Assembly (NCBI RefSeq): GCF_014270105.1
Contig: NZ_JACNMF010000001.1
Coordinates: 923,560 to 987,559 of the forward strand
Direction of reading: 5' to 3'
Length of the DNA: 64,000 nt
Source: Hyunsoonleella aquatilis
Lineage (GTDB): Bacteria; Bacteroidota; Bacteroidia; Flavobacteriales; Flavobacteriaceae
In this document: in pieces, positions 1 through 64,000 of the stretch
Numbering within the stretch: position 1 is the first letter of the stretch
How the letters are laid out: the number at the start of each line of letters is the position of its first letter
Notes under the pieces: generated by a model
Told to the model about the DNA's origin: nothing
The model's database searches: none
The model's input: only the letters and a program-made list of their open reading frames with translations
Program-made: the position numbers and the translations under genes

Positions 1-162
1 ATCTAAATTTGCGGTGGCCTCAATTTTCAAAACATTATCAATATCTTCGGTATCCAAGCTCCATTTTACGATGCTTTTGCTGTTTTCAAAAAAGTACCGT
101 ATCCTTTCGATTTGCTCCGATGATCGTATGTTCGTTTTCAGGATAAACAGTTGCGTAGGCAT
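1..162 (-). CDS. Small ferredoxin-like (HMA-type fold) protein, partial
   Basis: The reading frame starts at an ATG at 162 on the minus strand and stays open to the left window edge, so the C-terminal end is missing. The 54 visible residues begin MPTQLFILKTNI and contain a segment reading KWSLDTEDIDNVLKIE. This strand-helix-strand pattern resembles the short flavobacterial proteins with a heavy-metal-associated-like ferredoxin fold. No CxxC metal motif is seen in the visible part, so metal binding is not supported. It lies 22 bases downstream of the small membrane protein at 185-577 and is probably the third gene of the sigma-factor operon. The family call is from general resemblance only. 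Confidence 0.6.
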   Translation of the reverse strand, partial: MPTQLFILKTNIRSSEQIERIRYFFENSKSIVKWSLDTEDIDNVLKIEATANLD

Positions 163-184
163 GGCGTAGTTAAAATAAAAGAAA

Positions 185-577
185 TTAGTCATCGGTCTCT
201 GGCTCTTGGTTTAAACGTTCCAAATAGTCCTCATAGGCCTTGTTGCCTTCTTCCTTCCAAAATTTGTCGTAATATTTCCATTTTGAAAAATCGCGCTTTC
301 CTTTGGTTTTACAAGACTTATCTTTGTCGGAAGAGCTCTTACTACTGCTACCGCAACCTCCAACTAGTATTTTTAGGAGAATGAATAGCCCCACGGCTTT
401 CCAATAGGTTAATGTTGGTAACCCAAAAATGTCCGGCATCAGCCAGTTCCAAAGCCACATCAGCACGAATCCGAACAATATGGCCAATCCAGTGATGGCA
501 AATATGCCGAAAATGACCATTCCGACAATTTCGCCCGGGGACTTCCCCCTCATTTTATGTTTAAAGAAATTTGACAT
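185..577 (-). CDS. Small two-helix membrane protein downstream of ECF sigma factor
   Basis: This 130-residue protein has two hydrophobic segments (about residues 17-47 and 58-76). Between them is a tryptophan-rich motif, MWLWNWLMPDIFGL. A Ser/Lys-rich linker with cysteines and a charged C-terminal tail containing KWKYYDKFWKEEG follow. The gene starts 12 bases after the sigma factor stop codon, so the two are almost certainly co-transcribed. The position is where an anti-sigma factor might sit, but the protein has no recognisable zinc-binding anti-sigma domain, and that role is only a possibility. To my knowledge the WNWLMP-type segment recurs in uncharacterised Bacteroidota membrane proteins. 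Function unknown. Confidence 0.75.
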   Translation of the reverse strand: MSNFFKHKMRGKSPGEIVGMVIFGIFAITGLAILFGFVLMWLWNWLMPDIFGLPTLTYWKAVGLFILLKILVGGCGSSSKSSSDKDKSCKTKGKRDFSKWKYYDKFWKEEGNKAYEDYLERLNQEPETDD

Positions 578-589
578 GTTTCTATGGTT

Positions 590-1135
590 TTAATTAATAG
601 TTTCTTGTTTCGATTTTAATGTTTTATAAAGTTGGGAAATAGCACGATGGCGTCTGGACATCAACGTGCCCACAGGAATGCCCGTTTCCTCTGAAATTTC
701 TCGATAGTTATAGCCTTCAAAATCCACGGCGATAATGATATTTCTATAGTCCGTTTTCAGTCCTAAAATGGCCTTTTTTAGTTCGCCGTGCATTTCTTCA
801 GAATAGGCTTGTGACTCCGTGTCGTACAGCAATTCTACAAAAGCGTTCAACTTAAAATCGATATTCTCGATGGGATAGGGCGGAGTTTTGCTAGTGGCTC
901 TCATAACGTCGATAATCTTGTTTTTAACGGCATGGTACACAAAACCAGCCACGTTGTTGATGGGCGAATAGCGGTCCGCCCCCGAAAACAATTTTAAAGC
1001 CACGTCCTGGATAATATCCTCTGCATCCCGGTTAACACTGGCCTTTAGCCGAGAGTTAACGTAAGATTTAAGCGATTGGTACTCCTCACTAAAAAAGGTG
1101 TTTAGCTTTTTGTTGTTTTCTGATTGATGATTCAT
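590..1135 (-). CDS. ECF-type RNA polymerase sigma factor (sigma-70 family)
   Basis: The 181-residue protein has the two domains of an extracytoplasmic-function sigma factor. Region 2 (about residues 35-85) carries DAEDIIQDVALKLF, and region 4 (about 125-172) has a helix-turn-helix reading REISEETGIPVGTLMSRRHR. It would direct RNA polymerase to a small regulon in response to a stimulus that cannot be read here. It is the first gene of an operon with the membrane protein at 185-577 and the ferredoxin-like protein at 1-162. A candidate self-recognised promoter lies upstream at 1170-1195. Length is normal for the family and the ATG at 1135 is the natural start. Confidence 0.9.
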   Translation of the reverse strand: MNHQSENNKKLNTFFSEEYQSLKSYVNSRLKASVNRDAEDIIQDVALKLFSGADRYSPINNVAGFVYHAVKNKIIDVMRATSKTPPYPIENIDFKLNAFVELLYDTESQAYSEEMHGELKKAILGLKTDYRNIIIAVDFEGYNYREISEETGIPVGTLMSRRHRAISQLYKTLKSKQETIN

Positions 1136-1169
1136 GTAAAGGCTTTTTTATCAGCACTTCAACTATAAA

Positions 1170-1195
1170 GACGCAACAATTCAAAACCATTGCGT
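1170..1195 (-). promoter_or_regulatory. Candidate ECF-type promoter of the sigma factor operon
   Basis: Read on the minus strand, an ACGCAAT box (1189-1195) is followed 15 bases later by CGTC (1170-1173) and TTTATAG. This resembles the AAC-containing -35 and CGTC -10 elements of autoregulated ECF sigma genes. The two halves also form an inverted repeat (ACGCAA / TTGCGT). The assignment is by inspection only. Confidence 0.3.
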
Positions 1196-1333
1196 TTTTT
1201 TTGGATTATTTTTTAGTAAGACGATTTAATTAGGGAAATGTTTCTAGCTTTTTTGGGGAAATTTCGGGGAGTGAAGTCTTGAGAAAAGGAGTTGAGGAAA
1301 GCGATTCAATATCATCACAAAGGAAGTAGAGGG

Positions 1334-2293
1334 TTATGGTAATTTGAAGCTCATCACATGGTCGTATTCTGTCTTCATATATTCATTGTCAAAATATTCA
1401 AATTTGGCAATTTTGACTTTGAAAAAAGCTGGATTAGATATTTGATCCTTATCAAATTTAAAGTAGATAAAACTATCTTGATCAATAACTTCAATATTAT
1501 ATATAGGCTTAAAATTAATATTATCAGAACTAAAATTTAAGCCGACTGTCCATTTGTTTTTAGGAATTTTTTCAAAAACAAAATAATAAGATTCTTGGTC
1601 GAACATTAATTTAGGGATTTCTGTAAACCCGATCATAAACCAAATTGGCTTAACAAATTGAGATTTATTGAATTCCTTCAAAGTAAGAGGTTTTTTCAAT
1701 AGTTGCCATCTGCTTTCTTCAGGAAAATGGGTAATAATAGAGAGTTCTGGTTTAATATCGAAATAGAATTCTGAAACTTCTTTATCATTGGATGTTCCCC
1801 AGGTTGTATCAACAAGAATCCATTTTTTATTTAGTTTGATTGCATTCCAGGCATGCCGAAAATTGTCATCTTTGTTTAATTCAACATAATGATTTCTTTC
1901 ATCCCGAATATGTCCGCTTATTATAACGGCCTCAATGTCAACTTTATCCATAAACCACTTATAAAGATTAGAATATCCAGCACAGACTCCTTTTCTATTT
2001 TTATAAACTTGTTGTTCATATTGCATGTTTCTGTATTCCTCCAATGAGATTAATCCTTCTTTCTTATCATTAAGTGATTTGTGGTCATATGTAATGTTTA
2101 TGCTTGTCCAATAATAGAAAAACCTTGCTAATTGTTCTTTGCTTTCATACTTTTCTTTTGCAAACTCTACTAGCTCCCTCATTTCAAGATCCAGTTTGTT
2201 TGCTTTTTCAATTAATACCTTTATAGATTCGTTCTGTGAAAAAGACGAATTAATGAAAATGGATAATGTTATGTATAGGTATGTTTTTATCAT
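1334..2293 (-). CDS. Secreted transglutaminase-like cysteine protease-fold protein
   Basis: The 319-residue protein has an N-terminal signal peptide (hydrophobic segment to about residue 19, ending SSFSQ). A transglutaminase-like core carries a full catalytic triad: Cys104 in GVCAGYSNL, His147 in FRHAWNA and Asp162 in ILVDTTWG. The C-terminal half (from about 200) looks like a beta-rich accessory domain with no recognised family. Members of this family act as peptidases or cross-linking enzymes on proteins or peptidoglycan peptides; the substrate here is unknown. It is transcribed alone, divergently from radC. The A/T content is higher than in its neighbours, which may mean acquisition or relaxed selection. 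Confidence 0.8.
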   Translation of the reverse strand: MIKTYLYITLSIFINSSFSQNESIKVLIEKANKLDLEMRELVEFAKEKYESKEQLARFFYYWTSINITYDHKSLNDKKEGLISLEEYRNMQYEQQVYKNRKGVCAGYSNLYKWFMDKVDIEAVIISGHIRDERNHYVELNKDDNFRHAWNAIKLNKKWILVDTTWGTSNDKEVSEFYFDIKPELSIITHFPEESRWQLLKKPLTLKEFNKSQFVKPIWFMIGFTEIPKLMFDQESYYFVFEKIPKNKWTVGLNFSSDNINFKPIYNIEVIDQDSFIYFKFDKDQISNPAFFKVKIAKFEYFDNEYMKTEYDHVMSFKLP

Positions 2294-2447
2294 TTTGTAA
2301 CAATGGATATGTAAACAATTATAGCATATATTGTGCCACCTTCATAATAGCAAAAGAACTAATTTTAATGATACTTTTTACAAAATCAACCCCAAATTTT
2401 CACCAAAATTAAAACCCATTTTCCCCAACAATACATATCTTTAACCA

Positions 2448-3146
2448 ATGCAAGAAAAACCGAGTTCGTTTTCCATAAAACATTGGAACCAGGACGACCA
2501 GCCCCGCGAAAAATTGTTGTACAAAGGCAAAGCCGCGCTAAGTGATGCAGAGTTGGTGGCCATTTTAATCGGGTCGGGGAGCAGGGACGAAAGTGCCGTA
2601 GCGCTGTGCAAACGTATTTTGGCCAGCGTGGACAATAACCTGAACGAACTGGGCAAATTGTCCATAAAACAACTTATGGATTTTAAGGGTATTGGCGAAG
2701 CGAAAGCCATAACCATCACGGCAGCCATGGAACTGGGACGGAGGCGTAGGGGAGAGGAAGCCTTGGAAAAGAAAAAAATTACTTCGAGCAAATCCGTTTT
2801 TGAATTGATGCAACCCGTCATCGGCGAGTTGGAGCACGAGGAGTTTTGGATTATCTATTTAAACAATTCCAACAAGGTGATCCAAAAAAGCCAATTGAGC
2901 AAAGGAGGTATTACGGGTACTTTGGTAGATGTGCGTTTGGTCATGAAAAACGCCTTGGAAACTGGAGCCACGGGTTTGGTCTTGGCACATAACCATCCCT
3001 CGGGAACCTTAAAGCCAAGCCAAGCCGATAAAAATATTACCCAAAAATTAAAAACTGCTGCCCAAAGTTTGGATATTCGTGTTTTAGACCATCTTATTAT
3101 AACCGAAAAAGCCTATTTTAGTTTTGCAGATGAATCACTACTTTAA
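2448..3146 (+). CDS. radC: RadC family JAB1/MPN-domain protein
   Basis: At 232 residues this is full length for RadC (DUF2466). The N-terminal UPF0758 region has a helix-hairpin-helix segment (about residues 70-95, LMDFKGIGEAKA). The C-terminal JAB1/MPN metalloprotease-like domain has the zinc motif HNHPSG (His181, His183) and Asp194. The family was linked historically to DNA repair, but the biochemical role is unsettled. It is transcribed alone, divergently from the transglutaminase gene, and is followed by a palindromic repeat. Confidence 0.92.
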   Translation: MQEKPSSFSIKHWNQDDQPREKLLYKGKAALSDAELVAILIGSGSRDESAVALCKRILASVDNNLNELGKLSIKQLMDFKGIGEAKAITITAAMELGRRRRGEEALEKKKITSSKSVFELMQPVIGELEHEEFWIIYLNNSNKVIQKSQLSKGGITGTLVDVRLVMKNALETGATGLVLAHNHPSGTLKPSQADKNITQKLKTAAQSLDIRVLDHLIITEKAYFSFADESLL

Positions 3147-3149
3147 AAT

Positions 3150-3236
3150 TCCAAATATCAATTACAAAATTCCAAAGGATTCTATTGGAATTTGGAGTTT
3201 AGTCCCGATAGCTATCAGGATTGGAATTTGATACTG
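3150..3236. repeat. Intergenic repeat: AATTCCAAA arms with CCCGATAGCTATC palindrome
   Basis: The gap between radC and the next gene holds two AAATTCCAAA-type arms, the inverse TTGGAATTTG twice, and an imperfect palindrome TCCCGATAGCTATCAGGA at 3203-3220. A closely similar arrangement lies at 52768-52815, so this is a dispersed non-coding repeat. Confidence 0.7.
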
Positions 3237-3237
3237 A

Positions 3238-4542
3238 ATGTTACTAGTTTACACCCATAAAATATCGCCAAGATTAAAATATGTTTTTAAGCATATTTGC
3301 ACTCGAGTACTGGGTATAAAGGTAGAATTCACCACAAAAATTGAAGAATTTATTGCCCACGACAGTTTAAAAATGTCATACACCAAACAGCATTTGGGCA
3401 ATGAGTTTTTTATCAAAAGCCATGATATTTTATTTGAGCAGGGACTGTCCGATTTGGAAATTAATGTGCAAAAATGGGAAGACACCAAGTGCTTTTTTTT
3501 CAATGGAGACAAAAGTGCCATGCCCTTTGATATTTTTGCGGCCTCATTTTATTTGCTGTCTCGTTACGAAGAATATTTACCGCAGGTAAAGGACGAGTAC
3601 GGACGGTTTACTGCCGAAGAAAGTTTAGCATTTAAGCACAACTTTTTGCACCAGCCGGTAGTGGATATTTGGGCTTATAAATTCAAGGCTGCCCTAATGC
3701 AACAGTTTCCAAAGTTTGAATTTCCAAAAAGGGAGTACAGCGTAAAGCCAATCATAGACGTCCCGGCGCCCTACGCTTTCAAATTAAAAGGTGTTATGCG
3801 GACGATGGGGGGCATTGTTAAAGACCTTTTTCGGTTTAGATTCAAGCTGTTATATGAAAGATTTTTGGTGCTTTTCAGTTTAAAGCACGACCCTTATGAC
3901 ACTTTTAAGTACATCATAAACAGACAGAAACATGTTGGCTTTAAGTTTTTAGTATGCTTCTTTATAGGCTCGTATTCTACCTATGACAAAGGCATCAATA
4001 TCAACAAGCGCAGTTTCATTTCTTTGATAAAACATTTAGCAGACTATTGCAATGTGGGACTTAAGGCATCCTATTTTGCCGTAAATGATTTGGAAATCCT
4101 CAAAAAAGAAAAACGGACAATGGAGGAGGTAATTAATACGGCGTTAAGAGCATCGCGATTTTCCTTTTCGAAAATTAGTTTGCCCGAATCCTATCGGAAT
4201 ATGGTGCAGCTGGAAATCAATCAGGATTACACCATGGGCTATGTCAATCATATTGGCTTCAGGGCCGGATCTTGCACACCATTTTTGTTTTATGATTTGG
4301 ACTATGAAGTGCGGACCCCGTTGCGCATTTGCCCATTCCATTTGATGGATTTTGCTCTATTGAAAACAGCATCCCTATTGGATAAAAAGCAGGTTTTGAA
4401 TGGGGTTATTAACGAGGTGAAAAAGGTAAATGGGGAGTTCGTTCCCGTATTCCATAACTATACCTTTAGCAGTTCGCCAAGATGGGAGGGTTTTAAGGAA
4501 TTGTTCAACATGATTTTAGATTCGGCCAATGAAGAAGCTTAA
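3238..4542 (+). CDS. DUF7033 / polysaccharide deacetylase-fold protein, active-site motifs degraded
   Basis: The 434-residue protein matches the two-part flavobacterial polysaccharide deacetylase-like family. An N-terminal DUF7033-type region holds a DIFAASFYLLSRYEEY segment near residue 100. The C-terminal half holds IGFRAGSCTPFLFYDLDYE near residue 340, corresponding to the family GFRA motif. The metal-binding positions of true NodB-type deacetylases are poorly kept. The first-motif region reads PIIDVPAPYAF, with one Asp instead of a D-x-D pair. No H-x-x-x-H signature is seen, and the region where one would be expected reads VGLKASYFAVND. It may therefore be non-catalytic. The stop codon overlaps the start of yjjG, so the two are co-translated. 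Confidence 0.75.
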   Translation: MLLVYTHKISPRLKYVFKHICTRVLGIKVEFTTKIEEFIAHDSLKMSYTKQHLGNEFFIKSHDILFEQGLSDLEINVQKWEDTKCFFFNGDKSAMPFDIFAASFYLLSRYEEYLPQVKDEYGRFTAEESLAFKHNFLHQPVVDIWAYKFKAALMQQFPKFEFPKREYSVKPIIDVPAPYAFKLKGVMRTMGGIVKDLFRFRFKLLYERFLVLFSLKHDPYDTFKYIINRQKHVGFKFLVCFFIGSYSTYDKGININKRSFISLIKHLADYCNVGLKASYFAVNDLEILKKEKRTMEEVINTALRASRFSFSKISLPESYRNMVQLEINQDYTMGYVNHIGFRAGSCTPFLFYDLDYEVRTPLRICPFHLMDFALLKTASLLDKKQVLNGVINEVKKVNGEFVPVFHNYTFSSSPRWEGFKELFNMILDSANEEA

Positions 4543-5221
4543 CGGAATCACCGACGTTTTTTTTGATTTGGACCATACCCTTTGGGATTTTGAGAAGAAT
4601 TCCGCCTTGACCTTCCGTAAAATTTTCGGTTTGAACCACATCGAGGTCAATCCAGATGAGTTTTTAGAGCATTACGTCCCGATTAATTTTGCTTATTGGA
4701 AATTGTATCGTGAAGAAAAAATTGAGAAGGATGCGTTAAGGTTTGCAAGGTTGGATGATACCTTCAAAGCCCTAAAGACTTCCGTGGAACCCAAAAAAAT
4801 ACACAAGTTGTCCTCGGATTATATAGCCCATCTTACCTCGTTCAATCATTTGGTAGCTGATGCGGTTTCGATTTTAAACTATTTGGGAGGTAAATACCAA
4901 CTTCACATTATCACCAACGGTTTTGATGAAGTACAACACAGTAAGCTCAATAAATCCAAAATCGCTCATTATTTTAGAACCATTACCAATTCCGAAATTG
5001 CTGGAGTGAAGAAGCCCAACCCTAAAATATTTCAATATGCCTTGAATCAAGCCAAGACTGAAGCTGGGCAAAGTATCATGATAGGGGATAGCCTCGAGGC
5101 GGATATTGAAGGAGCTTTGAATGTTGGAATGGATGCCATTTTTTACGCCCCTAACAGCACAGACATTAATGGAGAAGTGAGACACATTTCAAGTTTAACG
5201 GAATTAAAGCACTATTTATGA
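4529..5221 (+). CDS. yjjG: YjjG family noncanonical pyrimidine nucleotidase (HAD superfamily)
   Basis: The 230-residue protein is a HAD phosphohydrolase with all core motifs. Motif I is DLDHT (Asp13, Asp15), motif II is the ITNGFDEVQ segment, the lysine motif is GVKKPNPKIF, and motif IV is IGDSLEADIEGA. An inserted helical cap lies between motifs I and II. The YjjG/YfnB subfamily hydrolyses nucleoside monophosphates, including damaged pyrimidines, as a house-cleaning activity. The start codon lies inside the upstream deacetylase-fold gene (14-base overlap), and its own TGA overlaps the ATG of a possible small membrane protein gene. Confidence 0.88.
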   Translation: MKKLNGITDVFFDLDHTLWDFEKNSALTFRKIFGLNHIEVNPDEFLEHYVPINFAYWKLYREEKIEKDALRFARLDDTFKALKTSVEPKKIHKLSSDYIAHLTSFNHLVADAVSILNYLGGKYQLHIITNGFDEVQHSKLNKSKIAHYFRTITNSEIAGVKKPNPKIFQYALNQAKTEAGQSIMIGDSLEADIEGALNVGMDAIFYAPNSTDINGEVRHISSLTELKHYL

Positions 5222-5334
5222 ATGAAGTAATTCAAACTTTTCTTTTGCCTAAAAAATGTTGTAAATTCACTTACTTGTCGTTCCTTTTTTTAACCATAGT
5301 TATGGCTATGATTTTCATGAAGAGCCTCAATTGA
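5218..5334 (+). CDS. Possible 38-residue single-pass membrane protein
   Basis: A short frame starts with an ATG that overlaps the yjjG stop codon (ATGA), a classic translational-coupling arrangement. It encodes 38 residues: a polar N-terminus with PKKCC, then a hydrophobic helix (about residues 19-34, YLSFLFLTIVMAMIF) and a short basic end. The single transmembrane helix with a positive charge on each side is plausible for a small membrane protein. Length alone gives no statistical support, and no family is recognised. Confidence 0.35.
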   Translation: MNEVIQTFLLPKKCCKFTYLSFLFLTIVMAMIFMKSLN

Positions 5335-5394
5335 GCAAAAACAAAAGTCCAAATTACTTCAACAATTTAAGCCCATTCTAATCGTTTTTTCTCT

Positions 5395-5949
5395 ATGAAA
5401 TTTAATCTATCCAAATCTCTTATTTTTCTAATGGTCCTGCTATCAAACTTTGGATGCACCAAGCCAATAGATTTTGATCAGGCCGATGATTTACTTTTAG
5501 AACCAGTTTTGGAATCCAGTATCATATTTTATGAAGCTGCCGCTGGCGATTTTTTTGCTGGAGGTATGTTGCAGAATGTTGTGCAGGATGTGGTTGGAAT
5601 TGATATTTTCGGGGACAGTTTTGTTCAGGATAATTTGATAAAGACTGAATTTGTTTTTGAAGTGAAAAACTCGATTGATCGAGCATTCGATCTGCGCTTG
5701 GACTTTTTGGACGAGAATGGGCAAGTGTTGGAGTCTTTTACTGTTGATACACCTGCTTCGCCTGACAATTCTGAAATAATCACCGAGCATATTGAAACTT
5801 TTGAAGGTGTGCCTCTCGAAAATTTAAAGCAATCCCGACAATTGGTATTTACTTTGGTAATGCAGACGGGGCCGCCATTGAACCAAAATTCGCAAGGAAC
5901 CATCGCATTGAAATCAAAAGGAATTTTTTATTTAATGATTGGCGGATGA
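5395..5949 (+). CDS. Putative lipoprotein, partner of DUF5723 barrel
   Basis: The 184-residue protein has a lipoprotein-type signal (hydrophobic residues 9-19, LSNFGC, lipidated Cys21). The mature part is acidic and predicted beta-rich, without a family I recognise. The segment after residue 80 (FEVKNSIDRAFDLRLDFLDE) resembles an immunoglobulin-like strand pattern. Its last codon overlaps the start of the DUF5723 gene (ATGA), so the two products are likely made together and act in the outer membrane. Function unknown. Confidence 0.8.
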   Translation: MKFNLSKSLIFLMVLLSNFGCTKPIDFDQADDLLLEPVLESSIIFYEAAAGDFFAGGMLQNVVQDVVGIDIFGDSFVQDNLIKTEFVFEVKNSIDRAFDLRLDFLDENGQVLESFTVDTPASPDNSEIITEHIETFEGVPLENLKQSRQLVFTLVMQTGPPLNQNSQGTIALKSKGIFYLMIGG

Positions 5950-7370
5950 GTTTAAAAAAGGTACCTTTTATTTTGCTTTTAATGGTTGGGCTGTGTTTTT
6001 CGCAGAACAAGCAGATTCTTTATGGTTTTTCTGAAATTCCTCAGTCGTTGTTATTGAATCCCGGGGGCAAGGTGGATTATAGTGGCTATTTTGGAGTGCC
6101 CATGTTATCTCATTTTCATGTTAATGCCGGCTCATCAGGAGCTACGGTTTATGATGTATTCGCTGATGACGGAAGAAGTTTTAATGCCAAATTGAGCGTT
6201 TTGGTGAACACTTCAAAGCCTCACGATTTTATGACGGCTAACCAGCAATTGGATTTGTTTTCAGGAGGATTCGCATTTGGAAGTAGTTTTGAAAAAAATG
6301 AATACTTGAGTTTTGGACTGTACCAAGAATTGGATTTTATTAGCTATTTTCCTAAGGATTATGCGGTTTTGGCACTTGAAGGTAACCAATCCAATATTGG
6401 TCGGCCTTTCAATTTAGATCATTTAAATGTAAATGCTGAGCTACTTACTGTATTTCATGTAGGATATAATAAAAAAGTCAATGAAAAGCTTACTTATGGC
6501 ATTCGTGGCAAGATATACAACAGTATTTTGAATGTGAATTCAACTAAAAACGAGGGGAGTTTTTTAACCGTTAGGGGCCAGAATAATTTTTACCAGCACA
6601 TCTTTGATTTGGATTTGGAAGCGAGAACATCGGGCATTGCAAGTTTGATAAATGATGATAATTCTGATGCCAGTGAGGATATTAAAACACTAAGGAAGCG
6701 AATTTTATTTGGCGGCAACCTCGGATTGGGACTGGATTTGGGATTTACTTATCAGATGACCGATCAATGGACGTTCGATGCCAGCATTTTGGATATTGGT
6801 TTTATTAGGCATTCAAAAGACGTTGAGAATTATGCCTTTAAAGGTGATTTGATTTATGAAGGCATAGATCCTCTTTTTCCGGAAACAGGCGATTCGCAAA
6901 CTGCTGATGACTATTGGAGCGAAGTTGAGGAGGATTTTGAGGAGCTCTTTACTAGGGACACTTCAACTTCAAAATACACTACTTGGCGCCCAATGAAATT
7001 TAATGCCTCCTTGAACTATGCCTTTGGAAAGAAAAAATTAAAGGATTGCGACTGTTATGCCGAGGATGGTGAGTATCTGAATGCAATTGGTGGGCAACTA
7101 TTTGTTGTAAATAGACCTAAAGGACCACAAGTAGCTTTGACGGCCTATTACTACCGCCGTATTTTTAACGGTTTAAGGGCTAAGGCTACCTACACTGTGG
7201 ACTCTTTTTCGTTTTATAATATGGGATTGGGGCTTTCTGCACATGTTGGCGGTATAAATTTGTACCTCATGGCGGATAATTTTGTTCAGTACAGAAATGT
7301 TTATGATGCGCAAAGTGTATCTTTACAGTTAGGACTAAATTATATTTTTAGAAGTAGAAAAGACAAATAG
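5946..7370 (+). CDS. DUF5723 family outer-membrane beta-barrel protein
   Basis: The 474-residue protein begins with a signal peptide ending at CFSQ (about residue 20). A DUF5723-like sequence follows, opening with LYGFSEIPQSLLLNPGGKVD and continuing with many alternating amphipathic strands. The C-terminal strand ends in LGLNYIFR, suiting outer-membrane insertion. A short cysteine pair (KDCDCYAEDG) lies near residue 365 in a predicted loop. The family is common in Bacteroidota and uncharacterised. Translation is coupled to the upstream lipoprotein by a 4-base overlap. Confidence 0.85.
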   Translation: MSLKKVPFILLLMVGLCFSQNKQILYGFSEIPQSLLLNPGGKVDYSGYFGVPMLSHFHVNAGSSGATVYDVFADDGRSFNAKLSVLVNTSKPHDFMTANQQLDLFSGGFAFGSSFEKNEYLSFGLYQELDFISYFPKDYAVLALEGNQSNIGRPFNLDHLNVNAELLTVFHVGYNKKVNEKLTYGIRGKIYNSILNVNSTKNEGSFLTVRGQNNFYQHIFDLDLEARTSGIASLINDDNSDASEDIKTLRKRILFGGNLGLGLDLGFTYQMTDQWTFDASILDIGFIRHSKDVENYAFKGDLIYEGIDPLFPETGDSQTADDYWSEVEEDFEELFTRDTSTSKYTTWRPMKFNASLNYAFGKKKLKDCDCYAEDGEYLNAIGGQLFVVNRPKGPQVALTAYYYRRIFNGLRAKATYTVDSFSFYNMGLGLSAHVGGINLYLMADNFVQYRNVYDAQSVSLQLGLNYIFRSRKDK

Positions 7371-7439
7371 TCTTAGTCAGGAAACAGCCTAAACCAATTA
7401 AATTAAAATAGTGTTGAATTAAAAATTTTGAAGAACTAG

Positions 7440-8297
7440 ATGAAAACTAAATTAGTTACAGCGATAGTCGCATTGTTTACGCTTTTAAATGTTTACAGTC
7501 AAAGTGATCTTAATAATTACAAATACGTTATTGTACCGAACAAGTTTGATTTTTTAAAGCAAGAAAATCAGTATCGTTTAAATGAGTTGGCGCAATTTTT
7601 ATTTAACAAGCATGGGTTCAAAACAGTTATGGAGGGTACGGATTATCCTGAGGATTTGTTGTTTAATAGCTGTTTAGGGTTGCGGTCTAACGTCGAAAAG
7701 GAATCCGGAGTGTTCAAAACCAAACTAAGAGTAGTACTTAAGGATTGCAACGGGAAAACTGTTTATGCCTCGCCATTAGGGGAAAGTAGGGAAAAGGAAT
7801 ATAAGGTGGCCTATAACGAGGCCATGCGTGTCACATTTGACCATTTGAGGGCATTAAACTATCAATACGTGCCGAAGAAAGAACACCAGGTGGCGAAGAC
7901 TCAAAAAAATGAGGCTGACAACGAAATACAAAGGCTTAAAGAAGAAATTAAAACACTCAAAAAGGAAAAAGAGATTAAACAAATAAAACAACCCAAAGCA
8001 GTTGTGAACAAAAGGCCGGTTACACCTCAGAAACAGGAAGTACTCCAAGCCAAAAATGTTGAACCCAAAACTGAAAGAGCCTTGTCAAACGTCTTATACG
8101 CACAAGCTACTGAAAACGGTTTTCAACTTGTTGATAGTGCTCCCAAAGTGGTTTTCAGAATTCAGAAGACAGGTTTATCCAATGTGTTTTTAGTTGAAGG
8201 AAAAAGCAGTATAATATACAGGACGGATACGGGTTGGGTTTTGGAATACTACGAAAATGGGGCATCAAAGCAACAGGAATTGAATATCAAATTTTAA
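7440..8297 (+). CDS. Secreted conserved flavobacterial protein with coiled coil
   Basis: The 285-residue protein has a signal peptide (MKTKLVTAIVALFTLLNVYSQ). An N-terminal domain (to about residue 145) contains YKYVIVPNKFDFL and a conserved NSCLGL segment. A charged coiled coil (about 155-185, rich in Lys/Glu) follows, and then a small C-terminal beta domain. To my knowledge the N-terminal domain occurs in many flavobacterial periplasmic proteins of unknown role. It follows the DUF5723 gene by 69 bases and may belong to the same transcript. It is convergent with rarA. Function unknown. Confidence 0.8.
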   Translation: MKTKLVTAIVALFTLLNVYSQSDLNNYKYVIVPNKFDFLKQENQYRLNELAQFLFNKHGFKTVMEGTDYPEDLLFNSCLGLRSNVEKESGVFKTKLRVVLKDCNGKTVYASPLGESREKEYKVAYNEAMRVTFDHLRALNYQYVPKKEHQVAKTQKNEADNEIQRLKEEIKTLKKEKEIKQIKQPKAVVNKRPVTPQKQEVLQAKNVEPKTERALSNVLYAQATENGFQLVDSAPKVVFRIQKTGLSNVFLVEGKSSIIYRTDTGWVLEYYENGASKQQELNIKF

Positions 8298-8348
8298 TGG
8301 TATAGTTGTTGCTCACCTCTTACTTCCACATTCAGGTTGCCAGCTTCC

Positions 8349-9638
8349 TCAATACCCATATTTATCTTTCCAGCGTTGTTTTAAGAATTCGCGTTGGGCA
8401 TTTTCTCGGGCGTTATTTCCAGGTTCATAAAGTGTTGTGCCTTTAATATCATCAGGCAGAAATTCTTGATTAGCAAAGTTGTTTTCATAATTATGGGCAT
8501 ACTTGTAGTTGTCGCCATAGCCCAATTCCTTCATTAATTTGGTCGGGGCATTTCTTATTTCCAAGGGTACGCTTAAGTCCCCTGTCTCTCTTACCAGCTG
8601 TTGGGCTTTTCCTATTGCCGCATACGCCGCATTACTTTTTGGAGAACAAGCCAAATAAGTAGCACACTGGCTTAAAAGGATTCGCGATTCGGGATAGCCA
8701 ATGGTTGAAACAGCCTGAAACGTATTATTGGCAATCACCAATGCCGTTGGATTGGCATTCCCAACGTCCTCACTGGCGGCAATTAAAAGTCGCCTAGCGA
8801 TAAACTTTACATCTTCTCCGCCCTCAATCATCCGTGCTAACCAATACACCGCACCGTTTGGGTCACTTCCACGAATGGATTTTATGAATGCCGAAATAAT
8901 GTCGTAGTGCTGTTCCCCGGTTTTGTCGTAACGCACTGTGTTATTTTGGACTTTTTCAAGTACGGTATCATTCGTTATGGTAACGTTATCTCCGTTTTCG
9001 GAGGTAACTATCAGTTCAAAAATATTCAACAATTTTCGTGCGTCGCCTCCGGATAGCCGTAGTAGCGCATCAGTTTCCTTTAGTTCAATTTTCTTTTTAG
9101 AAATGAACTCGTCCTTTTCTATTGCTCTGGTTAGCAGTGTTTCCAAATCGTCTTTGGAAAACGAATTCAAAATGTAAACCTGGCAACGTGATAACAATGC
9201 TGGAATTACTTCAAAACTTGGATTTTCTGTAGTAGCTCCAATCAATGTAACCCAGCCCTTTTCAACACCCTGCAATAACGAATCCTGTTGGGATTTGCTA
9301 AATCTATGGATTTCATCGATGAATAAAATCGGGTTTTTGGTAGTAAATAGACCTCCACTTTGTTTGGCTTTTTCAATAACTTCCCGAATATCTTTTACTC
9401 CAGAATTGATGGCACTTAAGGTGTAAAACGGTCGTCCAGATTCCGTGGCTATAATATTGGCCAAGGTTGTTTTTCCCGTCCCTGGAGGCCCCCAAAAAAT
9501 CATGGAAGCGATTAGCCCATTTTTTAATTGTTGCGTCAATGCCCCGTTGTTGCCCACTAAATGGGACTGACTCACATAGTCCTCCAGTGTTTTTGGGCGT
9601 AAGCGTTCAGCTAATGGAGTATTGTCGTTCATAGCCAT
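8349..9638 (-). CDS. rarA: RarA/MgsA replication-associated AAA+ ATPase
   Basis: The 429-residue protein is a clamp-loader-like AAA+ ATPase. It has Walker A GPPGTGKT (residues 50-57), Walker B LFIDEIHRF (105-113), sensor 1 IGATTENPSF, and the C-terminal MgsA tetramerisation region with GGEDVKFIARRLLIAASEDVG. RarA acts at stalled replication forks and with RecA and SSB. Length is normal. Two ATGs lie at the start (MAMN), and the second at 9632 is equally possible. It is convergent with the preceding plus-strand gene and heads a minus-strand stretch. Confidence 0.93.
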   Translation of the reverse strand: MAMNDNTPLAERLRPKTLEDYVSQSHLVGNNGALTQQLKNGLIASMIFWGPPGTGKTTLANIIATESGRPFYTLSAINSGVKDIREVIEKAKQSGGLFTTKNPILFIDEIHRFSKSQQDSLLQGVEKGWVTLIGATTENPSFEVIPALLSRCQVYILNSFSKDDLETLLTRAIEKDEFISKKKIELKETDALLRLSGGDARKLLNIFELIVTSENGDNVTITNDTVLEKVQNNTVRYDKTGEQHYDIISAFIKSIRGSDPNGAVYWLARMIEGGEDVKFIARRLLIAASEDVGNANPTALVIANNTFQAVSTIGYPESRILLSQCATYLACSPKSNAAYAAIGKAQQLVRETGDLSVPLEIRNAPTKLMKELGYGDNYKYAHNYENNFANQEFLPDDIKGTTLYEPGNNARENAQREFLKQRWKDKYGY

Positions 9639-9669
9639 AAAATTACGGTAATTTTTTAGGTTTTTGACC

Positions 9670-10164
9670 TTATCGTAATTCGATTTTGTCGACCAGTAAT
9701 TGAAATGGTTCCACCTTTTTATTACCGAATAAAAAACCTATTTCTGAGACAAAATCTGATGAAAAATTTGGAATATCCAGTTGGCGTCCTCTAAATTTTG
9801 GAATTAAATCCTTTAATTCGATTCTCAAGGTTTCCCATTTACCTGAGGTTTGAAAATAAGTGACGTAAGAATGCCGTTGTGAAGTCGTTTCTTTTATTCG
9901 AAACTGATACCGTTTGCCATCACCTTTTATCCTCAATATAATCTCGGAATGATTTACAATAGCTATTGGAGATGTAAAATAACGCACAGAAGAAAAACCA
10001 CCATTGTTTTCTAGTGAAATTTCACCGCGGAATTTCCCGTAGCCCTCATCAGTTAACTCAAAATTGCCAGAGGATTTTCCGCCCATTACGCGGTCGTCAA
10101 CTATCATCCAGTTCCTAATATCACTTTTTTTATTGAAGTTGAAGACTAATACGTTTTGTGTCAT
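9670..10164 (-). CDS. CIA30 family (NADH:ubiquinone oxidoreductase assembly factor-like) protein
   Basis: The protein of about 164 residues is a galactose-binding-like beta sandwich of the CIA30 family. Markers are WMIVDDRVMGGKSSGNFE near the start, GFSSVRYFTSP in the middle and IGFLFGNKKVEPFQLLVDKI at the end. The ATG at 10164 is preferred: the frame extends six codons further, but only to a TTG. Bacterial members are usually orphan genes and a role in complex I assembly is not established. It lies 31 bases upstream of rarA in the same direction. Confidence 0.85.
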   Translation of the reverse strand: MTQNVLVFNFNKKSDIRNWMIVDDRVMGGKSSGNFELTDEGYGKFRGEISLENNGGFSSVRYFTSPIAIVNHSEIILRIKGDGKRYQFRIKETTSQRHSYVTYFQTSGKWETLRIELKDLIPKFRGRQLDIPNFSSDFVSEIGFLFGNKKVEPFQLLVDKIELR

Positions 10165-10223
10165 CGATATTCTTCGTAACAATTAAAAATTTTGTGTTCC
10201 TGTTTCGTATTTATCATGAAACA

Positions 10224-10709
10224 CTATTTCCATAAAATTGAATCCCCAGCCTTTAACCCCCATTGATCTGCCAAACCCGCATTGATTTCCAAGACATATT
10301 TGGCGGGAGCCTCTGAGGGCAAAGCACTTTCATCAAAAGGTTTGGCGTTTTTTTGAAAGCTCACAATGGATTTTTTGGCGTCTATATAAATGATATCCAA
10401 AGGGATACGGGTGTTTTTCATGTAGAAATAACGCTCGCGTTCATCTTCAAAAACAAACAGCATGCCTTGATTGGATTTCATGCTGTTGCGGTACATCAAT
10501 CCAGTTTCAACATCAAAATCGGTATCTGCAATTTCGATGTCTAATTTTGTTTTTAATGAGTCCGTTTCAGGATTGAAAATTTGGAGCTCACCTTCTTTTT
10601 TAAAAGTGACTTCGGTCTGTTGCACCTTTGGGTTTTCCTTTTTACAGGAGACTGCTCCCAAACTAAAAAGGGCTAAAACTAAAAGGGAAATACCGAATTT
10701 GAATCTCAT
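10224..10709 (-). CDS. DUF192 family lipoprotein
   Basis: The 161-residue protein has a lipoprotein signal peptide ending in LGAVSC (Cys22) and a DUF192 domain from about residue 50. Family hallmarks are GLMYRNSMKSNQGMLFVF, FYMKNTRIPLDIIYID and YVLEINAGLADQWGLKAGD. The family is a small beta-barrel of unknown activity, found in bacteria and archaea. Its ATG follows the lgt stop codon almost directly, so it is co-transcribed with lgt, the enzyme that begins lipoprotein maturation. Confidence 0.88.
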   Translation of the reverse strand: MRFKFGISLLVLALFSLGAVSCKKENPKVQQTEVTFKKEGELQIFNPETDSLKTKLDIEIADTDFDVETGLMYRNSMKSNQGMLFVFEDERERYFYMKNTRIPLDIIYIDAKKSIVSFQKNAKPFDESALPSEAPAKYVLEINAGLADQWGLKAGDSILWK

Positions 10710-10710
10710 C

Positions 10711-11640
10711 TTAACTCACGGGCGATTTCGGTTTGTATACAAACATAAAATAAAGCCCCAGTAAAATTAGTGGAATACTTAGCCATTGGCCAGTGTTCAA
10801 TGCCCAAGTGGCACGCTCGTCCACTTGTGCTTCTTTGACAAATTCTACAAAAAAGCGTACCGTCCATAATAGTACCAAAAACAGTCCAAAAAGGAATCCG
10901 GTTTGGTCACGTTTCGATGTTTTAGAGTAGAAATACCATAATATCAGAAATACAAATATGTAGCTAATGGATTCGTACAGCTGTGAAGGGTGGCGATAGG
11001 GCACCGCATCCAAAAGATTTTGAAATTGCGGATTTTCGGTAACGGCATTATAGGCTTTTTGAACGTCCTTGATACCCGTCAGCCTGACAATTTCACTTTT
11101 GTAATATTCATCTTGAATAAATCGAACGCCCAAAGGAAAATCCCCAGAAGCTTTACCGATAATCTCAGAATTGATAAAATTTCCGATTCTCACGAACACC
11201 GCACCCGAAGCTACCGGAATGACAAGTCTGTCCAAAATCCAAAGCAGGGATTTGTACTTGTATTTTCTGCGATACAAGTACATTCCGATGATAACACCAA
11301 TAGCAGCACCGTGACTTGCCAAACCTTGAAATCCGGTGAATTCAAAGCCTCCTTTAAATTTAAAGGGAAGAAATATGCTGAAAAAATCTTGAGAAATCAA
11401 TTCGGATTGGTAAAACAGCACATGTCCCAAACGCGCACCCAACATGGTAGACAACACAACATAAATGAACATGGGGTCTAATAACTCCAAATTCATTTTT
11501 TCTTTGGTGTAGATGCGCTTCATAATGTACCAACCCAAAATAAAGGCAATAACCCACATCAGACTGTAAAAATGGATTTTGAAGTTTCCGGCAATATCTA
11601 TCCCCGTAACGGGGTTCCAATCAAATTTTAATGCGTGCAT
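10711..11640 (-). CDS. lgt: Phosphatidylglycerol:prolipoprotein diacylglyceryl transferase
   Basis: The 309-residue polytopic membrane protein transfers diacylglycerol to the lipobox cysteine of prolipoproteins. Lgt signatures seen are GARLGHVLFYQ (about residue 70), GLASHGAAIG (about 107-116), VRIGNFINSEIIGK (about 150-163) and HPSQLYESISY (about 217). About seven hydrophobic segments are visible. Many lipoproteins encoded in this window would be its substrates. It is followed by the DUF192 gene with one base between them. Confidence 0.93.
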   Translation of the reverse strand: MHALKFDWNPVTGIDIAGNFKIHFYSLMWVIAFILGWYIMKRIYTKEKMNLELLDPMFIYVVLSTMLGARLGHVLFYQSELISQDFFSIFLPFKFKGGFEFTGFQGLASHGAAIGVIIGMYLYRRKYKYKSLLWILDRLVIPVASGAVFVRIGNFINSEIIGKASGDFPLGVRFIQDEYYKSEIVRLTGIKDVQKAYNAVTENPQFQNLLDAVPYRHPSQLYESISYIFVFLILWYFYSKTSKRDQTGFLFGLFLVLLWTVRFFVEFVKEAQVDERATWALNTGQWLSIPLILLGLYFMFVYKPKSPVS

Positions 11641-11710
11641 GAGTGAAATTTTACAGGGGTAAATATAAGGTTTTGGGGGTATTTATCTGTTAAAATTATG
11701 TTTAGTTGTA

Positions 11711-11761
11711 AAACCCCTCCGCCTTCGGCACCTCCCCTTAAAAAAAGGGGAGGAGTCTTTT
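11711..11761. repeat. GGGGAGG-type palindromic intergenic repeat
   Basis: Between the PPIase and lgt genes, CCTCCCC (11731-11737) and GGGGAGG (11747-11753) form a hairpin. Next to it is a CCGCCTTCGGC tract. Read on the minus strand this is the GGGGAGGTGCCGAAGGCGGAGGGG-type motif common in flavobacterial intergenic DNA. Related hairpins lie at 39619-39716 and 51423-51440. It could also act as a weak terminator. Confidence 0.65.
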
Positions 11762-11788
11762 AAGCATGTTTTTTATCTTTTTTCTAAG

Positions 11789-12931
11789 TTATTTAGCCAA
11801 ACTCAAAACCTCAACTTCAAAAACCAAGTTGGATTTTGGGGGAATACCTTGGCCTCCGGCCTCGCCATAACCTAAATGATAGGGGATAAATAATGTGGCT
11901 TTGTCGCCTACTTGTAGTTCTTTTAAACCTTCTTTAAACCCTGCAATCATGGGGGCGTCAGGGCTTAAATCCGCTTTTATTGGCTGATAGCGATTCGAAG
12001 CCTTCTTCTTTTGGTTTACCGCTTCCATGGCCTCTGCTAGATTTAGATTGCTGGTATTAAGTAATGTGCCGTCTTCGAAAAACAATGCATAATGTACCAT
12101 GGCTTTGTCGAACTCCTTAATTTCCGGCCCGGAGCCTTTTTCAGAAATAAAATACTTAAGGCCCGAAGCCAATACAATGGCTTCTGTTTCTTGCTGAGTG
12201 TGCTTTTGTTTCACAGCATTTTTAAGCTTGGCTATTTTAGCTTTTCGTTTTTGTTCCTTTAAATCCGCTTTGGAAAAATTCTCTATAAAAACTTCTGGTG
12301 CCTCAAAGTTTTTGGCCCTTCTACCTTTTCGAATAATTCTCAATTTACGAAGTGTATCATTGGCCATAATGGAATCGATAATATTTTTACCTAAAACAAC
12401 TTCTCCAAAGACCGTATGACAATGATTTCGGGGGTCTTCACAATCCCTCAAATTACCATGTTCACCATAGGCGTCCAACCATGGTGTTTCCTTGTGGGTT
12501 ATATAAAACTGGCTTCCATTGGTGCCATAGCCGGAATTGGCCATGGCCAATATCCCTTTTTTATCATGTTTCAAATCGGGATGGAATTCGTCCATAAACC
12601 GATATCCAGGATCGCCCTCGCCATTGCCCAGTGGGTCGCCTCCTTGAATCATAAAATTCTCAACAACGCGATGAAATATCGTCCCGTCATAAAAGGCCTT
12701 TTCTTTATAAAGTTTGGAAGCAAGAGGATTGGTGCCTTCTGCTAGCGCTACAAAATTGGCTGTGGTGATGGGCACTTTGTCGTAATGTAATTTGGCCACG
12801 ATGATACCTTTGTTCGTATTGAATTCAGAATACAGGCCATCCTCTAAATCCGGATATTCCGATTTGCAACTGGTCACGATCACCAACAAAAAAAAGGCTA
12901 ATCCTTTAATTAGAACATTAAAACTTGACAT
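11789..12931 (-). CDS. Peptidyl-prolyl isomerase: cyclophilin-FKBP fusion lipoprotein
   Basis: The 380-residue protein has a lipoprotein signal (ending VIVTSC, Cys22). A cyclophilin domain follows (about residues 35-195, with FHRVVENFMIQGGDP and NGSQFYIT), then a charged helical linker (about 215-245). An FKBP domain closes it (about 260-380, with FEDGTLLNTSN, VGDKATLFIPYHLGYG and PPKSNLVFEVEVL). Two unrelated PPIase folds in one envelope protein suggest a folding factor for secreted proteins. It lies directly downstream of gldI, another PPIase, with one base between the genes. Confidence 0.9.
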   Translation of the reverse strand: MSSFNVLIKGLAFFLLVIVTSCKSEYPDLEDGLYSEFNTNKGIIVAKLHYDKVPITTANFVALAEGTNPLASKLYKEKAFYDGTIFHRVVENFMIQGGDPLGNGEGDPGYRFMDEFHPDLKHDKKGILAMANSGYGTNGSQFYITHKETPWLDAYGEHGNLRDCEDPRNHCHTVFGEVVLGKNIIDSIMANDTLRKLRIIRKGRRAKNFEAPEVFIENFSKADLKEQKRKAKIAKLKNAVKQKHTQQETEAIVLASGLKYFISEKGSGPEIKEFDKAMVHYALFFEDGTLLNTSNLNLAEAMEAVNQKKKASNRYQPIKADLSPDAPMIAGFKEGLKELQVGDKATLFIPYHLGYGEAGGQGIPPKSNLVFEVEVLSLAK

Positions 12932-12932
12932 T

Positions 12933-13481
12933 TTAGTTATCCTGTACTTTTGTGATGGAATTTACGGTTACCTCTGCAATTAATGGGACATTGGTGCCGA
13001 TTTTGTTCTCGTCTCCATAATACCCATAAGCTTTTTGCGATGGAAACAAAAAAGTAATGGTTTCGCCGGCTTTCATCAGTTTCAAACCTTCGCGCAAACC
13101 GGTAAAGAGTTCCTGTTTGTCCATGGCATATTCCAAATTCTGGAAATTTTCCTTGGGATAAATTAAGTTGCCATTAAAGTCTTTCAAATTATAGGAGTAG
13201 TTCACGATATCCCCGAATGCTGGCATATAATTATCGCTCTCGGTAATTTTTGTATTGTAATAATACCAAAACCCACTTTCTGAAGCAATATAATTGGTAG
13301 AGTCGTTTTTTGCCATCAACTGTTCAATCCAAGCCTGCTCCTTGGCATAGAGTTTTTTGTTCCGTTCAACAGAGGCATCAATAAACGAACCACTTTTCAC
13401 CGAGATAGGTCTTCGGGCTTCGGGCGTTTTGCAGGAAAAGCAAATAGCAAGTAAGCCTATAATAATTAATGTTTTATCCAT
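12933..13481 (-). CDS. gldI: GldI-like gliding motility lipoprotein, FKBP-type PPIase
   Basis: The 182-residue lipoprotein (signal ending LLAICFSC, Cys16) has a helical N-terminal region (about 30-60, ERNKKLYAKEQAWIEQLM). A C-terminal FKBP domain contains GDIVNYSYNLKDFNG, LFTGLREGLKLMKAG and LFPSQKAYGYYGDENKIG. This layout matches GldI, which Flavobacterium johnsoniae needs for gliding and type IX secretion. It overlaps nrnA by 8 bases and is followed by the cyclophilin-FKBP gene. The T9SS substrate at 55476-58040 supports a working secretion system, though no other gld gene is in the window. Confidence 0.85.
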   Translation of the reverse strand: MDKTLIIIGLLAICFSCKTPEARRPISVKSGSFIDASVERNKKLYAKEQAWIEQLMAKNDSTNYIASESGFWYYYNTKITESDNYMPAFGDIVNYSYNLKDFNGNLIYPKENFQNLEYAMDKQELFTGLREGLKLMKAGETITFLFPSQKAYGYYGDENKIGTNVPLIAEVTVNSITKVQDN

Positions 13482-14493
13482 AGTTTAGGGCTGATTTATA
13501 TTCAGGCAAGATACTTAAAAATTTTTCAACCGTACCTTTTAAGGAGCTTTCACTTCTTCCCCCCGCTGCATTATTATGGCCTCCACCATTAAAATGTGCC
13601 CGCGAAAATTCGTTGACCGAGAATCCGCCTTTGGAGCGCAAAGAAATTTTTATAATGCCTTCTTGCTTATCTTCAATAAAAATTGCCGCGAATATGATGT
13701 TTTCCAAAGCAAGGGCGTAATTCACTACGCCCTCGGTGTCCCCCTTTTTGTAATCAAATCGATTTAATTCACTTTGAGACAGGGTGATGTATGCAGTCCT
13801 TAAATCTGGAAGCACTTTTAAGTTGCTTAAAGCACGCCCCAATAATTGTAGTCTGTTGTAGCTATTGGTGTCAAAAACAAGGTTATGTATTTCCGAATTG
13901 TTTGCCCCTTTATCAATAAGTGAGGCCACAACGCGATGGGTGGTACTCGTGGTTGATGGAAATCGGAAAGAACCGGAATCCGTCATAATACCCAAGTACA
14001 GGCAAGTGGCTATCGTTTCGTCAATTTTGTCCGTATCGCCAAGCATATCAATAAAATGATATATCATTTCACAGGTTGAACTCATACTGACATCGCTGTA
14101 CATATAAGTCGCATAATCGTCTGGTTCCTGATGATGGTCGATTAAAATCTTGATGGCCTTTGAAGCTTCTAAACCAGGTTCCATCGCTCCGGTTCTATGA
14201 AATGCATTGAAATCTAAAGTGAAGATAATCTGGGCGTCGGCAATGACATTGTCGCATATTTTGGTCTGCGAATCGTATTTTAAGATGGTTTCCTCCCCGG
14301 GTGTCCATTTTAAAAATCCAGGATAATCATTTGGTGTGATGACTTGAGCGTTATGGCCGTACTTTTTTAGGTAGTGATAAAGACCCAAAGTTGAACCAAT
14401 CGCATCGCCATCAGGGTTTTTATGGGGAACAATTACAATGTTTTTTGGGGCACTTAGCAATTGCCTTATTTGCGCTATATCGTCTTTATTCAT
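13474..14493 (-). CDS. nrnA: DHH-family oligoribonuclease / pAp phosphatase
   Basis: The 339-residue protein is a DHH/DHHA1 phosphoesterase. The N-terminal DHH domain has HKNPDGDAIGS (about residues 24-34), LDFNAFHRTG and LIDHHQEPDDY. The C-terminal DHHA1 domain ends with AHFNGGGHNNAAGG. NrnA-type enzymes degrade nanoRNA and hydrolyse 3'-phosphoadenosine 5'-phosphate. It leads the nrnA-gldI-PPIase run and is divergent from ndk, the two start codons being about 76 bases apart. Confidence 0.92.
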   Translation of the reverse strand: MNKDDIAQIRQLLSAPKNIVIVPHKNPDGDAIGSTLGLYHYLKKYGHNAQVITPNDYPGFLKWTPGEETILKYDSQTKICDNVIADAQIIFTLDFNAFHRTGAMEPGLEASKAIKILIDHHQEPDDYATYMYSDVSMSSTCEMIYHFIDMLGDTDKIDETIATCLYLGIMTDSGSFRFPSTTSTTHRVVASLIDKGANNSEIHNLVFDTNSYNRLQLLGRALSNLKVLPDLRTAYITLSQSELNRFDYKKGDTEGVVNYALALENIIFAAIFIEDKQEGIIKISLRSKGGFSVNEFSRAHFNGGGHNNAAGGRSESSLKGTVEKFLSILPEYKSALNYG

Positions 14494-14520
14494 AGGGAAC
14501 GAAGATACAATTTTTTAAAC

Positions 14521-14550
14521 TTGGTTTTTGATGAAAATACGTTACTTTTG
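14521..14550 (+). promoter_or_regulatory. Bacteroidota-type promoter of ndk
   Basis: A TTG at 14521-14523 and a TACTTTTG (-7, TAnnTTTG type) at 14543-14550 are separated by 19 bases, the normal spacing for the Bacteroidota primary sigma factor. The ndk start codon lies 19 bases further on. Confidence 0.7.
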
Positions 14551-14569
14551 CGCCAAATAAAACATAAAA

Positions 14570-14989
14570 ATGGCAACAAACAGAACATTTACAATGCTTA
14601 AGCCAGATGCAGTTGAAAAGGGGCATATTGGTGCAATATTAGAAAAGATTTCAGCTTCAGGTTTTAGAATTGTAGCGATGAAATTAACGCAAATGACCAA
14701 GGCAGATGCTCAGACATTTTATGCGATACATGAAGAGCGACCATTTTTTGGTGAATTGGTCGAGTATATGACGCGTGGCCCAATCGTAGCGGCTATTTTG
14801 GAAAAAGACAATGCTGTTGAGGATTTTAGAACTTTAATTGGTGCAACAAATCCTGCGGATGCTGCGGAGGGTACTATAAGAAAAATGTATGCAGATTCTA
14901 TCAGCGAGAATGCTGTTCACGGAAGCGATAGTGATGAAAATGCTGCTATTGAAGGTGCGTTTCATTTTTCCGGACGTGAGCAGTTTTAA
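14570..14989 (+). CDS. ndk: Nucleoside diphosphate kinase
   Basis: The 139-residue protein is a standard-length Ndk. It has [13 protein letters not shown] at the start, [12 protein letters not shown] in the middle and the active-site His117 in [12 protein letters not shown]. It exchanges the gamma phosphate between nucleoside di- and triphosphates. It is a single gene with its own promoter upstream and a strong terminator downstream. Confidence 0.96.
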
Positions 14990-15013
14990 ACTGTCTTTCT
15001 GACAAATATTAAG

Positions 15014-15046
15014 AAGCCTGTAAAATTTGTTTACAGGCTTTTTTTA
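15014..15046 (+). terminator. Rho-independent terminator after ndk
   Basis: Arms AAGCCTGTAAA (15014-15024) and TTTACAGGCTT (15030-15040) form an 11-bp stem with a 5-base loop, followed by a run of T. Confidence 0.9.
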
Positions 15047-15053
15047 TTTAACA

Positions 15054-15842
15054 TTACTGTTCTTTCGTTGCTTTCTCAACAATTTCTCCATTTTCTCGTA
15101 CAACCATTTTTATAGCCTTGCCATGATCATCTTTTACAAATTCAAATGTTAATGGTCTTTTATTGTGAAAAAAAGTGGTTTTAGATTTTGGGTAAATCAT
15201 AAATTTCATATTGCCTGCATTGAGTTGAAGGCAATCGCTAGTGCTGTTAATTACGATATCCCCCATTTTATCTGTACTGTATACGCCAGTATATATTTCA
15301 AGAGTTTCTTTGGTAAGAGTAACTTTCTTTTGCTTTTTATCCTCTGAAGGACTTTTGTGGTCATAGCTCAAAACTCGGGTCATTTTCCATTGGTTTTCAA
15401 GTAACAGCCATAAATGGGTAAATTTAGCATTGCCGTCTTTGTATTTAGGCTTATGATTTTCCGATATATAAAAAGAGTGCTCCCCGGAGATTACTGCACC
15501 ATAATTGCCTAAAGGATAAATCTTAATGGTCTTTGGAACGGGAACTCTTGTTAATTTCCAATTATCTTTTTTTGAACAAAGATTTTTTTTCAGAGTTTCT
15601 AAAAAAACCATTTTCCCATTGGAAATTCCATTTTTATCGTGATAAAATTCCAAATCTTCAGACACATAGTTTTTTAAAACGGCGAAGTCACAGTCGTTAA
15701 ATGCCTGCCAGAAAACACTATCATGATAAGCAATAGCCTTTTCTATTTCTTGTTTTTTTAAGTTGTAATTTTGAGCTTCTAGGGATGTCAAAATAAAAAA
15801 TTGTGCAATACATAGGATTGAAATAAGTTTTGTTGAAGTCAT
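15054..15842 (-). CDS. Secreted NTF2-like (DUF4440-type) protein
   Basis: The 262-residue protein has a signal peptide (to about residue 23, ending SLEAQ). A DUF4440/SnoaL-like NTF2-fold domain (about 30-155) contains HDSVFWQAFNDCDFAVLKNYVSE-type sequence and FTHLWLLLENQWKMTRVLSYDH. A C-terminal region (about 175-260) contains LEIYTGVYSTDKMGDIVI and resembles the DUF3471-like beta domain that often follows serine hydrolases. NTF2-fold domains serve as ligand pockets or enzymes; no catalytic residues can be assigned. It is a single gene, convergent with ndk. Confidence 0.75.
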   Translation of the reverse strand: MTSTKLISILCIAQFFILTSLEAQNYNLKKQEIEKAIAYHDSVFWQAFNDCDFAVLKNYVSEDLEFYHDKNGISNGKMVFLETLKKNLCSKKDNWKLTRVPVPKTIKIYPLGNYGAVISGEHSFYISENHKPKYKDGNAKFTHLWLLLENQWKMTRVLSYDHKSPSEDKKQKKVTLTKETLEIYTGVYSTDKMGDIVINSTSDCLQLNAGNMKFMIYPKSKTTFFHNKRPLTFEFVKDDHGKAIKMVVRENGEIVEKATKEQ

Positions 15843-15900
15843 ATATCGATTTTTTTTGTTTACAAGTTAAAGGATGGTATTATTTAAGATATGTTACACA

Positions 15901-15931
15901 AAAAAAGCCCGAGACATCGTCTCGGGCTTTT
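15901..15931 (-). terminator. Terminator downstream of the cold-shock gene
   Basis: Arms AAAAGCCCGAGAC and GTCTCGGGCTTTT surround a 3-base loop. Read on the minus strand the hairpin ends in a T run, so it terminates the cold-shock gene that stops at 15961. The flanking sequence allows weaker action in the other direction. Confidence 0.9.
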
Positions 15932-15960
15932 CTGTAAGAAAAAAAGTGAAATAATATATA

Positions 15961-16152
15961 TTAGATTACTTTTACGTTTACTGCGTTTAAACCTTTTCTA
16001 CCTTCCTTAAGATCAAACTCAACTTCGTCGCCTTCGCGAACTTCGTCGATTAATCCAGAAATGTGAACAAAATGTTCTTTTTGCGAACCTTCTTCGACAA
16101 TGAATCCAAATCCTTTTGAATCATTAAAGAATTTAACTGTTCCTTTACTCAT
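15961..16152 (-). CDS. Cold-shock domain protein
   Basis: The 63-residue protein is a single cold-shock domain with RNP1 KGFGFI (residues 14-19) and RNP2-like HFVHISGL (27-34). It binds single-stranded nucleic acid as an RNA chaperone and transcription antiterminator. Length is typical. It is a single gene with a readable promoter about 30 bases upstream and a perfect hairpin terminator downstream. Confidence 0.95.
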   Translation of the reverse strand: MSKGTVKFFNDSKGFGFIVEEGSQKEHFVHISGLIDEVREGDEVEFDLKEGRKGLNAVNVKVI

Positions 16153-16180
16153 GTTAAAAAAATTAAATTATTACTGCGGA

Positions 16181-16212
16181 CAAAGGTAATGTGTAAAAAC
16201 TTTAAAAATCAA
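16181..16212 (-). promoter_or_regulatory. Promoter of the cold-shock gene
   Basis: On the minus strand, TTG at 16210-16212 and TACCTTTG (TAnnTTTG type) at 16181-16188 are 21 bases apart, matching the Bacteroidota primary promoter. The leader to the ATG is only about 25-30 bases, so no long cold-responsive leader is expected. Confidence 0.6.
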
Positions 16213-16299
16213 TAATTTACGTTTTATTTTTATTAAATCTTAAAATGTAGGCTAAAGGGCTCGTAAATAGTGAAGTTAGCCGTTTTCCTGTCATCTTGT

Positions 16300-16331
16300 C
16301 CCGAAAGCTCCCGATAGCTATCGGGACGGGA
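16300..16331. repeat. TCCCGATAGCTATCGGGA palindrome
   Basis: A perfect 18-base palindrome lies at 16309-16326, between the cold-shock and DUF721 genes, preceded by a further CCCGAAAGC copy of the half-site. The same palindrome occurs at 52779-52796 and, imperfectly, at 3203-3220 and 38159-38176. Confidence 0.75.
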
Positions 16332-16362
16332 TTGATTCAGGATATTTATTCAAAACAAGATA

Positions 16363-16659
16363 TTATCGTAAAACCAACTTTTTAATCAAATCCTTGCCTA
16401 ATTCCTCGTTTAGCATATTGATAATTTTTTGCTTTCCGTAGCTGAGTTCCTCTCGAAGTACGCTCGAACTTAACTGAACATAAAGCGTCTCCCGTTCCAG
16501 TTTTACTGAAGTGGTATAATTGTTTACGCCGTTGCCCATTAGTTTTGCCCAGGCCTCGGCCGCGTTCACTTTGTTCAACCCTTTTTCCAATTTGTTGGTT
16601 TCTACAAACTCCTTTAGGGCGTCTTTGATGCTGATATGTTCGTTGTTGCGTTTGGGCAT
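16363..16659 (-). CDS. DUF721 (DciA-like) protein
   Basis: The 98-residue protein is a stand-alone DUF721 domain. It has EAWAKLMGNGVNNYTTSVKL and YVQLSSSVLREELSYGKQKI, the RNA-binding-like KH-type segment of the family. DciA proteins help load the replicative helicase where DnaC is absent. Short DUF721 proteins next to recF are usual in Bacteroidota, and recF lies 88 bases downstream here. A role in replication is inferred from family and neighbour, not shown. Confidence 0.82.
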   Translation of the reverse strand: MPKRNNEHISIKDALKEFVETNKLEKGLNKVNAAEAWAKLMGNGVNNYTTSVKLERETLYVQLSSSVLREELSYGKQKIINMLNEELGKDLIKKLVLR

Positions 16660-16747
16660 GGTTTCTTGTTCGTCGTTAAGTTGTATGTTTTAAAGCCTTA
16701 TATCGTATGATTGTTTTTTGAAAAGTGTTTCTATCATCAGTGATCCG

Positions 16748-17839
16748 TCACCCGTCACCCCTCAACCTAAAAACCTCATAACTCTGATGCACCTGCTTTA
16801 CCGCTTTTTCCGTCCGTTCCGCATGGGTGTCACTGATAAACAGTTGCCCAAAATGTTCATCGTCCACTAATTTAATGATTTGGGTGACGCGTTGCTCGTC
16901 CAACTTGTCAAAAATGTCATCCAATAGTAAAATGGGGTTTACACCACTTTGGGCTTTTATAAAATCGAACTGTGCCAATTTCAAAGCAATCAAAAATGAT
17001 TTTTGTTGGCCTTGGCTTCCAAATTTTTTCACGGGATGTCCCTCAATTTGAAATACCAAATCATCTTTGTGAATGCCTACACTGGTAAATTGCAACGCCC
17101 TATCCTTATTTATATTTTCATTCAAAAGAGTATGTAAATCGTTTTCGGATAAATGGCTTTCATATACCAAATCCACATTTTCTTTCGCATTGCTAATGGT
17201 TTCGTATCGCGACTTAAAAATCGGAATAAACGATTTCAAAAAAGCATCTCGCTTTTCGTAAATCACTGTGCCATATTCCGTTAATTGCGCATTATAAACT
17301 TCCAAAGTATCGCCATTAAACGTATGATTCAAAGCAAAATATTTCAAAAGAGCATTGCGCTGTGCTAATACTTTGTTGTAGTTAATGAGTTGAGTTAAAT
17401 ACTCCTTGTCGCTTTGCGAAATCACGCTATCAATAAATTTACGGCGTGTACTGCTACCTTCAATAATCAAGTCCCTGTCGGCAGGCGAAATAATCACCAA
17501 AGGCAAAAAACCAATGTGGTCACTAAATTTTTCATAGGCCTTGCCGTTGCGTTTAATCACTTTTTTTTGACCACGTTTCAGGCTCACCACAATCTTTTCA
17601 GGTTTATCCTGTTTTTCATAATCGCCGTGGACCATAAAAAAATCTTCATCGTGCTTGATATTCTGTAAAGCCACGGGATTAAAGTAGCTTTTTCCGAAGG
17701 ATAAATGGTAAATCGCGTCCAGTACATTGGTTTTGCCAACCCCGTTATTTCCAACAAAACAGTTTATTTTTTCATTGAAATCAAAAGACTGGCTCTCAAA
17801 ATTTTTATAGTTGACTAAGGACAACGATTTTAAAATCAT
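16748..17839 (-). CDS. recF: DNA replication and repair protein RecF
   Basis: The 363-residue protein is an SMC-like ATPase. It has Walker A GNNGVGKT (residues 30-37), the adjacent [16 protein letters not shown] segment, the signature [16 protein letters not shown] (about 280) and Walker [14 protein letters not shown] (about 305). RecF loads RecA at gaps with RecO and RecR. Length is normal. The neighbours are not dnaA, dnaN or gyrB, so this is not evidence for an origin here. Confidence 0.95.
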
Positions 17840-17916
17840 GCAGTTAGCGACTTGATAGGTGTTATTTGAATTTTAACTCAAAAGAAGTGCAAATTATTGA
17901 AAAATAACGAGCTAAT

Positions 17917-17949
17917 TGGTATGTGTTATGTAGAAAAATTATATTTTTG
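17917..17949 (+). promoter_or_regulatory. Promoter of the TPR-ribH transcript
   Basis: TTG at 17917-17919 and TATTTTTG (TAnnTTTG) at 17942-17949 are 22 bases apart. The start codon of the TPR gene follows 29 bases later. Confidence 0.6.
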
Positions 17950-17978
17950 CGCCACGTAAATTTTATTCAGAAAAATAG

Positions 17979-18749
17979 ATGGCTACTTATAAGAAGCGAG
18001 GGTACAAGCCCAAAACCAAAGTTGAAAAGGAGCAAAATATAGAAGAAGGGTCAACAACGGCCGAGGTGTTTAACACGTTGGACGAAACGGCTTCGAAGAC
18101 CGAGGCGTTTGTAGCCAAAAACCAAAAGTATATTTTTATTATTATCGGTATTGTGGCGGTCTTGGTTTTAGGGACTTTGGCTTACAAGGAATATGTGGCC
18201 AAGCCTAAGCAGTTGAATGCTATGAATGATATGTTCCAAGCTCAAAAATTCTTTAACGATGCGGTTAATGGTGTTGAAAAGGATTCGCTTTTTAATTTGG
18301 CTTTGAATGGTGGTGAAGGAAAATTTGGAATGCTTGATATCATTGATGAATACAGCGGTACGCCTGCAGCCAATTTGGCAAGTTACTATGCGGGTACGGC
18401 GTATTTACGTTTGAAGGATTATAAAAATGCGGTAGCTTATTTGAGCGAATTTGAAAGTGACGATGAGGTGTTGGCGCCATTGGCGAAAGGAAATATTGGT
18501 GATGCTTTTGTACAGTTGAACCAACCTGAGGATGCTTTGGAATATTATGAAGAAGCTATTGCACTTCGCGATAATGGATACACCACACCAATGTATTTGT
18601 ACAAGGCAGGAGCTTTGGCATTGGAACTGGGAGAAGCTGATAAAGCATTGACTTATTTCAAACGCATTAAAGAGGATTATCCGCAATCAACCGAAGCTTC
18701 AACGGTTGATGTGTTTATTGGAAAAGCACAGGTTTTAGCTAGCAAATAA
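17979..18749 (+). CDS. Membrane-anchored tetratricopeptide repeat protein
   Basis: The 256-residue protein has a basic N-terminus (KKRGYKPKTKVEKEQ) and one transmembrane helix (about residues 50-68, FIIIGIVAVLVLGTLAYKE). The soluble part holds TPR-like helices, including LASYYAGTAYLRLKDYKNA, DAFVQLNQPEDALEYYEE and ALELGEADKALTYFKRI. The layout resembles the YfgM/TPR_21 family, membrane-tethered adaptors linked to envelope protein folding. Its stop codon is one base before the ribH start, so the two are co-transcribed. The specific partner is unknown. Confidence 0.85.
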   Translation: MATYKKRGYKPKTKVEKEQNIEEGSTTAEVFNTLDETASKTEAFVAKNQKYIFIIIGIVAVLVLGTLAYKEYVAKPKQLNAMNDMFQAQKFFNDAVNGVEKDSLFNLALNGGEGKFGMLDIIDEYSGTPAANLASYYAGTAYLRLKDYKNAVAYLSEFESDDEVLAPLAKGNIGDAFVQLNQPEDALEYYEEAIALRDNGYTTPMYLYKAGALALELGEADKALTYFKRIKEDYPQSTEASTVDVFIGKAQVLASK

Positions 18750-18750
18750 G

Positions 18751-19236
18751 ATGGCTACTGAAAATAAAAATTTATCGGACTACGATAAAACTGCAATCCC
18801 AAACGCGAATAAATTTCGGTTTGGGATTGTTGTTTCAGAGTGGAACGAAAGCATCACTGAAGCCCTATATCAAGGAGCTTATGGCACTTTAGTTGAGAAT
18901 GGCGTATTGCCTGGGAATATCGTTCGTTGGAATGTTCCTGGGAGTTTTGAATTGATTTACGGTTGCAAAAAAATGCAGGAACAGATGGTCAACGCTGTGA
19001 TTGCCATCGGAAGTGTGATACAAGGGGAAACCAAGCATTTTGATTTTGTGTGCGAGGCTGTATCTCAAGGTATAAAAGACTTAAATGTGATGCGCGAAAC
19101 CCCTGTAATTTTCTGCGTACTTACTGACAATACAATACAACAAGCACAAGACCGTTCCGGCGGAAAGCATGGCAATAAGGGTACCGAAGCGGCCATAGCA
19201 GCAATCCAAATGGCCGAACTTCGCAAAAACAGTTAG
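18751..19236 (+). CDS. ribH: 6,7-dimethyl-8-ribityllumazine synthase
   Basis: The 161-residue protein carries the lumazine synthase signatures FGIVVSEWNESITEALYQGA, VPGSFELIYGCKKM and AIGSVIQGETKHFDFVCEAV (with the catalytic His), plus CVLTDNTIQQAQDRSGGKHGN. It condenses ribulose-derived dihydroxybutanone phosphate with the pyrimidine amine in riboflavin synthesis. Length is normal. No FMN riboswitch is visible upstream, and the gene is read with the TPR gene one base ahead. Confidence 0.96.
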   Translation: MATENKNLSDYDKTAIPNANKFRFGIVVSEWNESITEALYQGAYGTLVENGVLPGNIVRWNVPGSFELIYGCKKMQEQMVNAVIAIGSVIQGETKHFDFVCEAVSQGIKDLNVMRETPVIFCVLTDNTIQQAQDRSGGKHGNKGTEAAIAAIQMAELRKNS

Positions 19237-19356
19237 CAGTATACAGTTACACTTTAGAATATCCGTCATCCACCTTTTTGTTAACATTTTTTAGCAATCC
19301 ACCCCCGTTTTTCTGTGGTTTTTTGAGTATTTTTGAGGGATTAGGAATGGTACATT

Positions 19357-19590
19357 TTGTTCGGTCAACGCAAACATAAACGGTTTAATTATCAGCCTCG
19401 ATTTTCAAAGGAAAATCAAGATGATGTCAATGTGGAGGAGGATACAACGGAAACGGAATTTGTGTCTAAATGGCGGCAACAAAGTGGCAACAAAATTAGG
19501 ATGAGAGGCATTCTGCCCTTTCGGACATTAATCCTGATTTTGGTACTATTATTGATTTGCATGTACTTATTGGAGAAAAATTACATGTAA
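19357..19590 (+). CDS. Small basic single-pass membrane protein
   Basis: The 77-residue frame has a basic, aromatic N-terminus (GQRKHKRFNYQPRF), an acidic middle, and a C-terminal transmembrane helix (about residues 53-72, FRTLILILVLLLICMYLLE). The only in-frame start candidates are TTG at 19357 and ATT just before it. An AGGA at 19343 sits at good spacing for the TTG. The N-terminus resembles that of the next gene (KNKKFSYTPRYY), so both may belong to one small membrane family that lies between ribH and mutL. Function unknown. Confidence 0.7.
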   Translation: MFGQRKHKRFNYQPRFSKENQDDVNVEEDTTETEFVSKWRQQSGNKIRMRGILPFRTLILILVLLLICMYLLEKNYM

Positions 19591-19607
19591 ATTAAAATTT
19601 GGACACC

Positions 19608-19892
19608 ATGGGACTTTTAAAATTAAGAAAGAACAAGAAATTTAGTTATACGCCTCGCTACTACGACGATAAAGGCGAAGGCAGTCCTTTCGAAATCAAG
19701 CATAAGTTTGATGAGCACAGGACAACTGTAGGCTCAAATAAAGGCTTAAAAGGTAAATTTATTAATGCCATTAATGACTATAAACACAACGAAAATAGGG
19801 AAGCTAATCGTAGGGTTTTAATCATTGTTGCGATTCTTATTCTTATCTTTTTATTCATAATCGGTTTCGATTTATCTATTTTCTTTTCGTAA
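19608..19892 (+). CDS. Small membrane protein (often mislabelled riboflavin synthase beta)
   Basis: The protein of about 94 residues begins at the ATG at 19608 (MGLLKLRKNKKFSYTPRYYD). A TTG three codons upstream is a weaker option. It has a basic N-terminus, a charged middle and a C-terminal transmembrane helix (about residues 70-88). It has no similarity to lumazine or riboflavin synthase, although proteins of this type have been labelled so in public annotations, probably because of the ribH neighbour. Its stop codon lies 7 bases before the mutL ATG. Function unknown. Confidence 0.8.
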   Translation: MGLLKLRKNKKFSYTPRYYDDKGEGSPFEIKHKFDEHRTTVGSNKGLKGKFINAINDYKHNENREANRRVLIIVAILILIFLFIIGFDLSIFFS

Positions 19893-19899
19893 ATAATTG

Positions 19900-21756
19900 A
19901 TGGCAGACATTATACAACTCTTACCTGACCATGTAGCGAATCAAATTGCCGCCGGTGAAGTTGTACAACGTCCGGCTTCGGTTGTGAAGGAACTTTTGGA
20001 AAATGCGATTGACGCTGGTGCAGAAACCATCAAACTGATTGTAAAAGACGCGGGGAAAACCTTAATCCAAGTTATTGATGATGGCAGGGGAATGAGCGTT
20101 ACTGATGCCAGATTGAGCTTTGAGCGTCATGCCACTTCAAAAATCCGTAATGCGGACGATTTATTTCACCTGAATACCAAAGGGTTTCGGGGCGAGGCTT
20201 TGGCCAGCATAGCCGCCATTGCCCATGTGGAACTCAAAACCAAACAGGAACACGACGATGTAGGAACTGCCATCGTTATTGAAGGTAGCGAAGTTGCTTC
20301 ACAAGATGTGGTGGTGACTCCAAAAGGCACTTCAATTTCTGTGAAAAACCTATTTTTCAATATTCCAGCAAGGCGAAATTTTTTAAAGTCGAATGCTGTG
20401 GAGTTACGTCACATTAATGATGAGTTCCATCGTGTTGCTTTAGCGCATCCTACGATTCGTTTTGTGATGTTCAATAATGGTAGTGAAAATTTCAATTTGC
20501 CCATAGGTAATTATCGGCAGCGTATCGTGAACATTTTCGGAAATAAAACCAATGAAAAATTGGTGCCGGTGGATGAAGATACCGAAGTATTGAAGATTTC
20601 AGGATTTGTTGGAAAACCAGAGTTTGCTAAGAAAACCCGAGGCGAACAATACTTTTTTGTCAACAACCGATTTATAAAAAGCGCCTATCTTAACCACGCA
20701 ATTTTATCGGCTTACGAGGGTTTATTGAAAAATGGTACTCATCCCAGTTATTTTTTAAATTTAACGGTTGACCCGCAGTCCATCGATATCAATATACATC
20801 CGACCAAAACAGAGATCAAGTTTGATGACGAGCATACGTTGTACGCCATTTTACGGTCGTCCGTAAAACACAGTTTGGGGCAATTTAATATTGCGCCTGT
20901 TTTGGATTTTGAAAGGGATGCAAGTTTGGATACGCCTTATGGTTTGAAGAATGAAATGGCGCAAACGCCTAAAATTGAAGTGGATAGAAACTTCAATCCA
21001 TTTTCGGATACCAAAACCACAAAAAGTGGGAATGGATCTGTTAGTTTTACAAAGCAACCCATAGAAAATTGGGAAAGTTTGTACGTTGGATTGGAATCCA
21101 AGGGCACGGTTTCCCAAAATGATTTTTCAGAAGTTCAGTTTGAAAGTGAAGAAACCACTGGGGCTTTGTTTGAAGAAAGGGGGACTGCAGAAACAGCCAA
21201 TTCTACCTATCAGCTTCACAATAAATATATTATCAGCGCCCTAAAATCTGGAATGTTGGTGATCGACCAGCATCGTGCGCACCAGCGTATTTTGTATGAG
21301 GATTTTCTTCGTGATATTACCGTGAAAGAGGGGGTAAGCCAGCAATTGTTGTTTCCTTTGGAGTTGAGTTTTTCATCTCAAGAACTCGAAATTCTGTTGC
21401 AGTTGAAGGCCGATTTGGAGCATACGGGATTTGTGTTTTCAAACCTGACGGAGGATTTCATTGAAATAAAGGGAGTTCCTGTAACAGTGCCAGAAAGCGA
21501 GATCTCCATTATTTTAGATCAGTTGATCAGCGATGTACAAAATGAAGTTCCTGACGCTAATTTTAGTGCCACGGACTTATTGGCAAAATCCATGGCGAAA
21601 AGTTTAGCCATAAAGACTGGACAGTCGTTAAAAAAGGACGAACAAGAGCATATTGTAAACAAACTATTTGCATGTAAAGAGCCAAACGTATCGCCTACTA
21701 ATAGGGTTACATTTATTACTATTGGTACCGACGAGTTGGATAAAAGGTTTATTTAA
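19900..21756 (+). CDS. mutL: DNA mismatch repair protein MutL
   Basis: The protein of about 618 residues starts at the ATG at 19900. The GHKL ATPase has all motifs: ENAIDAGAE, DDGRGMS, TKGFRGEALASIAA and TPKGTSISVKNLFFN. A transducer domain, a variable linker (about 330-430) and a C-terminal dimerisation domain follow. The C-terminal endonuclease motif is altered: DQHRAHQRILYE in place of DQHAxxExxxxE. The metal-binding C-P-H-x-R-P segment reads SPTNRVTF. Nicking activity is therefore doubtful. It follows two small membrane protein genes and is followed closely by two rhomboid genes. Confidence 0.95.
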   Translation: MADIIQLLPDHVANQIAAGEVVQRPASVVKELLENAIDAGAETIKLIVKDAGKTLIQVIDDGRGMSVTDARLSFERHATSKIRNADDLFHLNTKGFRGEALASIAAIAHVELKTKQEHDDVGTAIVIEGSEVASQDVVVTPKGTSISVKNLFFNIPARRNFLKSNAVELRHINDEFHRVALAHPTIRFVMFNNGSENFNLPIGNYRQRIVNIFGNKTNEKLVPVDEDTEVLKISGFVGKPEFAKKTRGEQYFFVNNRFIKSAYLNHAILSAYEGLLKNGTHPSYFLNLTVDPQSIDINIHPTKTEIKFDDEHTLYAILRSSVKHSLGQFNIAPVLDFERDASLDTPYGLKNEMAQTPKIEVDRNFNPFSDTKTTKSGNGSVSFTKQPIENWESLYVGLESKGTVSQNDFSEVQFESEETTGALFEERGTAETANSTYQLHNKYIISALKSGMLVIDQHRAHQRILYEDFLRDITVKEGVSQQLLFPLELSFSSQELEILLQLKADLEHTGFVFSNLTEDFIEIKGVPVTVPESEISIILDQLISDVQNEVPDANFSATDLLAKSMAKSLAIKTGQSLKKDEQEHIVNKLFACKEPNVSPTNRVTFITIGTDELDKRFI

Positions 21757-21759
21757 GTT

Positions 21760-22512
21760 ATGATGAGGATTACGGATACAGTAAAGCATTTATTGATTAT
21801 CAATGTGATAATGTTTGTTGGTAGTTTGATTGTTGGAAACGTTGCCTTCGATAGTCTTTCCATTTGGTTTTATGAGAATGATAATTTTAGGCCTTGGCAA
21901 GTCATAACGCATATGTTTATGCACAGTCAAACATTCATTCCTCATATCATTTTCAATATGCTTGGGATTTGGATGTTTGGTAGTCCGTTGGAACAAATAT
22001 GGGGCAGAAATAAGTTTTTGTTTTTCTATTTTTCATGTGGTTTAGGTGCGGTTTTTTTGCCTTTTGTCATTGATTATTTTAGATTTAGTTCTTTGATAGC
22101 ACCCCTAGTGGAAAATGGTTTTGAAAAGGATTATATTTTGTCTGTTTTAAACGAGGGAAATGTTGATACAAGGTGGAAAGGAATCATTGGGGAAGATAAT
22201 TTAAACAAATTAGCCCGCATATTTTTTGGGTCTGGTTTGGGAGCTTCAGGCTGTTTGATGGGGTTGCTTGTAGCATTTGGGATGTATTTTCCAAATAGCG
22301 AATTAATGTTGATATTTCTGCCTATTCCTATTAAGGCCAAGATTTTTATTCCTCTATTATTGGCCTACGAAATCATCTCTGGAATTACTGGAGGAACTTC
22401 CATGTTTGGTGTTAGCGTGGCTCATTTTGCACACGTTGGAGGTGCACTAACAGGTCTTATCATTGCATGGTACTGGAAAAAAAACCAGTTTAACCAAAAC
22501 CGTTGGTATTAA
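21760..22512 (+). CDS. Rhomboid family intramembrane serine protease (first of a pair)
   Basis: The 250-residue polytopic protein has a rhomboid core: ITHMFMHSQTF with a HIIFNMLGIWMFG helix, the catalytic serine in GLGASGCLMGLL (about residue 165), and the catalytic histidine in VAHFAHVGGALTG (about 225). A loop insertion of some 50 polar residues (about 113-160) separates two of the helices. Rhomboids cleave membrane protein helices; the substrate is unknown. The gene begins 3 bases after mutL and directly abuts the second rhomboid gene, so all three are co-transcribed. Confidence 0.9.
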   Translation: MMRITDTVKHLLIINVIMFVGSLIVGNVAFDSLSIWFYENDNFRPWQVITHMFMHSQTFIPHIIFNMLGIWMFGSPLEQIWGRNKFLFFYFSCGLGAVFLPFVIDYFRFSSLIAPLVENGFEKDYILSVLNEGNVDTRWKGIIGEDNLNKLARIFFGSGLGASGCLMGLLVAFGMYFPNSELMLIFLPIPIKAKIFIPLLLAYEIISGITGGTSMFGVSVAHFAHVGGALTGLIIAWYWKKNQFNQNRWY

Positions 22513-23382
22513 ATGGCAACTTTAAATCAGGATATAAAAGATAAGCTACAACGACTTAATGCGCTAGAAAAGCTGATTGTTGTCAATCTGGCCATTTTTG
22601 TTTTGGGGTATTTATTGAAGATTATCTTTGGTTTGCCCAGTGAATCAAGTTTATCATGGCTAGAATTACCTAGTACATTTAGTAATTTCATTTTGAAACC
22701 TTGGAGCATTGTTACCTATGCCTTTACCCACTATGGATTATGGCATTTTGCAATCAATATGCTATGGTTATATTTTATCGGGCGTATGTTTCTGAATTTG
22801 TTTTCGCCCAAAATGGCACTTAACATTTACTTTTTGGGAGCCATTTGTGGGGGGCTGATATTTTTGCTGGCCTATGACTTTCTGCCAAACAGCCGTGCGA
22901 ATTCACAGCTGGTAGGAGCCTCGGCCTCGGTTAGGGCGTTGCTAATTTTTCTATGTGCCTATATGCCAAACCAAGAGGTGCGTATTTTTACATTCAACAT
23001 TAAGCTTTGGTACATTGGATTGGCCATTATAATTTTGGATGTCATTGGGCTTTCCGGTGGAAACGCGGGAGGCAATTTAGCGCATTTGGGTGGTGCCGTG
23101 TTGGGCTATGCGTACGCCAAGCAATTACAGAAAGGCCATGATATTGGAAAGGGCTTTGAGAAGTTTATGGATGGCTTTTTTGGGTTATTTAAATTTAAAA
23201 AGAAAGGCCCTTTAAAAACGGTTCATAAAAATAAATCTAAGGTTGGGGGTTATACTAAAGCTGATTTTAATGAGTTTAACAATCAAAAGAAAATTGATGT
23301 TATACTGGATAAGATTAGTAAAAGTGGTTATGACAGCCTTACCGCAGAGGAAAAGGATTTCTTGTTCCGGGCAGGTAAATAA
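22513..23382 (+). CDS. Rhomboid family intramembrane serine protease (second of a pair)
   Basis: The 289-residue protein has rhomboid signatures: TYAFTHYGLWHFAINMLWLY, the catalytic serine in LVGASASVRALL (about residue 137), and histidine in NLAHLGGAVLGY (about 195). A cytoplasmic tail after about residue 205 is Lys-rich (FKFKKKGPLKT) and ends in a short helical domain (DVILDKISKSGYDSLTAEE) resembling the C-terminal motif of other Bacteroidota rhomboids. It starts at the first base after the first rhomboid stop. The two proteins differ enough in sequence that they are not a recent duplication. Confidence 0.9.
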   Translation: MATLNQDIKDKLQRLNALEKLIVVNLAIFVLGYLLKIIFGLPSESSLSWLELPSTFSNFILKPWSIVTYAFTHYGLWHFAINMLWLYFIGRMFLNLFSPKMALNIYFLGAICGGLIFLLAYDFLPNSRANSQLVGASASVRALLIFLCAYMPNQEVRIFTFNIKLWYIGLAIIILDVIGLSGGNAGGNLAHLGGAVLGYAYAKQLQKGHDIGKGFEKFMDGFFGLFKFKKKGPLKTVHKNKSKVGGYTKADFNEFNNQKKIDVILDKISKSGYDSLTAEEKDFLFRAGK

Positions 23383-23446
23383 TGTTCGCATAATTTGCAA
23401 TTGGAAACATCCTTAATTAACTTCGGTCTACCAGCCAATCTTCAAT

Positions 23447-24472
23447 ATGCGAAAGCTAAAATTTTTTGATAAAATTCTTTGGTTCTTTAACAGGGTAGTG
23501 GCCGTGCTTCTTCTGCTGTCATTTGTGTTGCCTTTTTTGCCTCCAAAGACATTTTCGGTATTGTCGGTTTTAAGTTTGGGTGTTGCTTTCCTCATTATCG
23601 TAAATGTGATGTTCTTTTTATATTGGTTGGGTACATTGAAACGAAAATTTATGTTGTCTCTGGTAGTACTGGCCATTGGTTATTTTTCATTTGGATCGCT
23701 CTATAAATTTTCGGCTTCAAAAAAAGAAAGCTCCCCCAATAATTTTAAGGTGATGAACTACAATGTGCGCCTATTCAATTTGTATGAATGGATTCCTGAA
23801 AAAGGAATTGAGACTAAAATGGTTGATTTAATAAAAAGTGAAGCACCACATATTTTGAGTTTACAAGAATATCATCCACATAAAAATATAGACCTGTCTT
23901 TTTACAAGTACAAATATGAAAAGCTGTCAGGAAAGAAAACCAAATACGGCCAGGCGATTTTTTCTCAGTTTCCTATTATAAATTCTGGCTCCATTGAATT
24001 TCCTAGTACCTCAAACAACGCCATTTTTGCCGATGTTGTATATAAAAAAGACACAATAAGGGTTTATAACATTCATTTGGAATCTATGCGTATTGATACC
24101 AAAGTGGAAAATCTAAAAAAAGAGGATTCCGAGCGCCTGTTCAAGCGAATAGGCACCACCTTTAAAATGCAACAATTTCAAACGGAACTCTTTTTGATGC
24201 ACAAAAAACAGTGTAAATACAAAATGGTGATCTGTGGCGATTTTAACAATACCGCATTCTCCTACGTCTATCGAAAAATAAGAGGAAATTTAAATGATAC
24301 CTTTAAGGAAGCCGGGAATGGTTTTGGGCGCACCTATCATTTCCAATTCTTTCCCATTCGGATAGACTTTATTTTGAGTGATGAGAGTTTTGAGGTGAAT
24401 GGGTTTAAAACCTATGATGAGCATTATTCTGATCATTATCCGATTATGACGACCTTGAGTCTGGTGGAGTAG
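23447..24472 (+). CDS. Membrane-anchored endonuclease/exonuclease/phosphatase family protein
   Basis: The 341-residue protein has two to three N-terminal transmembrane helices (about residues 10-90). An EEP-fold domain follows with MNYNVRLFNLYEW, the metal-binding Glu in ILSLQEYHP, CGDFNNTAFSYVYR and the final YSDHYPIMTTL. The fold includes nucleases, phospholipases and phosphoinositide phosphatases, and the substrate cannot be deduced. The gene lies 64 bases after the second rhomboid and is probably the end of the mutL-rhomboid transcript. Confidence 0.87.
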   Translation: MRKLKFFDKILWFFNRVVAVLLLLSFVLPFLPPKTFSVLSVLSLGVAFLIIVNVMFFLYWLGTLKRKFMLSLVVLAIGYFSFGSLYKFSASKKESSPNNFKVMNYNVRLFNLYEWIPEKGIETKMVDLIKSEAPHILSLQEYHPHKNIDLSFYKYKYEKLSGKKTKYGQAIFSQFPIINSGSIEFPSTSNNAIFADVVYKKDTIRVYNIHLESMRIDTKVENLKKEDSERLFKRIGTTFKMQQFQTELFLMHKKQCKYKMVICGDFNNTAFSYVYRKIRGNLNDTFKEAGNGFGRTYHFQFFPIRIDFILSDESFEVNGFKTYDEHYSDHYPIMTTLSLVE

Positions 24473-24573
24473 TCCCAGTCACAGTTTACAGTCTCAGTCT
24501 AAATTTAGAATTTAAGATTCAAGTTTTCTTTTTGTTGAAAATTATTGGAAGTAGTGGAGCTATCCGAACTAAT

Positions 24574-24628
24574 GCTTTGCGCCTCTGCGTCCCTGCCTGC
24601 CGGCAGGCAGGTTTACGCGAGATTTTTA
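24574..24628. repeat. TTTGCGCCTCTGCGTC repeat carrying a palindromic insert
   Basis: The sequence TTTGCGCCTCTGCGTCCCTGC is followed by the palindrome CCTGCCTGCCGGCAGGCAGG (24593-24612) and then by TTTACGCGAGATTTT. A second copy at 52709-52740 has the same outer parts (TTTGCGCCTTGGCGTC ... TGCGAGAAAATTTT) but lacks the palindrome. The difference suggests a small mobile palindrome inserted in a dispersed repeat. Confidence 0.65.
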
Positions 24629-24934
24629 CATAAACGAGCAATCCACAACATCTGAAACAATATGAATGACCAAGCCCAACCCAACCAAACGGGATTTTTT
24701 CGGAATGCACAAAAAGACATAAAACAAAATTGCAAAGTAGGAGTGGAGGGGGTGGAAGCCAATACTGCATCTGTTTGGGTCAAAAATCGGGTCGGCCAAC
24801 AAATGATCCACATCAATGAGCATACCCGCTAGCATCACAAGGTATGCATACTTCCATTTCGATTTAAAAAAGAGAAGGGCAACCGCCAAAGGCAACAAAA
24901 GGTGACAGCCATAATGGGCAATCGGTTGGAGCAT
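24626..24934 (-). CDS. DUF6122 family membrane protein
   Basis: The 102-residue protein begins MLQPIAHYGCHLLLPL and has three hydrophobic segments. Conserved polar residues (HYGCH, IDVDHLLADPIFDPNRC, GFHPLHS, HIVSDVVDC) lie in a pattern like that of small membrane-bound metal-dependent hydrolases of the YdjM/DUF457 type. The clustered His and Asp residues suggest a metal site. No substrate is known. It overlaps the wbqC-like gene by one base, so the two are coupled. Confidence 0.82.
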   Translation of the reverse strand: MLQPIAHYGCHLLLPLAVALLFFKSKWKYAYLVMLAGMLIDVDHLLADPIFDPNRCSIGFHPLHSYFAILFYVFLCIPKKSRLVGLGLVIHIVSDVVDCSFM

Positions 24935-25557
24935 TACTCAAAAATTAGCGTTTGAGATTCCAAATAATTCATTGCATTTGGTCCCTCGTTAAACAACAGG
25001 TCTAAAATACTCAAATTGGGAATAAAACCGTGTTTATTTTCAAATACCTGGGTGTACGTTTCAAAATCGAAACTATAAGATTTCTTTGCATTTACGAGAT
25101 ATCTGAAATCACTTTTGTTACCGATTTCTTTTTCAAAAGAAGCCGTTTTGGAATAATCTATTTCCAATTGCAAACATTCGCAAATCACTTCAAAACATTT
25201 CAGGTTAAAGTCCATAAGATAAGTGGCCTCTTCAAAAAACAAATGCTTAAGCTCGTCCTCATAAAATTCAAAAAAGGGAGAGGTGCGGTATGCAGATTCC
25301 AGAGATTTCCAATGGTTTAATTGCCATCTATCTGCATTGAAAATTTCAACTTCGCTGTACTTTTGTCGGTTTTTTTGCGAGAAAATAACAGGAATATTAA
25401 GCGACAATTTTCCATTGGCACCATAAATATAAGTGCGATTTCGATAGGTTTGTTTTACGAAATTGTCAAAAACCTCAAAGGTTATATTTCGTGCATTAGC
25501 TAAGGCCACAAAATGCGCAATGTTTGGGAAATATGTGGGGTGTATTACAATGCTCAT
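24934..25557 (-). CDS. WbqC-like family protein
   Basis: The protein of about 207 residues starts with SIVIHPTYFPNIAHFVAL, the WbqC signature. It also has the family middle segment ANGKLSLNIPV and YSEVEIFNADRWQLNHWKSLESAYRTSPFFEFY. Another ATG three codons upstream (25566) is formed inside the intergenic repeat, so 25557 is preferred. WbqC proteins occur in O-antigen and lipid gene sets, but in Flavobacteriia they often sit next to the signal peptidase gene, as here. The activity is unknown. Confidence 0.87.
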   Translation of the reverse strand: MSIVIHPTYFPNIAHFVALANARNITFEVFDNFVKQTYRNRTYIYGANGKLSLNIPVIFSQKNRQKYSEVEIFNADRWQLNHWKSLESAYRTSPFFEFYEDELKHLFFEEATYLMDFNLKCFEVICECLQLEIDYSKTASFEKEIGNKSDFRYLVNAKKSYSFDFETYTQVFENKHGFIPNLSILDLLFNEGPNAMNYLESQTLIFE

Positions 25558-25560
25558 AGT

Positions 25561-25637
25561 TGTCATTCCGGCGAAGGCAGGAATCCACTTTAATTACTAC
25601 ACTTTTGTTTGAGATACCTGCCTTAGCAGGAATGACA
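25561..25637. repeat. TGTCATTCC inverted-repeat element
   Basis: The arms TGTCATTCCGGCGAAGGCAGG (25561-25581) and its imperfect complement (25617-25637) are separated by about 35 bases. This is the GTCATTCC...GGAATGACA type of dispersed flavobacterial repeat. Relatives lie at 48111-48134 and 52087-52149. Confidence 0.75.
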
Positions 25638-25664
25638 GTCACAATCTTAAGATATTTTTAAAGG

Positions 25665-27683
25665 TTACTCCTTATGTTTATTAATTACCACTGAATTAGC
25701 GGCACCGTCGTGTATTGCCTTTTTCTTCTTCTTATCTAACGTAATTGTAATCAATGAAATCCATCCTAGAGAAGCCTTTAGAATAAATCTAAAAATTGCT
25801 ACAGGGAAAGAAATTTTCTTATTGGGATCGCCGTCTTTCCTAACAGTTATTTTTGAAATTGTGTGACCAATTGTTCCTCCATAAAATGATGTCATAAATG
25901 GATCGTAAACTAAAAATATAATTACTGATAAAATAATTTTTAAGTAATCTGATGTTGAGCCAAATAGTGAAAACACCTCAGAAATAAAATACATGGATAC
26001 AACTAAAATAATAGAATCAATTATTGCTGCTTGTATTCTGTTTTGAATTGTGGCATAAGTTATGTTTTGAGAATTAAAATCACTTATTTCAGAAATTTTG
26101 TTCTTTTTATAGAGCCTATTTAAGATAATAATTGTGAATAATAAAACTAAAAATGGCATAAATAGCGAAGATGATTCTTTTGAGCCATGCACCGTCGTAA
26201 ACAATCTTTTCCAACGAATTTTATTGATGCCTTTTCCAAAGCTGTCCCAGCTCATCCAAATAAATACTGGCTTACCGACAACGTGGTTAAACGGCACAAA
26301 ACCCCATGCACGGGCGTCTATCGAATTATGACGATTGTCTCCCATCATCCAATAATAATCCTGTATAAATGTATATGTGCTGGCAACTTCACCATTAATC
26401 AAGATTTGATTGCCTTCCACTTTTAGAGTATTGCCCTCATATTCGGTAATGACGCGTTTATAAAGAGGCAATACTTCTAAATTAATATCAATGGTTGCAC
26501 CTTTTTTCGGAATATATAGTGGCCCGAAGAAATCCCGGTTCCAGTTGTAAGCGGGATCATGCGGAAAAATATCCTCAGTTCTCTCGCCTTTTTCCATAAT
26601 ATTCGGAACAGTCCCTGCGACATTTGGATGGTTTTTAAATTTCGCCAATGCTTCATCTGATACGGCCGGTAAATAGTAACTTGAAAATTGCCGGTCAATA
26701 GGATAGGCACCGTCTGTGATATCATAACGCGTGGCCAAAAAATTTGGGTTGAACTGATGTGTTTTTGGTTTTACGTAATAACTGAATTGCAATTTTGCTC
26801 TATCAGGTAATTCGTTTTTCTTTCCGTTAATGTAAACATAACCGCCACGAACTTCCAAAGAATCTCCTGGCAAGCCTACACAGCGTTTTACCAAGTTGGT
26901 CTTTTTGTCAATGGGTTTATAATAGTTCCTGTCTGGATGGAAATCGTTCATATCCAAAAGCGTATCAGCCGGTTGGTTGAATACTACTATTTCATTTCTT
27001 TCAATGTCCTCAAAACCAGGGATGCGAATGTATGGCAATTGCAATTTATTGATCCACGAGGTATTCCGTTCCCCAAAGTGGTCATTAAAGAGGTACGATT
27101 TCTTCTTAAGCAAGGGTATGGTGTCGTGTACCATTGGCGCCCCAACGGTTGTCATCGGCACCCTTGCACCGTAATGAAACTTACTGACAAACAAAAAATC
27201 ACCAACCAACAAGGATTTTTCCAAGGAAGATGAAGGAATGGTAAATGGCTGCATAAAATACGTATGCACGATGGTAGCGGCCACAATAGCAAACAAAATG
27301 GAACTGGTCCATTCACCCGAACCCGATTTTGGTTGTAAACTTCGGTTTTCAACGTAATTTACATCTGCCACATAGTTTAGGTAATAATTATAAAAGCCTA
27401 AAGAGGCAACAGCAAGAAACGTGTCCAAATGGGTGTTTTTACCAAAGCTTCTGGCAGTTTCCACCCAAACTACAATCAGCATTATCAAATTCACAATGGG
27501 CAAAAACATCAAAATAATCCACCACCATGGGCGGTTGATAATTTTCATTAAAACCACACCGTTGTAAATTGGCACAAAGGCTTCCCAGGCTTGCCTACCG
27601 GCTTTTTGGTATAATTTCCATGTACCTAATCCATGGATGATTTGGATAATCAATAAAAAAATAAGCCATTGTGTAAGTGTCAT
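25665..27683 (-). CDS. lepB: Signal peptidase I with C-terminal RDD membrane domain
   Basis: The 672-residue protein has three parts. Residues 1-100 are a DUF5684-like membrane segment. Residues 125-495 are a Bacteroidota signal peptidase I, with catalytic Ser153 in IPSSSLEKS, Lys265 in NLVKRCVGLPGDS and the GDNRHNSIDARAWGFV box (447-462). From about residue 545 an RDD-type domain follows: NRIQAAIIDS, VYDPFMTSFYGGTIGHTISKITV and a closing KKAIHDGAANSVVI. Usual flavobacterial LepB ends near the middle of this protein, so the extra domain is unusual. It sits in the conserved parA-parB-DUF5683-dapB-lepB-wbqC order. Confidence 0.9.
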   Translation of the reverse strand: MTLTQWLIFLLIIQIIHGLGTWKLYQKAGRQAWEAFVPIYNGVVLMKIINRPWWWIILMFLPIVNLIMLIVVWVETARSFGKNTHLDTFLAVASLGFYNYYLNYVADVNYVENRSLQPKSGSGEWTSSILFAIVAATIVHTYFMQPFTIPSSSLEKSLLVGDFLFVSKFHYGARVPMTTVGAPMVHDTIPLLKKKSYLFNDHFGERNTSWINKLQLPYIRIPGFEDIERNEIVVFNQPADTLLDMNDFHPDRNYYKPIDKKTNLVKRCVGLPGDSLEVRGGYVYINGKKNELPDRAKLQFSYYVKPKTHQFNPNFLATRYDITDGAYPIDRQFSSYYLPAVSDEALAKFKNHPNVAGTVPNIMEKGERTEDIFPHDPAYNWNRDFFGPLYIPKKGATIDINLEVLPLYKRVITEYEGNTLKVEGNQILINGEVASTYTFIQDYYWMMGDNRHNSIDARAWGFVPFNHVVGKPVFIWMSWDSFGKGINKIRWKRLFTTVHGSKESSSLFMPFLVLLFTIIILNRLYKKNKISEISDFNSQNITYATIQNRIQAAIIDSIILVVSMYFISEVFSLFGSTSDYLKIILSVIIFLVYDPFMTSFYGGTIGHTISKITVRKDGDPNKKISFPVAIFRFILKASLGWISLITITLDKKKKKAIHDGAANSVVINKHKE

Positions 27684-27748
27684 CTCTTTACTTTTTATTA
27701 ACCCAATTAGGGCAAAAATCGTTGTGCTTGTTACAAGAAATCAAAATA

Positions 27749-28453
27749 TTAACCAATGTTTAACACATCGTTCATACTAAAAACCCCTGTTTTTCCAACG
27801 AGCCATTCTGCTGCCACCACGGCACCAAGTGCAAATCCTTGTCTGTTATGTGCGATATGTTCGATGGAAATAGTGTCAACTTCGCTATCGTAGGTCACCG
27901 TATGCGTTCCGGGTACATCTTCTATGCGCTTAGCTACAATAGGAACAGTGTTTTCGCCTTTTTGATTCAGCTTCCAGCTATCATAGTTTTGATTGTTTTC
28001 GATAACCCCTTCTGCCAAAGTAATTGCAGTTCCGCTAGGTGCATCCAATTTTTTAGTATGATGAATTTCCTCCATGGACACATTGTACTGCTTGAGGTTA
28101 CTCATCATTTTTGCCAAGGTTTTGTTGAGTTCAAAAAAGATGTTTACCCCTAAACTGAAGTTGGAGGCATAAATAAAAGCCCCGTCATTTTCCTTGCAAA
28201 GTTCAATGGCGTTATTGTAGTCTTTCAGCCATCCAGTTGTTCCTGAAACTACGGGAACGTTATTCTTTAAACAGTTAGAAATATTGTCAAAAGCCACTGA
28301 GGGGATGCTGAAATCTATAGCCACATCGGCTTTGGTGATATCGTAATCTTTATCGTCTTTATCAATGGTTAGCACCACATCGTGCCCTCTGTTAATGGCA
28401 ATTTTTTCAATGGTTTGCCCCATTCTTCCGTATCCAAGTAATGCTATTTTCAT
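27749..28453 (-). CDS. dapB: 4-hydroxy-tetrahydrodipicolinate reductase
   Basis: The 234-residue protein has the NAD(P)-binding GYGRMG (residues 7-12), the VVSGTTGW loop, and the substrate-binding and catalytic segment EIHHTKKLDAPSGTAITLAEG. It reduces the dihydrodipicolinate precursor in the lysine and diaminopimelate pathway, feeding peptidoglycan synthesis. The protein is slightly shorter than the Escherichia coli enzyme, as is usual in Bacteroidota. It lies between DUF5683 and lepB. Confidence 0.95.
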   Translation of the reverse strand: MKIALLGYGRMGQTIEKIAINRGHDVVLTIDKDDKDYDITKADVAIDFSIPSVAFDNISNCLKNNVPVVSGTTGWLKDYNNAIELCKENDGAFIYASNFSLGVNIFFELNKTLAKMMSNLKQYNVSMEEIHHTKKLDAPSGTAITLAEGVIENNQNYDSWKLNQKGENTVPIVAKRIEDVPGTHTVTYDSEVDTISIEHIAHNRQGFALGAVVAAEWLVGKTGVFSMNDVLNIG

Positions 28454-28480
28454 ATCTAATTTTTGATATCCAAAAACGGA

Positions 28481-29098
28481 CTAAAACTTAAAATTTAAGG
28501 TGAGCCCCACGTTATTACTACTATCAATCTCATTAAATTCGTAGTGGGGTGCTAAGGTAAGGTTTTCATCAACATTATACTGCAATAAATGCGCATCCAC
28601 ATTGGCGTCAATAATATTGAGGGCGTAGAACCCAGCGGTAACTAATAGAGAAATTTCTTTGTTTCGTCTGAAAAGTTGTTGTGCACGCCTTAACCCATCA
28701 TCAGAAATTTTCTGGGTTGTTGGATTTCCCTCGGCATCAAAGTTATAAAACTCATCAGTTCTAAAACCTGCAAGCCTACTTTTGTACGCATCCCGATATC
28801 TATTGTATTGTTTGTCGTTTCTTACATAAAAATATACCCCAGTACCGATGGCGCCGTACACTATGGGTATTTTCCAATAGCGTTTATTGTAGGCCTGGCC
28901 TAAACCAGGTAAAACAGCAGATAGGAAAGCCGCCTTTGCGGGTCGCAATGGGTCCAGAGGCTTCCGTTTTACGACCTCCTGCTCAATCACTAAAGCGGAT
29001 GGAATACTATCCGCAGGTGTTTTATCCTTCTTTTGGGCTATGGCCGAAACGCAACATAAAACGGCTAATACAAGTCCGAGTTTAAGTTTATTTGGCAC
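28481..29098 (-). CDS. DUF5683 domain protein, secreted or membrane
   Basis: The 205-residue protein has a signal peptide (LAVLCCVSAIAQ). A DUF5683 core has KAAFLSAVLPGLGQAYNKRYWKIPIVYGAIGT-type sequence (about residues 55-85), including the LPGLGQ-Y-N motif and a hydrophobic helix. The end is beta-rich (LTLAPHYEFNE, VGLTLNFKF). The family is specific to Bacteroidota and lies between parB and dapB in many genomes, as here. Its ATG overlaps the parB stop region by 11 bases. Function unknown. Confidence 0.87.
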   Translation of the reverse strand: MPNKLKLGLVLAVLCCVSAIAQKKDKTPADSIPSALVIEQEVVKRKPLDPLRPAKAAFLSAVLPGLGQAYNKRYWKIPIVYGAIGTGVYFYVRNDKQYNRYRDAYKSRLAGFRTDEFYNFDAEGNPTTQKISDDGLRRAQQLFRRNKEISLLVTAGFYALNIIDANVDAHLLQYNVDENLTLAPHYEFNEIDSSNNVGLTLNFKF

Positions 29099-29999
29099 GT
29101 TGCACTAATTTTTTGATACGATTAAAATCTTCTTCAGAATGAAAAGGGATAATGATTTTTCCCTTTCCATTTTTAGAGACTTTAACGTCTATTTTATGCC
29201 CAAAGTATTCAGAAAACTCCTTTATGCCTTTTTTAACGTGCTTTGGGATATCGTCTTCGAGATCTGCTTTTGACAATTTTTTGCCAGTTTCGGGATCGTT
29301 ATGTTGACGTACTAAAAGTTCCGTTTCTCTTACTGACAACTTTTTGGAGAGAATACTTTCGTAAATGTCCAATTGCGCACTTTGGTCTTCAATAGTGATC
29401 AGCGCACGTCCATGCCCCATGGAAATAAAACCATCCCTCATTCCTGTTTGAATGATAGGGTCTAACTTCAAAAGGCGCAAATAATTGGCTATGGTAGAGC
29501 GTTTTTTACCCACGCGCTCGCTCATTTGTTCCTGAGTTAAATTGATTTCATCGATTAAACGTTGATAGGACAAGGCGATTTCAATGGGGTCTAAATCTTG
29601 GCGTTGGATATTTTCCACTAATGCCATTTCCAAAGATTCCTGGTCGTTGGCAATTCTAATATAAGCCGGAATAGTTTCCAAGCCTACCAATTTAGAAGCC
29701 CGATAACGGCGTTCTCCAGATACCAATTGGTATTTGTTGAAATCCAGTTTTCTAACAGTAATGGGCTGGATAATGCCCAATTCCCGGATGGAAGAGGCCA
29801 GTTCCTTTAAAGATTCTTCGCTAAATTTGGTTCGTGGCTGAAACGGATTGACTTCAATGGCATTGATGTCCAGTTCAACAATGTTACCAATGACTTTGTC
29901 GGCACCTTTGTCCTGAACGGATTGGATATCGTTATCTGGGTCTTTCAGCAATGCGGAAAGCCCTCGTCCTAAAGCCTGTTTCTTCGTTGCCTTCGCCAT
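29088..29999 (-). CDS. parB: Chromosome partitioning protein ParB
   Basis: The 303-residue protein has the ParB/Spo0J N-terminal domain. The NPFQPRTKF box and the GERRYRASKLVGL motif (the CTP-binding segment) are present. A helix-turn-helix follows (about 165-215, LTQEQMSERVGKKRSTIANYLRLL) and then a C-terminal dimerisation domain. It binds parS sites and works with ParA in chromosome segregation. I saw no clear parS palindrome in the window. It lies 3 bases after parA. Confidence 0.95.
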   Translation of the reverse strand: MAKATKKQALGRGLSALLKDPDNDIQSVQDKGADKVIGNIVELDINAIEVNPFQPRTKFSEESLKELASSIRELGIIQPITVRKLDFNKYQLVSGERRYRASKLVGLETIPAYIRIANDQESLEMALVENIQRQDLDPIEIALSYQRLIDEINLTQEQMSERVGKKRSTIANYLRLLKLDPIIQTGMRDGFISMGHGRALITIEDQSAQLDIYESILSKKLSVRETELLVRQHNDPETGKKLSKADLEDDIPKHVKKGIKEFSEYFGHKIDVKVSKNGKGKIIIPFHSEEDFNRIKKLVQRAK

Positions 30000-30002
30000 A
30001 AT

Positions 30003-30767
30003 TTAGGAGTTTTTAGTTATGATTTCGTTCGCTAGGCTAAGATAATTGCTGGCACCTTTACTGCCGGCATCATAGTCGATAATGCTTTCGCCATAACTTG
30101 GTGCTTCACTTAAACGTACATTTCGCTGTATGATGGTTTGAAATACCATATCATTAAAATGCTTTTGTACTTCTTCGACCACTTGATTTGACAAACGCAA
30201 CCTTGAGTCGTACATGGTCAGTAATAGGCCTTCGTAATCCAAATTGGCATTGTGTATTTTTTGAACACTTTTGATGGTATTCAATAATTTGCCCAACCCC
30301 TCCAAAGCAAAATATTCGCATTGGATGGGAATTAAAACCGAATCTGCGGCTGTTAAAGCATTCAATGTCAATAACCCCAGAGAGGGCGCGCAATCAATCA
30401 AAATAAAGTCGTAATCGTCTTTGATGTCCTGAACAGCCGTTCTCAGCATATATTCTCGCTGATCTTTGTCCACTAATTCAATTTCAATGGCAACAAGATC
30501 AATATGCGCCGGAATGATATCGAGATTTGGGGTCTCCGTAGCAACAATAGCTTCTTTGGCTGAATTGGTGTGTTCCAGCAATTGATAGGTTCCTGTTTCA
30601 ACACTTTCAACATCAATCCCCAATCCGGAAGTAGCATTGGCCTGAGGGTCAGCATCTATCAGCAATACCCTTTTCTCCAAAACACCCAGTGAAGCTGCTA
30701 AATTCACTGAAGTGGTTGTCTTGCCTACACCTCCCTTTTGGTTAGCAATTGCAATGATTTTGCCCAT
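30003..30767 (-). CDS. parA: Chromosome partitioning ATPase ParA
   Basis: The 254-residue protein has the deviant Walker A KGGVGKTT (residues 11-18), LIDADPQANATSGLG (about 36-50) and FILIDCAPSLGLLTLNAL (Walker B). It is the chromosomal (Soj-like) type, without an N-terminal DNA-binding domain. It heads the minus-strand run parA-parB-DUF5683-dapB-lepB-wbqC-DUF6122, which the close spacing suggests may be one long transcript at least as far as dapB. Confidence 0.96.
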   Translation of the reverse strand: MGKIIAIANQKGGVGKTTTSVNLAASLGVLEKRVLLIDADPQANATSGLGIDVESVETGTYQLLEHTNSAKEAIVATETPNLDIIPAHIDLVAIEIELVDKDQREYMLRTAVQDIKDDYDFILIDCAPSLGLLTLNALTAADSVLIPIQCEYFALEGLGKLLNTIKSVQKIHNANLDYEGLLLTMYDSRLRLSNQVVEEVQKHFNDMVFQTIIQRNVRLSEAPSYGESIIDYDAGSKGASNYLSLANEIITKNS

Positions 30768-30885
30768 TAAATTGTTTAGTTTTTAGGGGGGTAAAAATAC
30801 AATTATTTATCAGGAATAAAAACGTAACTTGTTAACAATAAAGTATAGTTCCGTATAGCTTTTGTACTAAGGATTCTCAAATTAT

Positions 30886-33702
30886 TTATTCGGGTTTTTC
30901 AGGATTATGGATACCTAAAATATAGCCCTTTGATAAATATTTTTTGCCCACTGCCTGAACTTGTTCCGCAGTTAGTGCATTAATTCTCTCTTCGTATTCA
31001 AAAATCTTGGAAAGGTCCTGTTTGTTATAATCGGAATTTTTTAACCTATTAAGCCAATATTTATTCTTCTTTAGGTTTTGCTTGGTTTTAAGGATTTGGC
31101 TCTCTTTTACTTTTGCCAAATCTTTTTCGGTCGGCCCATTTTCAATAATCTTTTTCAATTCATTATTGGCTACTTTAATAAGTTTGTCCACATTTTCTGG
31201 TCCGCAAGGAAAGCTAATACTAAAATTATAGCGTCCGTAGGGCACTTTGGAGATATTACCTCTCGCTCCAACACCATACACATCGCTTTCTTCTTCCCTG
31301 AGTTTTTCAACAAGCTTAATGGTCAAAATCTCTCCGAGACTTCTCAGTGCGCGGGTTTCTTCAGGATTATATTCAGTTTCGCCTTGATAAACGATCCTGA
31401 CACTGCTTTTTGGGTCTGTGCCCTTTTCTATAATTTTTGTATGGCTTCCCGTCAATGGTCTGTGTTCAGGGAGCTTATAGTTTTCCTTTTCCGTTTCTGA
31501 AGGTAAACTAGCAAGGTAGGTTTTGCAATATGCTTTGAAAATCTCTTCATCAATATTTCCAACAAAATAGAAATTAAAGTCACCGGCATTTTTAAAGCGT
31601 TGGTTGTACAATTTATGTGCTAAATCGTAATCCGCATTATCCAAATCTTCTTCGGAAGGGAAGCCAACATATCTCGGATTATCTTGATTCAAAAATTTGC
31701 TGAATTCAATTCGAAAATAATATTGGGGATTGGATAATAAGTTTTTAATGATTGCTTTTTGCTTATTTATAAATGAAGCAAAAGCTTTGTCATCTTTATT
31801 TAAAGCCGTAAAATATAAGTGAATCAACTGAAACATGTCTTCCAGATATTTGGGAGAGGCAGAACCTGAAATTGCTTCGCTGTAGTTTCCGATACTTGGC
31901 CTTACGGATACAATTTTTCCCGATAGCATTTTACCCAATTCTATTTTATCAAAACCGTTTACACCGGCCTCTGATAAAGCTCCATTGGCATAACTAGTAG
32001 CCTTGTAATCTTCTAATGAGTATAGGGATGTGCCACCGTAACTAAAGGAACTAAACAGAATTTCATCATTTTTAAAATCAGTGTTTTTATAAGTAACAGT
32101 CATACCATTGCTTAATGTTAATGTGGTGGTTCCTAAGATATCATTATGCACTTCATCTAAAATCGAACCTTCCTCAGGAATTTTGGACATTAAGGATTGG
32201 GCAACTTCTTTGTCATTATACGGCTCTATTTCAATGGTTTTTATGTGCTTCAAAAGGTCCAATACTTGTGTGTCGGTAACTTTAGCAATGCCTTCTTTTT
32301 CAGGCCCAGTGATGACGATTACCCGATTTTCATCCTTTACAAAGTCGTTAATGATGTTATTGACGTCCTCAAGTTTAATGTCAGGCAAATGTGTTTTATG
32401 AAATTCATGCTCCCAGGCAATTCCAGGAATGGGTTCACCATTTAAAAAATGCCGAACATATTCACCTACAATGTTTCTAGACATATTCTTATCCTTGTCC
32501 TTAAAAGCTTTTTCAAGCCTAGCCAATATGTTTTGCTTTGCTCGATTAAACTCCCCTTTAAAGAAGCCGTGTTGCCTTACGCGTTCATTTTCAATCAGCA
32601 AGGTTTTAAGGGCATCCAGTTGCCCAGTTTCGCTGGTGACAGCAAAGGATTGATAGGCCGCTTTGGTTTTGGCCCAAGTTCGCCCATGGTAGCTAGCTCC
32701 ATAAACAAATGGCGGATTTTCACCATTGCGTAATTCGTCCAAACGGTTGTTTATCATTCTTGTGAATAAAGATTTAATTATTCCTTTTTTATAGTCTTCA
32801 AGAGTTTTCATTTGCTTTACATTGGTACTATCCTTAAACAGTACCTGTACTCTTGATATAGGGGCTTCGTTGTCGGATTCTATGGCAATAAATGTTTCTT
32901 TATGGTTAGGTAGATAAAAAACCTCTCTTTCCCGTGGATTCTCAGCTTTTGGAATAGTATTGAAATGCTGTTTTATCTTTTCTTCAAGGGTTGCAACATC
33001 AATGTCGCCTACAGCAATTACGGCCATAAGGTCCGGTCTGTACCAATCTTTGTAAAACCGTTTTAAAACATCGTAATCAAAATTTTCAAGAACGTCTTTT
33101 TTGCCAATAGGTAATCGGGACGCATATTTTGAACCGTAGAGCACTTTGGGAAGATAATTTTGCAACATACGCTTATCGGCTCCTTGGCCTAATCTATATT
33201 CCTCTAAAACCACACCACGTTCCTTATCAATTTCTTCATGGTCCAGCGTCGCATTGTGTGCCCAATCTTCAAGAATTTGGAAACCTTTGTCCAGTTTTTC
33301 AGGGTCATCGCTTGGAATGGGAAGGATGTACACCGTTTCATCAAAACTAGTGTAGGCGTTTAAATCGGCTCCAAAAGTTACGCCTATGCTTTGCAGATAA
33401 TCTACAAGATCATTCCTTTCAAAATTCTTTGTGCCGTTAAAATTCATGTGCTCCATAAAATGGGCCAGGCCTTGCTGGTCATTATCTTCTAAAATTGAGC
33501 CGGCATTAACTACCAAGCGCAGTTCCAGTTTGTCCTCCGGCTTTTTGTTATTTCGAATGTAATAGGTGAGGCCATTGGAAAGCTTCCCTATTTTTACATC
33601 ATTGGAAATAGGTATTTTTTGAGCCAATGATGCGTTTTGGGCTAAAATGTAATTTGAAACGAAAAGAAATAATGAAATAGCGAAAAGAACGGTCTTTTTC
33701 AT
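30886..33702 (-). CDS. Large secreted M16 family zinc metallopeptidase
   Basis: The 938-residue protein has a signal peptide (to about residue 22, ending YILAQ). An N-terminal M16 domain carries the inverted zinc motif HFMEH (His81, Glu84, His85) and the distal Glu161/Glu168 in ERGVVLEEY. A second, inactive M16 half follows, with YFVGNIDEEIFKAYCKTYLASLP and VYGVGARGNISKVPYGRYNFSISF. It resembles the pitrilysin-like double-barrelled peptidases of Bacteroidota, which degrade peptides in the periplasm. Two-domain length is normal. It is a single gene upstream of the minimal MscS gene on the same strand. Confidence 0.93.
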   Translation of the reverse strand: MKKTVLFAISLFLFVSNYILAQNASLAQKIPISNDVKIGKLSNGLTYYIRNNKKPEDKLELRLVVNAGSILEDNDQQGLAHFMEHMNFNGTKNFERNDLVDYLQSIGVTFGADLNAYTSFDETVYILPIPSDDPEKLDKGFQILEDWAHNATLDHEEIDKERGVVLEEYRLGQGADKRMLQNYLPKVLYGSKYASRLPIGKKDVLENFDYDVLKRFYKDWYRPDLMAVIAVGDIDVATLEEKIKQHFNTIPKAENPREREVFYLPNHKETFIAIESDNEAPISRVQVLFKDSTNVKQMKTLEDYKKGIIKSLFTRMINNRLDELRNGENPPFVYGASYHGRTWAKTKAAYQSFAVTSETGQLDALKTLLIENERVRQHGFFKGEFNRAKQNILARLEKAFKDKDKNMSRNIVGEYVRHFLNGEPIPGIAWEHEFHKTHLPDIKLEDVNNIINDFVKDENRVIVITGPEKEGIAKVTDTQVLDLLKHIKTIEIEPYNDKEVAQSLMSKIPEEGSILDEVHNDILGTTTLTLSNGMTVTYKNTDFKNDEILFSSFSYGGTSLYSLEDYKATSYANGALSEAGVNGFDKIELGKMLSGKIVSVRPSIGNYSEAISGSASPKYLEDMFQLIHLYFTALNKDDKAFASFINKQKAIIKNLLSNPQYYFRIEFSKFLNQDNPRYVGFPSEEDLDNADYDLAHKLYNQRFKNAGDFNFYFVGNIDEEIFKAYCKTYLASLPSETEKENYKLPEHRPLTGSHTKIIEKGTDPKSSVRIVYQGETEYNPEETRALRSLGEILTIKLVEKLREEESDVYGVGARGNISKVPYGRYNFSISFPCGPENVDKLIKVANNELKKIIENGPTEKDLAKVKESQILKTKQNLKKNKYWLNRLKNSDYNKQDLSKIFEYEERINALTAEQVQAVGKKYLSKGYILGIHNPEKPE

Positions 33703-33860
33703 GGAATAATTGATTTTTATGAATTGATGAAATATTGGTTATGAAATTAAGTAAAAAGTTACAGTTCATTAGAAAAATTCATCGAGATTAACGTGAATTT
33801 AACTATCAAATTAGTATTTCCATTTAGCCTAAGGAGAATGAAAGCCCAATAACTTTCGGT

Positions 33861-34361
33861 TTATCCCTTCCCCATTTTCTTGATACTTTTTTGGATGAAG
33901 ATGTTATTCGGCAATGTCAGAATTTCTTTTTCCTTGGTTTCCAAGGTGATAAAGAACAGACCAATTTCGATAACTTCGCCTTGAACTTCATAATCCTTGG
34001 CTTCTAGGATGGAGATATGATCATTGAGCTTTACGGGGTGTTTAAAGAAAATTATGAAGCTTGAAGTGATATTTGAAAGGATCGACCATTGCGCAAAAAA
34101 GGCTACACCGACCACGGTAAGCACAGAACCAATAAAAACAGCTAATCTAGACTGGTCAATGCCCCAGATCAATAAAATAAAAAGCGCGCATAACGACAAG
34201 AATAGTGTATTGATAATACTCTTCATGATAAGGCCTCTTGACTTCTGAATAAGTTTGTCATTTAAGGTTTTATCAATAATCTTAAAGCTAATAAAGCGCA
34301 AAACGAGATAAATTACGATAACGATTATGGATTCAATAATTCTGATATAATCAATTTCCAT
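33861..34361 (-). CDS. Minimal MscS-type mechanosensitive channel protein
   Basis: The 166-residue protein has three transmembrane segments (about residues 8-28, 48-68 and 75-110). The pore-lining helix contains GVAFFAQWSILSNITSSF. The beta domain begins at FFKHPVKLNDHI and ends after EIGLFFITLETKEKEILTLPNN. The large C-terminal alpha/beta vestibule of MscS is absent. Short proteins of this kind occur in Flavobacteriia, so truncation is probably natural. It would respond to membrane tension or have another membrane role; the former is inferred from the family. Confidence 0.85.
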   Translation of the reverse strand: MEIDYIRIIESIIVIVIYLVLRFISFKIIDKTLNDKLIQKSRGLIMKSIINTLFLSLCALFILLIWGIDQSRLAVFIGSVLTVVGVAFFAQWSILSNITSSFIIFFKHPVKLNDHISILEAKDYEVQGEVIEIGLFFITLETKEKEILTLPNNIFIQKSIKKMGKG

Positions 34362-34409
34362 AGTTTATTTGAGAAGATTTTAATGTCGTTGGGAAAATTA
34401 ATTTAATTT

Positions 34410-36527
<2,118 letters not shown>

Positions 36528-36532
36528 ATTAA

Positions 36533-37219
36533 TTAATGGTTGTGCCCGGCATGCGGATCATTAGTTTCCGGTGCTTTTGGAGGCAGTTTGTTAAAATCCA
36601 CTTTTGCCTTTGGCTTTTCTTTTACCTGGTTTAAATCTACATCAAAAAGCTTCGCGTAGAACAAGTCAAAAGCCATATAAGCTGATAAATATTTATCCCG
36701 AATTGCCAACGAATATTTGGACTGCAATGCAGGTCCAAAAAGTTTCGGGCTCATGCTATTTGTAGTTAAAAGCGCGTTTAAAGTCGTCTTCAAATTATTA
36801 TCCGAGATGTTATCCACAATACATTTAAACACCGGGCTGTCATAATTCAATTTGCTTTTGGCGCTATTGGGATTCCATAATTCGCTTTTGGTTTTCAATA
36901 CCTCAAAAATTTCCACCGTATGGGGAGACACTACTTCGCTATATTTCACCCGATTTCTAGTGGCATAACTTACAAATTGAGAATACGCTCGAGTAACGTT
37001 AGGGTTGTCCTTTCCATAGTGCGCGATGATGTCTTCTTCAAAAGAAAATAAGGCTTCGTTGAGCAGTTTCGCATCAAAACCATCACAGTTTAGTACAATT
37101 CCCTTTTCGGCGAATTTATAGTCGCTCAGTGTTTTTTCCTTTGCCTTCTTTTCGCAACTGCAAAAGGTGATAACAATCAAAAATACAATAAGGTTAAGTT
37201 TTTGTTTCATCATAATCAT
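36533..37219 (-). CDS. Putative lipoprotein inside the methylmalonyl-CoA mutase operon
   Basis: The protein of up to 228 residues has a lipoprotein signal ending VITFCSC and a helical mature domain with [23 protein letters not shown] and [20 protein letters not shown] Pro-rich tail ends in DPHAGHNH, a histidine-rich C-terminus. The first ATG overlaps the upstream mutase small-subunit stop codon (ATGA at 37216-37219), so it is translationally coupled. Two further ATGs (37213 and 37210) are alternatives. The family is not recognised. Its place between two cytoplasmic enzyme subunits does not explain its likely envelope location. Confidence 0.75.
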
Positions 37220-38601
37220 TCGGTTTTTAAGCGTTCTTGTTCTAATTTTTCGGTTAATCGTTTTTCTATTATGGGTTCAATTAAAGTTTTTCTTTTCTGT
37301 TGCTTTACGAAAGGGTATAGTTCCAAGTTTTGTTCCATTCTGTCTTCGGGGTTAGGATGTTTGTTACTTCCCAAAATTACGGTTTCACCGGCGTTGAACT
37401 GACCCTGTTCCTTCTCCGCACTTTCCTTAATTTTCCGTTGAATGGTGCCATCTTTCAGCTGTTTCAAAAAGCCACCATTTCCTTCAATATCCTTGAATAA
37501 TGCCAAGGCTTTTTCTGCCAATTGAGCCGTTAAACTTTCGACATAATAAGAGCCATCCGCAGGATTGTCAACAGTATCAAAGTAGCTTTCATGCTTTAGT
37601 ATCAATAGTTGATTTCGGGCAATTCTTGAGCCAAAAGCATTTTGTTTGTGAAATATGGCGTCATATGGAAAATTGCAGATTGTATCCGCGCCACCCAAAA
37701 TGGCACTCATGCACTCGGTAGTGGTTCGCAACATGTTCGTGTTATAATCGTAAATAGCTTTATTTCGTTTTGAAGGTGTTGCAAAAATATGGACGTTGTA
37801 ATTCAAGCTGTACTCTTTTTTAAGAGTGTCAACAAGCAACCGGAGTGCCCTCAGCTTTGCAATTTCAAAGAAATAATTTGAGCCGACCGAAACATTAAAA
37901 GTGATACAGATTTCCGATGTGTTTTCAGTTGAAATCGTATTTTCTAAATGATTGAAATATTCATTTGCATGGGCTAGGGCATAGGCCAATTGTTGCACGA
38001 TATTAGCACCTGCATTCTGATACAATGAAACATCAACGGCAAAGGATTTTGATGCTTTTACAATAGCTTCAAACTTTGAAAAGTCATTTTTTAGGCTTGC
38101 AAACCAGTTTCCTGTTTTGGCCAGGTTTCCGATGATATCGGTGTTTAAGCGCACTCCTTCCCGATAGCTATCGAGATCCATAGGAATGACAGAAAGTTGT
38201 TTGGCAAATTCAGCCGAAAGAAATTGAAATTCAAAATAAATTTTGATGGCTTCAAGATCGATATTTTCCAAGAGTTGTTCAAGGGAAATATCCTCGGAAG
38301 GTATGATAAACTTGATACTTTCGACACCTCCTTTTACTGAGGAAATTGCATTTCTGTTTGATTTATTTACATCGGCTACGTAAATGGTCTCACATATTTT
38401 AAATTGGCTGGCTTGGGTTTTCGAAACAGGAGGGAATTCCTTAAAACCATCCGAATGGTAAAATGGTTTGACTTGGACGCCTTCATTGCTTGTCCAAACA
38501 AGCGTGTCGTTGTAATCCGCACCCTTTAAATCGTATTGGATTTTTTGTTTCCACTGTTTTGCGGAAACTGGTTCAAATTCATTAAATAACGATTCACTCA
38601 T
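37216..38601 (-). CDS. Methylmalonyl-CoA mutase small subunit
   Basis: The 461-residue protein is the non-catalytic subunit of heterodimeric methylmalonyl-CoA mutase. It contains only the barrel-like domain (FNVSVGSNYFFEIAKLRALRL, TECMSAILGGADTICNFPYD and IARNQLLILKHESYFDTVDNPADGSYYVE). It lacks the C-terminal cobalamin domain and has no DxHxxG motif. This short form is usual in Bacteroidota. Its start overlaps the FtsB/DivIC gene by 8 bases, so it is read from the same transcript. A palindrome matching the dispersed TCCCGATAGC repeat is part of its coding sequence at 38159-38176. Confidence 0.92.
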   Translation of the reverse strand: MSESLFNEFEPVSAKQWKQKIQYDLKGADYNDTLVWTSNEGVQVKPFYHSDGFKEFPPVSKTQASQFKICETIYVADVNKSNRNAISSVKGGVESIKFIIPSEDISLEQLLENIDLEAIKIYFEFQFLSAEFAKQLSVIPMDLDSYREGVRLNTDIIGNLAKTGNWFASLKNDFSKFEAIVKASKSFAVDVSLYQNAGANIVQQLAYALAHANEYFNHLENTISTENTSEICITFNVSVGSNYFFEIAKLRALRLLVDTLKKEYSLNYNVHIFATPSKRNKAIYDYNTNMLRTTTECMSAILGGADTICNFPYDAIFHKQNAFGSRIARNQLLILKHESYFDTVDNPADGSYYVESLTAQLAEKALALFKDIEGNGGFLKQLKDGTIQRKIKESAEKEQGQFNAGETVILGSNKHPNPEDRMEQNLELYPFVKQQKRKTLIEPIIEKRLTEKLEQERLKTE

Positions 38602-38923
38602 TATCCTTTGTTTTTAAACTGTCTTCGTATTCAATAATGAAGATTTCCTCATTTTCGCGTTTCATGTAATACTCCTCGCGGGCAAATTTTTCCAAACCTT
38701 CCTCCGTGCTTAGCTCCTTCAATGCCTTTTTATCCTTTTCAATTTCCTTTTTGTAATACTCCTTTTCGGTTTCTAAATCATCAATATCATTATTGAGTTC
38801 ATTGTGGATAAACCAGGAATTACTGTCAAAAAAAATCATCCAAACCACAAAAACTATCAATATCAAAATATAGATGTTTTTGAAGGGTTTTAGGTATTTA
38901 TTGTTGGGGCTGAACTTTCGCAT
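38594..38923 (-). CDS. FtsB/DivIC-type septum formation initiator
   Basis: The 109-residue protein has one transmembrane helix (about residues 17-35, IYILILIVFVVWMIFFD). A coiled coil follows (about 42-75, ELNNDIDDLETEKEYYKKEIEKD-like, heptad spaced), then EGLEKFAREEYYMKRENEEIFIIEY, the C-terminal motif of the FtsB/DivIC family. It would join the cell-division complex with FtsL- and FtsQ-type partners. It lies between the uridine kinase and methylmalonyl-CoA mutase genes, sharing one transcript with both. Confidence 0.88.
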   Translation of the reverse strand: MRKFSPNNKYLKPFKNIYILILIVFVVWMIFFDSNSWFIHNELNNDIDDLETEKEYYKKEIEKDKKALKELSTEEGLEKFAREEYYMKRENEEIFIIEYEDSLKTKDNE

Positions 38924-39529
38924 TTAGAGTTTTTCGTTGATTATGGTTCTTACAATATCTATGGCCACAGTGTTATAATGGTTGTTCGGGATAATGATAT
39001 CCGCGTATTCTTTCATTGGTTCAATAAACTGATCGTGCATGGGTTTTAGTGTGGTTTGGTACCTAGTGAGTACTTCGTCCAAGTCCCGTCCCCGTTCCGA
39101 AATATCACGCTTTAGTCGCCGTATCAATCGTTCGTCACTATCGGCATGCACAAATATTTTGACGTCAAACATATCCCGAAGTTCGGGATTGGTGAGAATC
39201 AAAATACCTTCAACAATCATCACTTTTCTGGGTTGCGTAATAATGGTATCCCCGGTTCTATTATGTTTAACGAAGGAATACACGGGTTGGTGTATCGCCT
39301 TACCTTTTTTTAGCGCTTTCAAATGCTTCACCAGTAAGTCGAAATCGATACTTCGTGGGTGGTCAAAATTGATATTTACGCGCTCGTCATAGCTTAAGTG
39401 GGAGGTATCTTTATAATAGGAGTCTTGCGAAATTACGCCAACCTCACCTTCAGGCAACTCTATTAGCAACTGGTTGACTACCGTTGTTTTGCCACATCCT
39501 GTACCTCCAGCTATTCCTAAAATTAGCAT
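38924..39529 (-). CDS. udk: Uridine kinase
   Basis: The 201-residue protein has a P-loop GGTGCGKT (residues 8-15) and the uridine kinase segments VISQDSYYKD, NFDHPRSIDFDLL and PVYSFVKHNRTG. It phosphorylates uridine and cytidine in pyrimidine salvage. Length is normal. It is the first gene of a minus-strand operon that continues with FtsB/DivIC and the methylmalonyl-CoA mutase genes, all overlapping or abutting. Confidence 0.93.
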   Translation of the reverse strand: MLILGIAGGTGCGKTTVVNQLLIELPEGEVGVISQDSYYKDTSHLSYDERVNINFDHPRSIDFDLLVKHLKALKKGKAIHQPVYSFVKHNRTGDTIITQPRKVMIVEGILILTNPELRDMFDVKIFVHADSDERLIRRLKRDISERGRDLDEVLTRYQTTLKPMHDQFIEPMKEYADIIIPNNHYNTVAIDIVRTIINEKL

Positions 39530-39618
39530 ATTGAACTATCACTTTTATCCTAAAAACAAAGTTAGTAATTGAAATGAAATTATTTCAATATTCTGAAGAA
39601 TCATCAGTAGTAAACCTT

Positions 39619-39716
39619 ACACCTCCCTTACTCCCTCCTTTTTAGGAGGGAAACTCGAGCCCAAAATTTATTTGTATGCCTAATCTCCTCTATTAATAGG
39701 GGATTAAGGGGGTGTT
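39619..39716. repeat. Nested inverted repeat of the CACCTCCCTTA type
   Basis: Outer arms ACACCTCCCTTACTCC (39619-39634) and GGATTAAGGGGGTGT (39701-39715) are inverted relative to each other. Inside lie two smaller hairpins, CCCTCC/GGAGGG (39633-39650) and CTCCTCTA/TAGGGGA near 39685-39702. The right end touches the cytochrome c stop codon. It resembles the repeats at 11711-11761 and 51423-51440. Confidence 0.7.
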
Positions 39717-40120
39717 CATTTTTTAATAGCGGAAACCTCCTCAACCGTCACTATTTTGTCACTTTTATTGCCCCAGTTGTTGTACACATAATTCATCACA
39801 TCAGCTATTTCCTCATCATCTAAACCCATGGGGGCCATATAACCGTTATATACTTTTCCGTTTACGGTAATCTCCCCTTTTTGACCAAATTTGACTCCCT
39901 TTATGCTGGCTTCCCTGTTATTTATTAAATAATCAGAATTGGCCAAAGGCGGATATACATTTTCTACACCTTCACCTGCGGGCAGATGGCAATTCATACA
40001 AAAATCGGTATACACTTCCTGCCCTCGGGCGATACTTTCTTGGAGTTTATCTTGCTGAAAGTTTAAAGTTGAAAGCATCGTGATAACGGCACCAAATATG
40101 ATAAATAGAAGTAGTTTCAT
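39716..40120 (-). CDS. c-type cytochrome, single haem
   Basis: The 134-residue protein has an N-terminal hydrophobic signal or anchor (residues 3-18) and one haem-binding motif CMNCH (41-45). A likely Met ligand lies in GYMAPMG (95 or 98). The small class I fold includes PPLANSDYLINN and IADVMNYVYNNWGN. It lies 11 bases downstream of the PQQ-type sugar dehydrogenase and is a plausible electron acceptor for it, by context only. The stop codon borders an inverted repeat. Confidence 0.9.
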   Translation of the reverse strand: MKLLLFIIFGAVITMLSTLNFQQDKLQESIARGQEVYTDFCMNCHLPAGEGVENVYPPLANSDYLINNREASIKGVKFGQKGEITVNGKVYNGYMAPMGLDDEEIADVMNYVYNNWGNKSDKIVTVEEVSAIKK

Positions 40121-40131
40121 GAGGTTTGAAT

Positions 40132-41259
40132 TTAATTAGTCTTAGGTACAATTCTAAAGATGCCTTTTCCTTCCACAGCGACGTAGACAAAACCATCTGG
40201 AGCTTGCTTAACATTCCTTAAACGGCCTATGCCTTCAAACAGTTTTTCGCGTTTTATCACTTTGTTTTCTTTAAGAATGAGGCGTTCCAAATATTCAAAT
40301 TTTAAGGAGCCCACCAAAAGATTGCCTTCCCAATCTGGATATTTATCTGAAGCAACAATAGCAAAACCACACGGAGCGATGGACGGTACCCAATAAAATA
40401 CCGGTTGTTCCATACCATCCTTTTCGGTGATGTCCGTAAACGTGGTGCCACTATAATTAATACCATGCGAAATCACGGGCCACCCGAAATTTTTCCCTTT
40501 TTGGATGATATTAATTTCATCACCGCCTTTTGGGCCATGCTCGTGGATCCAAATTTCTCCCGTTAGCGGATGTTTTACCAAACCTTGGGGATTGCGATGC
40601 CCATAACTGTAGATAGCTTTTTTAGCATCGGTTTTATCCACAAATGGATTGTCCGATGGGATGCTGCCATCGTCATGTAATCTGTAAATTTTGCCACAAT
40701 CACGGGTGATATCCTGTGGATTGACATCGCGATTACCACGATCCCCGATAGAAAAATAAAGGTACCCTTCGTTGTCAAAATCAATTCTTGACCCCCAATG
40801 TTGACCTTTTTTGGAATTCATTTCCGCTTTGTACAACACTTCTTGATTGGTCAAGCGCGTGCCCTCCAATTTGGCTCTCATGATGGCCGTGTTGCCACCG
40901 ACACCTTCACCCTCAGTGGAAGCATAGGAAAAGTAAATCCAGCCGTTGTTTGAATAGTCTGGGTGCAGTTTTATGTCCATAAAACCGCCCTGCCCCCTTA
41001 CATAAATTTTCGGTAGGCCTTCAATTTCTTTTTTTTGACCTTCTTTGAAATGAATGAGCGTTCCTGTTTTTTCAGAAATCAATATACTTCCGTCAGGCAA
41101 AAATTCCATGCCCCATGGGATATTTAAACTGTCTACAACAATTTCGGTATCATAATTTAATGTTGCCGGAGCTTCTGCCTTAATCTCAGATTCGATTTGT
41201 TGTGCACAAGCATAGAGGGATATCGACAAGAAAATCAATACGATGTTTAACTGTTTCAT
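40132..41259 (-). CDS. PQQ-dependent sugar dehydrogenase (glucose/sorbosone type)
   Basis: The 375-residue protein has a lipoprotein or signal sequence (LSISLYACAQ, Cys18). A six-bladed beta-propeller of the glucose/sorbosone dehydrogenase family follows, with LNIPWGMEFLPDGSILISEK, GFMDIKLHPDYSNNGWIYFSY, KGQHWGSRIDFDNEGYLYFS and GHRNPQGL. It would oxidise an aldose or a related sugar in the periplasm. Only the cytochrome c downstream, not the substrate, is hinted at by context. The related human protein HHIP-like fold shows that not all members are dehydrogenases. Confidence 0.87.
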   Translation of the reverse strand: MKQLNIVLIFLSISLYACAQQIESEIKAEAPATLNYDTEIVVDSLNIPWGMEFLPDGSILISEKTGTLIHFKEGQKKEIEGLPKIYVRGQGGFMDIKLHPDYSNNGWIYFSYASTEGEGVGGNTAIMRAKLEGTRLTNQEVLYKAEMNSKKGQHWGSRIDFDNEGYLYFSIGDRGNRDVNPQDITRDCGKIYRLHDDGSIPSDNPFVDKTDAKKAIYSYGHRNPQGLVKHPLTGEIWIHEHGPKGGDEINIIQKGKNFGWPVISHGINYSGTTFTDITEKDGMEQPVFYWVPSIAPCGFAIVASDKYPDWEGNLLVGSLKFEYLERLILKENKVIKREKLFEGIGRLRNVKQAPDGFVYVAVEGKGIFRIVPKTN

Positions 41260-41279
41260 TTCTGATGTAATTAATATGT

Positions 41280-43574
41280 CTAAAAGATATAACTAAAATT
41301 TATTCCTGAAAAATGATTTACAGGATTTCCAGGATAGTAATATCTCGGGAGGTTATTTCCAAAACTCGGAGCATTAATCAAAATTTGGGATGCATAAGGT
41401 ATGTCGAAGATATTGTTTATTCCACTGAAAACATTGATTTTTAAGCTTTTATTAAGGGTTTTAGCCCACCCTATTTTAAGGTTTACCAGCCCATAGCCTT
41501 CAGAGTATAGGTTGTTACTGTCGGTAATTGGCATTTTGCCGACGCCGATATAATTTATATTGCCATAAAAGCCCCAATCGGTGCTTGCCTCAATAACGGC
41601 GTTAAAGACATGCTTGGGCACGCCTGTTAAATCGTTGCCAGAAAAATTTTTGTCATCATCAACAAATGTTTTAAAAACATATCGATTTAAAGAATAGCTT
41701 GTAAACAGGTTAATGCGATATTTTGGGTGTTGGAGCAATTTGTAATTTAAGGTGGCCTCTAAGCCGTCATGTTGCGTTTTTCCCGCGTTAATGCCGATAA
41801 ACTGATCTTCTGCTGTCCGGCGGGCTACTAAAAGATTTTTAATGTTCATGCGATAGGCCGAAAGATTAAATTGAAGTCTATGGTTAAAAATTTCGCCTCT
41901 TGTACCAACTTCGAAATTCCATCCCGTTTCGGGTTTCAGATTTGTGTTTATCTGGCCGTCAGGGAGCAATGTTTCGTCAAGGGATAAAGGCGAAAAACCA
42001 TGACCAATATTTGAAAATACGCTCACATTTTTGCTCACCCTCTGGGATATGCCTAAAGTTGGTGAAAGGATAGTATTGAAATTAAAATTTCCGGATTGGT
42101 CCGGATTGTCATTTGAAACAGGAAAGCGATCCTCTAAGTCATAGCCTGTTCGATTTAGATTTAATCCCATGGAAACAATTAAATGTTGTGTTAGGTCAAT
42201 ATTGGCCTCGGCGAAAGCATTGAAATAGCCTCTGTTTTCTTTGAAATCCGAAAGTTTGTCGCCTTGAACACTTCCGGTCTCGGGTGGAAAATCTTGGTAT
42301 AAATTATCGAATGTTTTGTGGCTATAATTATCCTTAAAATATTCTCCTCCTATGGTCCAAGAAAAGGGTTTTATCCCCAGATTGGCATCACCCATTAATC
42401 TTGTCCTGAATCCGAAAGCGACGGTATTTTCTTCTAAAATATTAAAGGGGCGAGGTTCAAATGCCTCCCTAAACGAGGTAAATACGCTGGTGATATACCT
42501 GAGTTTTGAGCTGAGGTTATGCTTCCAAGTCAAGCCAAAAACACCACGTTTTGCGTCCTCAAAGCCTTTTGCGCTTTTCCAAGTAAATGCGGCCTTATGA
42601 GGCTGGTTCTCAAAATCATTTTGGTTTAATGAGCTGGGGATAAAAGCCTTAAGAGAGACGTAGCTTCCAAAGACCATGAGCTTGTTGTTGGCATTGAGCT
42701 GATGGTTTGTGCTTAGGGTAAGGGTTTGTCGGTTGTAATTGTTATTTTCCCTAAAACCATCACTGGCGGTATTGCTATAAACGGCTTTAAAACTATTGGT
42801 CTTAGTAATTAGGTCTACATTCAGTATTCCTTTTTGGAGGCCGAAAGAGCCTATTTGAAGTTCGGGATTTATTTGTGATTCATTTAAATATGATGTGTCG
42901 GATTTCAAGTGGATTACTCCTCCAAGTCCTGCGCCATAACTACTGGATGTGGCACCTTTGGTAATTTCTATTTTGGACAATGAGGCTAGTTCGAAATCTT
43001 CTATTGTAGTTTCCCCACTGCCATTTGTTAATGGAATGTCATTGAAGTACGCTCTAATTTTAGATGTCCCAAAAGGTGTTCGTGAGCCTACGCCACGTAC
43101 AGTAATTCTATTGGTATTCAGCGCACCATTTTGCATAAATACTCCCGGCGTTCGGTTTAGGATGGGTGCAAAATCGGTATGGTTGGACTGCTCGATGTCT
43201 TTGGGGCTAATAAGGTGGATCGCATTAGTGGATTCCATAAATGCCGTCGGGATTTGATGCGCATTGACGATTACTTCATTTAGCAAAGAAAGATACTTGC
43301 TTAGCTTAATTATTGTCAACGAGTTGTGGATAAGGGTAAATTGAAGCGAGTTGTAGCCTTGTTTTCCAATTAAATAAATACCTGTTTCGGCTATTTTAAA
43401 CCGACCTTCAGAATCGGTTAAAACGGACGTTCCCGTTTTAATAAAAGTGATTTTTACGTCTTTTAGTGGCGTACTGTCTGAAGCGTCCACAACCTTGCCT
43501 TCAACCTGCGCAAATGTACCATAGGAAAGACAAAGAAATACATGTATTAAGAGGACTCTGAGTAAGGGATTCAC
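41280..43574 (-). CDS. TonB-dependent outer-membrane receptor with carboxypeptidase-like domain
   Basis: The 764-residue protein has a signal peptide (ending GTFAQ). A short N-terminal carboxypeptidase-regulatory-like domain follows (about 23-100, GKVVDASDSTPLKDVKITF), then the plug (about 110-215, FAPILNRTPGVFMQNGALNTNRITVRGVG-like sequence) and a beta-barrel ending in HFSGINFSYIF. The overall form resembles iron-complex or vitamin receptors of the FecA/BtuB type more than SusC, which is about 1000 residues. No SusD partner is present. It lies 20 bases upstream of the sugar dehydrogenase gene. Substrate unknown. Confidence 0.92.
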   Translation of the reverse strand: MNPLLRVLLIHVFLCLSYGTFAQVEGKVVDASDSTPLKDVKITFIKTGTSVLTDSEGRFKIAETGIYLIGKQGYNSLQFTLIHNSLTIIKLSKYLSLLNEVIVNAHQIPTAFMESTNAIHLISPKDIEQSNHTDFAPILNRTPGVFMQNGALNTNRITVRGVGSRTPFGTSKIRAYFNDIPLTNGSGETTIEDFELASLSKIEITKGATSSSYGAGLGGVIHLKSDTSYLNESQINPELQIGSFGLQKGILNVDLITKTNSFKAVYSNTASDGFRENNNYNRQTLTLSTNHQLNANNKLMVFGSYVSLKAFIPSSLNQNDFENQPHKAAFTWKSAKGFEDAKRGVFGLTWKHNLSSKLRYITSVFTSFREAFEPRPFNILEENTVAFGFRTRLMGDANLGIKPFSWTIGGEYFKDNYSHKTFDNLYQDFPPETGSVQGDKLSDFKENRGYFNAFAEANIDLTQHLIVSMGLNLNRTGYDLEDRFPVSNDNPDQSGNFNFNTILSPTLGISQRVSKNVSVFSNIGHGFSPLSLDETLLPDGQINTNLKPETGWNFEVGTRGEIFNHRLQFNLSAYRMNIKNLLVARRTAEDQFIGINAGKTQHDGLEATLNYKLLQHPKYRINLFTSYSLNRYVFKTFVDDDKNFSGNDLTGVPKHVFNAVIEASTDWGFYGNINYIGVGKMPITDSNNLYSEGYGLVNLKIGWAKTLNKSLKINVFSGINNIFDIPYASQILINAPSFGNNLPRYYYPGNPVNHFSGINFSYIF

Positions 43575-43644
43575 AAAGGCAAATTAACTAAAAATAAGAA
43601 TAAACCCGTTAGGTTAAGGATGATTCCTAATGCAAAATAGCGCA

Positions 43645-44607
43645 TTAATTCACCACATTTTGAGGTTTCCCATTTAGGTAAGACTTTAGGTTTTCAACTG
43701 TCGTCATCATTAATCGCTGTCTGGCTTCTTTTGACGCCCAGGCAATGTGTGGCGTGATAATACAATTTTCAGTCTGCAATAAAGGATTGTCTTTTTTCAT
43801 GGGTTCTTCCGAAATCACATCAAGGGCAGCGCCAGCAAGTGTGCCGTTGTTTAGTGCGTCGGCCAAATCCTTTTCAACCACTAAAGGGCCTCGGGCGGTG
43901 TTGATTAAAAAGGCACTATGTTTCATTTTAGATATTGTTTCCCTCTTGATAATGCCTTTTGTTTCAGTTGTTAAAGGACTATGCAAACTCACAAAATCGG
44001 AGTCCTGCAATAATTCGTTAAGCGAAACAAATTCCAAGCTTTCATTTTCATATTCGCTATAAATTGTACGATTGTAAACTAAAATTTTCATCCCAAAAGC
44101 CTGAGCCAATTTAGCTGTTGCCTTCGCTATTTTGCCAAAACCAATTAAACCCAGTGTTTTTCCCGACAATTCTATCAAAGGATAATTCCAATAAGAGAAA
44201 TCCCGGCTTTTGACCCAATCCCCATTTTTAACCGAGGCATTATGGTCGCCAATACGATGACATAATTCTAAAGTCAAAGCCATTGTAAATTGTGCTACAG
44301 CTGAAGAGCTGTAGTCTGGAACATTGGTGACGGTTATTCCTGATTTTCGTGCAGTGGCAATATCAACTATATTATATCCAGTAGCTAAAACACCGATATA
44401 TTTTATCGACGGTGCTTGTGAGAGAATATTCGAGTTCAAAGGGGTTTTGTTGGTGAAAATGATTTCGGCATCACCAATATTTTCAATAATGGCATCATCA
44501 TTATAAAGGGTTCTGTCAAAAACATTGATATCTCCAAATTGAGCTATGCCATCCCAGTTTAAATCACCCGGATTTAAAGTATATCCGTCTAGTACTACTA
44601 TTTTCAT
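43645..44607 (-). CDS. D-2-hydroxyacid dehydrogenase (NAD-dependent)
   Basis: The 320-residue protein has the NAD-binding GLIGFGKIAKATAKLAQAFG (about residue 150-170), the catalytic Arg in NTARGPLVVEKDL (about 235), Glu in EEPMKKDNPL (about 263) and His in CIITPHIAWASKEAR (about 285). It reduces a 2-keto acid or oxidises a D-2-hydroxy acid; glycerate or lactate types are possible. Length is normal. It is transcribed in the same direction as the TonB-receptor operon but 70 bases away, so it may be separate. Confidence 0.9.
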   Translation of the reverse strand: MKIVVLDGYTLNPGDLNWDGIAQFGDINVFDRTLYNDDAIIENIGDAEIIFTNKTPLNSNILSQAPSIKYIGVLATGYNIVDIATARKSGITVTNVPDYSSSAVAQFTMALTLELCHRIGDHNASVKNGDWVKSRDFSYWNYPLIELSGKTLGLIGFGKIAKATAKLAQAFGMKILVYNRTIYSEYENESLEFVSLNELLQDSDFVSLHSPLTTETKGIIKRETISKMKHSAFLINTARGPLVVEKDLADALNNGTLAGAALDVISEEPMKKDNPLLQTENCIITPHIAWASKEARQRLMMTTVENLKSYLNGKPQNVVN

Positions 44608-44898
44608 GAATCAAATTTTGTTCATAAAGATACTATTTGAAATTAAGCATGGAGTTAGAAGATTACATTATTATTTTAGTTTTCTGAAAAAAGAGGGTGT
44701 CCTTCTAAATTTATTCGAATTTGGCTATGCTTGTTGTTTTGAATTCCGAGTTTACAGATTTCTGTTTAACCAGAAGTCAATTAAAATAGGTGCAAAAAGC
44801 ATCATTTTAATAATCTACTTTGCCAGAAACCAAAAGGTTTTAGAATTTATAAGAAACTAAACCATTGAAAGTGTTGTTGATCTGTTTGGTTTAAACAA
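44608..44898. other. AT-rich gap with a doubtful small frame
   Basis: This 291-base gap is very AT-rich. A plus-strand frame at 44606-44860 could encode 84 residues with hydrophobic and basic stretches. It overlaps the divergent dehydrogenase start, has no clear ribosome-binding site and shows no recognisable family. I treat it as a non-coding gap or gene remnant. Confidence 0.5.
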
Positions 44899-45366
44899 TT
44901 AATCAACTCTAATATAGTTTTCAGCATAAACGTAGTCTCCTAAACTATCTACTATAATTTGAGAATATCTATCTTCTGTAATATTAATCTTAAAGATCCA
45001 CTCATTACGTGTTTTTAATTGCTCATTTACAGGTTTAGAACCATAATCTAATGTTTCAGTTAAAATACCATCTTTATAGGTATAATCTCCTACTCCAAAC
45101 CAATCTAGAGAATCCCAAGCTCGTAGTTTGCTCCACATGACCTTGCTTTTAGAAAACATTTTTCTTTGTTTTAATTTGCTAGAGGGTCTGATGGTGTCAA
45201 AAGTTTCTCCCCCATAATTTACATAACTATCTATTTCCCAAACTCCCTCTAGTGTGTATTCCTTATTTGCTTCTTGTTCTGTTGTTTCCAGATTAGTTTG
45301 CTTGTCTGAATTGTTGCAACTAGTAAATACTAGAACAGCTGCAATAAAATATAGATATTTATTCAT
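44899..45366 (-). CDS. Putative lipoprotein of unknown family
   Basis: The 155-residue protein has a lipoprotein signal (VLVFTSC, Cys17), a polar linker and a lipocalin-like beta pattern. The pattern includes YTLEGVWEIDSYVNYGG, KVMWSKLRAWDSLDWFGVGDYTY and NEWIFKINITEDRYSQIIVD. The opening GVWE with a small eight-strand pattern resembles small lipid- or ligand-binding lipoproteins, but no specific family is certain. It is a single gene, divergent from trxB. Confidence 0.7.
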   Translation of the reverse strand: MNKYLYFIAAVLVFTSCNNSDKQTNLETTEQEANKEYTLEGVWEIDSYVNYGGETFDTIRPSSKLKQRKMFSKSKVMWSKLRAWDSLDWFGVGDYTYKDGILTETLDYGSKPVNEQLKTRNEWIFKINITEDRYSQIIVDSLGDYVYAENYIRVD

Positions 45367-45483
45367 GATGATAAAGTTTAGTTTGTAATCAACAAGTTAC
45401 AAAAAAGAAAACAGGTATAAAAAAATATTATTGAGCTATTATTTGTGTTAATAACTTCCATGTAAGGTTTGCGCCAAAAATTC

Positions 45484-45491
45484 TACTTTTG
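45484..45491 (+). promoter_or_regulatory. -7 element upstream of trxB
   Basis: TACTTTTG matches the TAnnTTTG -7 element of Bacteroidota promoters, 21 bases before the trxB ATG. No TTG at the usual distance upstream is clear, so only the -7 part is supported. Confidence 0.5.
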
Positions 45492-45512
45492 TTCTACTAA
45501 ATTGATAAGATT

Positions 45513-46493
45513 ATGGCAGAAGATATAGAAAGAGTAAAATGTTTGATTATAGGATCGGGTCCTGCAGGTTATACCGCGGCTATTTATGCGGCGCGGGCCA
45601 ATATGAAACCTGTATTATACCAAGGAACGCAACCCGGCGGGCAGTTGACTACGACCAATGATGTGGAGAATTTTCCTGGATACCCCGATGGAATTACGGG
45701 GCCGGAAATGATGTTGCAATTACAGGCTCAGGCGCAACGTTTTGAGACTGACGTAAGAGATGGCTGGGTGACCAAAGTTGATTTTTCAGGAGACATCCAT
45801 AAAGCTTGGGTGAACGACACCAAGGAAATTCATGCCGATACCATCATTATCTCAACAGGAGCTTCAGCAAAATATTTAGGTTTGGAGTCAGAACAAAAAT
45901 ATTTAAAGCTTGGAGGTGGCGTTTCTGCATGTGCGGTATGTGATGGATTCTTTTATAGAAATCAGGAAGTAGTGATTGTTGGTGCTGGGGATTCAGCCTG
46001 TGAGGAAGCGCATTATTTATCTAAGCTTTGTAAAAAAGTAACTATGTTGGTAAGACGTGATGAGTTTAGGGCTTCGAAAATTATGGAAGCACGCGTTAGA
46101 AATACCGAAAACATTGAGATTTTGTTCAATACAGAAACGGATGAGGTTTTAGGTGACGGACAAGTCGTAACAGGTGTTCGAGTATTTAATAACAAGACTG
46201 ATGAAAAATTTGAAATTCCGGCTACTGGATTTTTCGTGGCGATTGGGCACAAACCAAACACTGATATATTCAAGGATTATCTGGATTTGGACGAAACGGG
46301 ATATATTATCAACGTTCCGGGTACATCAAAAACCAATGTAGAAGGGGTTTTTGTATCTGGTGATGCGGCAGACCATGTTTACCGTCAAGCTGTAACAGCC
46401 GCAGGAACTGGCTGTATGGCCGCTCTAGATGCCGAGCGATACTTGGCCGCCAAAGATACTACCTTTGAAGTTTCTACTTCCACTTATAATTAA
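45513..46493 (+). CDS. trxB: Thioredoxin-disulfide reductase
   Basis: The 326-residue flavoprotein has an FAD-binding IGSGPAGYTAAIYAARA (about residues 13-29), the redox pair Cys140-Ala-Val-Cys143 in SACAVCDGFFY, and the NADPH-binding VIVGAGDSACEEAHYL. A closing FAD segment reads GVFVSGDAADHVYRQAVTAAGTG. It reduces thioredoxin with NADPH. Length is normal. It is a single gene with a hairpin terminator at 46512-46545. Confidence 0.96.
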   Translation: MAEDIERVKCLIIGSGPAGYTAAIYAARANMKPVLYQGTQPGGQLTTTNDVENFPGYPDGITGPEMMLQLQAQAQRFETDVRDGWVTKVDFSGDIHKAWVNDTKEIHADTIIISTGASAKYLGLESEQKYLKLGGGVSACAVCDGFFYRNQEVVIVGAGDSACEEAHYLSKLCKKVTMLVRRDEFRASKIMEARVRNTENIEILFNTETDEVLGDGQVVTGVRVFNNKTDEKFEIPATGFFVAIGHKPNTDIFKDYLDLDETGYIINVPGTSKTNVEGVFVSGDAADHVYRQAVTAAGTGCMAALDAERYLAAKDTTFEVSTSTYN

Positions 46494-46511
46494 GGCATTA
46501 ATATAATTAAC

Positions 46512-46545
46512 AAAGGCCAAAGTTTTAATTGCTTTGGCTTTTGTT
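46512..46545 (+). terminator. Terminator after trxB
   Basis: GCCAAAG (46516-46522) and CTTTGGC (46532-46538) form a 7-bp stem followed by TTTTG. Confidence 0.75.
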
Positions 46546-46587
46546 ATTATTTAAAAATATGTTTTCTTTGAAAACTATTTTTAAAAT

Positions 46588-46638
46588 CGGGATGTGGCGC
46601 AGTCCGGTTAGCGTATTACGCCAGGGCGTAATGGTCGC
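46588..46638 (+). pseudogene. Truncated tRNA-Pro (5' three-quarters) upstream of GIY-YIG gene
   Basis: The first 28 bases (46588-46615) are identical to the 5' end of the intact tRNA-Pro at 46896: acceptor strand, D arm and base 26. The anticodon arm is different, reading TTACGCCAGGGCGTAA, a perfect 7-bp palindrome with a 2-base gap instead of a normal 7-base anticodon loop. TGGTCGC (variable region) again matches. The T arm and 3' acceptor strand are missing. It cannot form a mature tRNA. All five anticodon-stem pairs differ from the neighbour yet remain paired, so it is not simple decay of the adjacent gene. Confidence 0.85.
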
Positions 46639-46947
46639 TTTCTAAACAATTTTAGAATGGATTATGCGGTTTATATCCTTTTTAGTGAGAAGCTGAATCG
46701 CTATTACTGTGGGCATACAAACGATGTAGAGAAACGTTTGGATACGCATAATAGCGGAGGTAAAAAATACACAACCAAGGGCATGCCTTGGGTTTTAATA
46801 AAAGTATATCATTGCAGTTCGCGTTCGGAGGCTGTGCGATTGGAAAGAAAAGTAAAAAAGAGAGGTATACAAAGGTACCTTGATGAAAATTAATTCGGGA
46901 TGTGGCGCAGTCCGGTTAGCGTACACGGCTGGGGGCCGTGTGGTCGC
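46639..46947 (+). mobile_element. Candidate tRNA-targeting GIY-YIG element
   Basis: The sequence between the two TGGTCGC motifs (46632-46638 and 46941-46947) is 309 bases long. It contains a 7-bp hairpin, one GIY-YIG nuclease gene, and a new tRNA-Pro 5' part that joins to the T arm and acceptor end at 46948-46970. Removing this stretch would restore one uninterrupted tRNA-length sequence with the other anticodon arm. That is the structure expected of an element that inserts in a tRNA gene and supplies a replacement. The boundaries are inferred from the repeats and no mechanism is demonstrated. Confidence 0.4.
46657..46893 (+). CDS. Small GIY-YIG nuclease (UPF0213/YhbQ-like)
   Basis: The 78-residue protein is a single GIY-YIG domain. 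It has VYILFSEKLNRYYCGHT (GIY and YIG elements, Tyr6 and Tyr17, Gly19), the catalytic Arg27 in VEKRLDTHNSG with His31, and the metal-binding Glu63 in VRLERKVKK. No additional DNA-binding domain is present. The gene lies between a truncated and an intact tRNA-Pro: 18 bases after the fragment and 2 bases before the intact tRNA. Its start codon overlaps a 7-bp hairpin (TTCTAAA / TTTAGAA, 46640-46657). No Shine-Dalgarno is visible. It is likely read from the tRNA transcript. Confidence 0.85.
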   Translation: MDYAVYILFSEKLNRYYCGHTNDVEKRLDTHNSGGKKYTTKGMPWVLIKVYHCSSRSEAVRLERKVKKRGIQRYLDEN

Positions 46948-46970
46948 AGGTTCAAATCCTGTCATCCCGA
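46896..46970 (+). tRNA. tRNA-Pro (anticodon GGG)
   Basis: A full cloverleaf of 75 bases is seen. The acceptor is CGGGATG / CATCCCG and the D stem is GCGC / GCGT. The anticodon stem is CACGG / CCGTG with loop CTGGGGG (anticodon GGG). The T arm is GCAGG TTCAAAT CCTGT, with discriminator A and no encoded CCA. It begins two bases after the GIY-YIG stop codon and is followed by a strong terminator hairpin. Confidence 0.95.
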
Positions 46971-46977
46971 CTAAGTA

Positions 46978-47012
46978 AAAAAAACCATTCATTTTATGAA
47001 TGGTTTTTTTTT
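46978..47012. terminator. Bidirectional terminator after tRNA-Pro
   Basis: AACCATTCAT and ATGAATGGTT pair around a 3-base loop, with an A run before and a T run after. It can stop transcription of the tRNA on the plus strand and of the GIN-domain gene on the minus strand. Confidence 0.85.
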
Positions 47013-47047
47013 ACTTTTAAATAGAGTAATTTAAGTGGCATGCTTTT

Positions 47048-47884
47048 TTACTTCACCTTTTTCTGAAGTTTAGTGGTATCCGTCATGCTATTAATGGTTA
47101 TTTTAGGATTTTGATATAAGTAGATGGAACTTGTCCCGGTGGCATCAATAGTGATGTCCTTAACCACCTCCAAGTAAGCTTCGCTCGAAATATTGCAAGC
47201 CACTTTACAAGAATTTATTGTGAAATTTTTTCCCTGAAATTGGGCATTGTTGTCTAGCTCCAGTTCCGCAGAATCGCAGTTTCCTTCAATCTCGGCACTG
47301 GTCCTCTCCAAAAGCAGGGCGGTAACTTTTGGGGCGTTGATTAAGGCTTCAAGCTTTCCCGTGCCTCGCATGCTAACAATGCAGGTATCAGCAGTAAGGT
47401 TTAACTTCGCTTTTGCTTTGCCGGCACTTTCAAAGTTAAAATTATCTGTTTTGATGGTCAGTGCTACTTTTGAATCGCCTTTGGTATTCAACGTGCCGTT
47501 CAATAGTTCAAGGGGTGTCAGTCCGTTAATTTCGGAATTATCGGTAGTTTCAATATGCGTGAGGGTTTCGTCATACCTAACAGTAATATTCAGCTTTTTT
47601 TTAGAAGTGATGCGCTTTAGCTTATCAAACGAAAGCACACCATTTTTTACGTTGAATTGAATGACTTCGTGCAAGTTTTCATCAGCTTCAACCTCAACCG
47701 ATGGTGTTCGATTGTATATGATATCAATTTCAAAATCTTCATCTAAAGCAATAGTATGAAAAGCATCAATTTCTGTGTTTACAGTACTTAAAATGCGATT
47801 GCCCTTTATTTTTTCAAGGCTTTGGGCATGGAAAATAACAACGGAGAATAAAGTAAAAATGAGCGTATAGTATGATTTTTTCAT
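47048..47884 (-). CDS. GIN-domain (DUF2807) secreted protein
   Basis: The protein of about 278 residues has a signal peptide (MKKSYYTLIFTLFSVVIFHAQ). Repeated right-handed beta-strand turns of the DUF2807/GIN auto-transporter adhesin-like family follow, such as EVEADENLHEVIQFNVKNGVLSF and KAKLNLTADTCIVSMRGTGK. The ATG at 47884 is chosen because the longer frame to 47941 lacks a signal peptide at its start. The domain forms a beta-helix and its function is unknown. A second GIN-domain gene lies at 48198. Confidence 0.85.
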   Translation of the reverse strand: MKKSYYTLIFTLFSVVIFHAQSLEKIKGNRILSTVNTEIDAFHTIALDEDFEIDIIYNRTPSVEVEADENLHEVIQFNVKNGVLSFDKLKRITSKKKLNITVRYDETLTHIETTDNSEINGLTPLELLNGTLNTKGDSKVALTIKTDNFNFESAGKAKAKLNLTADTCIVSMRGTGKLEALINAPKVTALLLERTSAEIEGNCDSAELELDNNAQFQGKNFTINSCKVACNISSEAYLEVVKDITIDATGTSSIYLYQNPKITINSMTDTTKLQKKVK

Positions 47885-48110
47885 TTTTAATGTTGGATTA
47901 ATAATTAACAGGTTGGTTAAACACAATATTAGGACACGCAAAAGGAAAAAGCGTCACATTCAAAGATATACAAAAACCACCCCAAACAATTGTATTTGAA
48001 GTGGTTTTCGACAATAAAAAATTTCTTGAACCGAACTATTCCTGTGGTGGAGTTGTCAGAATATTTTTTTTTCACATTTCAGAGCTCAAAATCGAAATTT
48101 TGTTATTTAG

Positions 48111-48173
48111 ATTCCCGTTTGCACGGGAATGACAATTTCATAGGAAACCCCGACGCAGAGCGTCGAGGAATTC
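48111..48173. repeat. ATTCCCG / GACGC dispersed repeat
   Basis: A perfect inverted repeat ATTCCCGTTTGCACGGGAAT (48111-48130) is followed by GACA, then by a GACGC / GCGTC stem (48151-48165). It is the GGAATGACA-type intergenic element, related to 25561-25637. The rest of the 256-base gap holds one AACCAC/GTGGTT pair and no gene. Confidence 0.65.
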
Positions 48174-48197
48174 TTTTCAATTAATGGTTGCTAGTTG

Positions 48198-48923
48198 TTA
48201 TTTTTTTCGGATACTTCCAGCTGAATTTTTCTTGGCATCCACTTTCGTTGGGTTACCATAATATCGAATGTCGCCGCCGCTGTTGGCATTGGCAATTAAT
48301 TCTCTGGAAGTGTTCACTGTGATACCTGCGCCGCTCGTAGCCTTTACGTTGGAGGATTCTGCAATTAAGTCCCCCGCCTTTATGTCGCTACCGCTAGTTG
48401 CTGTAGCAGTCAGTTTCACGGTCTTTCCGGAAATTTTTTGATTGCTTCCGCTGGTCGATTCACAATTTAATACTTGTGCGTTCACGCTTACTTTCATATC
48501 GCTGCCGCTAGTGGAGCGTAAACTTAGGGTTTCCGCAGTAACGGTGTTAGTGGAGTACAAGTCACTGCCACTCGTGCTGATAAGGCTGGTGATATCCTTA
48601 AAGTGCACGTTAACCTTTTTAGTGGCTCTGCCAATATTTTCAGAAGTATGAATCTTTAAAACCCCATTTTTTATTTCAGTTTCAATAAGACCCATGACAT
48701 TTTCATCGGCCTCAATAATGATTTTTTCACTGTTGCCTTGAGTAATATACACGTCTAGACCTTCAGTGGCTTTAATGCTGTTGAAGGATTCTGTAACGTT
48801 TCTGGTTTCTGTAACCACGTTGCCGTTACCGGTGACTCCGGGGTTGAGGTTGATGTCGAAATTGCATGAAAATAAGCTAAGGCTTAATACAGATGCGATA
48901 ATGATTTTGATTAGTGTTGTCAT
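48198..48923 (-). CDS. GIN-domain (DUF2807) lipoprotein
   Basis: The 241-residue protein has a lipoprotein signal (LSLSLFSC, Cys20). It then has a regular series of beta-helix turns with repeated TSGS units (LRSTSGSDMKV, NCESTSGSNQKI, ATATSGSDIKAG, VKATSGAGI), typical of the GIN domain. It is paralogous to 47048-47884. The gene lies 102 bases after the PspC gene on the same strand. GIN-domain genes often accompany PspC and PadR genes in Flavobacteriia, as here. Function unknown. Confidence 0.87.
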   Translation of the reverse strand: MTTLIKIIIASVLSLSLFSCNFDINLNPGVTGNGNVVTETRNVTESFNSIKATEGLDVYITQGNSEKIIIEADENVMGLIETEIKNGVLKIHTSENIGRATKKVNVHFKDITSLISTSGSDLYSTNTVTAETLSLRSTSGSDMKVSVNAQVLNCESTSGSNQKISGKTVKLTATATSGSDIKAGDLIAESSNVKATSGAGITVNTSRELIANANSGGDIRYYGNPTKVDAKKNSAGSIRKK

Positions 48924-49025
48924 GATTGTTCGTTTTTTGATTGATGAATATGTTGCAAATATGCTTTGACTTAAATTTGATTTATAATTAAGGTGACTGA
49001 ATTGTAAATTAGAAAGGATGAATTG

Positions 49026-50822
49026 TTAATCCGATTCAATATTAATGCCGTCTGAGCCTATATTTACTTTAACGTCTTCGGCATCTACTTTAATGCCTTC
49101 ACGGTTTATTTTTACGCTGTTATCCTCATCCTTTATTTCGATACCGTCCCCGTCAATTTTAACGCCTTCGGTTTTCACATTTATATTAAAATCACCTTCG
49201 TCACAGTCCAGACATTTCACGGAATTCTGCATAACCCTTAGATAATGCCCTTCCATACCATTGTCCAGAATATCATTGTAATGAGGCGAATTCCTGTGGA
49301 AGGAATACGTATTGTTGTCGGCATACAAAGTTGAACCTTCGGGCAAATACAGAATCAGTTCCACTTCTTGGTCTCTAAACTTGTTTTTGAAATCGGTCGT
49401 TAAAAAGGCATCCAATTGAAGTTCGTTGCCAACCAGCGCATAGTTATAATTGATTTGTTCGGCGCGTTCTTTCGCAATTTTGTACTCACTGCCTTCGGCA
49501 TTTTTTTCAATGCTCAAGGAAGCCAAGGAATCCTTTGTGGACCTCACAATAAGGCGAACATCCGAAGCATAAATCATCTTTTCGTCGTTATCATCATACA
49601 CCAATTTAAACGAATGTGGATTCCTGTGTAGATAATCAGAATTCGAATTATTATAGCGGTCGTTGCCCACCATTCTCACCGAAATCGTATCCTTGACCGT
49701 GATATTCAATTGCTCCTTTTGGGTAATGTTCGCATCAAAAGCATGCTCACTAGCCTGTTTTACACCAACAACTACCAATCCGATAACGGCCATCAGCCAA
49801 AGCCCTAATAGAGAGAATTTTGCAATGTTCCCTATGGATTTCAAGTTGTTTATCAAGATTTTCAATCCCAAGTAAAACAAGAAAAAGAATGGAATCCCAA
49901 AGGCAAAAAATAACAACAACGACACCATCCACACAGGGGTGTTCGCCGCATTGGCCGCATCCACAATGTCAAAGCCAGGAATGTGTACAGCTTCTGATAA
50001 GCCAACTGAAAGAAAAGCGACAATTAGCGCTATCAAGGTGGTAGCTCCAATAAAAATAAGTAATACCCCAATAAATTTGGCAAACACTTTAAAGAGGAAC
50101 ATAATTACGTCCCCCAGTGCTTCAAAAAAACCTCTTGAGGTGGATTTAATGTTATTTGCGCCCTTTTTTACATCTACCTTTTTAGCCGCATTGGATACCG
50201 AATCCGATACATTTTTGGCCACGTCGCCAACCGTTTCAGATACGGAATCAAACCCGTCCTTGATTTTTTTTTCAATGTTACTAATGTTGACAGGCTCACC
50301 CGTCATCATTATTTTTTCGGCAGTGGTCTTAGCTTCGGGCACTAAAATCCAAAGTAGAATGTAAAGTAAAACCCCAGTTCCTGCACCAGCAACCAAAAGT
50401 ATCCAAGCTAAGCGAATCCAAATGGCGTCAATACCAAAGTAGTGCGCCAATCCCGAAGATACGCCGCCAATATAAGAGTTGTCCGTATCCCTGAATAACT
50501 TTCTTGAAGGCCTATGGGAATGAGATGTAGCCTGTGGCCCATCCTCAAAAATCTCGTCGTCCACAAGGTAGTCTTCGGGTTGCCCCATAATGGCAATCAC
50601 CTCGTCCACTTCCTTAATTCTAATCACTTGTTTTTCGTTTTGAACGCGCTCGGTAAAGAGTTCGGCAACGCGTGCCTCAATATCGGCTATAATTTCAGAT
50701 CGACCCTGTGAGTCCGTAAATGAACGTTTTATAGCCTCCAGATAGCGCTGTAATTTTAAGTACGCATCCTCATCAATATGAAAAAATATACCTGCTAAAT
50801 TTATGTTGACTGTTTTATTCAT
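49026..50822 (-). CDS. PspC domain membrane protein
   Basis: The 598-residue protein begins with a cytoplasmic helical region (about 1-95, FHIDEDAYLKLQRYLEAIKRSF, resembling HAAS-type modules). A PspC domain follows (about 105-170, NSYIGGVSSGLAHYFGIDAIWIRLAW) with two helices. Then come more transmembrane segments and a C-terminal envelope domain ending in repeated EIKDEDNSVKIN / GIKVDAEDVKVNIG turns. The gene overlaps the PadR regulator by 4 bases (ATGA). PadR-PspC pairs are common in Bacteroidota and may sense envelope stress, by inference. Confidence 0.88.
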   Translation of the reverse strand: MNKTVNINLAGIFFHIDEDAYLKLQRYLEAIKRSFTDSQGRSEIIADIEARVAELFTERVQNEKQVIRIKEVDEVIAIMGQPEDYLVDDEIFEDGPQATSHSHRPSRKLFRDTDNSYIGGVSSGLAHYFGIDAIWIRLAWILLVAGAGTGVLLYILLWILVPEAKTTAEKIMMTGEPVNISNIEKKIKDGFDSVSETVGDVAKNVSDSVSNAAKKVDVKKGANNIKSTSRGFFEALGDVIMFLFKVFAKFIGVLLIFIGATTLIALIVAFLSVGLSEAVHIPGFDIVDAANAANTPVWMVSLLLFFAFGIPFFFLFYLGLKILINNLKSIGNIAKFSLLGLWLMAVIGLVVVGVKQASEHAFDANITQKEQLNITVKDTISVRMVGNDRYNNSNSDYLHRNPHSFKLVYDDNDEKMIYASDVRLIVRSTKDSLASLSIEKNAEGSEYKIAKERAEQINYNYALVGNELQLDAFLTTDFKNKFRDQEVELILYLPEGSTLYADNNTYSFHRNSPHYNDILDNGMEGHYLRVMQNSVKCLDCDEGDFNINVKTEGVKIDGDGIEIKDEDNSVKINREGIKVDAEDVKVNIGSDGINIESD

Positions 50823-51160
50823 TTTTTTGTTGTTTTTTGGCTTGTTACAATGTTTACCGCGTTACGCAATTCATTCCAGGTAACGTCTAATTCCTTTAAA
50901 AATAATTTCCCCGTTTCGGTCAAACCGTAATATTTCCGAGGTGGTCCAGAGGTCGATTCTTCCCATCTGTAATTTAAAAGGCCAGCATTCTTAAGTCGTG
51001 TCAGCAAAGGGTAAATCGTACCCTCAACCACCAGCAACTTTGCGTCCTTCAAGGTGCCCAGGATTTCTGCTACATATGCATCGTCATCCTTTAGAACCGA
51101 TAGGATGCAGAACTCCAAAACCCCTTTACGCATTTGTGCTTTTGTGTTTTCTATCTTCAT
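50819..51160 (-). CDS. PadR family transcriptional regulator
   Basis: The 113-residue protein is a compact PadR repressor. A winged-helix domain has KGVLEFCILSVLKDDDAYVAEIL, GTIYPLLTRLKNAGLLNYRWEE and GPPRKYYGLTETGK, the family wing, and a short C-terminal helix closes it. It probably represses its own operon, with the PspC gene translated directly after it. A ligand is not known. Confidence 0.92.
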   Translation of the reverse strand: MKIENTKAQMRKGVLEFCILSVLKDDDAYVAEILGTLKDAKLLVVEGTIYPLLTRLKNAGLLNYRWEESTSGPPRKYYGLTETGKLFLKELDVTWNELRNAVNIVTSQKTTKK

Positions 51161-51280
51161 AGTGTCATTCGTTTAATGTTTTAAAACTGTTCATTTTTTG
51201 ATTGATTTGATTGATGATTTTTTTGTCATTTCGAGTGTCACGCTTTGGCGTGATGTATCGAGAAATTGGGCGTTACCACA

Positions 51281-51362
51281 AGGGTCGGGCTTTTCGCTAA
51301 TAGTTTTGGCTCGATGCGCGCCTCGCCAAAAGTTGCCGCTTCAATCCCTAACGCGGTGCCGT
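51281..51362. repeat. GGGCTTTTCGCTA ... CAATCCCTAACGC intergenic element
   Basis: The element has a conserved-looking left part (GTCGGGCTTTTCGCTA), a stem of AGTTTTGGC (51302-51310) and GCCAAAAGTT (51325-51334), and a right part (GCTTCAATCCCTAACGCGG). The same order (cggGCTTTTCGCTA, stem, CCTAACG) recurs in intergenic DNA of other flavobacteria as far as I recall. A second copy is not present in this window. Confidence 0.45.
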
Positions 51363-51422
51363 CCGTTGATTTAAATTTTTATATATACTTGTCATTTTCG
51401 TTATTTTTAAGGTTTTGAGTGT

Positions 51423-51440
51423 CCCCTCTAAAAAGAGGGG
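51423..51440. repeat. CCCCTCTAAAAAGAGGGG hairpin
   Basis: A perfect inverted repeat lies directly downstream of the DUF4870 gene on the minus strand. It belongs to the CCCCTCC-type repeats and might also act as a terminator. Confidence 0.6.
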
Positions 51441-51461
51441 AGTCAGGGGTGTGTTAAACTG

Positions 51462-51908
51462 TTATTTCAAAAAATTAATAGTAAAAGGATACCTGTACAA
51501 TTCCCCATCACGTGCTTTCAAACTCGCCACGACGATCAAAGCCAACTCCACAATAAAAGCAATGATGGCCAAAACCCCCAATCCGCCTCCAATATAAAGT
51601 AAGGGCGATGGCTTATCCAATGAAATATGAAAATCATGGAAACTATGAAAATCTATAAAATCAAAACTTCCAATTAATTTGAAGATGAAAAAGGGCACCG
51701 TTAAAGTCCCCAGGATTAGAGCGTACAGAAAAATACTAATCTGAAAATTAAGGGCCTGTTTGCCATGTTCGTCCACAAACGCAGATTTCTCCTTATTGGC
51801 GGACCATAAAATTAAAGGCCCAATAAAATTTCCAAACGGAATAAAAAACCGACTAAAAGTGGACAAATGGATAAAAGTCGCAATGTTTTTTTGATGGTTA
51901 TCTAACAT
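51462..51908 (-). CDS. DUF4870 domain membrane protein
   Basis: The 148-residue protein has a cytoplasmic-looking N-terminal segment (NIATFIHLSTFSRFFIPFG), then GPLILWSANKEKSAFVDEHGKQALNFQ, the DUF4870 hallmark. Three transmembrane segments follow, ending in KARDGELYRYPFTINFLK. The family is widespread and uncharacterised. In Flavobacteriia it is often near PspC and GIN-domain genes, as here. Confidence 0.9.
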   Translation of the reverse strand: MLDNHQKNIATFIHLSTFSRFFIPFGNFIGPLILWSANKEKSAFVDEHGKQALNFQISIFLYALILGTLTVPFFIFKLIGSFDFIDFHSFHDFHISLDKPSPLLYIGGGLGVLAIIAFIVELALIVVASLKARDGELYRYPFTINFLK

Positions 51909-52086
51909 GATTTTTTTGATTGAAATAAAACATATAATAGTTTCTTATACAAATATATGTCTAAAAGCAGGTACTTTGTTACGCATAGTACTAAAAATTA
52001 ACAAAAAATTAACATTTAGCAAAGGCTATTATTTTCATAACTTAGTAGAAATTTTATTGTATAAAACTCATTAAAAACCAAATATT

Positions 52087-52149
52087 TGTCATTCTGAACT
52101 TGTTTCAGAATCTAAGTAGATGAGACACTGAAACAAGTTGGGTGTGACA
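52087..52149. repeat. GTCATTCTGAACTTG inverted repeat
   Basis: TGTCATTCTGAACTTGTTTC (52087-52106) and GAAACAAGTTGGGTGTGACA (52130-52149) are near-perfect inverted arms around 23 bases. It is a member of the same GTCATTC / GAATGAC type as 25561-25637. The rest of this 281-base gap is AT-rich and has no supported gene. Confidence 0.75.
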
Positions 52150-52189
52150 TAGCTTGGACAGTGTAACCGAACTTAAGAATACCTAAAAT

Positions 52190-52642
52190 ATGAAGCTCAC
52201 CCCCAGTAAATTAAATACATTTTTGATGTTCAAATTGCCCTCAGCTTATCTATGTGGCGTGCGGGTAAAACACATTGACAATGATAAATGTGAAGTAACC
52301 GTAAAGCACCGTTGGATCAATCAAAACCCATTCAAATCCATGTTTTGGGCGGTACAAGGCATGGCCGCTGAGTTAACCACAGGAGCTTTGGTAACTGGGA
52401 AAATCCAAGAATCCGGTAAGCGTATTTCCATGTTGGTCACGGCCAATCATTCACAATTCACCAAAAAGGCCACGGGCAGAATTACATTTACCTGCAAGGA
52501 TGGCCACTTGATTGATAAGGTGTTGCAAAAAGCCATCGAAACTGGCGAAGGGCAAACCATTGAATTGACCTCCATTGGAACAAATGAAGAAGGGGTTGAG
52601 GTTTCGTGTTTTGGTTTTGAGTGGAGCGTGAAAGTGAAATAG
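52190..52642 (+). CDS. DUF4442 hotdog-fold protein
   Basis: The 150-residue protein has the DUF4442 pattern of thioesterase-like hotdog proteins: VKHRWINQNPFKSMFWAVQGMAAELTTGALV in the central helix and adjacent strands, and a C-terminal VSCFGFEWSVKVK strand. Family members are probably acyl-CoA thioesterases, but no substrate or catalytic residue can be named here. It is a single gene between repeat-rich gaps. Confidence 0.82.
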   Translation: MKLTPSKLNTFLMFKLPSAYLCGVRVKHIDNDKCEVTVKHRWINQNPFKSMFWAVQGMAAELTTGALVTGKIQESGKRISMLVTANHSQFTKKATGRITFTCKDGHLIDKVLQKAIETGEGQTIELTSIGTNEEGVEVSCFGFEWSVKVK

Positions 52643-52704
52643 TAGGCAGTGTTCAGTAGGCAGTCATAGTGTTCAAAAGTAATTTTTGGAAATTGAATGA
52701 GTGT

Positions 52705-52815
52705 CGAACTTTGCGCCTTGGCGTCTTTGCGAGAAAATTTTATGCAGAAGTTTTCAGTTAACACGTTTTGGAATTTAGTCCCGATAGCTATCGGGATTGA
52801 ATATTGGAATTTGGT
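52705..52815. repeat. Two dispersed repeats in the DUF4442-AIM24 gap
   Basis: TTTGCGCCTTGGCGTCTTTGCGAGA (about 52713-52735) is a copy of the repeat at 24574-24628 without its palindromic insert. TTGGAATTT followed by TCCCGATAGCTATCGGGA (52779-52796) and ATATTGGAATTTG copies the element at 3186-3236. The two repeat families stand side by side. Confidence 0.65.
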
Positions 52816-52880
52816 TTTCGTTGTAACAAAGTCCAAAACAAATCAACAAATAAACGAATCAACAAAAAACACATAAAAAA

Positions 52881-53681
52881 ATGACAGCACACGAAATAGA
52901 CTATCGCATCTACGGCGAGGAAATGCAATACGTAGAAATAGAACTGGACCCCAACGAGGGGGTCATTGCCGAAGCAGGAAGCTTTATGATGATGGACGAT
53001 GGTATTAAAATGGAAACCATCTTTGGTGACGGCTCACAAAAGGACTCGGGCTTTTTAGGTAAAATTTTGGGCGCCGGAAAACGCATCCTTACCGGGGAAA
53101 GCTTATTTATGACGGCCTTTTACAATGTGCTTTCGGGAAAGCGAAACGTATCTTTTGCCTCACCATATCCTGGAAAAATTATCCCAATTGATTTGGCGCG
53201 TTTTAACGGCAAATTCATCTGCCAAAAGGATGCCTTTTTATGCGCTGCCAAAGGGGTAAGTGTGGGCATTGAGTTCTCTAAAAAATTAGGTCGTGGCCTG
53301 TTTGGTGGCGAAGGCTTTATCATGCAAAAACTAGAAGGTGATGGTATGGCCTTTGTGCATGCGGGAGGTACCATGGCCATGAAAGAATTGGGGGCTGGAG
53401 AAACTTTAAGGGTAGATACAGGTTGTATCGTTGGCTTTGACCAAACAGTGGATTACGGCATTGAGTTTGTTGGCGGTATCAAAAATACAGTATTCGGTGG
53501 CGAGGGCTTATTCTTTGCTACGCTAAAAGGACCAGGAACGGTTTATGTGCAGTCCCTGCCATTTAGCAGATTGGCCGGTCGTGTTTTGGCGTCTGCTCCA
53601 AGAGGAGGCGGTAAGGATAAAGGCGAAGGCAGTATTTTAGGAGGTTTAGGGGATTTGTTGGATGGTGATAACAGGTTCTAA
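52881..53681 (+). CDS. AIM24 / TIGR00266 family protein
   Basis: The 266-residue protein has the TIGR00266 double-psi beta layout: [20 protein letters not shown] at the start, then [42 protein letters not shown] and [22 protein letters not shown] Gly-rich C-terminal tail ([17 protein letters not shown]) follows. The family is named after mitochondrial AIM24 and its role is unsettled. Length is normal. It is a single gene. Confidence 0.92.
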
Positions 53682-53711
53682 AAAAAATATTCGACTTTAA
53701 TTTGTTTGAAG

Positions 53712-53740
53712 TTGTATTTTGAAATCAATTTCTATATTTG
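53712..53740 (+). promoter_or_regulatory. Promoter of the TPR/HTH regulator gene
   Basis: TTG at 53712-53714 and TATATTTG (TAnnTTTG) at 53733-53740 are 18 bases apart. The likely TTG start codon of the next gene lies 28 bases downstream. Confidence 0.6.
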
Positions 53741-53767
53741 TTAATAATTAACAAATGTTAACGAATA

Positions 53768-55342
53768 TTGAACCCCTTTAGCCATTTCAAAATCTTAATA
53801 ATTTGCTTGATAGGAGGCTTAATAGCTGATGGTCAAAACCAGCGATTGGACTCCTACACAGTGTTTATTGATTCAGCATATCACCATCTGGACGCTAATC
53901 CAGATGTTGCATTTTCTTTCCTGGATTCTATTCCCAAACCCGTTGAGAAGAACATTGAAGGTCATATTTCCTGTTATTATGATGCCATGGCACGGATTTA
54001 TGATAAAAAACACAATCAGGCATTGTGTTATCAAAATTTTGCACTTGCCTTAAAATATGCCAAGATAGAGGAAAATTTCAACGTTGCAGGGGGTACGGCC
54101 CTTGAGTTGTTCTATAATACCTATATCATAAAAAAGGACACAAGCGCTTATGCTTACCTACGGCAAGCAAAAAAATATTATGAGCTTGCAGAAAACAAAA
54201 AAGGATTGGCAGAGGTGTTACAAATGCCAGCTATTGTAGCTTTTCACGAACATGAGTATAGCCACAGTAACGACATATTATTTGAACATTTAGAGGAATT
54301 TAAAAGAATTACAGACGATGCTTACTATTACATGTACGCATTGTATTTGATTACGTTAAATAGCATCCGTTCCGATGATAGTGTTAACGCTTACAAATAT
54401 TTTAATCGATTCAACGCATTAAGAGGAAACCCCACTATTCCAGAATCTCTCTATAAAAACCATGCCGTGGTGCTATATGGAGGTTGGGCGCGACACCATC
54501 TTTCGAAAAAAAATATCGACTCCACGCTATTTTACCTCAAAGCATCGGCAAAGATGCGGGAAAATATGAATGCTTCCGCTAGACAAAACTATTATAGCCT
54601 CTATATCGATTATTTCGATCAACAAAATGATCACGTTTCTAAGAATAGATACAAAGATTCCCTGGCGCTTTTCAAAGATGAGGAGCTAAAAGAAACTTTA
54701 TTGGCTACGGCCCAAATGGGCGATCATATCCTGCATTCGGGAAATGAACTGCAAATGGAGCGAAGCCAAAAAAAAACATGGTTAAAATGGTTTGTTGTCC
54801 TTCTGTTTTCATCGTTTGCTTTAGTTCTAGCTTATTTCGTTAAGCTGAGGCGACAAAAAAGTGTAAACCAGATTCATCAAGAGAACAAACAGGATTATAC
54901 TTTTTTAAAATTGAACCACGAGAAATTAAAAGCGAAGTTTGAGGGGATGGAGGTCTATATTTCTTCTATAAAGAAAGACATAAAAATCATAGCCTTAATA
55001 AAGGATTTGAATGAGCAACAAAACCGAATTAAGGAACTATATAGAAATGTGCATTTGAATTCTTCTGTTTTGCTTGAAAAAGGAGAAGATCATTTAGGCC
55101 TGATAAATGAACTTAACATGGAATTTTTCAAAACGATTTCCAACAGGCACCCGGAACTTAACTCTTCTGAAAAAATTGTTTGCTATTATTTGTTTATGGG
55201 CTTTAAAAGCAAGGAAATTGGGGCGTTTATTAATACTTCAACTAGGGCCATCGAAAGCAAAAGGTACCGGATTTCTAGTAAATTGAATTTAAAAGAAAAG
55301 GACATAAGCCTTAAAGATTACCTTGTTGCCACTTTTGGATAA
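53768..55342 (+). CDS. Membrane-bound TPR / LuxR-type HTH regulatory protein
   Basis: The 524-residue protein has a signal or anchor segment (LIICLIGGLIADGQ) and periplasmic tetratricopeptide-like helices (about 30-330). One transmembrane helix (about 338-360, WFVVLLFSSFALVLAYFV), a coiled coil (about 375-430) and a C-terminal helix-turn-helix (about 465-515, SSEKIVCYYLFMGFKSKEIGAFINTS) follow. This is the usual Bacteroidota two-component-free sensor layout. The start is a TTG at 53768, since the frame meets a stop just upstream. It lies 133 bases before the secreted propeller gene and might regulate it, by context only. Confidence 0.82.
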   Translation: MNPFSHFKILIICLIGGLIADGQNQRLDSYTVFIDSAYHHLDANPDVAFSFLDSIPKPVEKNIEGHISCYYDAMARIYDKKHNQALCYQNFALALKYAKIEENFNVAGGTALELFYNTYIIKKDTSAYAYLRQAKKYYELAENKKGLAEVLQMPAIVAFHEHEYSHSNDILFEHLEEFKRITDDAYYYMYALYLITLNSIRSDDSVNAYKYFNRFNALRGNPTIPESLYKNHAVVLYGGWARHHLSKKNIDSTLFYLKASAKMRENMNASARQNYYSLYIDYFDQQNDHVSKNRYKDSLALFKDEELKETLLATAQMGDHILHSGNELQMERSQKKTWLKWFVVLLFSSFALVLAYFVKLRRQKSVNQIHQENKQDYTFLKLNHEKLKAKFEGMEVYISSIKKDIKIIALIKDLNEQQNRIKELYRNVHLNSSVLLEKGEDHLGLINELNMEFFKTISNRHPELNSSEKIVCYYLFMGFKSKEIGAFINTSTRAIESKRYRISSKLNLKEKDISLKDYLVATFG

Positions 55343-55475
55343 AAAAACCTTCACTTCTGATGCCCCCTTTATAGCATTTCATCGTAGCGTGTGGTTAATG
55401 CGTAGTTTTTAATTGCTACAAAAAGCTGGTTCTAGCCCATATTTGTAGTAACAATCTGAAAAATTAGTAAAAACT

Positions 55476-58040
55476 ATGAGAAACACAATTACCCTTGCCA
55501 TTTTGCTGTTCTGCACAGCCGTTAACGCCCAATCGATAGACTATCAAAAAGCTCCTACCACTCCAGGAAGCAATTATTATGATGTTGTAAATGCTATGCG
55601 CAGTAGTATAGCCTCAAAGAAAAATATTGGAAAAAACACCAAGGCCGACATAAAAGCTGAAAAACAATTTGAGCGTTGGGCCTATTTTTGGAAAGATAGG
55701 GTGGATATAGATGGAAGTTTTCCGTCAACCCTACAGGGCTATTACAATGCCGGAATTTTAGATATGAATGGTCGATTAAGAGCAAAAGAAGCTTCTAAAC
55801 ATATAATGGCAAAATCCTCAAGTGGCGAATTATGGACAAATGTCGGTCCGCAAACTGTACCAGATCCTAATGGCTACCCAAATTTCCCACAAATGGGAAG
55901 GCTCACTAGCTTTTTAAGGTACAAGCACGCCACAGATGCTTCACAAAACGTACTATTTATTTCTGCCCCAAACGGCGGAATATGGAAATCTAACGATAAT
56001 GGTGCAACTTGGACACCAAAACTAGACCACATAGCTGGCATTGGGGTTACTGATATAAGAAGTAGCTCTACCGACATCAATAACCCCGGTACTATCTACG
56101 TGTCAACGGGAGATTATGACGGGGCGCATATCAAATCCATCGGTGTTTTAAAATCTACTAATTTTGGCGAAACGTATCAATCTACAGGTTTGTCATTTAG
56201 TTTGGAAGATCAGGAATCAACCTCTAACTTAATTGTTATTGATGCCAATACCGTAATTGTGGGAACCAATAAATTCATCAAAAAAACCACTGATGGCGGT
56301 GCAACTTGGACTAATGTTTATACACATACTTATAACGACGCACAGTTAGGTAAGTTTCATAGAAACGGAAATAACATCATTTGTTGCGACAGTTGGGGCG
56401 GTTTATTCTTTTCCAGTAACAACGGGAATAGTTGGTCGGCATTGATAAATGAGGGGGTAAGTTCTGCGAGGCATGCTTCTACTTCAGATGTAAACGGTGT
56501 TTTTTATGTCCAAAATAAAGCAGGTCAGGTATCTACTTACAACCCTTCGGCCATGACACCAACTTTGACGGCTTTGGGCAACCCAACAACCAATTATAAT
56601 CCTCAGGGTACTTACAATCAGGCATTAACTGTAAAGGACGGGTTAATTATTAGCGGTGGTGTTGACGGAATAAATACCGAGGATAACGGTAGTGTATGGT
56701 ACACCACTTTGAATAACGCCTGGCAGGACAATACTTCACCGGGCTCCTATGCTCATGCGGATATACATGAAATGGGGGTTTTGGATTCTGGGTACTCCTT
56801 TTGGGCCTGCAACGATGGAGGGCTAATCTATTTCACCTATGCAAACAAAAGCGATGAAAAACCAGTGGTTGAATATAAATCTGATGGAGTACTGATTACC
56901 CAATTGTATTCTGTAGCTATTTCTCCGCAAAGCGAAAACCACAAAATAATGGGAAATCAAGATAACGACGGGTATAGTTTGGAAATGAAAGACGGCTCGT
57001 TAAAATGGGTATCTGCATTGGCTGGCGATGGTACTTGCACCGCTATCGATTACACAAACCCAAATATAAGATACTTAGGTGGGCAAAATGGTTCCTTAAT
57101 TAGGACAGATACTGGGTTTGCTAATAATTACGACGGGGATGTGGATATTACAACTCCTGCGGGAGCGCCATTTGTATGGACGCTTAAAATGAACACAACT
57201 ACGTCAACGACATTATATGGCGGTTTTGGAGAGCTATATAAATCTACAAACAAAGGGGATACTTGGTCCAACCTTAATTCTGGCGCTGGACAAATAGAGT
57301 TCATTGAAACTTTTGGGAATAATCTTTTTGTAGTTGGACAAAATGGGGCAAGAAAATCTACTAATGATGGAAGCTCATGGGCATCTATTATTGAACCTGA
57401 AGCAAGTGCAAAAATAAATTCCCTTTCTTTTAATCAAACTAATGCCAACATTGTTTATGCCACGGTAACCGGATATATAAATGGTTCTAAAGTGTTTAAA
57501 TCCACCGATGGAGGTAGCACTTGGACGAACATTTCATCCGGATTACCCAATATTCTAGCTAAGCAAGTCCTGTTGAAACAAAACCAAGGTCAGGAAATCT
57601 TATTTTTGGGCACAGAATTGGGGGTTTACTTCAAAATAGGGACAGAGCCATGGACTAAATTAGGAATTGGCTTACCTAATGTTATAATTAATGATATTGA
57701 AATCAATTATACGGTTGATAAATTGATTGTTGCAACTTATGGTAGAGGCTTGTGGGAAATAAGCATTAATAATGCCACATTGGGTGTTGAAGAACAGAAA
57801 TTGGCTGATAGTGATGCTCCAAAGTTATTTCCCAACCCCGTGGCCAATGGTATCCTAAATATCCAGTCAAAACATGAGATGGATTATGTTATTTACAATG
57901 TTCTAGGTGGCTTGGTAGTTAATGGACAAATTAAAATAGGACATAACACCATTGATACATCAAAAATTGCCTCTGGCGTGTATGTGATAAGAATGACTAA
58001 AGGAAACTTGACTTCAACAAGTAGGTTTATAAATAGGTAA
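55476..58040 (+). CDS. Secreted beta-propeller (BNR/VPS10-like) protein with T9SS sorting domain
   Basis: The 854-residue protein has a signal peptide (LLFCTAVNAQ). Many repeated propeller turns follow with the WKSNDNGATWT / KTTDGGATWT / STDGGSTWT motif of BNR-type sequences. A C-terminal type IX secretion sorting domain (about 785-854) contains KLFPNPVANGILNI, VIYNVLGG and IASGVYVIRMTKG. Propellers of this kind occur in glycoside hydrolases and adhesins, but no catalytic residues of a hydrolase family were identified. It is exported through the T9SS, which fits the gldI gene in the window. A strong terminator follows. Confidence 0.9.
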   Translation: MRNTITLAILLFCTAVNAQSIDYQKAPTTPGSNYYDVVNAMRSSIASKKNIGKNTKADIKAEKQFERWAYFWKDRVDIDGSFPSTLQGYYNAGILDMNGRLRAKEASKHIMAKSSSGELWTNVGPQTVPDPNGYPNFPQMGRLTSFLRYKHATDASQNVLFISAPNGGIWKSNDNGATWTPKLDHIAGIGVTDIRSSSTDINNPGTIYVSTGDYDGAHIKSIGVLKSTNFGETYQSTGLSFSLEDQESTSNLIVIDANTVIVGTNKFIKKTTDGGATWTNVYTHTYNDAQLGKFHRNGNNIICCDSWGGLFFSSNNGNSWSALINEGVSSARHASTSDVNGVFYVQNKAGQVSTYNPSAMTPTLTALGNPTTNYNPQGTYNQALTVKDGLIISGGVDGINTEDNGSVWYTTLNNAWQDNTSPGSYAHADIHEMGVLDSGYSFWACNDGGLIYFTYANKSDEKPVVEYKSDGVLITQLYSVAISPQSENHKIMGNQDNDGYSLEMKDGSLKWVSALAGDGTCTAIDYTNPNIRYLGGQNGSLIRTDTGFANNYDGDVDITTPAGAPFVWTLKMNTTTSTTLYGGFGELYKSTNKGDTWSNLNSGAGQIEFIETFGNNLFVVGQNGARKSTNDGSSWASIIEPEASAKINSLSFNQTNANIVYATVTGYINGSKVFKSTDGGSTWTNISSGLPNILAKQVLLKQNQGQEILFLGTELGVYFKIGTEPWTKLGIGLPNVIINDIEINYTVDKLIVATYGRGLWEISINNATLGVEEQKLADSDAPKLFPNPVANGILNIQSKHEMDYVIYNVLGGLVVNGQIKIGHNTIDTSKIASGVYVIRMTKGNLTSTSRFINR

Positions 58041-58070
58041 GGCGAATAGATTTTAAGCGGATTGATAGCG

Positions 58071-58101
58071 AAGGCCTGAATTCATTTTCAGGCCTTTTTT
58101 C
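58071..58101 (+). terminator. Terminator after the T9SS protein gene
   Basis: AAGGCCTGAA (58071-58080) and TTCAGGCCTT (58087-58096) form a 10-bp stem with a 6-base loop and T run. Confidence 0.9.
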
Positions 58102-58222
58102 TGTTAAAATCCTGCCAAAATTAGAATGAAATGCAATTTTTGACTATTTTTAGGGTTGAATATTTAAACAAAACCTATAACAAAAATCTACTTTTATTAT
58201 TAACCTAAATCCTAACACCACA

Positions 58223-58420
58223 ATGGCAAGAGCAATGCTAGAGTACACTAAAACTGTACTTGAGAAAGTCAGTTTTGACGCGACATTGTTTTGCAAGGAA
58301 GTACAAAAGGCAGTAAAACGTTTGTTGCCTTACGAGATAGAAGAGCTTAAAATTTATATTCTGTCTCTCGTACAGCAAAACCCTGAACTAAATCAGTGTA
58401 TGATTTATTTAAAACCATAA
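58223..58420 (+). CDS. Small conserved flavobacterial protein
   Basis: The 65-residue protein reads MARAMLEYTKTVLEKVSFDA, with FCKEVQKAVKRLLPYEIEELK and VQQNPELNQCMIYL in the rest. It is compact and helix-rich, with two cysteines and no signal peptide or membrane segment. I believe closely similar proteins occur widely in Flavobacteriaceae, always short. It has its own transcription unit: a 180-base leader region and a tight GAAA-loop terminator at 58421. Function unknown. Confidence 0.8.
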   Translation: MARAMLEYTKTVLEKVSFDATLFCKEVQKAVKRLLPYEIEELKIYILSLVQQNPELNQCMIYLKP

Positions 58421-58448
58421 AAAAAAGCGACCGAAAGGTCGCTTTTTT
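58421..58448 (+). terminator. GAAA-loop terminator after the small conserved gene
   Basis: AAAAAAGCGACC and GGTCGCTTTTTT form a 12-bp stem closed by a GAAA tetraloop, then T residues. It could work in both directions. Confidence 0.9.
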
Positions 58449-58499
58449 AGTCTTTGAACTCCCCGGATGCAGTGCATTGGGGTTTTTATTTTGATTATA

Positions 58500-59441
58500 T
58501 TATTTATTGGGCAAAGGACTTATAATCTTCACATCCTGAAACTTAATCGCCCCTCTGATAATTCCAGAAATTACGGTTTGCATAGCTTCGATAATCTGCA
58601 TTTTTAATTCACTTTTATGATAAATAATACTGACTTCTCGTGCCGGGGTGGGGTCAGTAAAATGCCTTAAGTTTTCTTTATATTTTTCTTTTAAATCCAA
58701 TGTATGCAGATAGGGCAGAAGTGTCATCCCCATACCTTCGTTGGACAACTTTATCAAGGTTTCGATACTGCCACTTTCCAGTTGAAATTTGTCATCCACA
58801 TGGTCCTTAAATGCTTTGCACAAATTTATTACGCCATCCCTAAAACAGTGTCCGTCTTCTAAAAGGAGCAATTCATCAATTTCCAGGTCATTGGCTTCAA
58901 TTTGTGTTTTAGCATACAGTTTATGTCCGTTGGGAACATAACCCACAAATGGCTCAAAATAAAGTACACGCTCTTTGATATTTTCGTTTTCCAGAGGTGT
59001 TGCCGCTATAGCCGCATCCAAATGTCCTTCATTGATACGATAAATAATTTCTTCTGTGGTAAGCTCCTCAATTTTCAACTTAATTTTTGGGTACTTTTTG
59101 ATGAAGGTTTTTAAGAACATCGGAAGCAAGGTTGGCATAATCGTTGGAATGATACCTAGTTTAAATTCGCCACCAATAAACCCCTTTTGCTGGTCCACGA
59201 TATCCTGAATCCGATAGGATTCGTTAACAATATTTCTAGCTTGGGTTACTATTTTTTTTCCAACTTCTGTCAACTCGATCGGTTTCTTACTTCTATCAAA
59301 AATTTGAACATCCAATTGGTCTTCAAGCTTTTGAATTTGCATACTCAAGGTAGGCTGGGTAACAAAGCATTTTTCGGCTGCTTTAGTAAAGTTTTGATGT
59401 TCCGCTACGGCAAGTACATAGTACAATTGGGTTATGGTCAT
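58500..59441 (-). CDS. oxyR: OxyR-type LysR family peroxide sensor
   Basis: The 313-residue LysR regulator has an N-terminal winged helix (EHQNFTKAAEKCFVTQPTLS) and a C-terminal sensor domain. It holds a cysteine pair at residues 199 and 208 in DGHCFRDGVINLCK, matching the peroxide-reactive C199/C208 pair of Escherichia coli OxyR, which forms the activating disulfide. Length is normal. No catalase or Dps gene is adjacent, so its regulon is elsewhere. It is a single gene. Confidence 0.92.
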   Translation of the reverse strand: MTITQLYYVLAVAEHQNFTKAAEKCFVTQPTLSMQIQKLEDQLDVQIFDRSKKPIELTEVGKKIVTQARNIVNESYRIQDIVDQQKGFIGGEFKLGIIPTIMPTLLPMFLKTFIKKYPKIKLKIEELTTEEIIYRINEGHLDAAIAATPLENENIKERVLYFEPFVGYVPNGHKLYAKTQIEANDLEIDELLLLEDGHCFRDGVINLCKAFKDHVDDKFQLESGSIETLIKLSNEGMGMTLLPYLHTLDLKEKYKENLRHFTDPTPAREVSIIYHKSELKMQIIEAMQTVISGIIRGAIKFQDVKIISPLPNK

Positions 59442-59608
59442 TATTATAAATTTAGGCTATAAAAATATAAAAACTATCAATAAAACTTATAGAAAATAGA
59501 CTTAATTATAAGTTAATTTTGTCGTATAAAATTACTGCTTAGTAATTAGGACTGATGCCTTTTAGGGCTAGGTTAAAATAGTTTGGTTGGTTTAGTTTAG
59601 TTAAAAAG

Positions 59609-59647
59609 AAAAAGACCTTTGATGCGAAAGCCCAAGGGTCTTTTTTT
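59609..59647 (-). terminator. Terminator at the end of the MoxR/DUF58 operon
   Basis: AGACCTTTG (59613-59621) and CAAGGGTCT (59633-59641) form a 9-bp stem with one G-T pair. T runs flank both sides, so on the minus strand it ends the operon directly after the DUF58 stop codon. Confidence 0.75.
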
Positions 59648-60977
59648 ATAAGAGACCTCTGGCTTTGATTTCCAAATATTTGTTGATCGTATCGATAGTC
59701 AGGTTTTCAGGTGTGGTCAAAATGGAGTAGATGCCGAACTTCTTCAATTCGTTCACAATCAAACGCTTTTCAAAATCGAACTTTTCAGCAATAACCTTAT
59801 CATAAACCTGTTGAATGGTTTCCGCATCCTCATTAATTAATTTGTCCAATTCTGTATTCTTAAAGAAAATCACCACCAATAAATGGCTTTTGGCAATAGC
59901 CTTTAAATAGGGTAGTTGTCTGTTTAGCGCATCCAAAGTGCCAAAGTTGGTGTACATCAATAATAAACTTCGGTGTGTGATATGTCTTTTAATATTGGCG
60001 TACAATCGGCTAAAATCACTTTCAAAGAAATCCGTTTTTACATTGTAAAGCGACTCCAAAATCAAACGCATTTGTCCACTTCGTCGCTCCGCTACTACCA
60101 TATTGTTCATCTTTTTTGAAAATGAAAACATACCGGCCTTATCATGTTTTTTCAAAACGATATTACTGATAACCAACGTAGCGTTGATGGCATAATCCAA
60201 GAGGCTCAGCCCGTCAAAAGGCATTTTCATGATGCGACCCTTGTCAATGATGGAATACACCGGTTGCGATTTTTCATCCTGAAATTGATTCACCATTAAT
60301 TGGTTTTTCTTGGCTGTGGCCTTCCAATTTATGGTGCGCAAATCATCACCCAAAACATAATCTTTAATTTGCTCAAATTCCATAGTATGCCCCAAACGAC
60401 GGACTTTTTTCAATCCGTAATCCATCGCATTTTTGTTTATGTTGAGGAGCTCAAACCTTTTCAATTGCTTAAAACTAGGGTAGGTGGGCACCATCACTTC
60501 ATTTTCCAGCATAAACCGTTTGGCCACCAATTTGATGGCAGACATGGCATACACATTCAAAAACCCAAAATGGTATTCGCCACGCTCTTTTGGTGTGACG
60601 TTATAGGTGATGCTTTTTTTCTTTCGAGGCGATACGGTGGCTTTTAATTTGAAATCCCTAATTTGAAATTGCTTTGGCAATTCATCAATAATTTCCAAAT
60701 ACGCCAAAAAAGGATAATAATTTCTGATAATAATTTCAATTTGATTCTTATCCCCATTGGAAAACTTATCGGGAACAATGCGTTGCCCCTCGATACGTTG
60801 TTTACCTAAAAAGACTATCAAAATGTCTAAAAGAAATAGGGCTATCAACACCAAAATACAAAGCTGAGCGATATTGAACAGCACAGGTTTAAAGTAACTC
60901 AAAGCAAAAAGCACCACAATACCAATTCCGGCGTAGAAAAATCGGGGTTGTATGTAGAAGGGTCTTAAAAGTTTCAA
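59646..60977 (-). CDS. DUF58 domain protein (Bat-operon type)
   Basis: The 443-residue protein has two N-terminal transmembrane helices (about 15-55). A beta-rich domain then leads into the DUF58 von Willebrand-like region with GLKKVRRLGHTMEFEQIKDYVLGDDLRTINWKATAKKNQLMVNQFQ-type sequence (about 190-240). The GDD-RTINW motif is the DUF58 mark. Such proteins pair with MoxR ATPases, which are thought to chaperone or insert cofactors. It is the last gene of the operon, after DUF805 with 3 bases between. Confidence 0.92.
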   Translation of the reverse strand: MKLLRPFYIQPRFFYAGIGIVVLFALSYFKPVLFNIAQLCILVLIALFLLDILIVFLGKQRIEGQRIVPDKFSNGDKNQIEIIIRNYYPFLAYLEIIDELPKQFQIRDFKLKATVSPRKKKSITYNVTPKERGEYHFGFLNVYAMSAIKLVAKRFMLENEVMVPTYPSFKQLKRFELLNINKNAMDYGLKKVRRLGHTMEFEQIKDYVLGDDLRTINWKATAKKNQLMVNQFQDEKSQPVYSIIDKGRIMKMPFDGLSLLDYAINATLVISNIVLKKHDKAGMFSFSKKMNNMVVAERRSGQMRLILESLYNVKTDFFESDFSRLYANIKRHITHRSLLLMYTNFGTLDALNRQLPYLKAIAKSHLLVVIFFKNTELDKLINEDAETIQQVYDKVIAEKFDFEKRLIVNELKKFGIYSILTTPENLTIDTINKYLEIKARGLL

Positions 60978-60980
60978 GTT

Positions 60981-61364
60981 TTATCTTTCAAGTTTTGGAG
61001 GTTCGTCATTAATTGGTTTACCTATGTCGTCTATTTCATTATATTGACCAATTCCTTTTGGATTATCGCCATATTCATTTGGTCCAGGTTCACCATCGGC
61101 AAAAACCATCCAAAACACATAGAAAGGTATGATTTGATACCAGCCACTATTGCCTCTATCATGACAACGTTTTGCGCCCTGAGCCAGCATAATCCACATT
61201 AAGGGGATAAGAACCAAAAGATATACAAATAGAGCACTATCACCTCCAATATATTCATTTACCAAGAATTCGATTAGATTAGTAATTATTATGTAACACA
61301 GATAGGTAAGGCCGTATTCAAGTCTTCTGATTCTGCCTTCAAACGAAAATGGATTTTTAAACAT
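60981..61364 (-). CDS. DUF805 membrane protein
   Basis: The 127-residue protein begins FKNPFSFEGRIRRLEYGLTY, the DUF805 start. It has three transmembrane segments and the CHDRGNSGWYQIIPFY motif, with a polar C-terminal tail. The family is widely found and uncharacterised. It sits between the MoxR ATPase and DUF58 genes, a place not standard in the MoxR-DUF58 pairing, and is followed by DUF58 with 3 bases between. Confidence 0.9.
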   Translation of the reverse strand: MFKNPFSFEGRIRRLEYGLTYLCYIIITNLIEFLVNEYIGGDSALFVYLLVLIPLMWIMLAQGAKRCHDRGNSGWYQIIPFYVFWMVFADGEPGPNEYGDNPKGIGQYNEIDDIGKPINDEPPKLER

Positions 61365-61424
61365 ATTTTGTTAGTTATTGGTTAGGATTTAGTAGTACCT
61401 GTTGAAATTGAAAACTGAGACTAA

Positions 61425-62501
61425 TTACCTTGGAATTTCCACTTTTTCAATAATTTGTTGAATAATCTGCTTACTGGTCACGCCTTCCATTTCCCTTTCT
61501 GGGGTAACGATGACCCTGTGCTGCAACACGGGGATAATGGCCCGTTTGATATCTTCAGGAGTGACAAAATCCCGCCCGCTCATGGCGGCAAAGGCTTTAC
61601 TGGCCTTTAATACTGAAATGGACGCTCGTGGCGAAGCCCCCAAATACAAAAAGCGATTGCTTCGGGTGGCTACGATTAATTCTGCGATGTATTTTAAAAG
61701 GTGTTTTTCAACAATAATTTGACTGACCAGGCCTTGGTATTCTGCTATCTGTTTGGCAGTTAAAAAGGACGTAATCTGCTCGATTTTAGTTTTTTCCTTT
61801 AGCTCGTGCTCTCTAGAAAGGATTTCAATTTCTTCATCTAAATTGGGATAATCCACATCTATTTTAAATAGAAAACGGTCCAATTGCGCTTCGGGCAAAC
61901 GGTAAGTGCCTTCCTGTTCAATTGGGTTTTGGGTGGCCAATACCATAAAAGGTGCATCTAAATTGTATTTGTGGCCATCAATGGTAATTTGTTGTTCCTC
62001 CATAACTTCAAACAGTGCGGCCTGGGTTTTGGCCGGAGCTCGGTTGATTTCGTCAATCAAAATCATATTCGAAAAAATAGGGCCTTTTTTAAACTCGAAT
62101 TCCGAGTCTTTTAAGTTGAAGACCGATGTCCCCAAAATATCGCTTGGCATCAAATCAGGGGTAAACTGAATCCGGCTAAACCCAACGCTCAAGGATTTTG
62201 CCAACAATTTTGCGGTAACCGTTTTTGCAACACCCGGAACACCCTCAATCAAAGAGTGCCCTTTAGCCAAAAGTGAGGCAATCAGCATATCCACCATATC
62301 TTTTTGCCCAACAATCACTTTGCCCACTTCGGCCTTTATCTTGGCTACACTTTGTTGTAATTCTGATAAGTCCAGCCTATTTTGGAATTCTAAGTCTTTG
62401 GTGTCATCTTTTAGGGCGCTGTCATCAATGGACGACACAACATCCTGTTCTGGTTTTGGCAGGTAGTCCTTATGTTCGTCTTTTGGTTTATTTTCCTCCA
62501 T
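61425..62501 (-). CDS. MoxR family AAA+ ATPase
   Basis: The 358-residue protein has an acidic N-terminal extension, Walker A GVPGVAKT (residues 87-94), Walker B MILIDEINRAP (about 147-157), sensor 1 VLATQNPIEQEGTYRLPEAQLDRF and a C-terminal lid with ASPRASISVLKASKAFAAMSGRDFVTPEDIK. MoxR ATPases act as chaperones with DUF58 partners. It is read between DUF4350 (2 bases before) and DUF805. Confidence 0.95.
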   Translation of the reverse strand: MEENKPKDEHKDYLPKPEQDVVSSIDDSALKDDTKDLEFQNRLDLSELQQSVAKIKAEVGKVIVGQKDMVDMLIASLLAKGHSLIEGVPGVAKTVTAKLLAKSLSVGFSRIQFTPDLMPSDILGTSVFNLKDSEFEFKKGPIFSNMILIDEINRAPAKTQAALFEVMEEQQITIDGHKYNLDAPFMVLATQNPIEQEGTYRLPEAQLDRFLFKIDVDYPNLDEEIEILSREHELKEKTKIEQITSFLTAKQIAEYQGLVSQIIVEKHLLKYIAELIVATRSNRFLYLGASPRASISVLKASKAFAAMSGRDFVTPEDIKRAIIPVLQHRVIVTPEREMEGVTSKQIIQQIIEKVEIPR

Positions 62502-62503
62502 AA

Positions 62504-63712
62504 TTATTTCGAATAAAATGCTTCAATATGTTTGTTTAATGTAATTAGGTTTTGCTCAAAAAGTTCTTCTTTTGTGCGCAACCATTTGATATAGGTAATC
62601 AATTGCTTGACGTCTTCGGTTTTTCTCCCTGCTTTTCCTGCTAACTTAACAATAAAATCGTCATCCAATTTGGAAGTGTCCAGATTAAAATCCGTTCTTA
62701 TTTTTTCTAAAAAGTAAGTAATCTTTTTGTGAATCAGGTTGTTGTAATCTTTCGTATCTATGTATAGATTGGAAATGGTCTTTACAAAAGCAACTGTAGT
62801 ATTCTGTAAGGGTTTGATAATCGGGATAATTCGCTGTCTGCGTTTCGCATTGAAAATCATAAATAGCAATGCGAAAATTAAGGCCGTGTACCATGCCCAT
62901 CGAAAGGACAGTTGCTCCAAAAACCAACTTAAATTCGATTTTTCTTCCACATCGCCGGAATATGCGCTTTGTAGTTTGATGTAGGAATCAAAATAGATGT
63001 CATCGTCCGGCAAATAGGACAGTACGTTTTCCACATATTCGTATCGGTTTTCTTTCAGAATGTTATAATTGGTAAAAGCCTTGGGTTCCGTATGCAATAG
63101 AATTTTTCCATCCCCAAAATCCATTTGAATGAAATTGATACGTTTTTTGTCCGTTTTGGAATAGCCCAAAACACTAGTATTGGAGCTATCAATCCTAGAG
63201 AAAAAATAATCGCCCTCGTTTCTGTCGATACTACTTTCTGTTAGGTTTTTATATTCAAAAGACAGGTTTGAAATACTATCATTTTTGGGGTTGTATTCAA
63301 AATCAATATCGATATCTAAAGTATCATGAAGTGCCTGGGCATAGTAATAATCCGAAATAAAAAGGGTGTTGCCCGCATCTACAAATTCCAAAAGTTTATC
63401 CACCGAAAAACCGGTTAAATAATCCGAGTTTCCTATAATTATAAAATTGCCCTTGGCTTCGTGGTCACCATAACCATATTCTGAATTTGCGGTGAGATAA
63501 CTTGAGGGTTGATGGTACACTGTTCTTATTTTCGAATCTTCAAAAAGAATGGACAATTCGTTATAAAGTACACTTACCCCATAGGGTTTGTTGCTTCGTT
63601 CGTTAAAAGATTCTTCCCAATCCACAGTTTTGGTGCGCTTGATGCCCAAACCGAAAATGGCCGTAAAAATTACAGCAACAACAACCAATATAATGGGAAT
63701 TGCTTTCTTCAT
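62504..63712 (-). CDS. DUF4350 domain protein
   Basis: The 402-residue protein has an N-terminal transmembrane anchor (residues 4-22). A periplasmic DUF4350-like region follows, with NKPYGVSVLYNELSILFED, GNTLFISDYYYAQALHD-type flavodoxin-like sequence and DFGDGKILLHTEPKAFTNY. A second transmembrane helix (about 265-290) and a cytoplasmic helical tail close it. The family accompanies MoxR and DUF58 genes. It directly follows the DUF4129 gene, with no spacing. Confidence 0.88.
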   Translation of the reverse strand: MKKAIPIILVVVAVIFTAIFGLGIKRTKTVDWEESFNERSNKPYGVSVLYNELSILFEDSKIRTVYHQPSSYLTANSEYGYGDHEAKGNFIIIGNSDYLTGFSVDKLLEFVDAGNTLFISDYYYAQALHDTLDIDIDFEYNPKNDSISNLSFEYKNLTESSIDRNEGDYFFSRIDSSNTSVLGYSKTDKKRINFIQMDFGDGKILLHTEPKAFTNYNILKENRYEYVENVLSYLPDDDIYFDSYIKLQSAYSGDVEEKSNLSWFLEQLSFRWAWYTALIFALLFMIFNAKRRQRIIPIIKPLQNTTVAFVKTISNLYIDTKDYNNLIHKKITYFLEKIRTDFNLDTSKLDDDFIVKLAGKAGRKTEDVKQLITYIKWLRTKEELFEQNLITLNKHIEAFYSK

Positions 63713-64000
63713 TTATCCAACTTCATTGATTAGTTTTGTGAAATTCTTCTTCGCCTTTTGGTATTGCGAATCGTCCAGACTGAATTTGCCATACCAGATA
63801 TAATTATAGAGATAGGAGGTATAGGCAAATGCTTGGCTAAATGGCTTTTCATGGAGCTCATTCAAATATTCCGAATTGGTTTTGTCGTCTTCAAATTTGA
63901 TGTGGTTTTTTATGCTGAGCATTTTTAGTACCAGTAGATAATAATAACGAATGGCTAATCGATAATCTTTGTTGGATTCAGCTTGATGGATAAGCGAATG
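63713..64000 (-). CDS. DUF4129 domain protein, partial (N-terminal part beyond the window)
   Basis: The frame is open to the right window edge, so 95 C-terminal residues are visible and the start lies outside. The visible part reads YRLAIRYYYLLVLKMLSIKN, then TNSEYLNEL and YNYIWYGKFSLDDSQYQKA, the core of the DUF4129 domain. The domain often lies in membrane proteins with a large periplasmic part. Its stop codon abuts the DUF4350 start, so this gene begins or continues the MoxR operon. The ATG at 63922 is internal and should not be taken as the start. Confidence 0.85.
   Translation of the reverse strand, partial: HSLIHQAESNKDYRLAIRYYYLLVLKMLSIKNHIKFEDDKTNSEYLNELHEKPFSQAFAYTSYLYNYIWYGKFSLDDSQYQKAKKNFTKLINEVG

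Follow-up and report, generated by a model that had tools for sequence, protein, structure and literature searches.

A candidate minimal selfish element at tRNA genes of Bacteroidota: a single-domain GIY-YIG nuclease gene with an arm-swapped partial tRNA copy

A nuclease gene of the single-domain GIY-YIG type, joined to a truncated copy of a host tRNA gene in which one or more arms have been exchanged for a palindrome, probably constitutes a minimal selfish element. The unit was analysed in a 64,000-nucleotide stretch of the Hyunsoonleella aquatilis genome (hereafter the window), where it accompanies a tRNA-Pro(GGG) gene, and its relatives were followed through the family and the phylum. The locus comprises the following features, in window coordinates.

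46560..46587, + strand: promoter-like stretch (TGTTTTCTTTGAAAAC..), a putative promoter that abuts the partial tRNA copy
46588-46638, + strand: partial copy of tRNA-Pro(GGG) as a whole, stopping before the T arm
46588..46615, + strand: nucleotides 1-28 of tRNA-Pro(GGG), an identical direct repeat of 46896-46923
46616..46631, + strand: palindrome P (TTACGCCAGGGCGTAA; 7-bp stem, 2-nt loop), which replaces the anticodon arm
46632..46638, + strand: TGGTCGC, the tRNA part 3' of the anticodon arm, with the same letters in the intact gene; the copy ends here
46657..46893, + strand: GIY-YIG nuclease ORF, 78 aa, single domain, motif residues conserved (ORF list, Pfam)
46896..46971, + strand: intact host-type tRNA-Pro(GGG) (ARAGORN, Rfam, comparison with congeners)
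46977..47011, + strand: terminator-like hairpin 3' of the tRNA (sequence scan)

A sequence-only reading of this DNA had described a partial and an intact tRNA-Pro with a GIY-YIG gene between them, and that observation is confirmed: the copy begins with nucleotides 1-28 of the tRNA, TGGTCGC is common to both tRNA parts and the ORF stops two bases 5' of the intact gene. The interpretation built on it is partly supported. It took the middle of the partial copy for the anticodon arm of an older tRNA, but this part is a 7-bp hairpin of a recurring type with a 2-nt loop rather than an ordinary 7-nt anticodon loop. The intact tRNA is the window's single tRNA (ARAGORN; Rfam at gathering scores). Between the partial copy and the intact tRNA, the nuclease gene is the sole plus-strand ORF of at least 50 aa, which argues against an integrase-carrying tRNA island; a group I or group II intron in a tRNA was likewise rejected, as the Rfam matches at gathering scores in the window and 19 loci were to tRNA alone. 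A stretch similar to 46560..46587 lies directly 5' of tRNA-Pro in three congeners with empty sites (L084, L085 and L097), and from its Bacteroidota -7 motif we take it to be the promoter; a sigma-70 scan found no promoter on the plus strand for this stretch. Separately, a minus-strand ORF at 46795-46992 (GMTGFEPATTRPP...) is mostly tRNA read in reverse and may get annotated as a protein.

Close homologues of the nuclease (protein search, E ≤ 1e-12) were found in 64 of 397 genomes of the family, with many matches spaced 300-470 bp apart. All listed homologue places were retrieved and then grouped into 81 clusters, 70 of which have an intact tRNA on the same strand within 450 bp and none of which (0 of 81) has a tRNA on the opposite strand. 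The nearest tRNA types include Pro, His, Val, Asn, Arg, Ser, Asp, Leu, Met and Ala. Among the remaining clusters, L013 has a same-strand tRNA at 495 bp, outside the limit; L009, L015, L021, L045, L052 and L072 have tRNA copies with no intact tRNA in reach, mostly at contig ends; and L026 and L074 have tRNA 3' fragments. Nothing tRNA-like was seen by inspection in L050 and L063, so that a nuclease gene without flanking tRNA parts, the outcome that the sequence-only reading had named as contrary to a link with the tRNA, holds for just 2 of 81 clusters. Together with the empty and filled sites within one genus described below, these figures bear out its proposal that the unit is tied to the tRNA. 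An ordinary tRNA duplication that happened to enclose an unrelated gene is accordingly next to impossible as an explanation: tRNA duplications are common, but the same tRNA test picks out 126 of 20,000 random 240-bp stretches (0.63%; drawn from 464 kb of the own genome), and chance neighbourhood is refuted by this difference.

Across the phylum, a profile built from 36 nuclease sequences (A1) matched 153 of 296 genomes at E ≤ 1e-12. Of 29 loci sampled across the phylum, 26 had a same-strand tRNA; the sample includes two duplicates of family loci (L220 and L233) and, because the profile was built from the tRNA-anchored class, favours that class. The window's protein had no match in plasmids, phages or viral contigs, and carriage on known phages or plasmids was rejected on this ground. 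At such frequencies, the gene may be among the smallest and most widespread types of selfish gene in Bacteroidota, lodged at essential genes.

The elements follow two plans. In the 5' type, to which the window belongs, the order is partial copy, nuclease gene and intact tRNA; in the 3' type, an intact tRNA and its terminator are followed by the nuclease gene and a duplicate of the 3' part of the tRNA, to which a trailer and a terminator are often attached. At the 32 loci of the 5' type, copy and tRNA mostly become identical near tRNA nucleotide 1, with some 6-25 extra shared bases upstream in several, and at the 30 loci of the 3' type the identity often continues 30-45 bp beyond the tRNA, through the terminator, to about the start of the nuclease gene, although it stops at once in several of the 30 and runs on in a few. 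Loci duplicating another locus were dropped from this comparison (19 identifiers) and from two other locus comparisons (16 and 15 identifiers). The 3' plan was also found in Desulfoferrobacter and in a Melioribacteraceae genome. Insertion at the border of variable loop and T arm, which had been proposed for the window, thus does not hold as a general rule, since a good many elements sit behind the tRNA and duplicate its 3' part.

Tandem arrays are frequent: 19 of the 81 clusters contain at least two nuclease copies (each of at least 100 nt), a count that leaves out two clusters with one broken gene or short piece. Array copies mostly differ by few or no bases, with older ones in L073, L074 and L075, and stop codons interrupt some copies in L026, L037, L047 and L074. 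One tRNA-Asn array (L065) holds two highly divergent nuclease copies (pS 0.87), which may have reached this tRNA independently of each other. Partial tRNA copies in tandem, with a palindrome in several and no nuclease gene between the units, were also observed at L055, L077, L245, L012 and L013.

The palindrome in the partial copy replaces whole arms of the tRNA. We mapped 52 palindrome events at 46 loci, excluding native tRNA arms and palindromes shorter than 12 nt, and in 35 of these the anticodon arm or the T arm was replaced to within 2 nt at both ends, against 7.2 of 52 expected, and at most 18, under random placement (5,000 simulations). Replacement was exact to the base in 18 events, where 0.7 were expected. 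Arm-fitting events occur at Pro, Val, Arg, Lys and Asp tRNAs; the other 17 events fit no arm. As either the anticodon arm or the T arm may be the one replaced, the proposed border is not a general site in this respect either.

Base pairing within the palindrome is conserved. At 19 loci of the Pro-GGG type (14 from the mapping and five read by eye), every cell for the six outer pairs (114 of 114) is Watson-Crick; this is partly so by construction, because the mapped ones were found as palindromes. Three of the six outer pairs differ on both sides between loci, a compensatory change, and none of 2,000 shuffles reached the observed pairing. The pattern TC(C/A)CG...CG(G/T)GA fits 37 of 50 listed palindromes, including that of Desulfoferrobacter, and the window's TTACG...CGTAA is a variant of it. 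Over the first eight palindrome bases, similarity was 0.707 within a tRNA type versus 0.574 between types, a result matched in 0 of 2,000 label shuffles; L072 is among the 50 palindromes of this comparison and absent from the pairing set of 19. ARAGORN miscalls some of these copies, taking L072:482-557 for a tRNA-Phe and L075:1510-1578 for a stop-codon tRNA (orientation with the nuclease on the plus strand), and palindrome-bearing copies may therefore get annotated as real tRNA genes.

A conserved hairpin just upstream of an ORF could also be read as host regulation, with the partial tRNA serving as a structured mRNA leader of a domesticated nuclease. The position of the 5'-type copy and the conservation of the hairpin in 19 loci agree with such a role, but the 3'-type copy lies downstream of the ORF and the unit is patchy within one genus (present in 2 of 12 genomes), and we regard a leader function as improbable.

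To a large extent, each nuclease clade keeps to one kind of tRNA. On a tree of 86 nucleases, which rests on few columns and is partly unresolved, and with vertical descent of some loci contributing to the pattern, tRNA type changes 22 times, compared with a mean of 56.3 and a minimum of 48 in 300 shuffles (82 rows), and the side of the tRNA changes nine times, compared with a mean of 25.4 and a minimum of 18 in 300 shuffles (76 rows). L051, L052, L053, L081 and L133 were left out of the tree as short or broken proteins, and labels were set by hand for 12 clusters and 10 further rows.

Filled and empty sites coexist among close relatives. The trxB gene lies upstream of tRNA-Pro(GGG) in 12 of 12 genomes of the window's genus, and the comparison suggested by the sequence-only reading did reveal empty sites there: two genomes are filled, two (G399 and G400) hold a relic, a partial copy without nuclease, and eight have no recognisable copy, with relics and empty sites judged by eye and with the contig of one of the eight (G398) ending inside the tRNA. 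Eight Flavobacterium tRNA-Pro(TGG) loci that share their upstream region, among 20 retrieved from 35 matches, include one with a 3' element, one with a 5' element, one relic and five empty sites (relic and empty sites again by eye).

These comparisons bear directly on the interpretation given in the sequence-only reading, a homing-type insertion that rebuilt the tRNA with a new 5' part and so swapped the anticodon arm of its target. The direct repeats of tRNA nucleotides 1-28 are what such an event would leave, and it suits the 5' type of the window. However, in both filled genomes of the genus the intact tRNA has the anticodon arm CACGGCTGGGGGCCGTG, as in empty congeners (the arm differs at one stem base in L092 and L094, two congeners without the element), and in a second genus the intact tRNA has the same arm in a filled genome (G243) and an empty one (G012). 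These comparisons give no support to an exchange of the target's own arm: the working tRNA keeps the host arm, and it is the partial copy that carries the replaced one. Elements of the 3' type, moreover, carry the opposite half of the tRNA. We consider this scenario largely refuted and very improbable, and retain the selfish element with an arm-swapped partial copy as the preferred reading.

Among four loci with trxB upstream, the nuclease has a dN of 0.17-0.33 and saturated or nearly saturated synonymous sites, which suggests, at the level of sequence comparison, that the protein is under purifying selection. Synonymous-site dating gave no date owing to this saturation, and because the synonymous sites of trxB are at or near saturation as well, long vertical descent with many losses may explain the patchy distribution in place of recent transfer.

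The protein itself is little more than a catalytic domain. PF01541 matches it at 62.2 bits (cut-off 22.6) and fills residues 3-69 of its 78 aa; the second Pfam match is a weak T5orf172 over the same residues, and no further Pfam domain was found. All 36 members of the A1 set match PF01541 at E ≤ 0.001, and Y17, G19, R27, H31 and E63, which we take to have catalytic roles, are invariant across them. The predicted structure has a pLDDT of 94.4, and the closest solved structures by sequence and fold are UPF0213 (PDB 1zg2) and Slx1 (PDB 7cq3 and 6seh). The single domain and the invariant residues suggest that the protein is an active enzyme, and it may read DNA shape more than long sequence. Phage SegB has two parts, a catalytic one and a C-terminal DNA-binding one, and an enzyme of that build was rejected here as the domain leaves no room for the second; a Y1 HUH transposase of the RAYT type was rejected because Pfam returned GIY-YIG and the weak T5orf172 alone.

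Small GIY-YIG genes also occur away from tRNAs. PF01541 matches 11 times in the own genome (E ≤ 0.001), and eight of these matches are small stand-alone genes. Three of the eight are next to tRNA genes (one at Pro, one at Leu-CAA and one enclosed by tRNA-Val genes); the other five (L112-L115 and L118) lie elsewhere, flanked by repeats that look palindromic and hairpin-forming by eye, and in L115 an approximately 80-bp repeat stands on either side of the gene. Flank-shared repeats were found at 8 of 8 small genes, to a degree met by 9-28 of 3,000 random sites. In the 464 kb (11.8%) of the own genome that were searched, the repeats of L113 and L118 have two and four further copies, respectively, and those of L112, L114 and L115 none, so that membership of a dispersed family is not established for all five. 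In 15 other genomes of the family, 24 of 39 small GIY-YIG loci have flank repeats (p ≤ 0.01 versus cross-locus pairs) and 15 have none, and nine of the 39 have a same-strand tRNA. A common plan, a nuclease gene flanked by two hairpin-bearing repeat copies, covers both the tRNA-anchored and the palindrome-anchored loci, and because the genes away from tRNAs are flanked by palindromic repeats, the tRNA copy seems to act as such a repeat.

Palindromes of this kind are abundant in the same genomes. TCCCG(N0-12)CGGGA occurs 167 times in the own genome, compared with 18 for the reversed pattern, and enrichment of at least twofold was seen in 20 of 20 A1-rich genomes versus 10 of 20 without an A1 match (p = 2e-4), a comparison confounded by phylogeny; Flavobacterium genomes without A1 matches are also enriched. 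The window has four such palindromes (16309-16326, 39174-39188, 48113-48128 and 52779-52796) where 0.31 would be expected.

Nucleases of the Neisseria Ssn family are reportedly site-specific single-strand GIY-YIG enzymes that go with palindromic NTS repeats. Our loci resemble them in combining a small GIY-YIG protein with a palindromic repeat, a putative cognate found on both sides of the gene, and the five non-tRNA genes of the own genome have a similar layout; here, by contrast, the repeat can be a palindrome-bearing tRNA copy attached to a working tRNA. A function of the Ssn kind without mobility is accordingly a rival to the selfish element: a site-specific single-strand cutter whose cognate hairpin is tRNA-derived by chance, which limits uptake or recombination at the locus and spreads passively by transformation and recombination. 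The bracketing of small GIY-YIG genes by repeats and the similarity of P to the genome's dispersed palindromes speak for it. By itself, however, it leaves unexplained the loyalty of clades to mostly one tRNA type, the tandem amplification and the finding that a single syntenic tRNA can carry the element on either side, and we hold it to be rather unlikely.

Other known systems share single traits with the element. RAYT/REP systems consist of a nuclease-type gene between hairpin repeats, with gene-free copies, as do the loci described here, but they use a Y1 HUH transposase and not a tRNA-anchored GIY-YIG protein. At tRNA-gene islands and in the RtT repeats of E. coli, a tRNA segment likewise recurs, either at the border of the element or as tandem repeats; in our case, there is no integrase, either half of the tRNA is usable and a palindrome lies inside the copy. 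UPF0213 and Slx1 are nearest by sequence and fold, and Slx1 acts on branched DNA (PDB 6seh), although its chains have about 300 residues and a partner, Slx4, whereas the 78-aa protein here stands alone.

The closest parallel is SegB. SegB is a free-standing GIY-YIG homing endonuclease of T-even phages that adjoins tRNA genes and cuts in them, with recombination leading to tandem amplification of tRNA and nuclease genes (PMC13096335). The shared traits are a GIY-YIG gene beside tRNA genes of many isotypes and tandem arrays (PMC13096335), together with the presence/absence polymorphism seen here in the window's genus and in Flavobacterium. Our elements differ in lying on bacterial chromosomes, in encoding a 78-aa, single-domain protein, in clades that keep mostly to one tRNA type, and in having arm-swapped partial copies and both 3' and 5' topologies. 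SegB is, by analogy, an experimental precedent for tRNA-gene cutting and array formation by a GIY-YIG enzyme. Chromosomal GIY-YIG genes bracketed by tRNA copies were not found in ranked results from open-licence full-text literature, where SegB was the sole relevant case and where the comparison included passages of the 2006 GIY-YIG superfamily paper (PMC1564403); in that literature, we did not find the chromosomal tRNA-anchored form, arm-swapped copies or fidelity to a tRNA type described.

The element lodges at one kind of tRNA gene. In the 5' type it occupies the gap that separates the promoter from the tRNA, in the 3' type it follows the terminator of the tRNA, and so the working tRNA is kept. 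For the selfish element, we propose the following course. The nuclease would recognise the hairpin DNA of the tRNA or palindrome repeat and nick or cut there, and recombinational repair between tRNA repeats would then copy the unit, giving rise to adjoining tandem arrays and to entry into empty alleles. Several observations weigh against this reading: P-type palindromes are enriched in many genomes lacking an A1 match, 17 of the 52 palindrome events fit no arm, two clusters show no tRNA part, and the window's protein was not found in plasmids, phages or viral contigs. A wider proposal is more tentative and in our view doubtful: GIY-YIG nucleases of a single domain, with hairpins in general as their substrate, might form a separate class of mobile DNA, exchanging whole tRNA arms for palindromes at the stem base and spreading the dispersed TCCCG...CGGGA palindromes of Bacteroidota as well as the units anchored at tRNAs. 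If so, this class would be the GIY-YIG counterpart of RAYT/REP, with an agent that had previously gone unnamed. The tRNA-anchored elements themselves connect small GIY-YIG nucleases with tRNA hairpins and with the palindromes dispersed in bacterial genomes, in a direct way that can be tested, and their clades, each largely tied to one tRNA type, make up a natural collection of enzymes with which hairpin-specific cutting can be studied.

Nuclease-free mini-copies were also observed in the own genome, where tRNA-Phe and tRNA-Trp are each closely preceded by a piece of tRNA 5' sequence that bears a TCCCGATAGCTATCGGGA-type palindrome in its D loop, and a palindrome of this type without a tRNA piece lies before tRNA-Leu(TAG).

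L150:7195, L157:1409 and L149:5616, own genome: sites of these mini-copies and of the lone palindrome

The mini-copy form with the D-loop palindrome is rare (2 of 100 genomes). At L161:9308 and at L150:748 and 2889 of the own genome, a palindrome of this kind sits, by eye, inside the apparent loop of a different hairpin repeat, as though one hairpin were nested within another.
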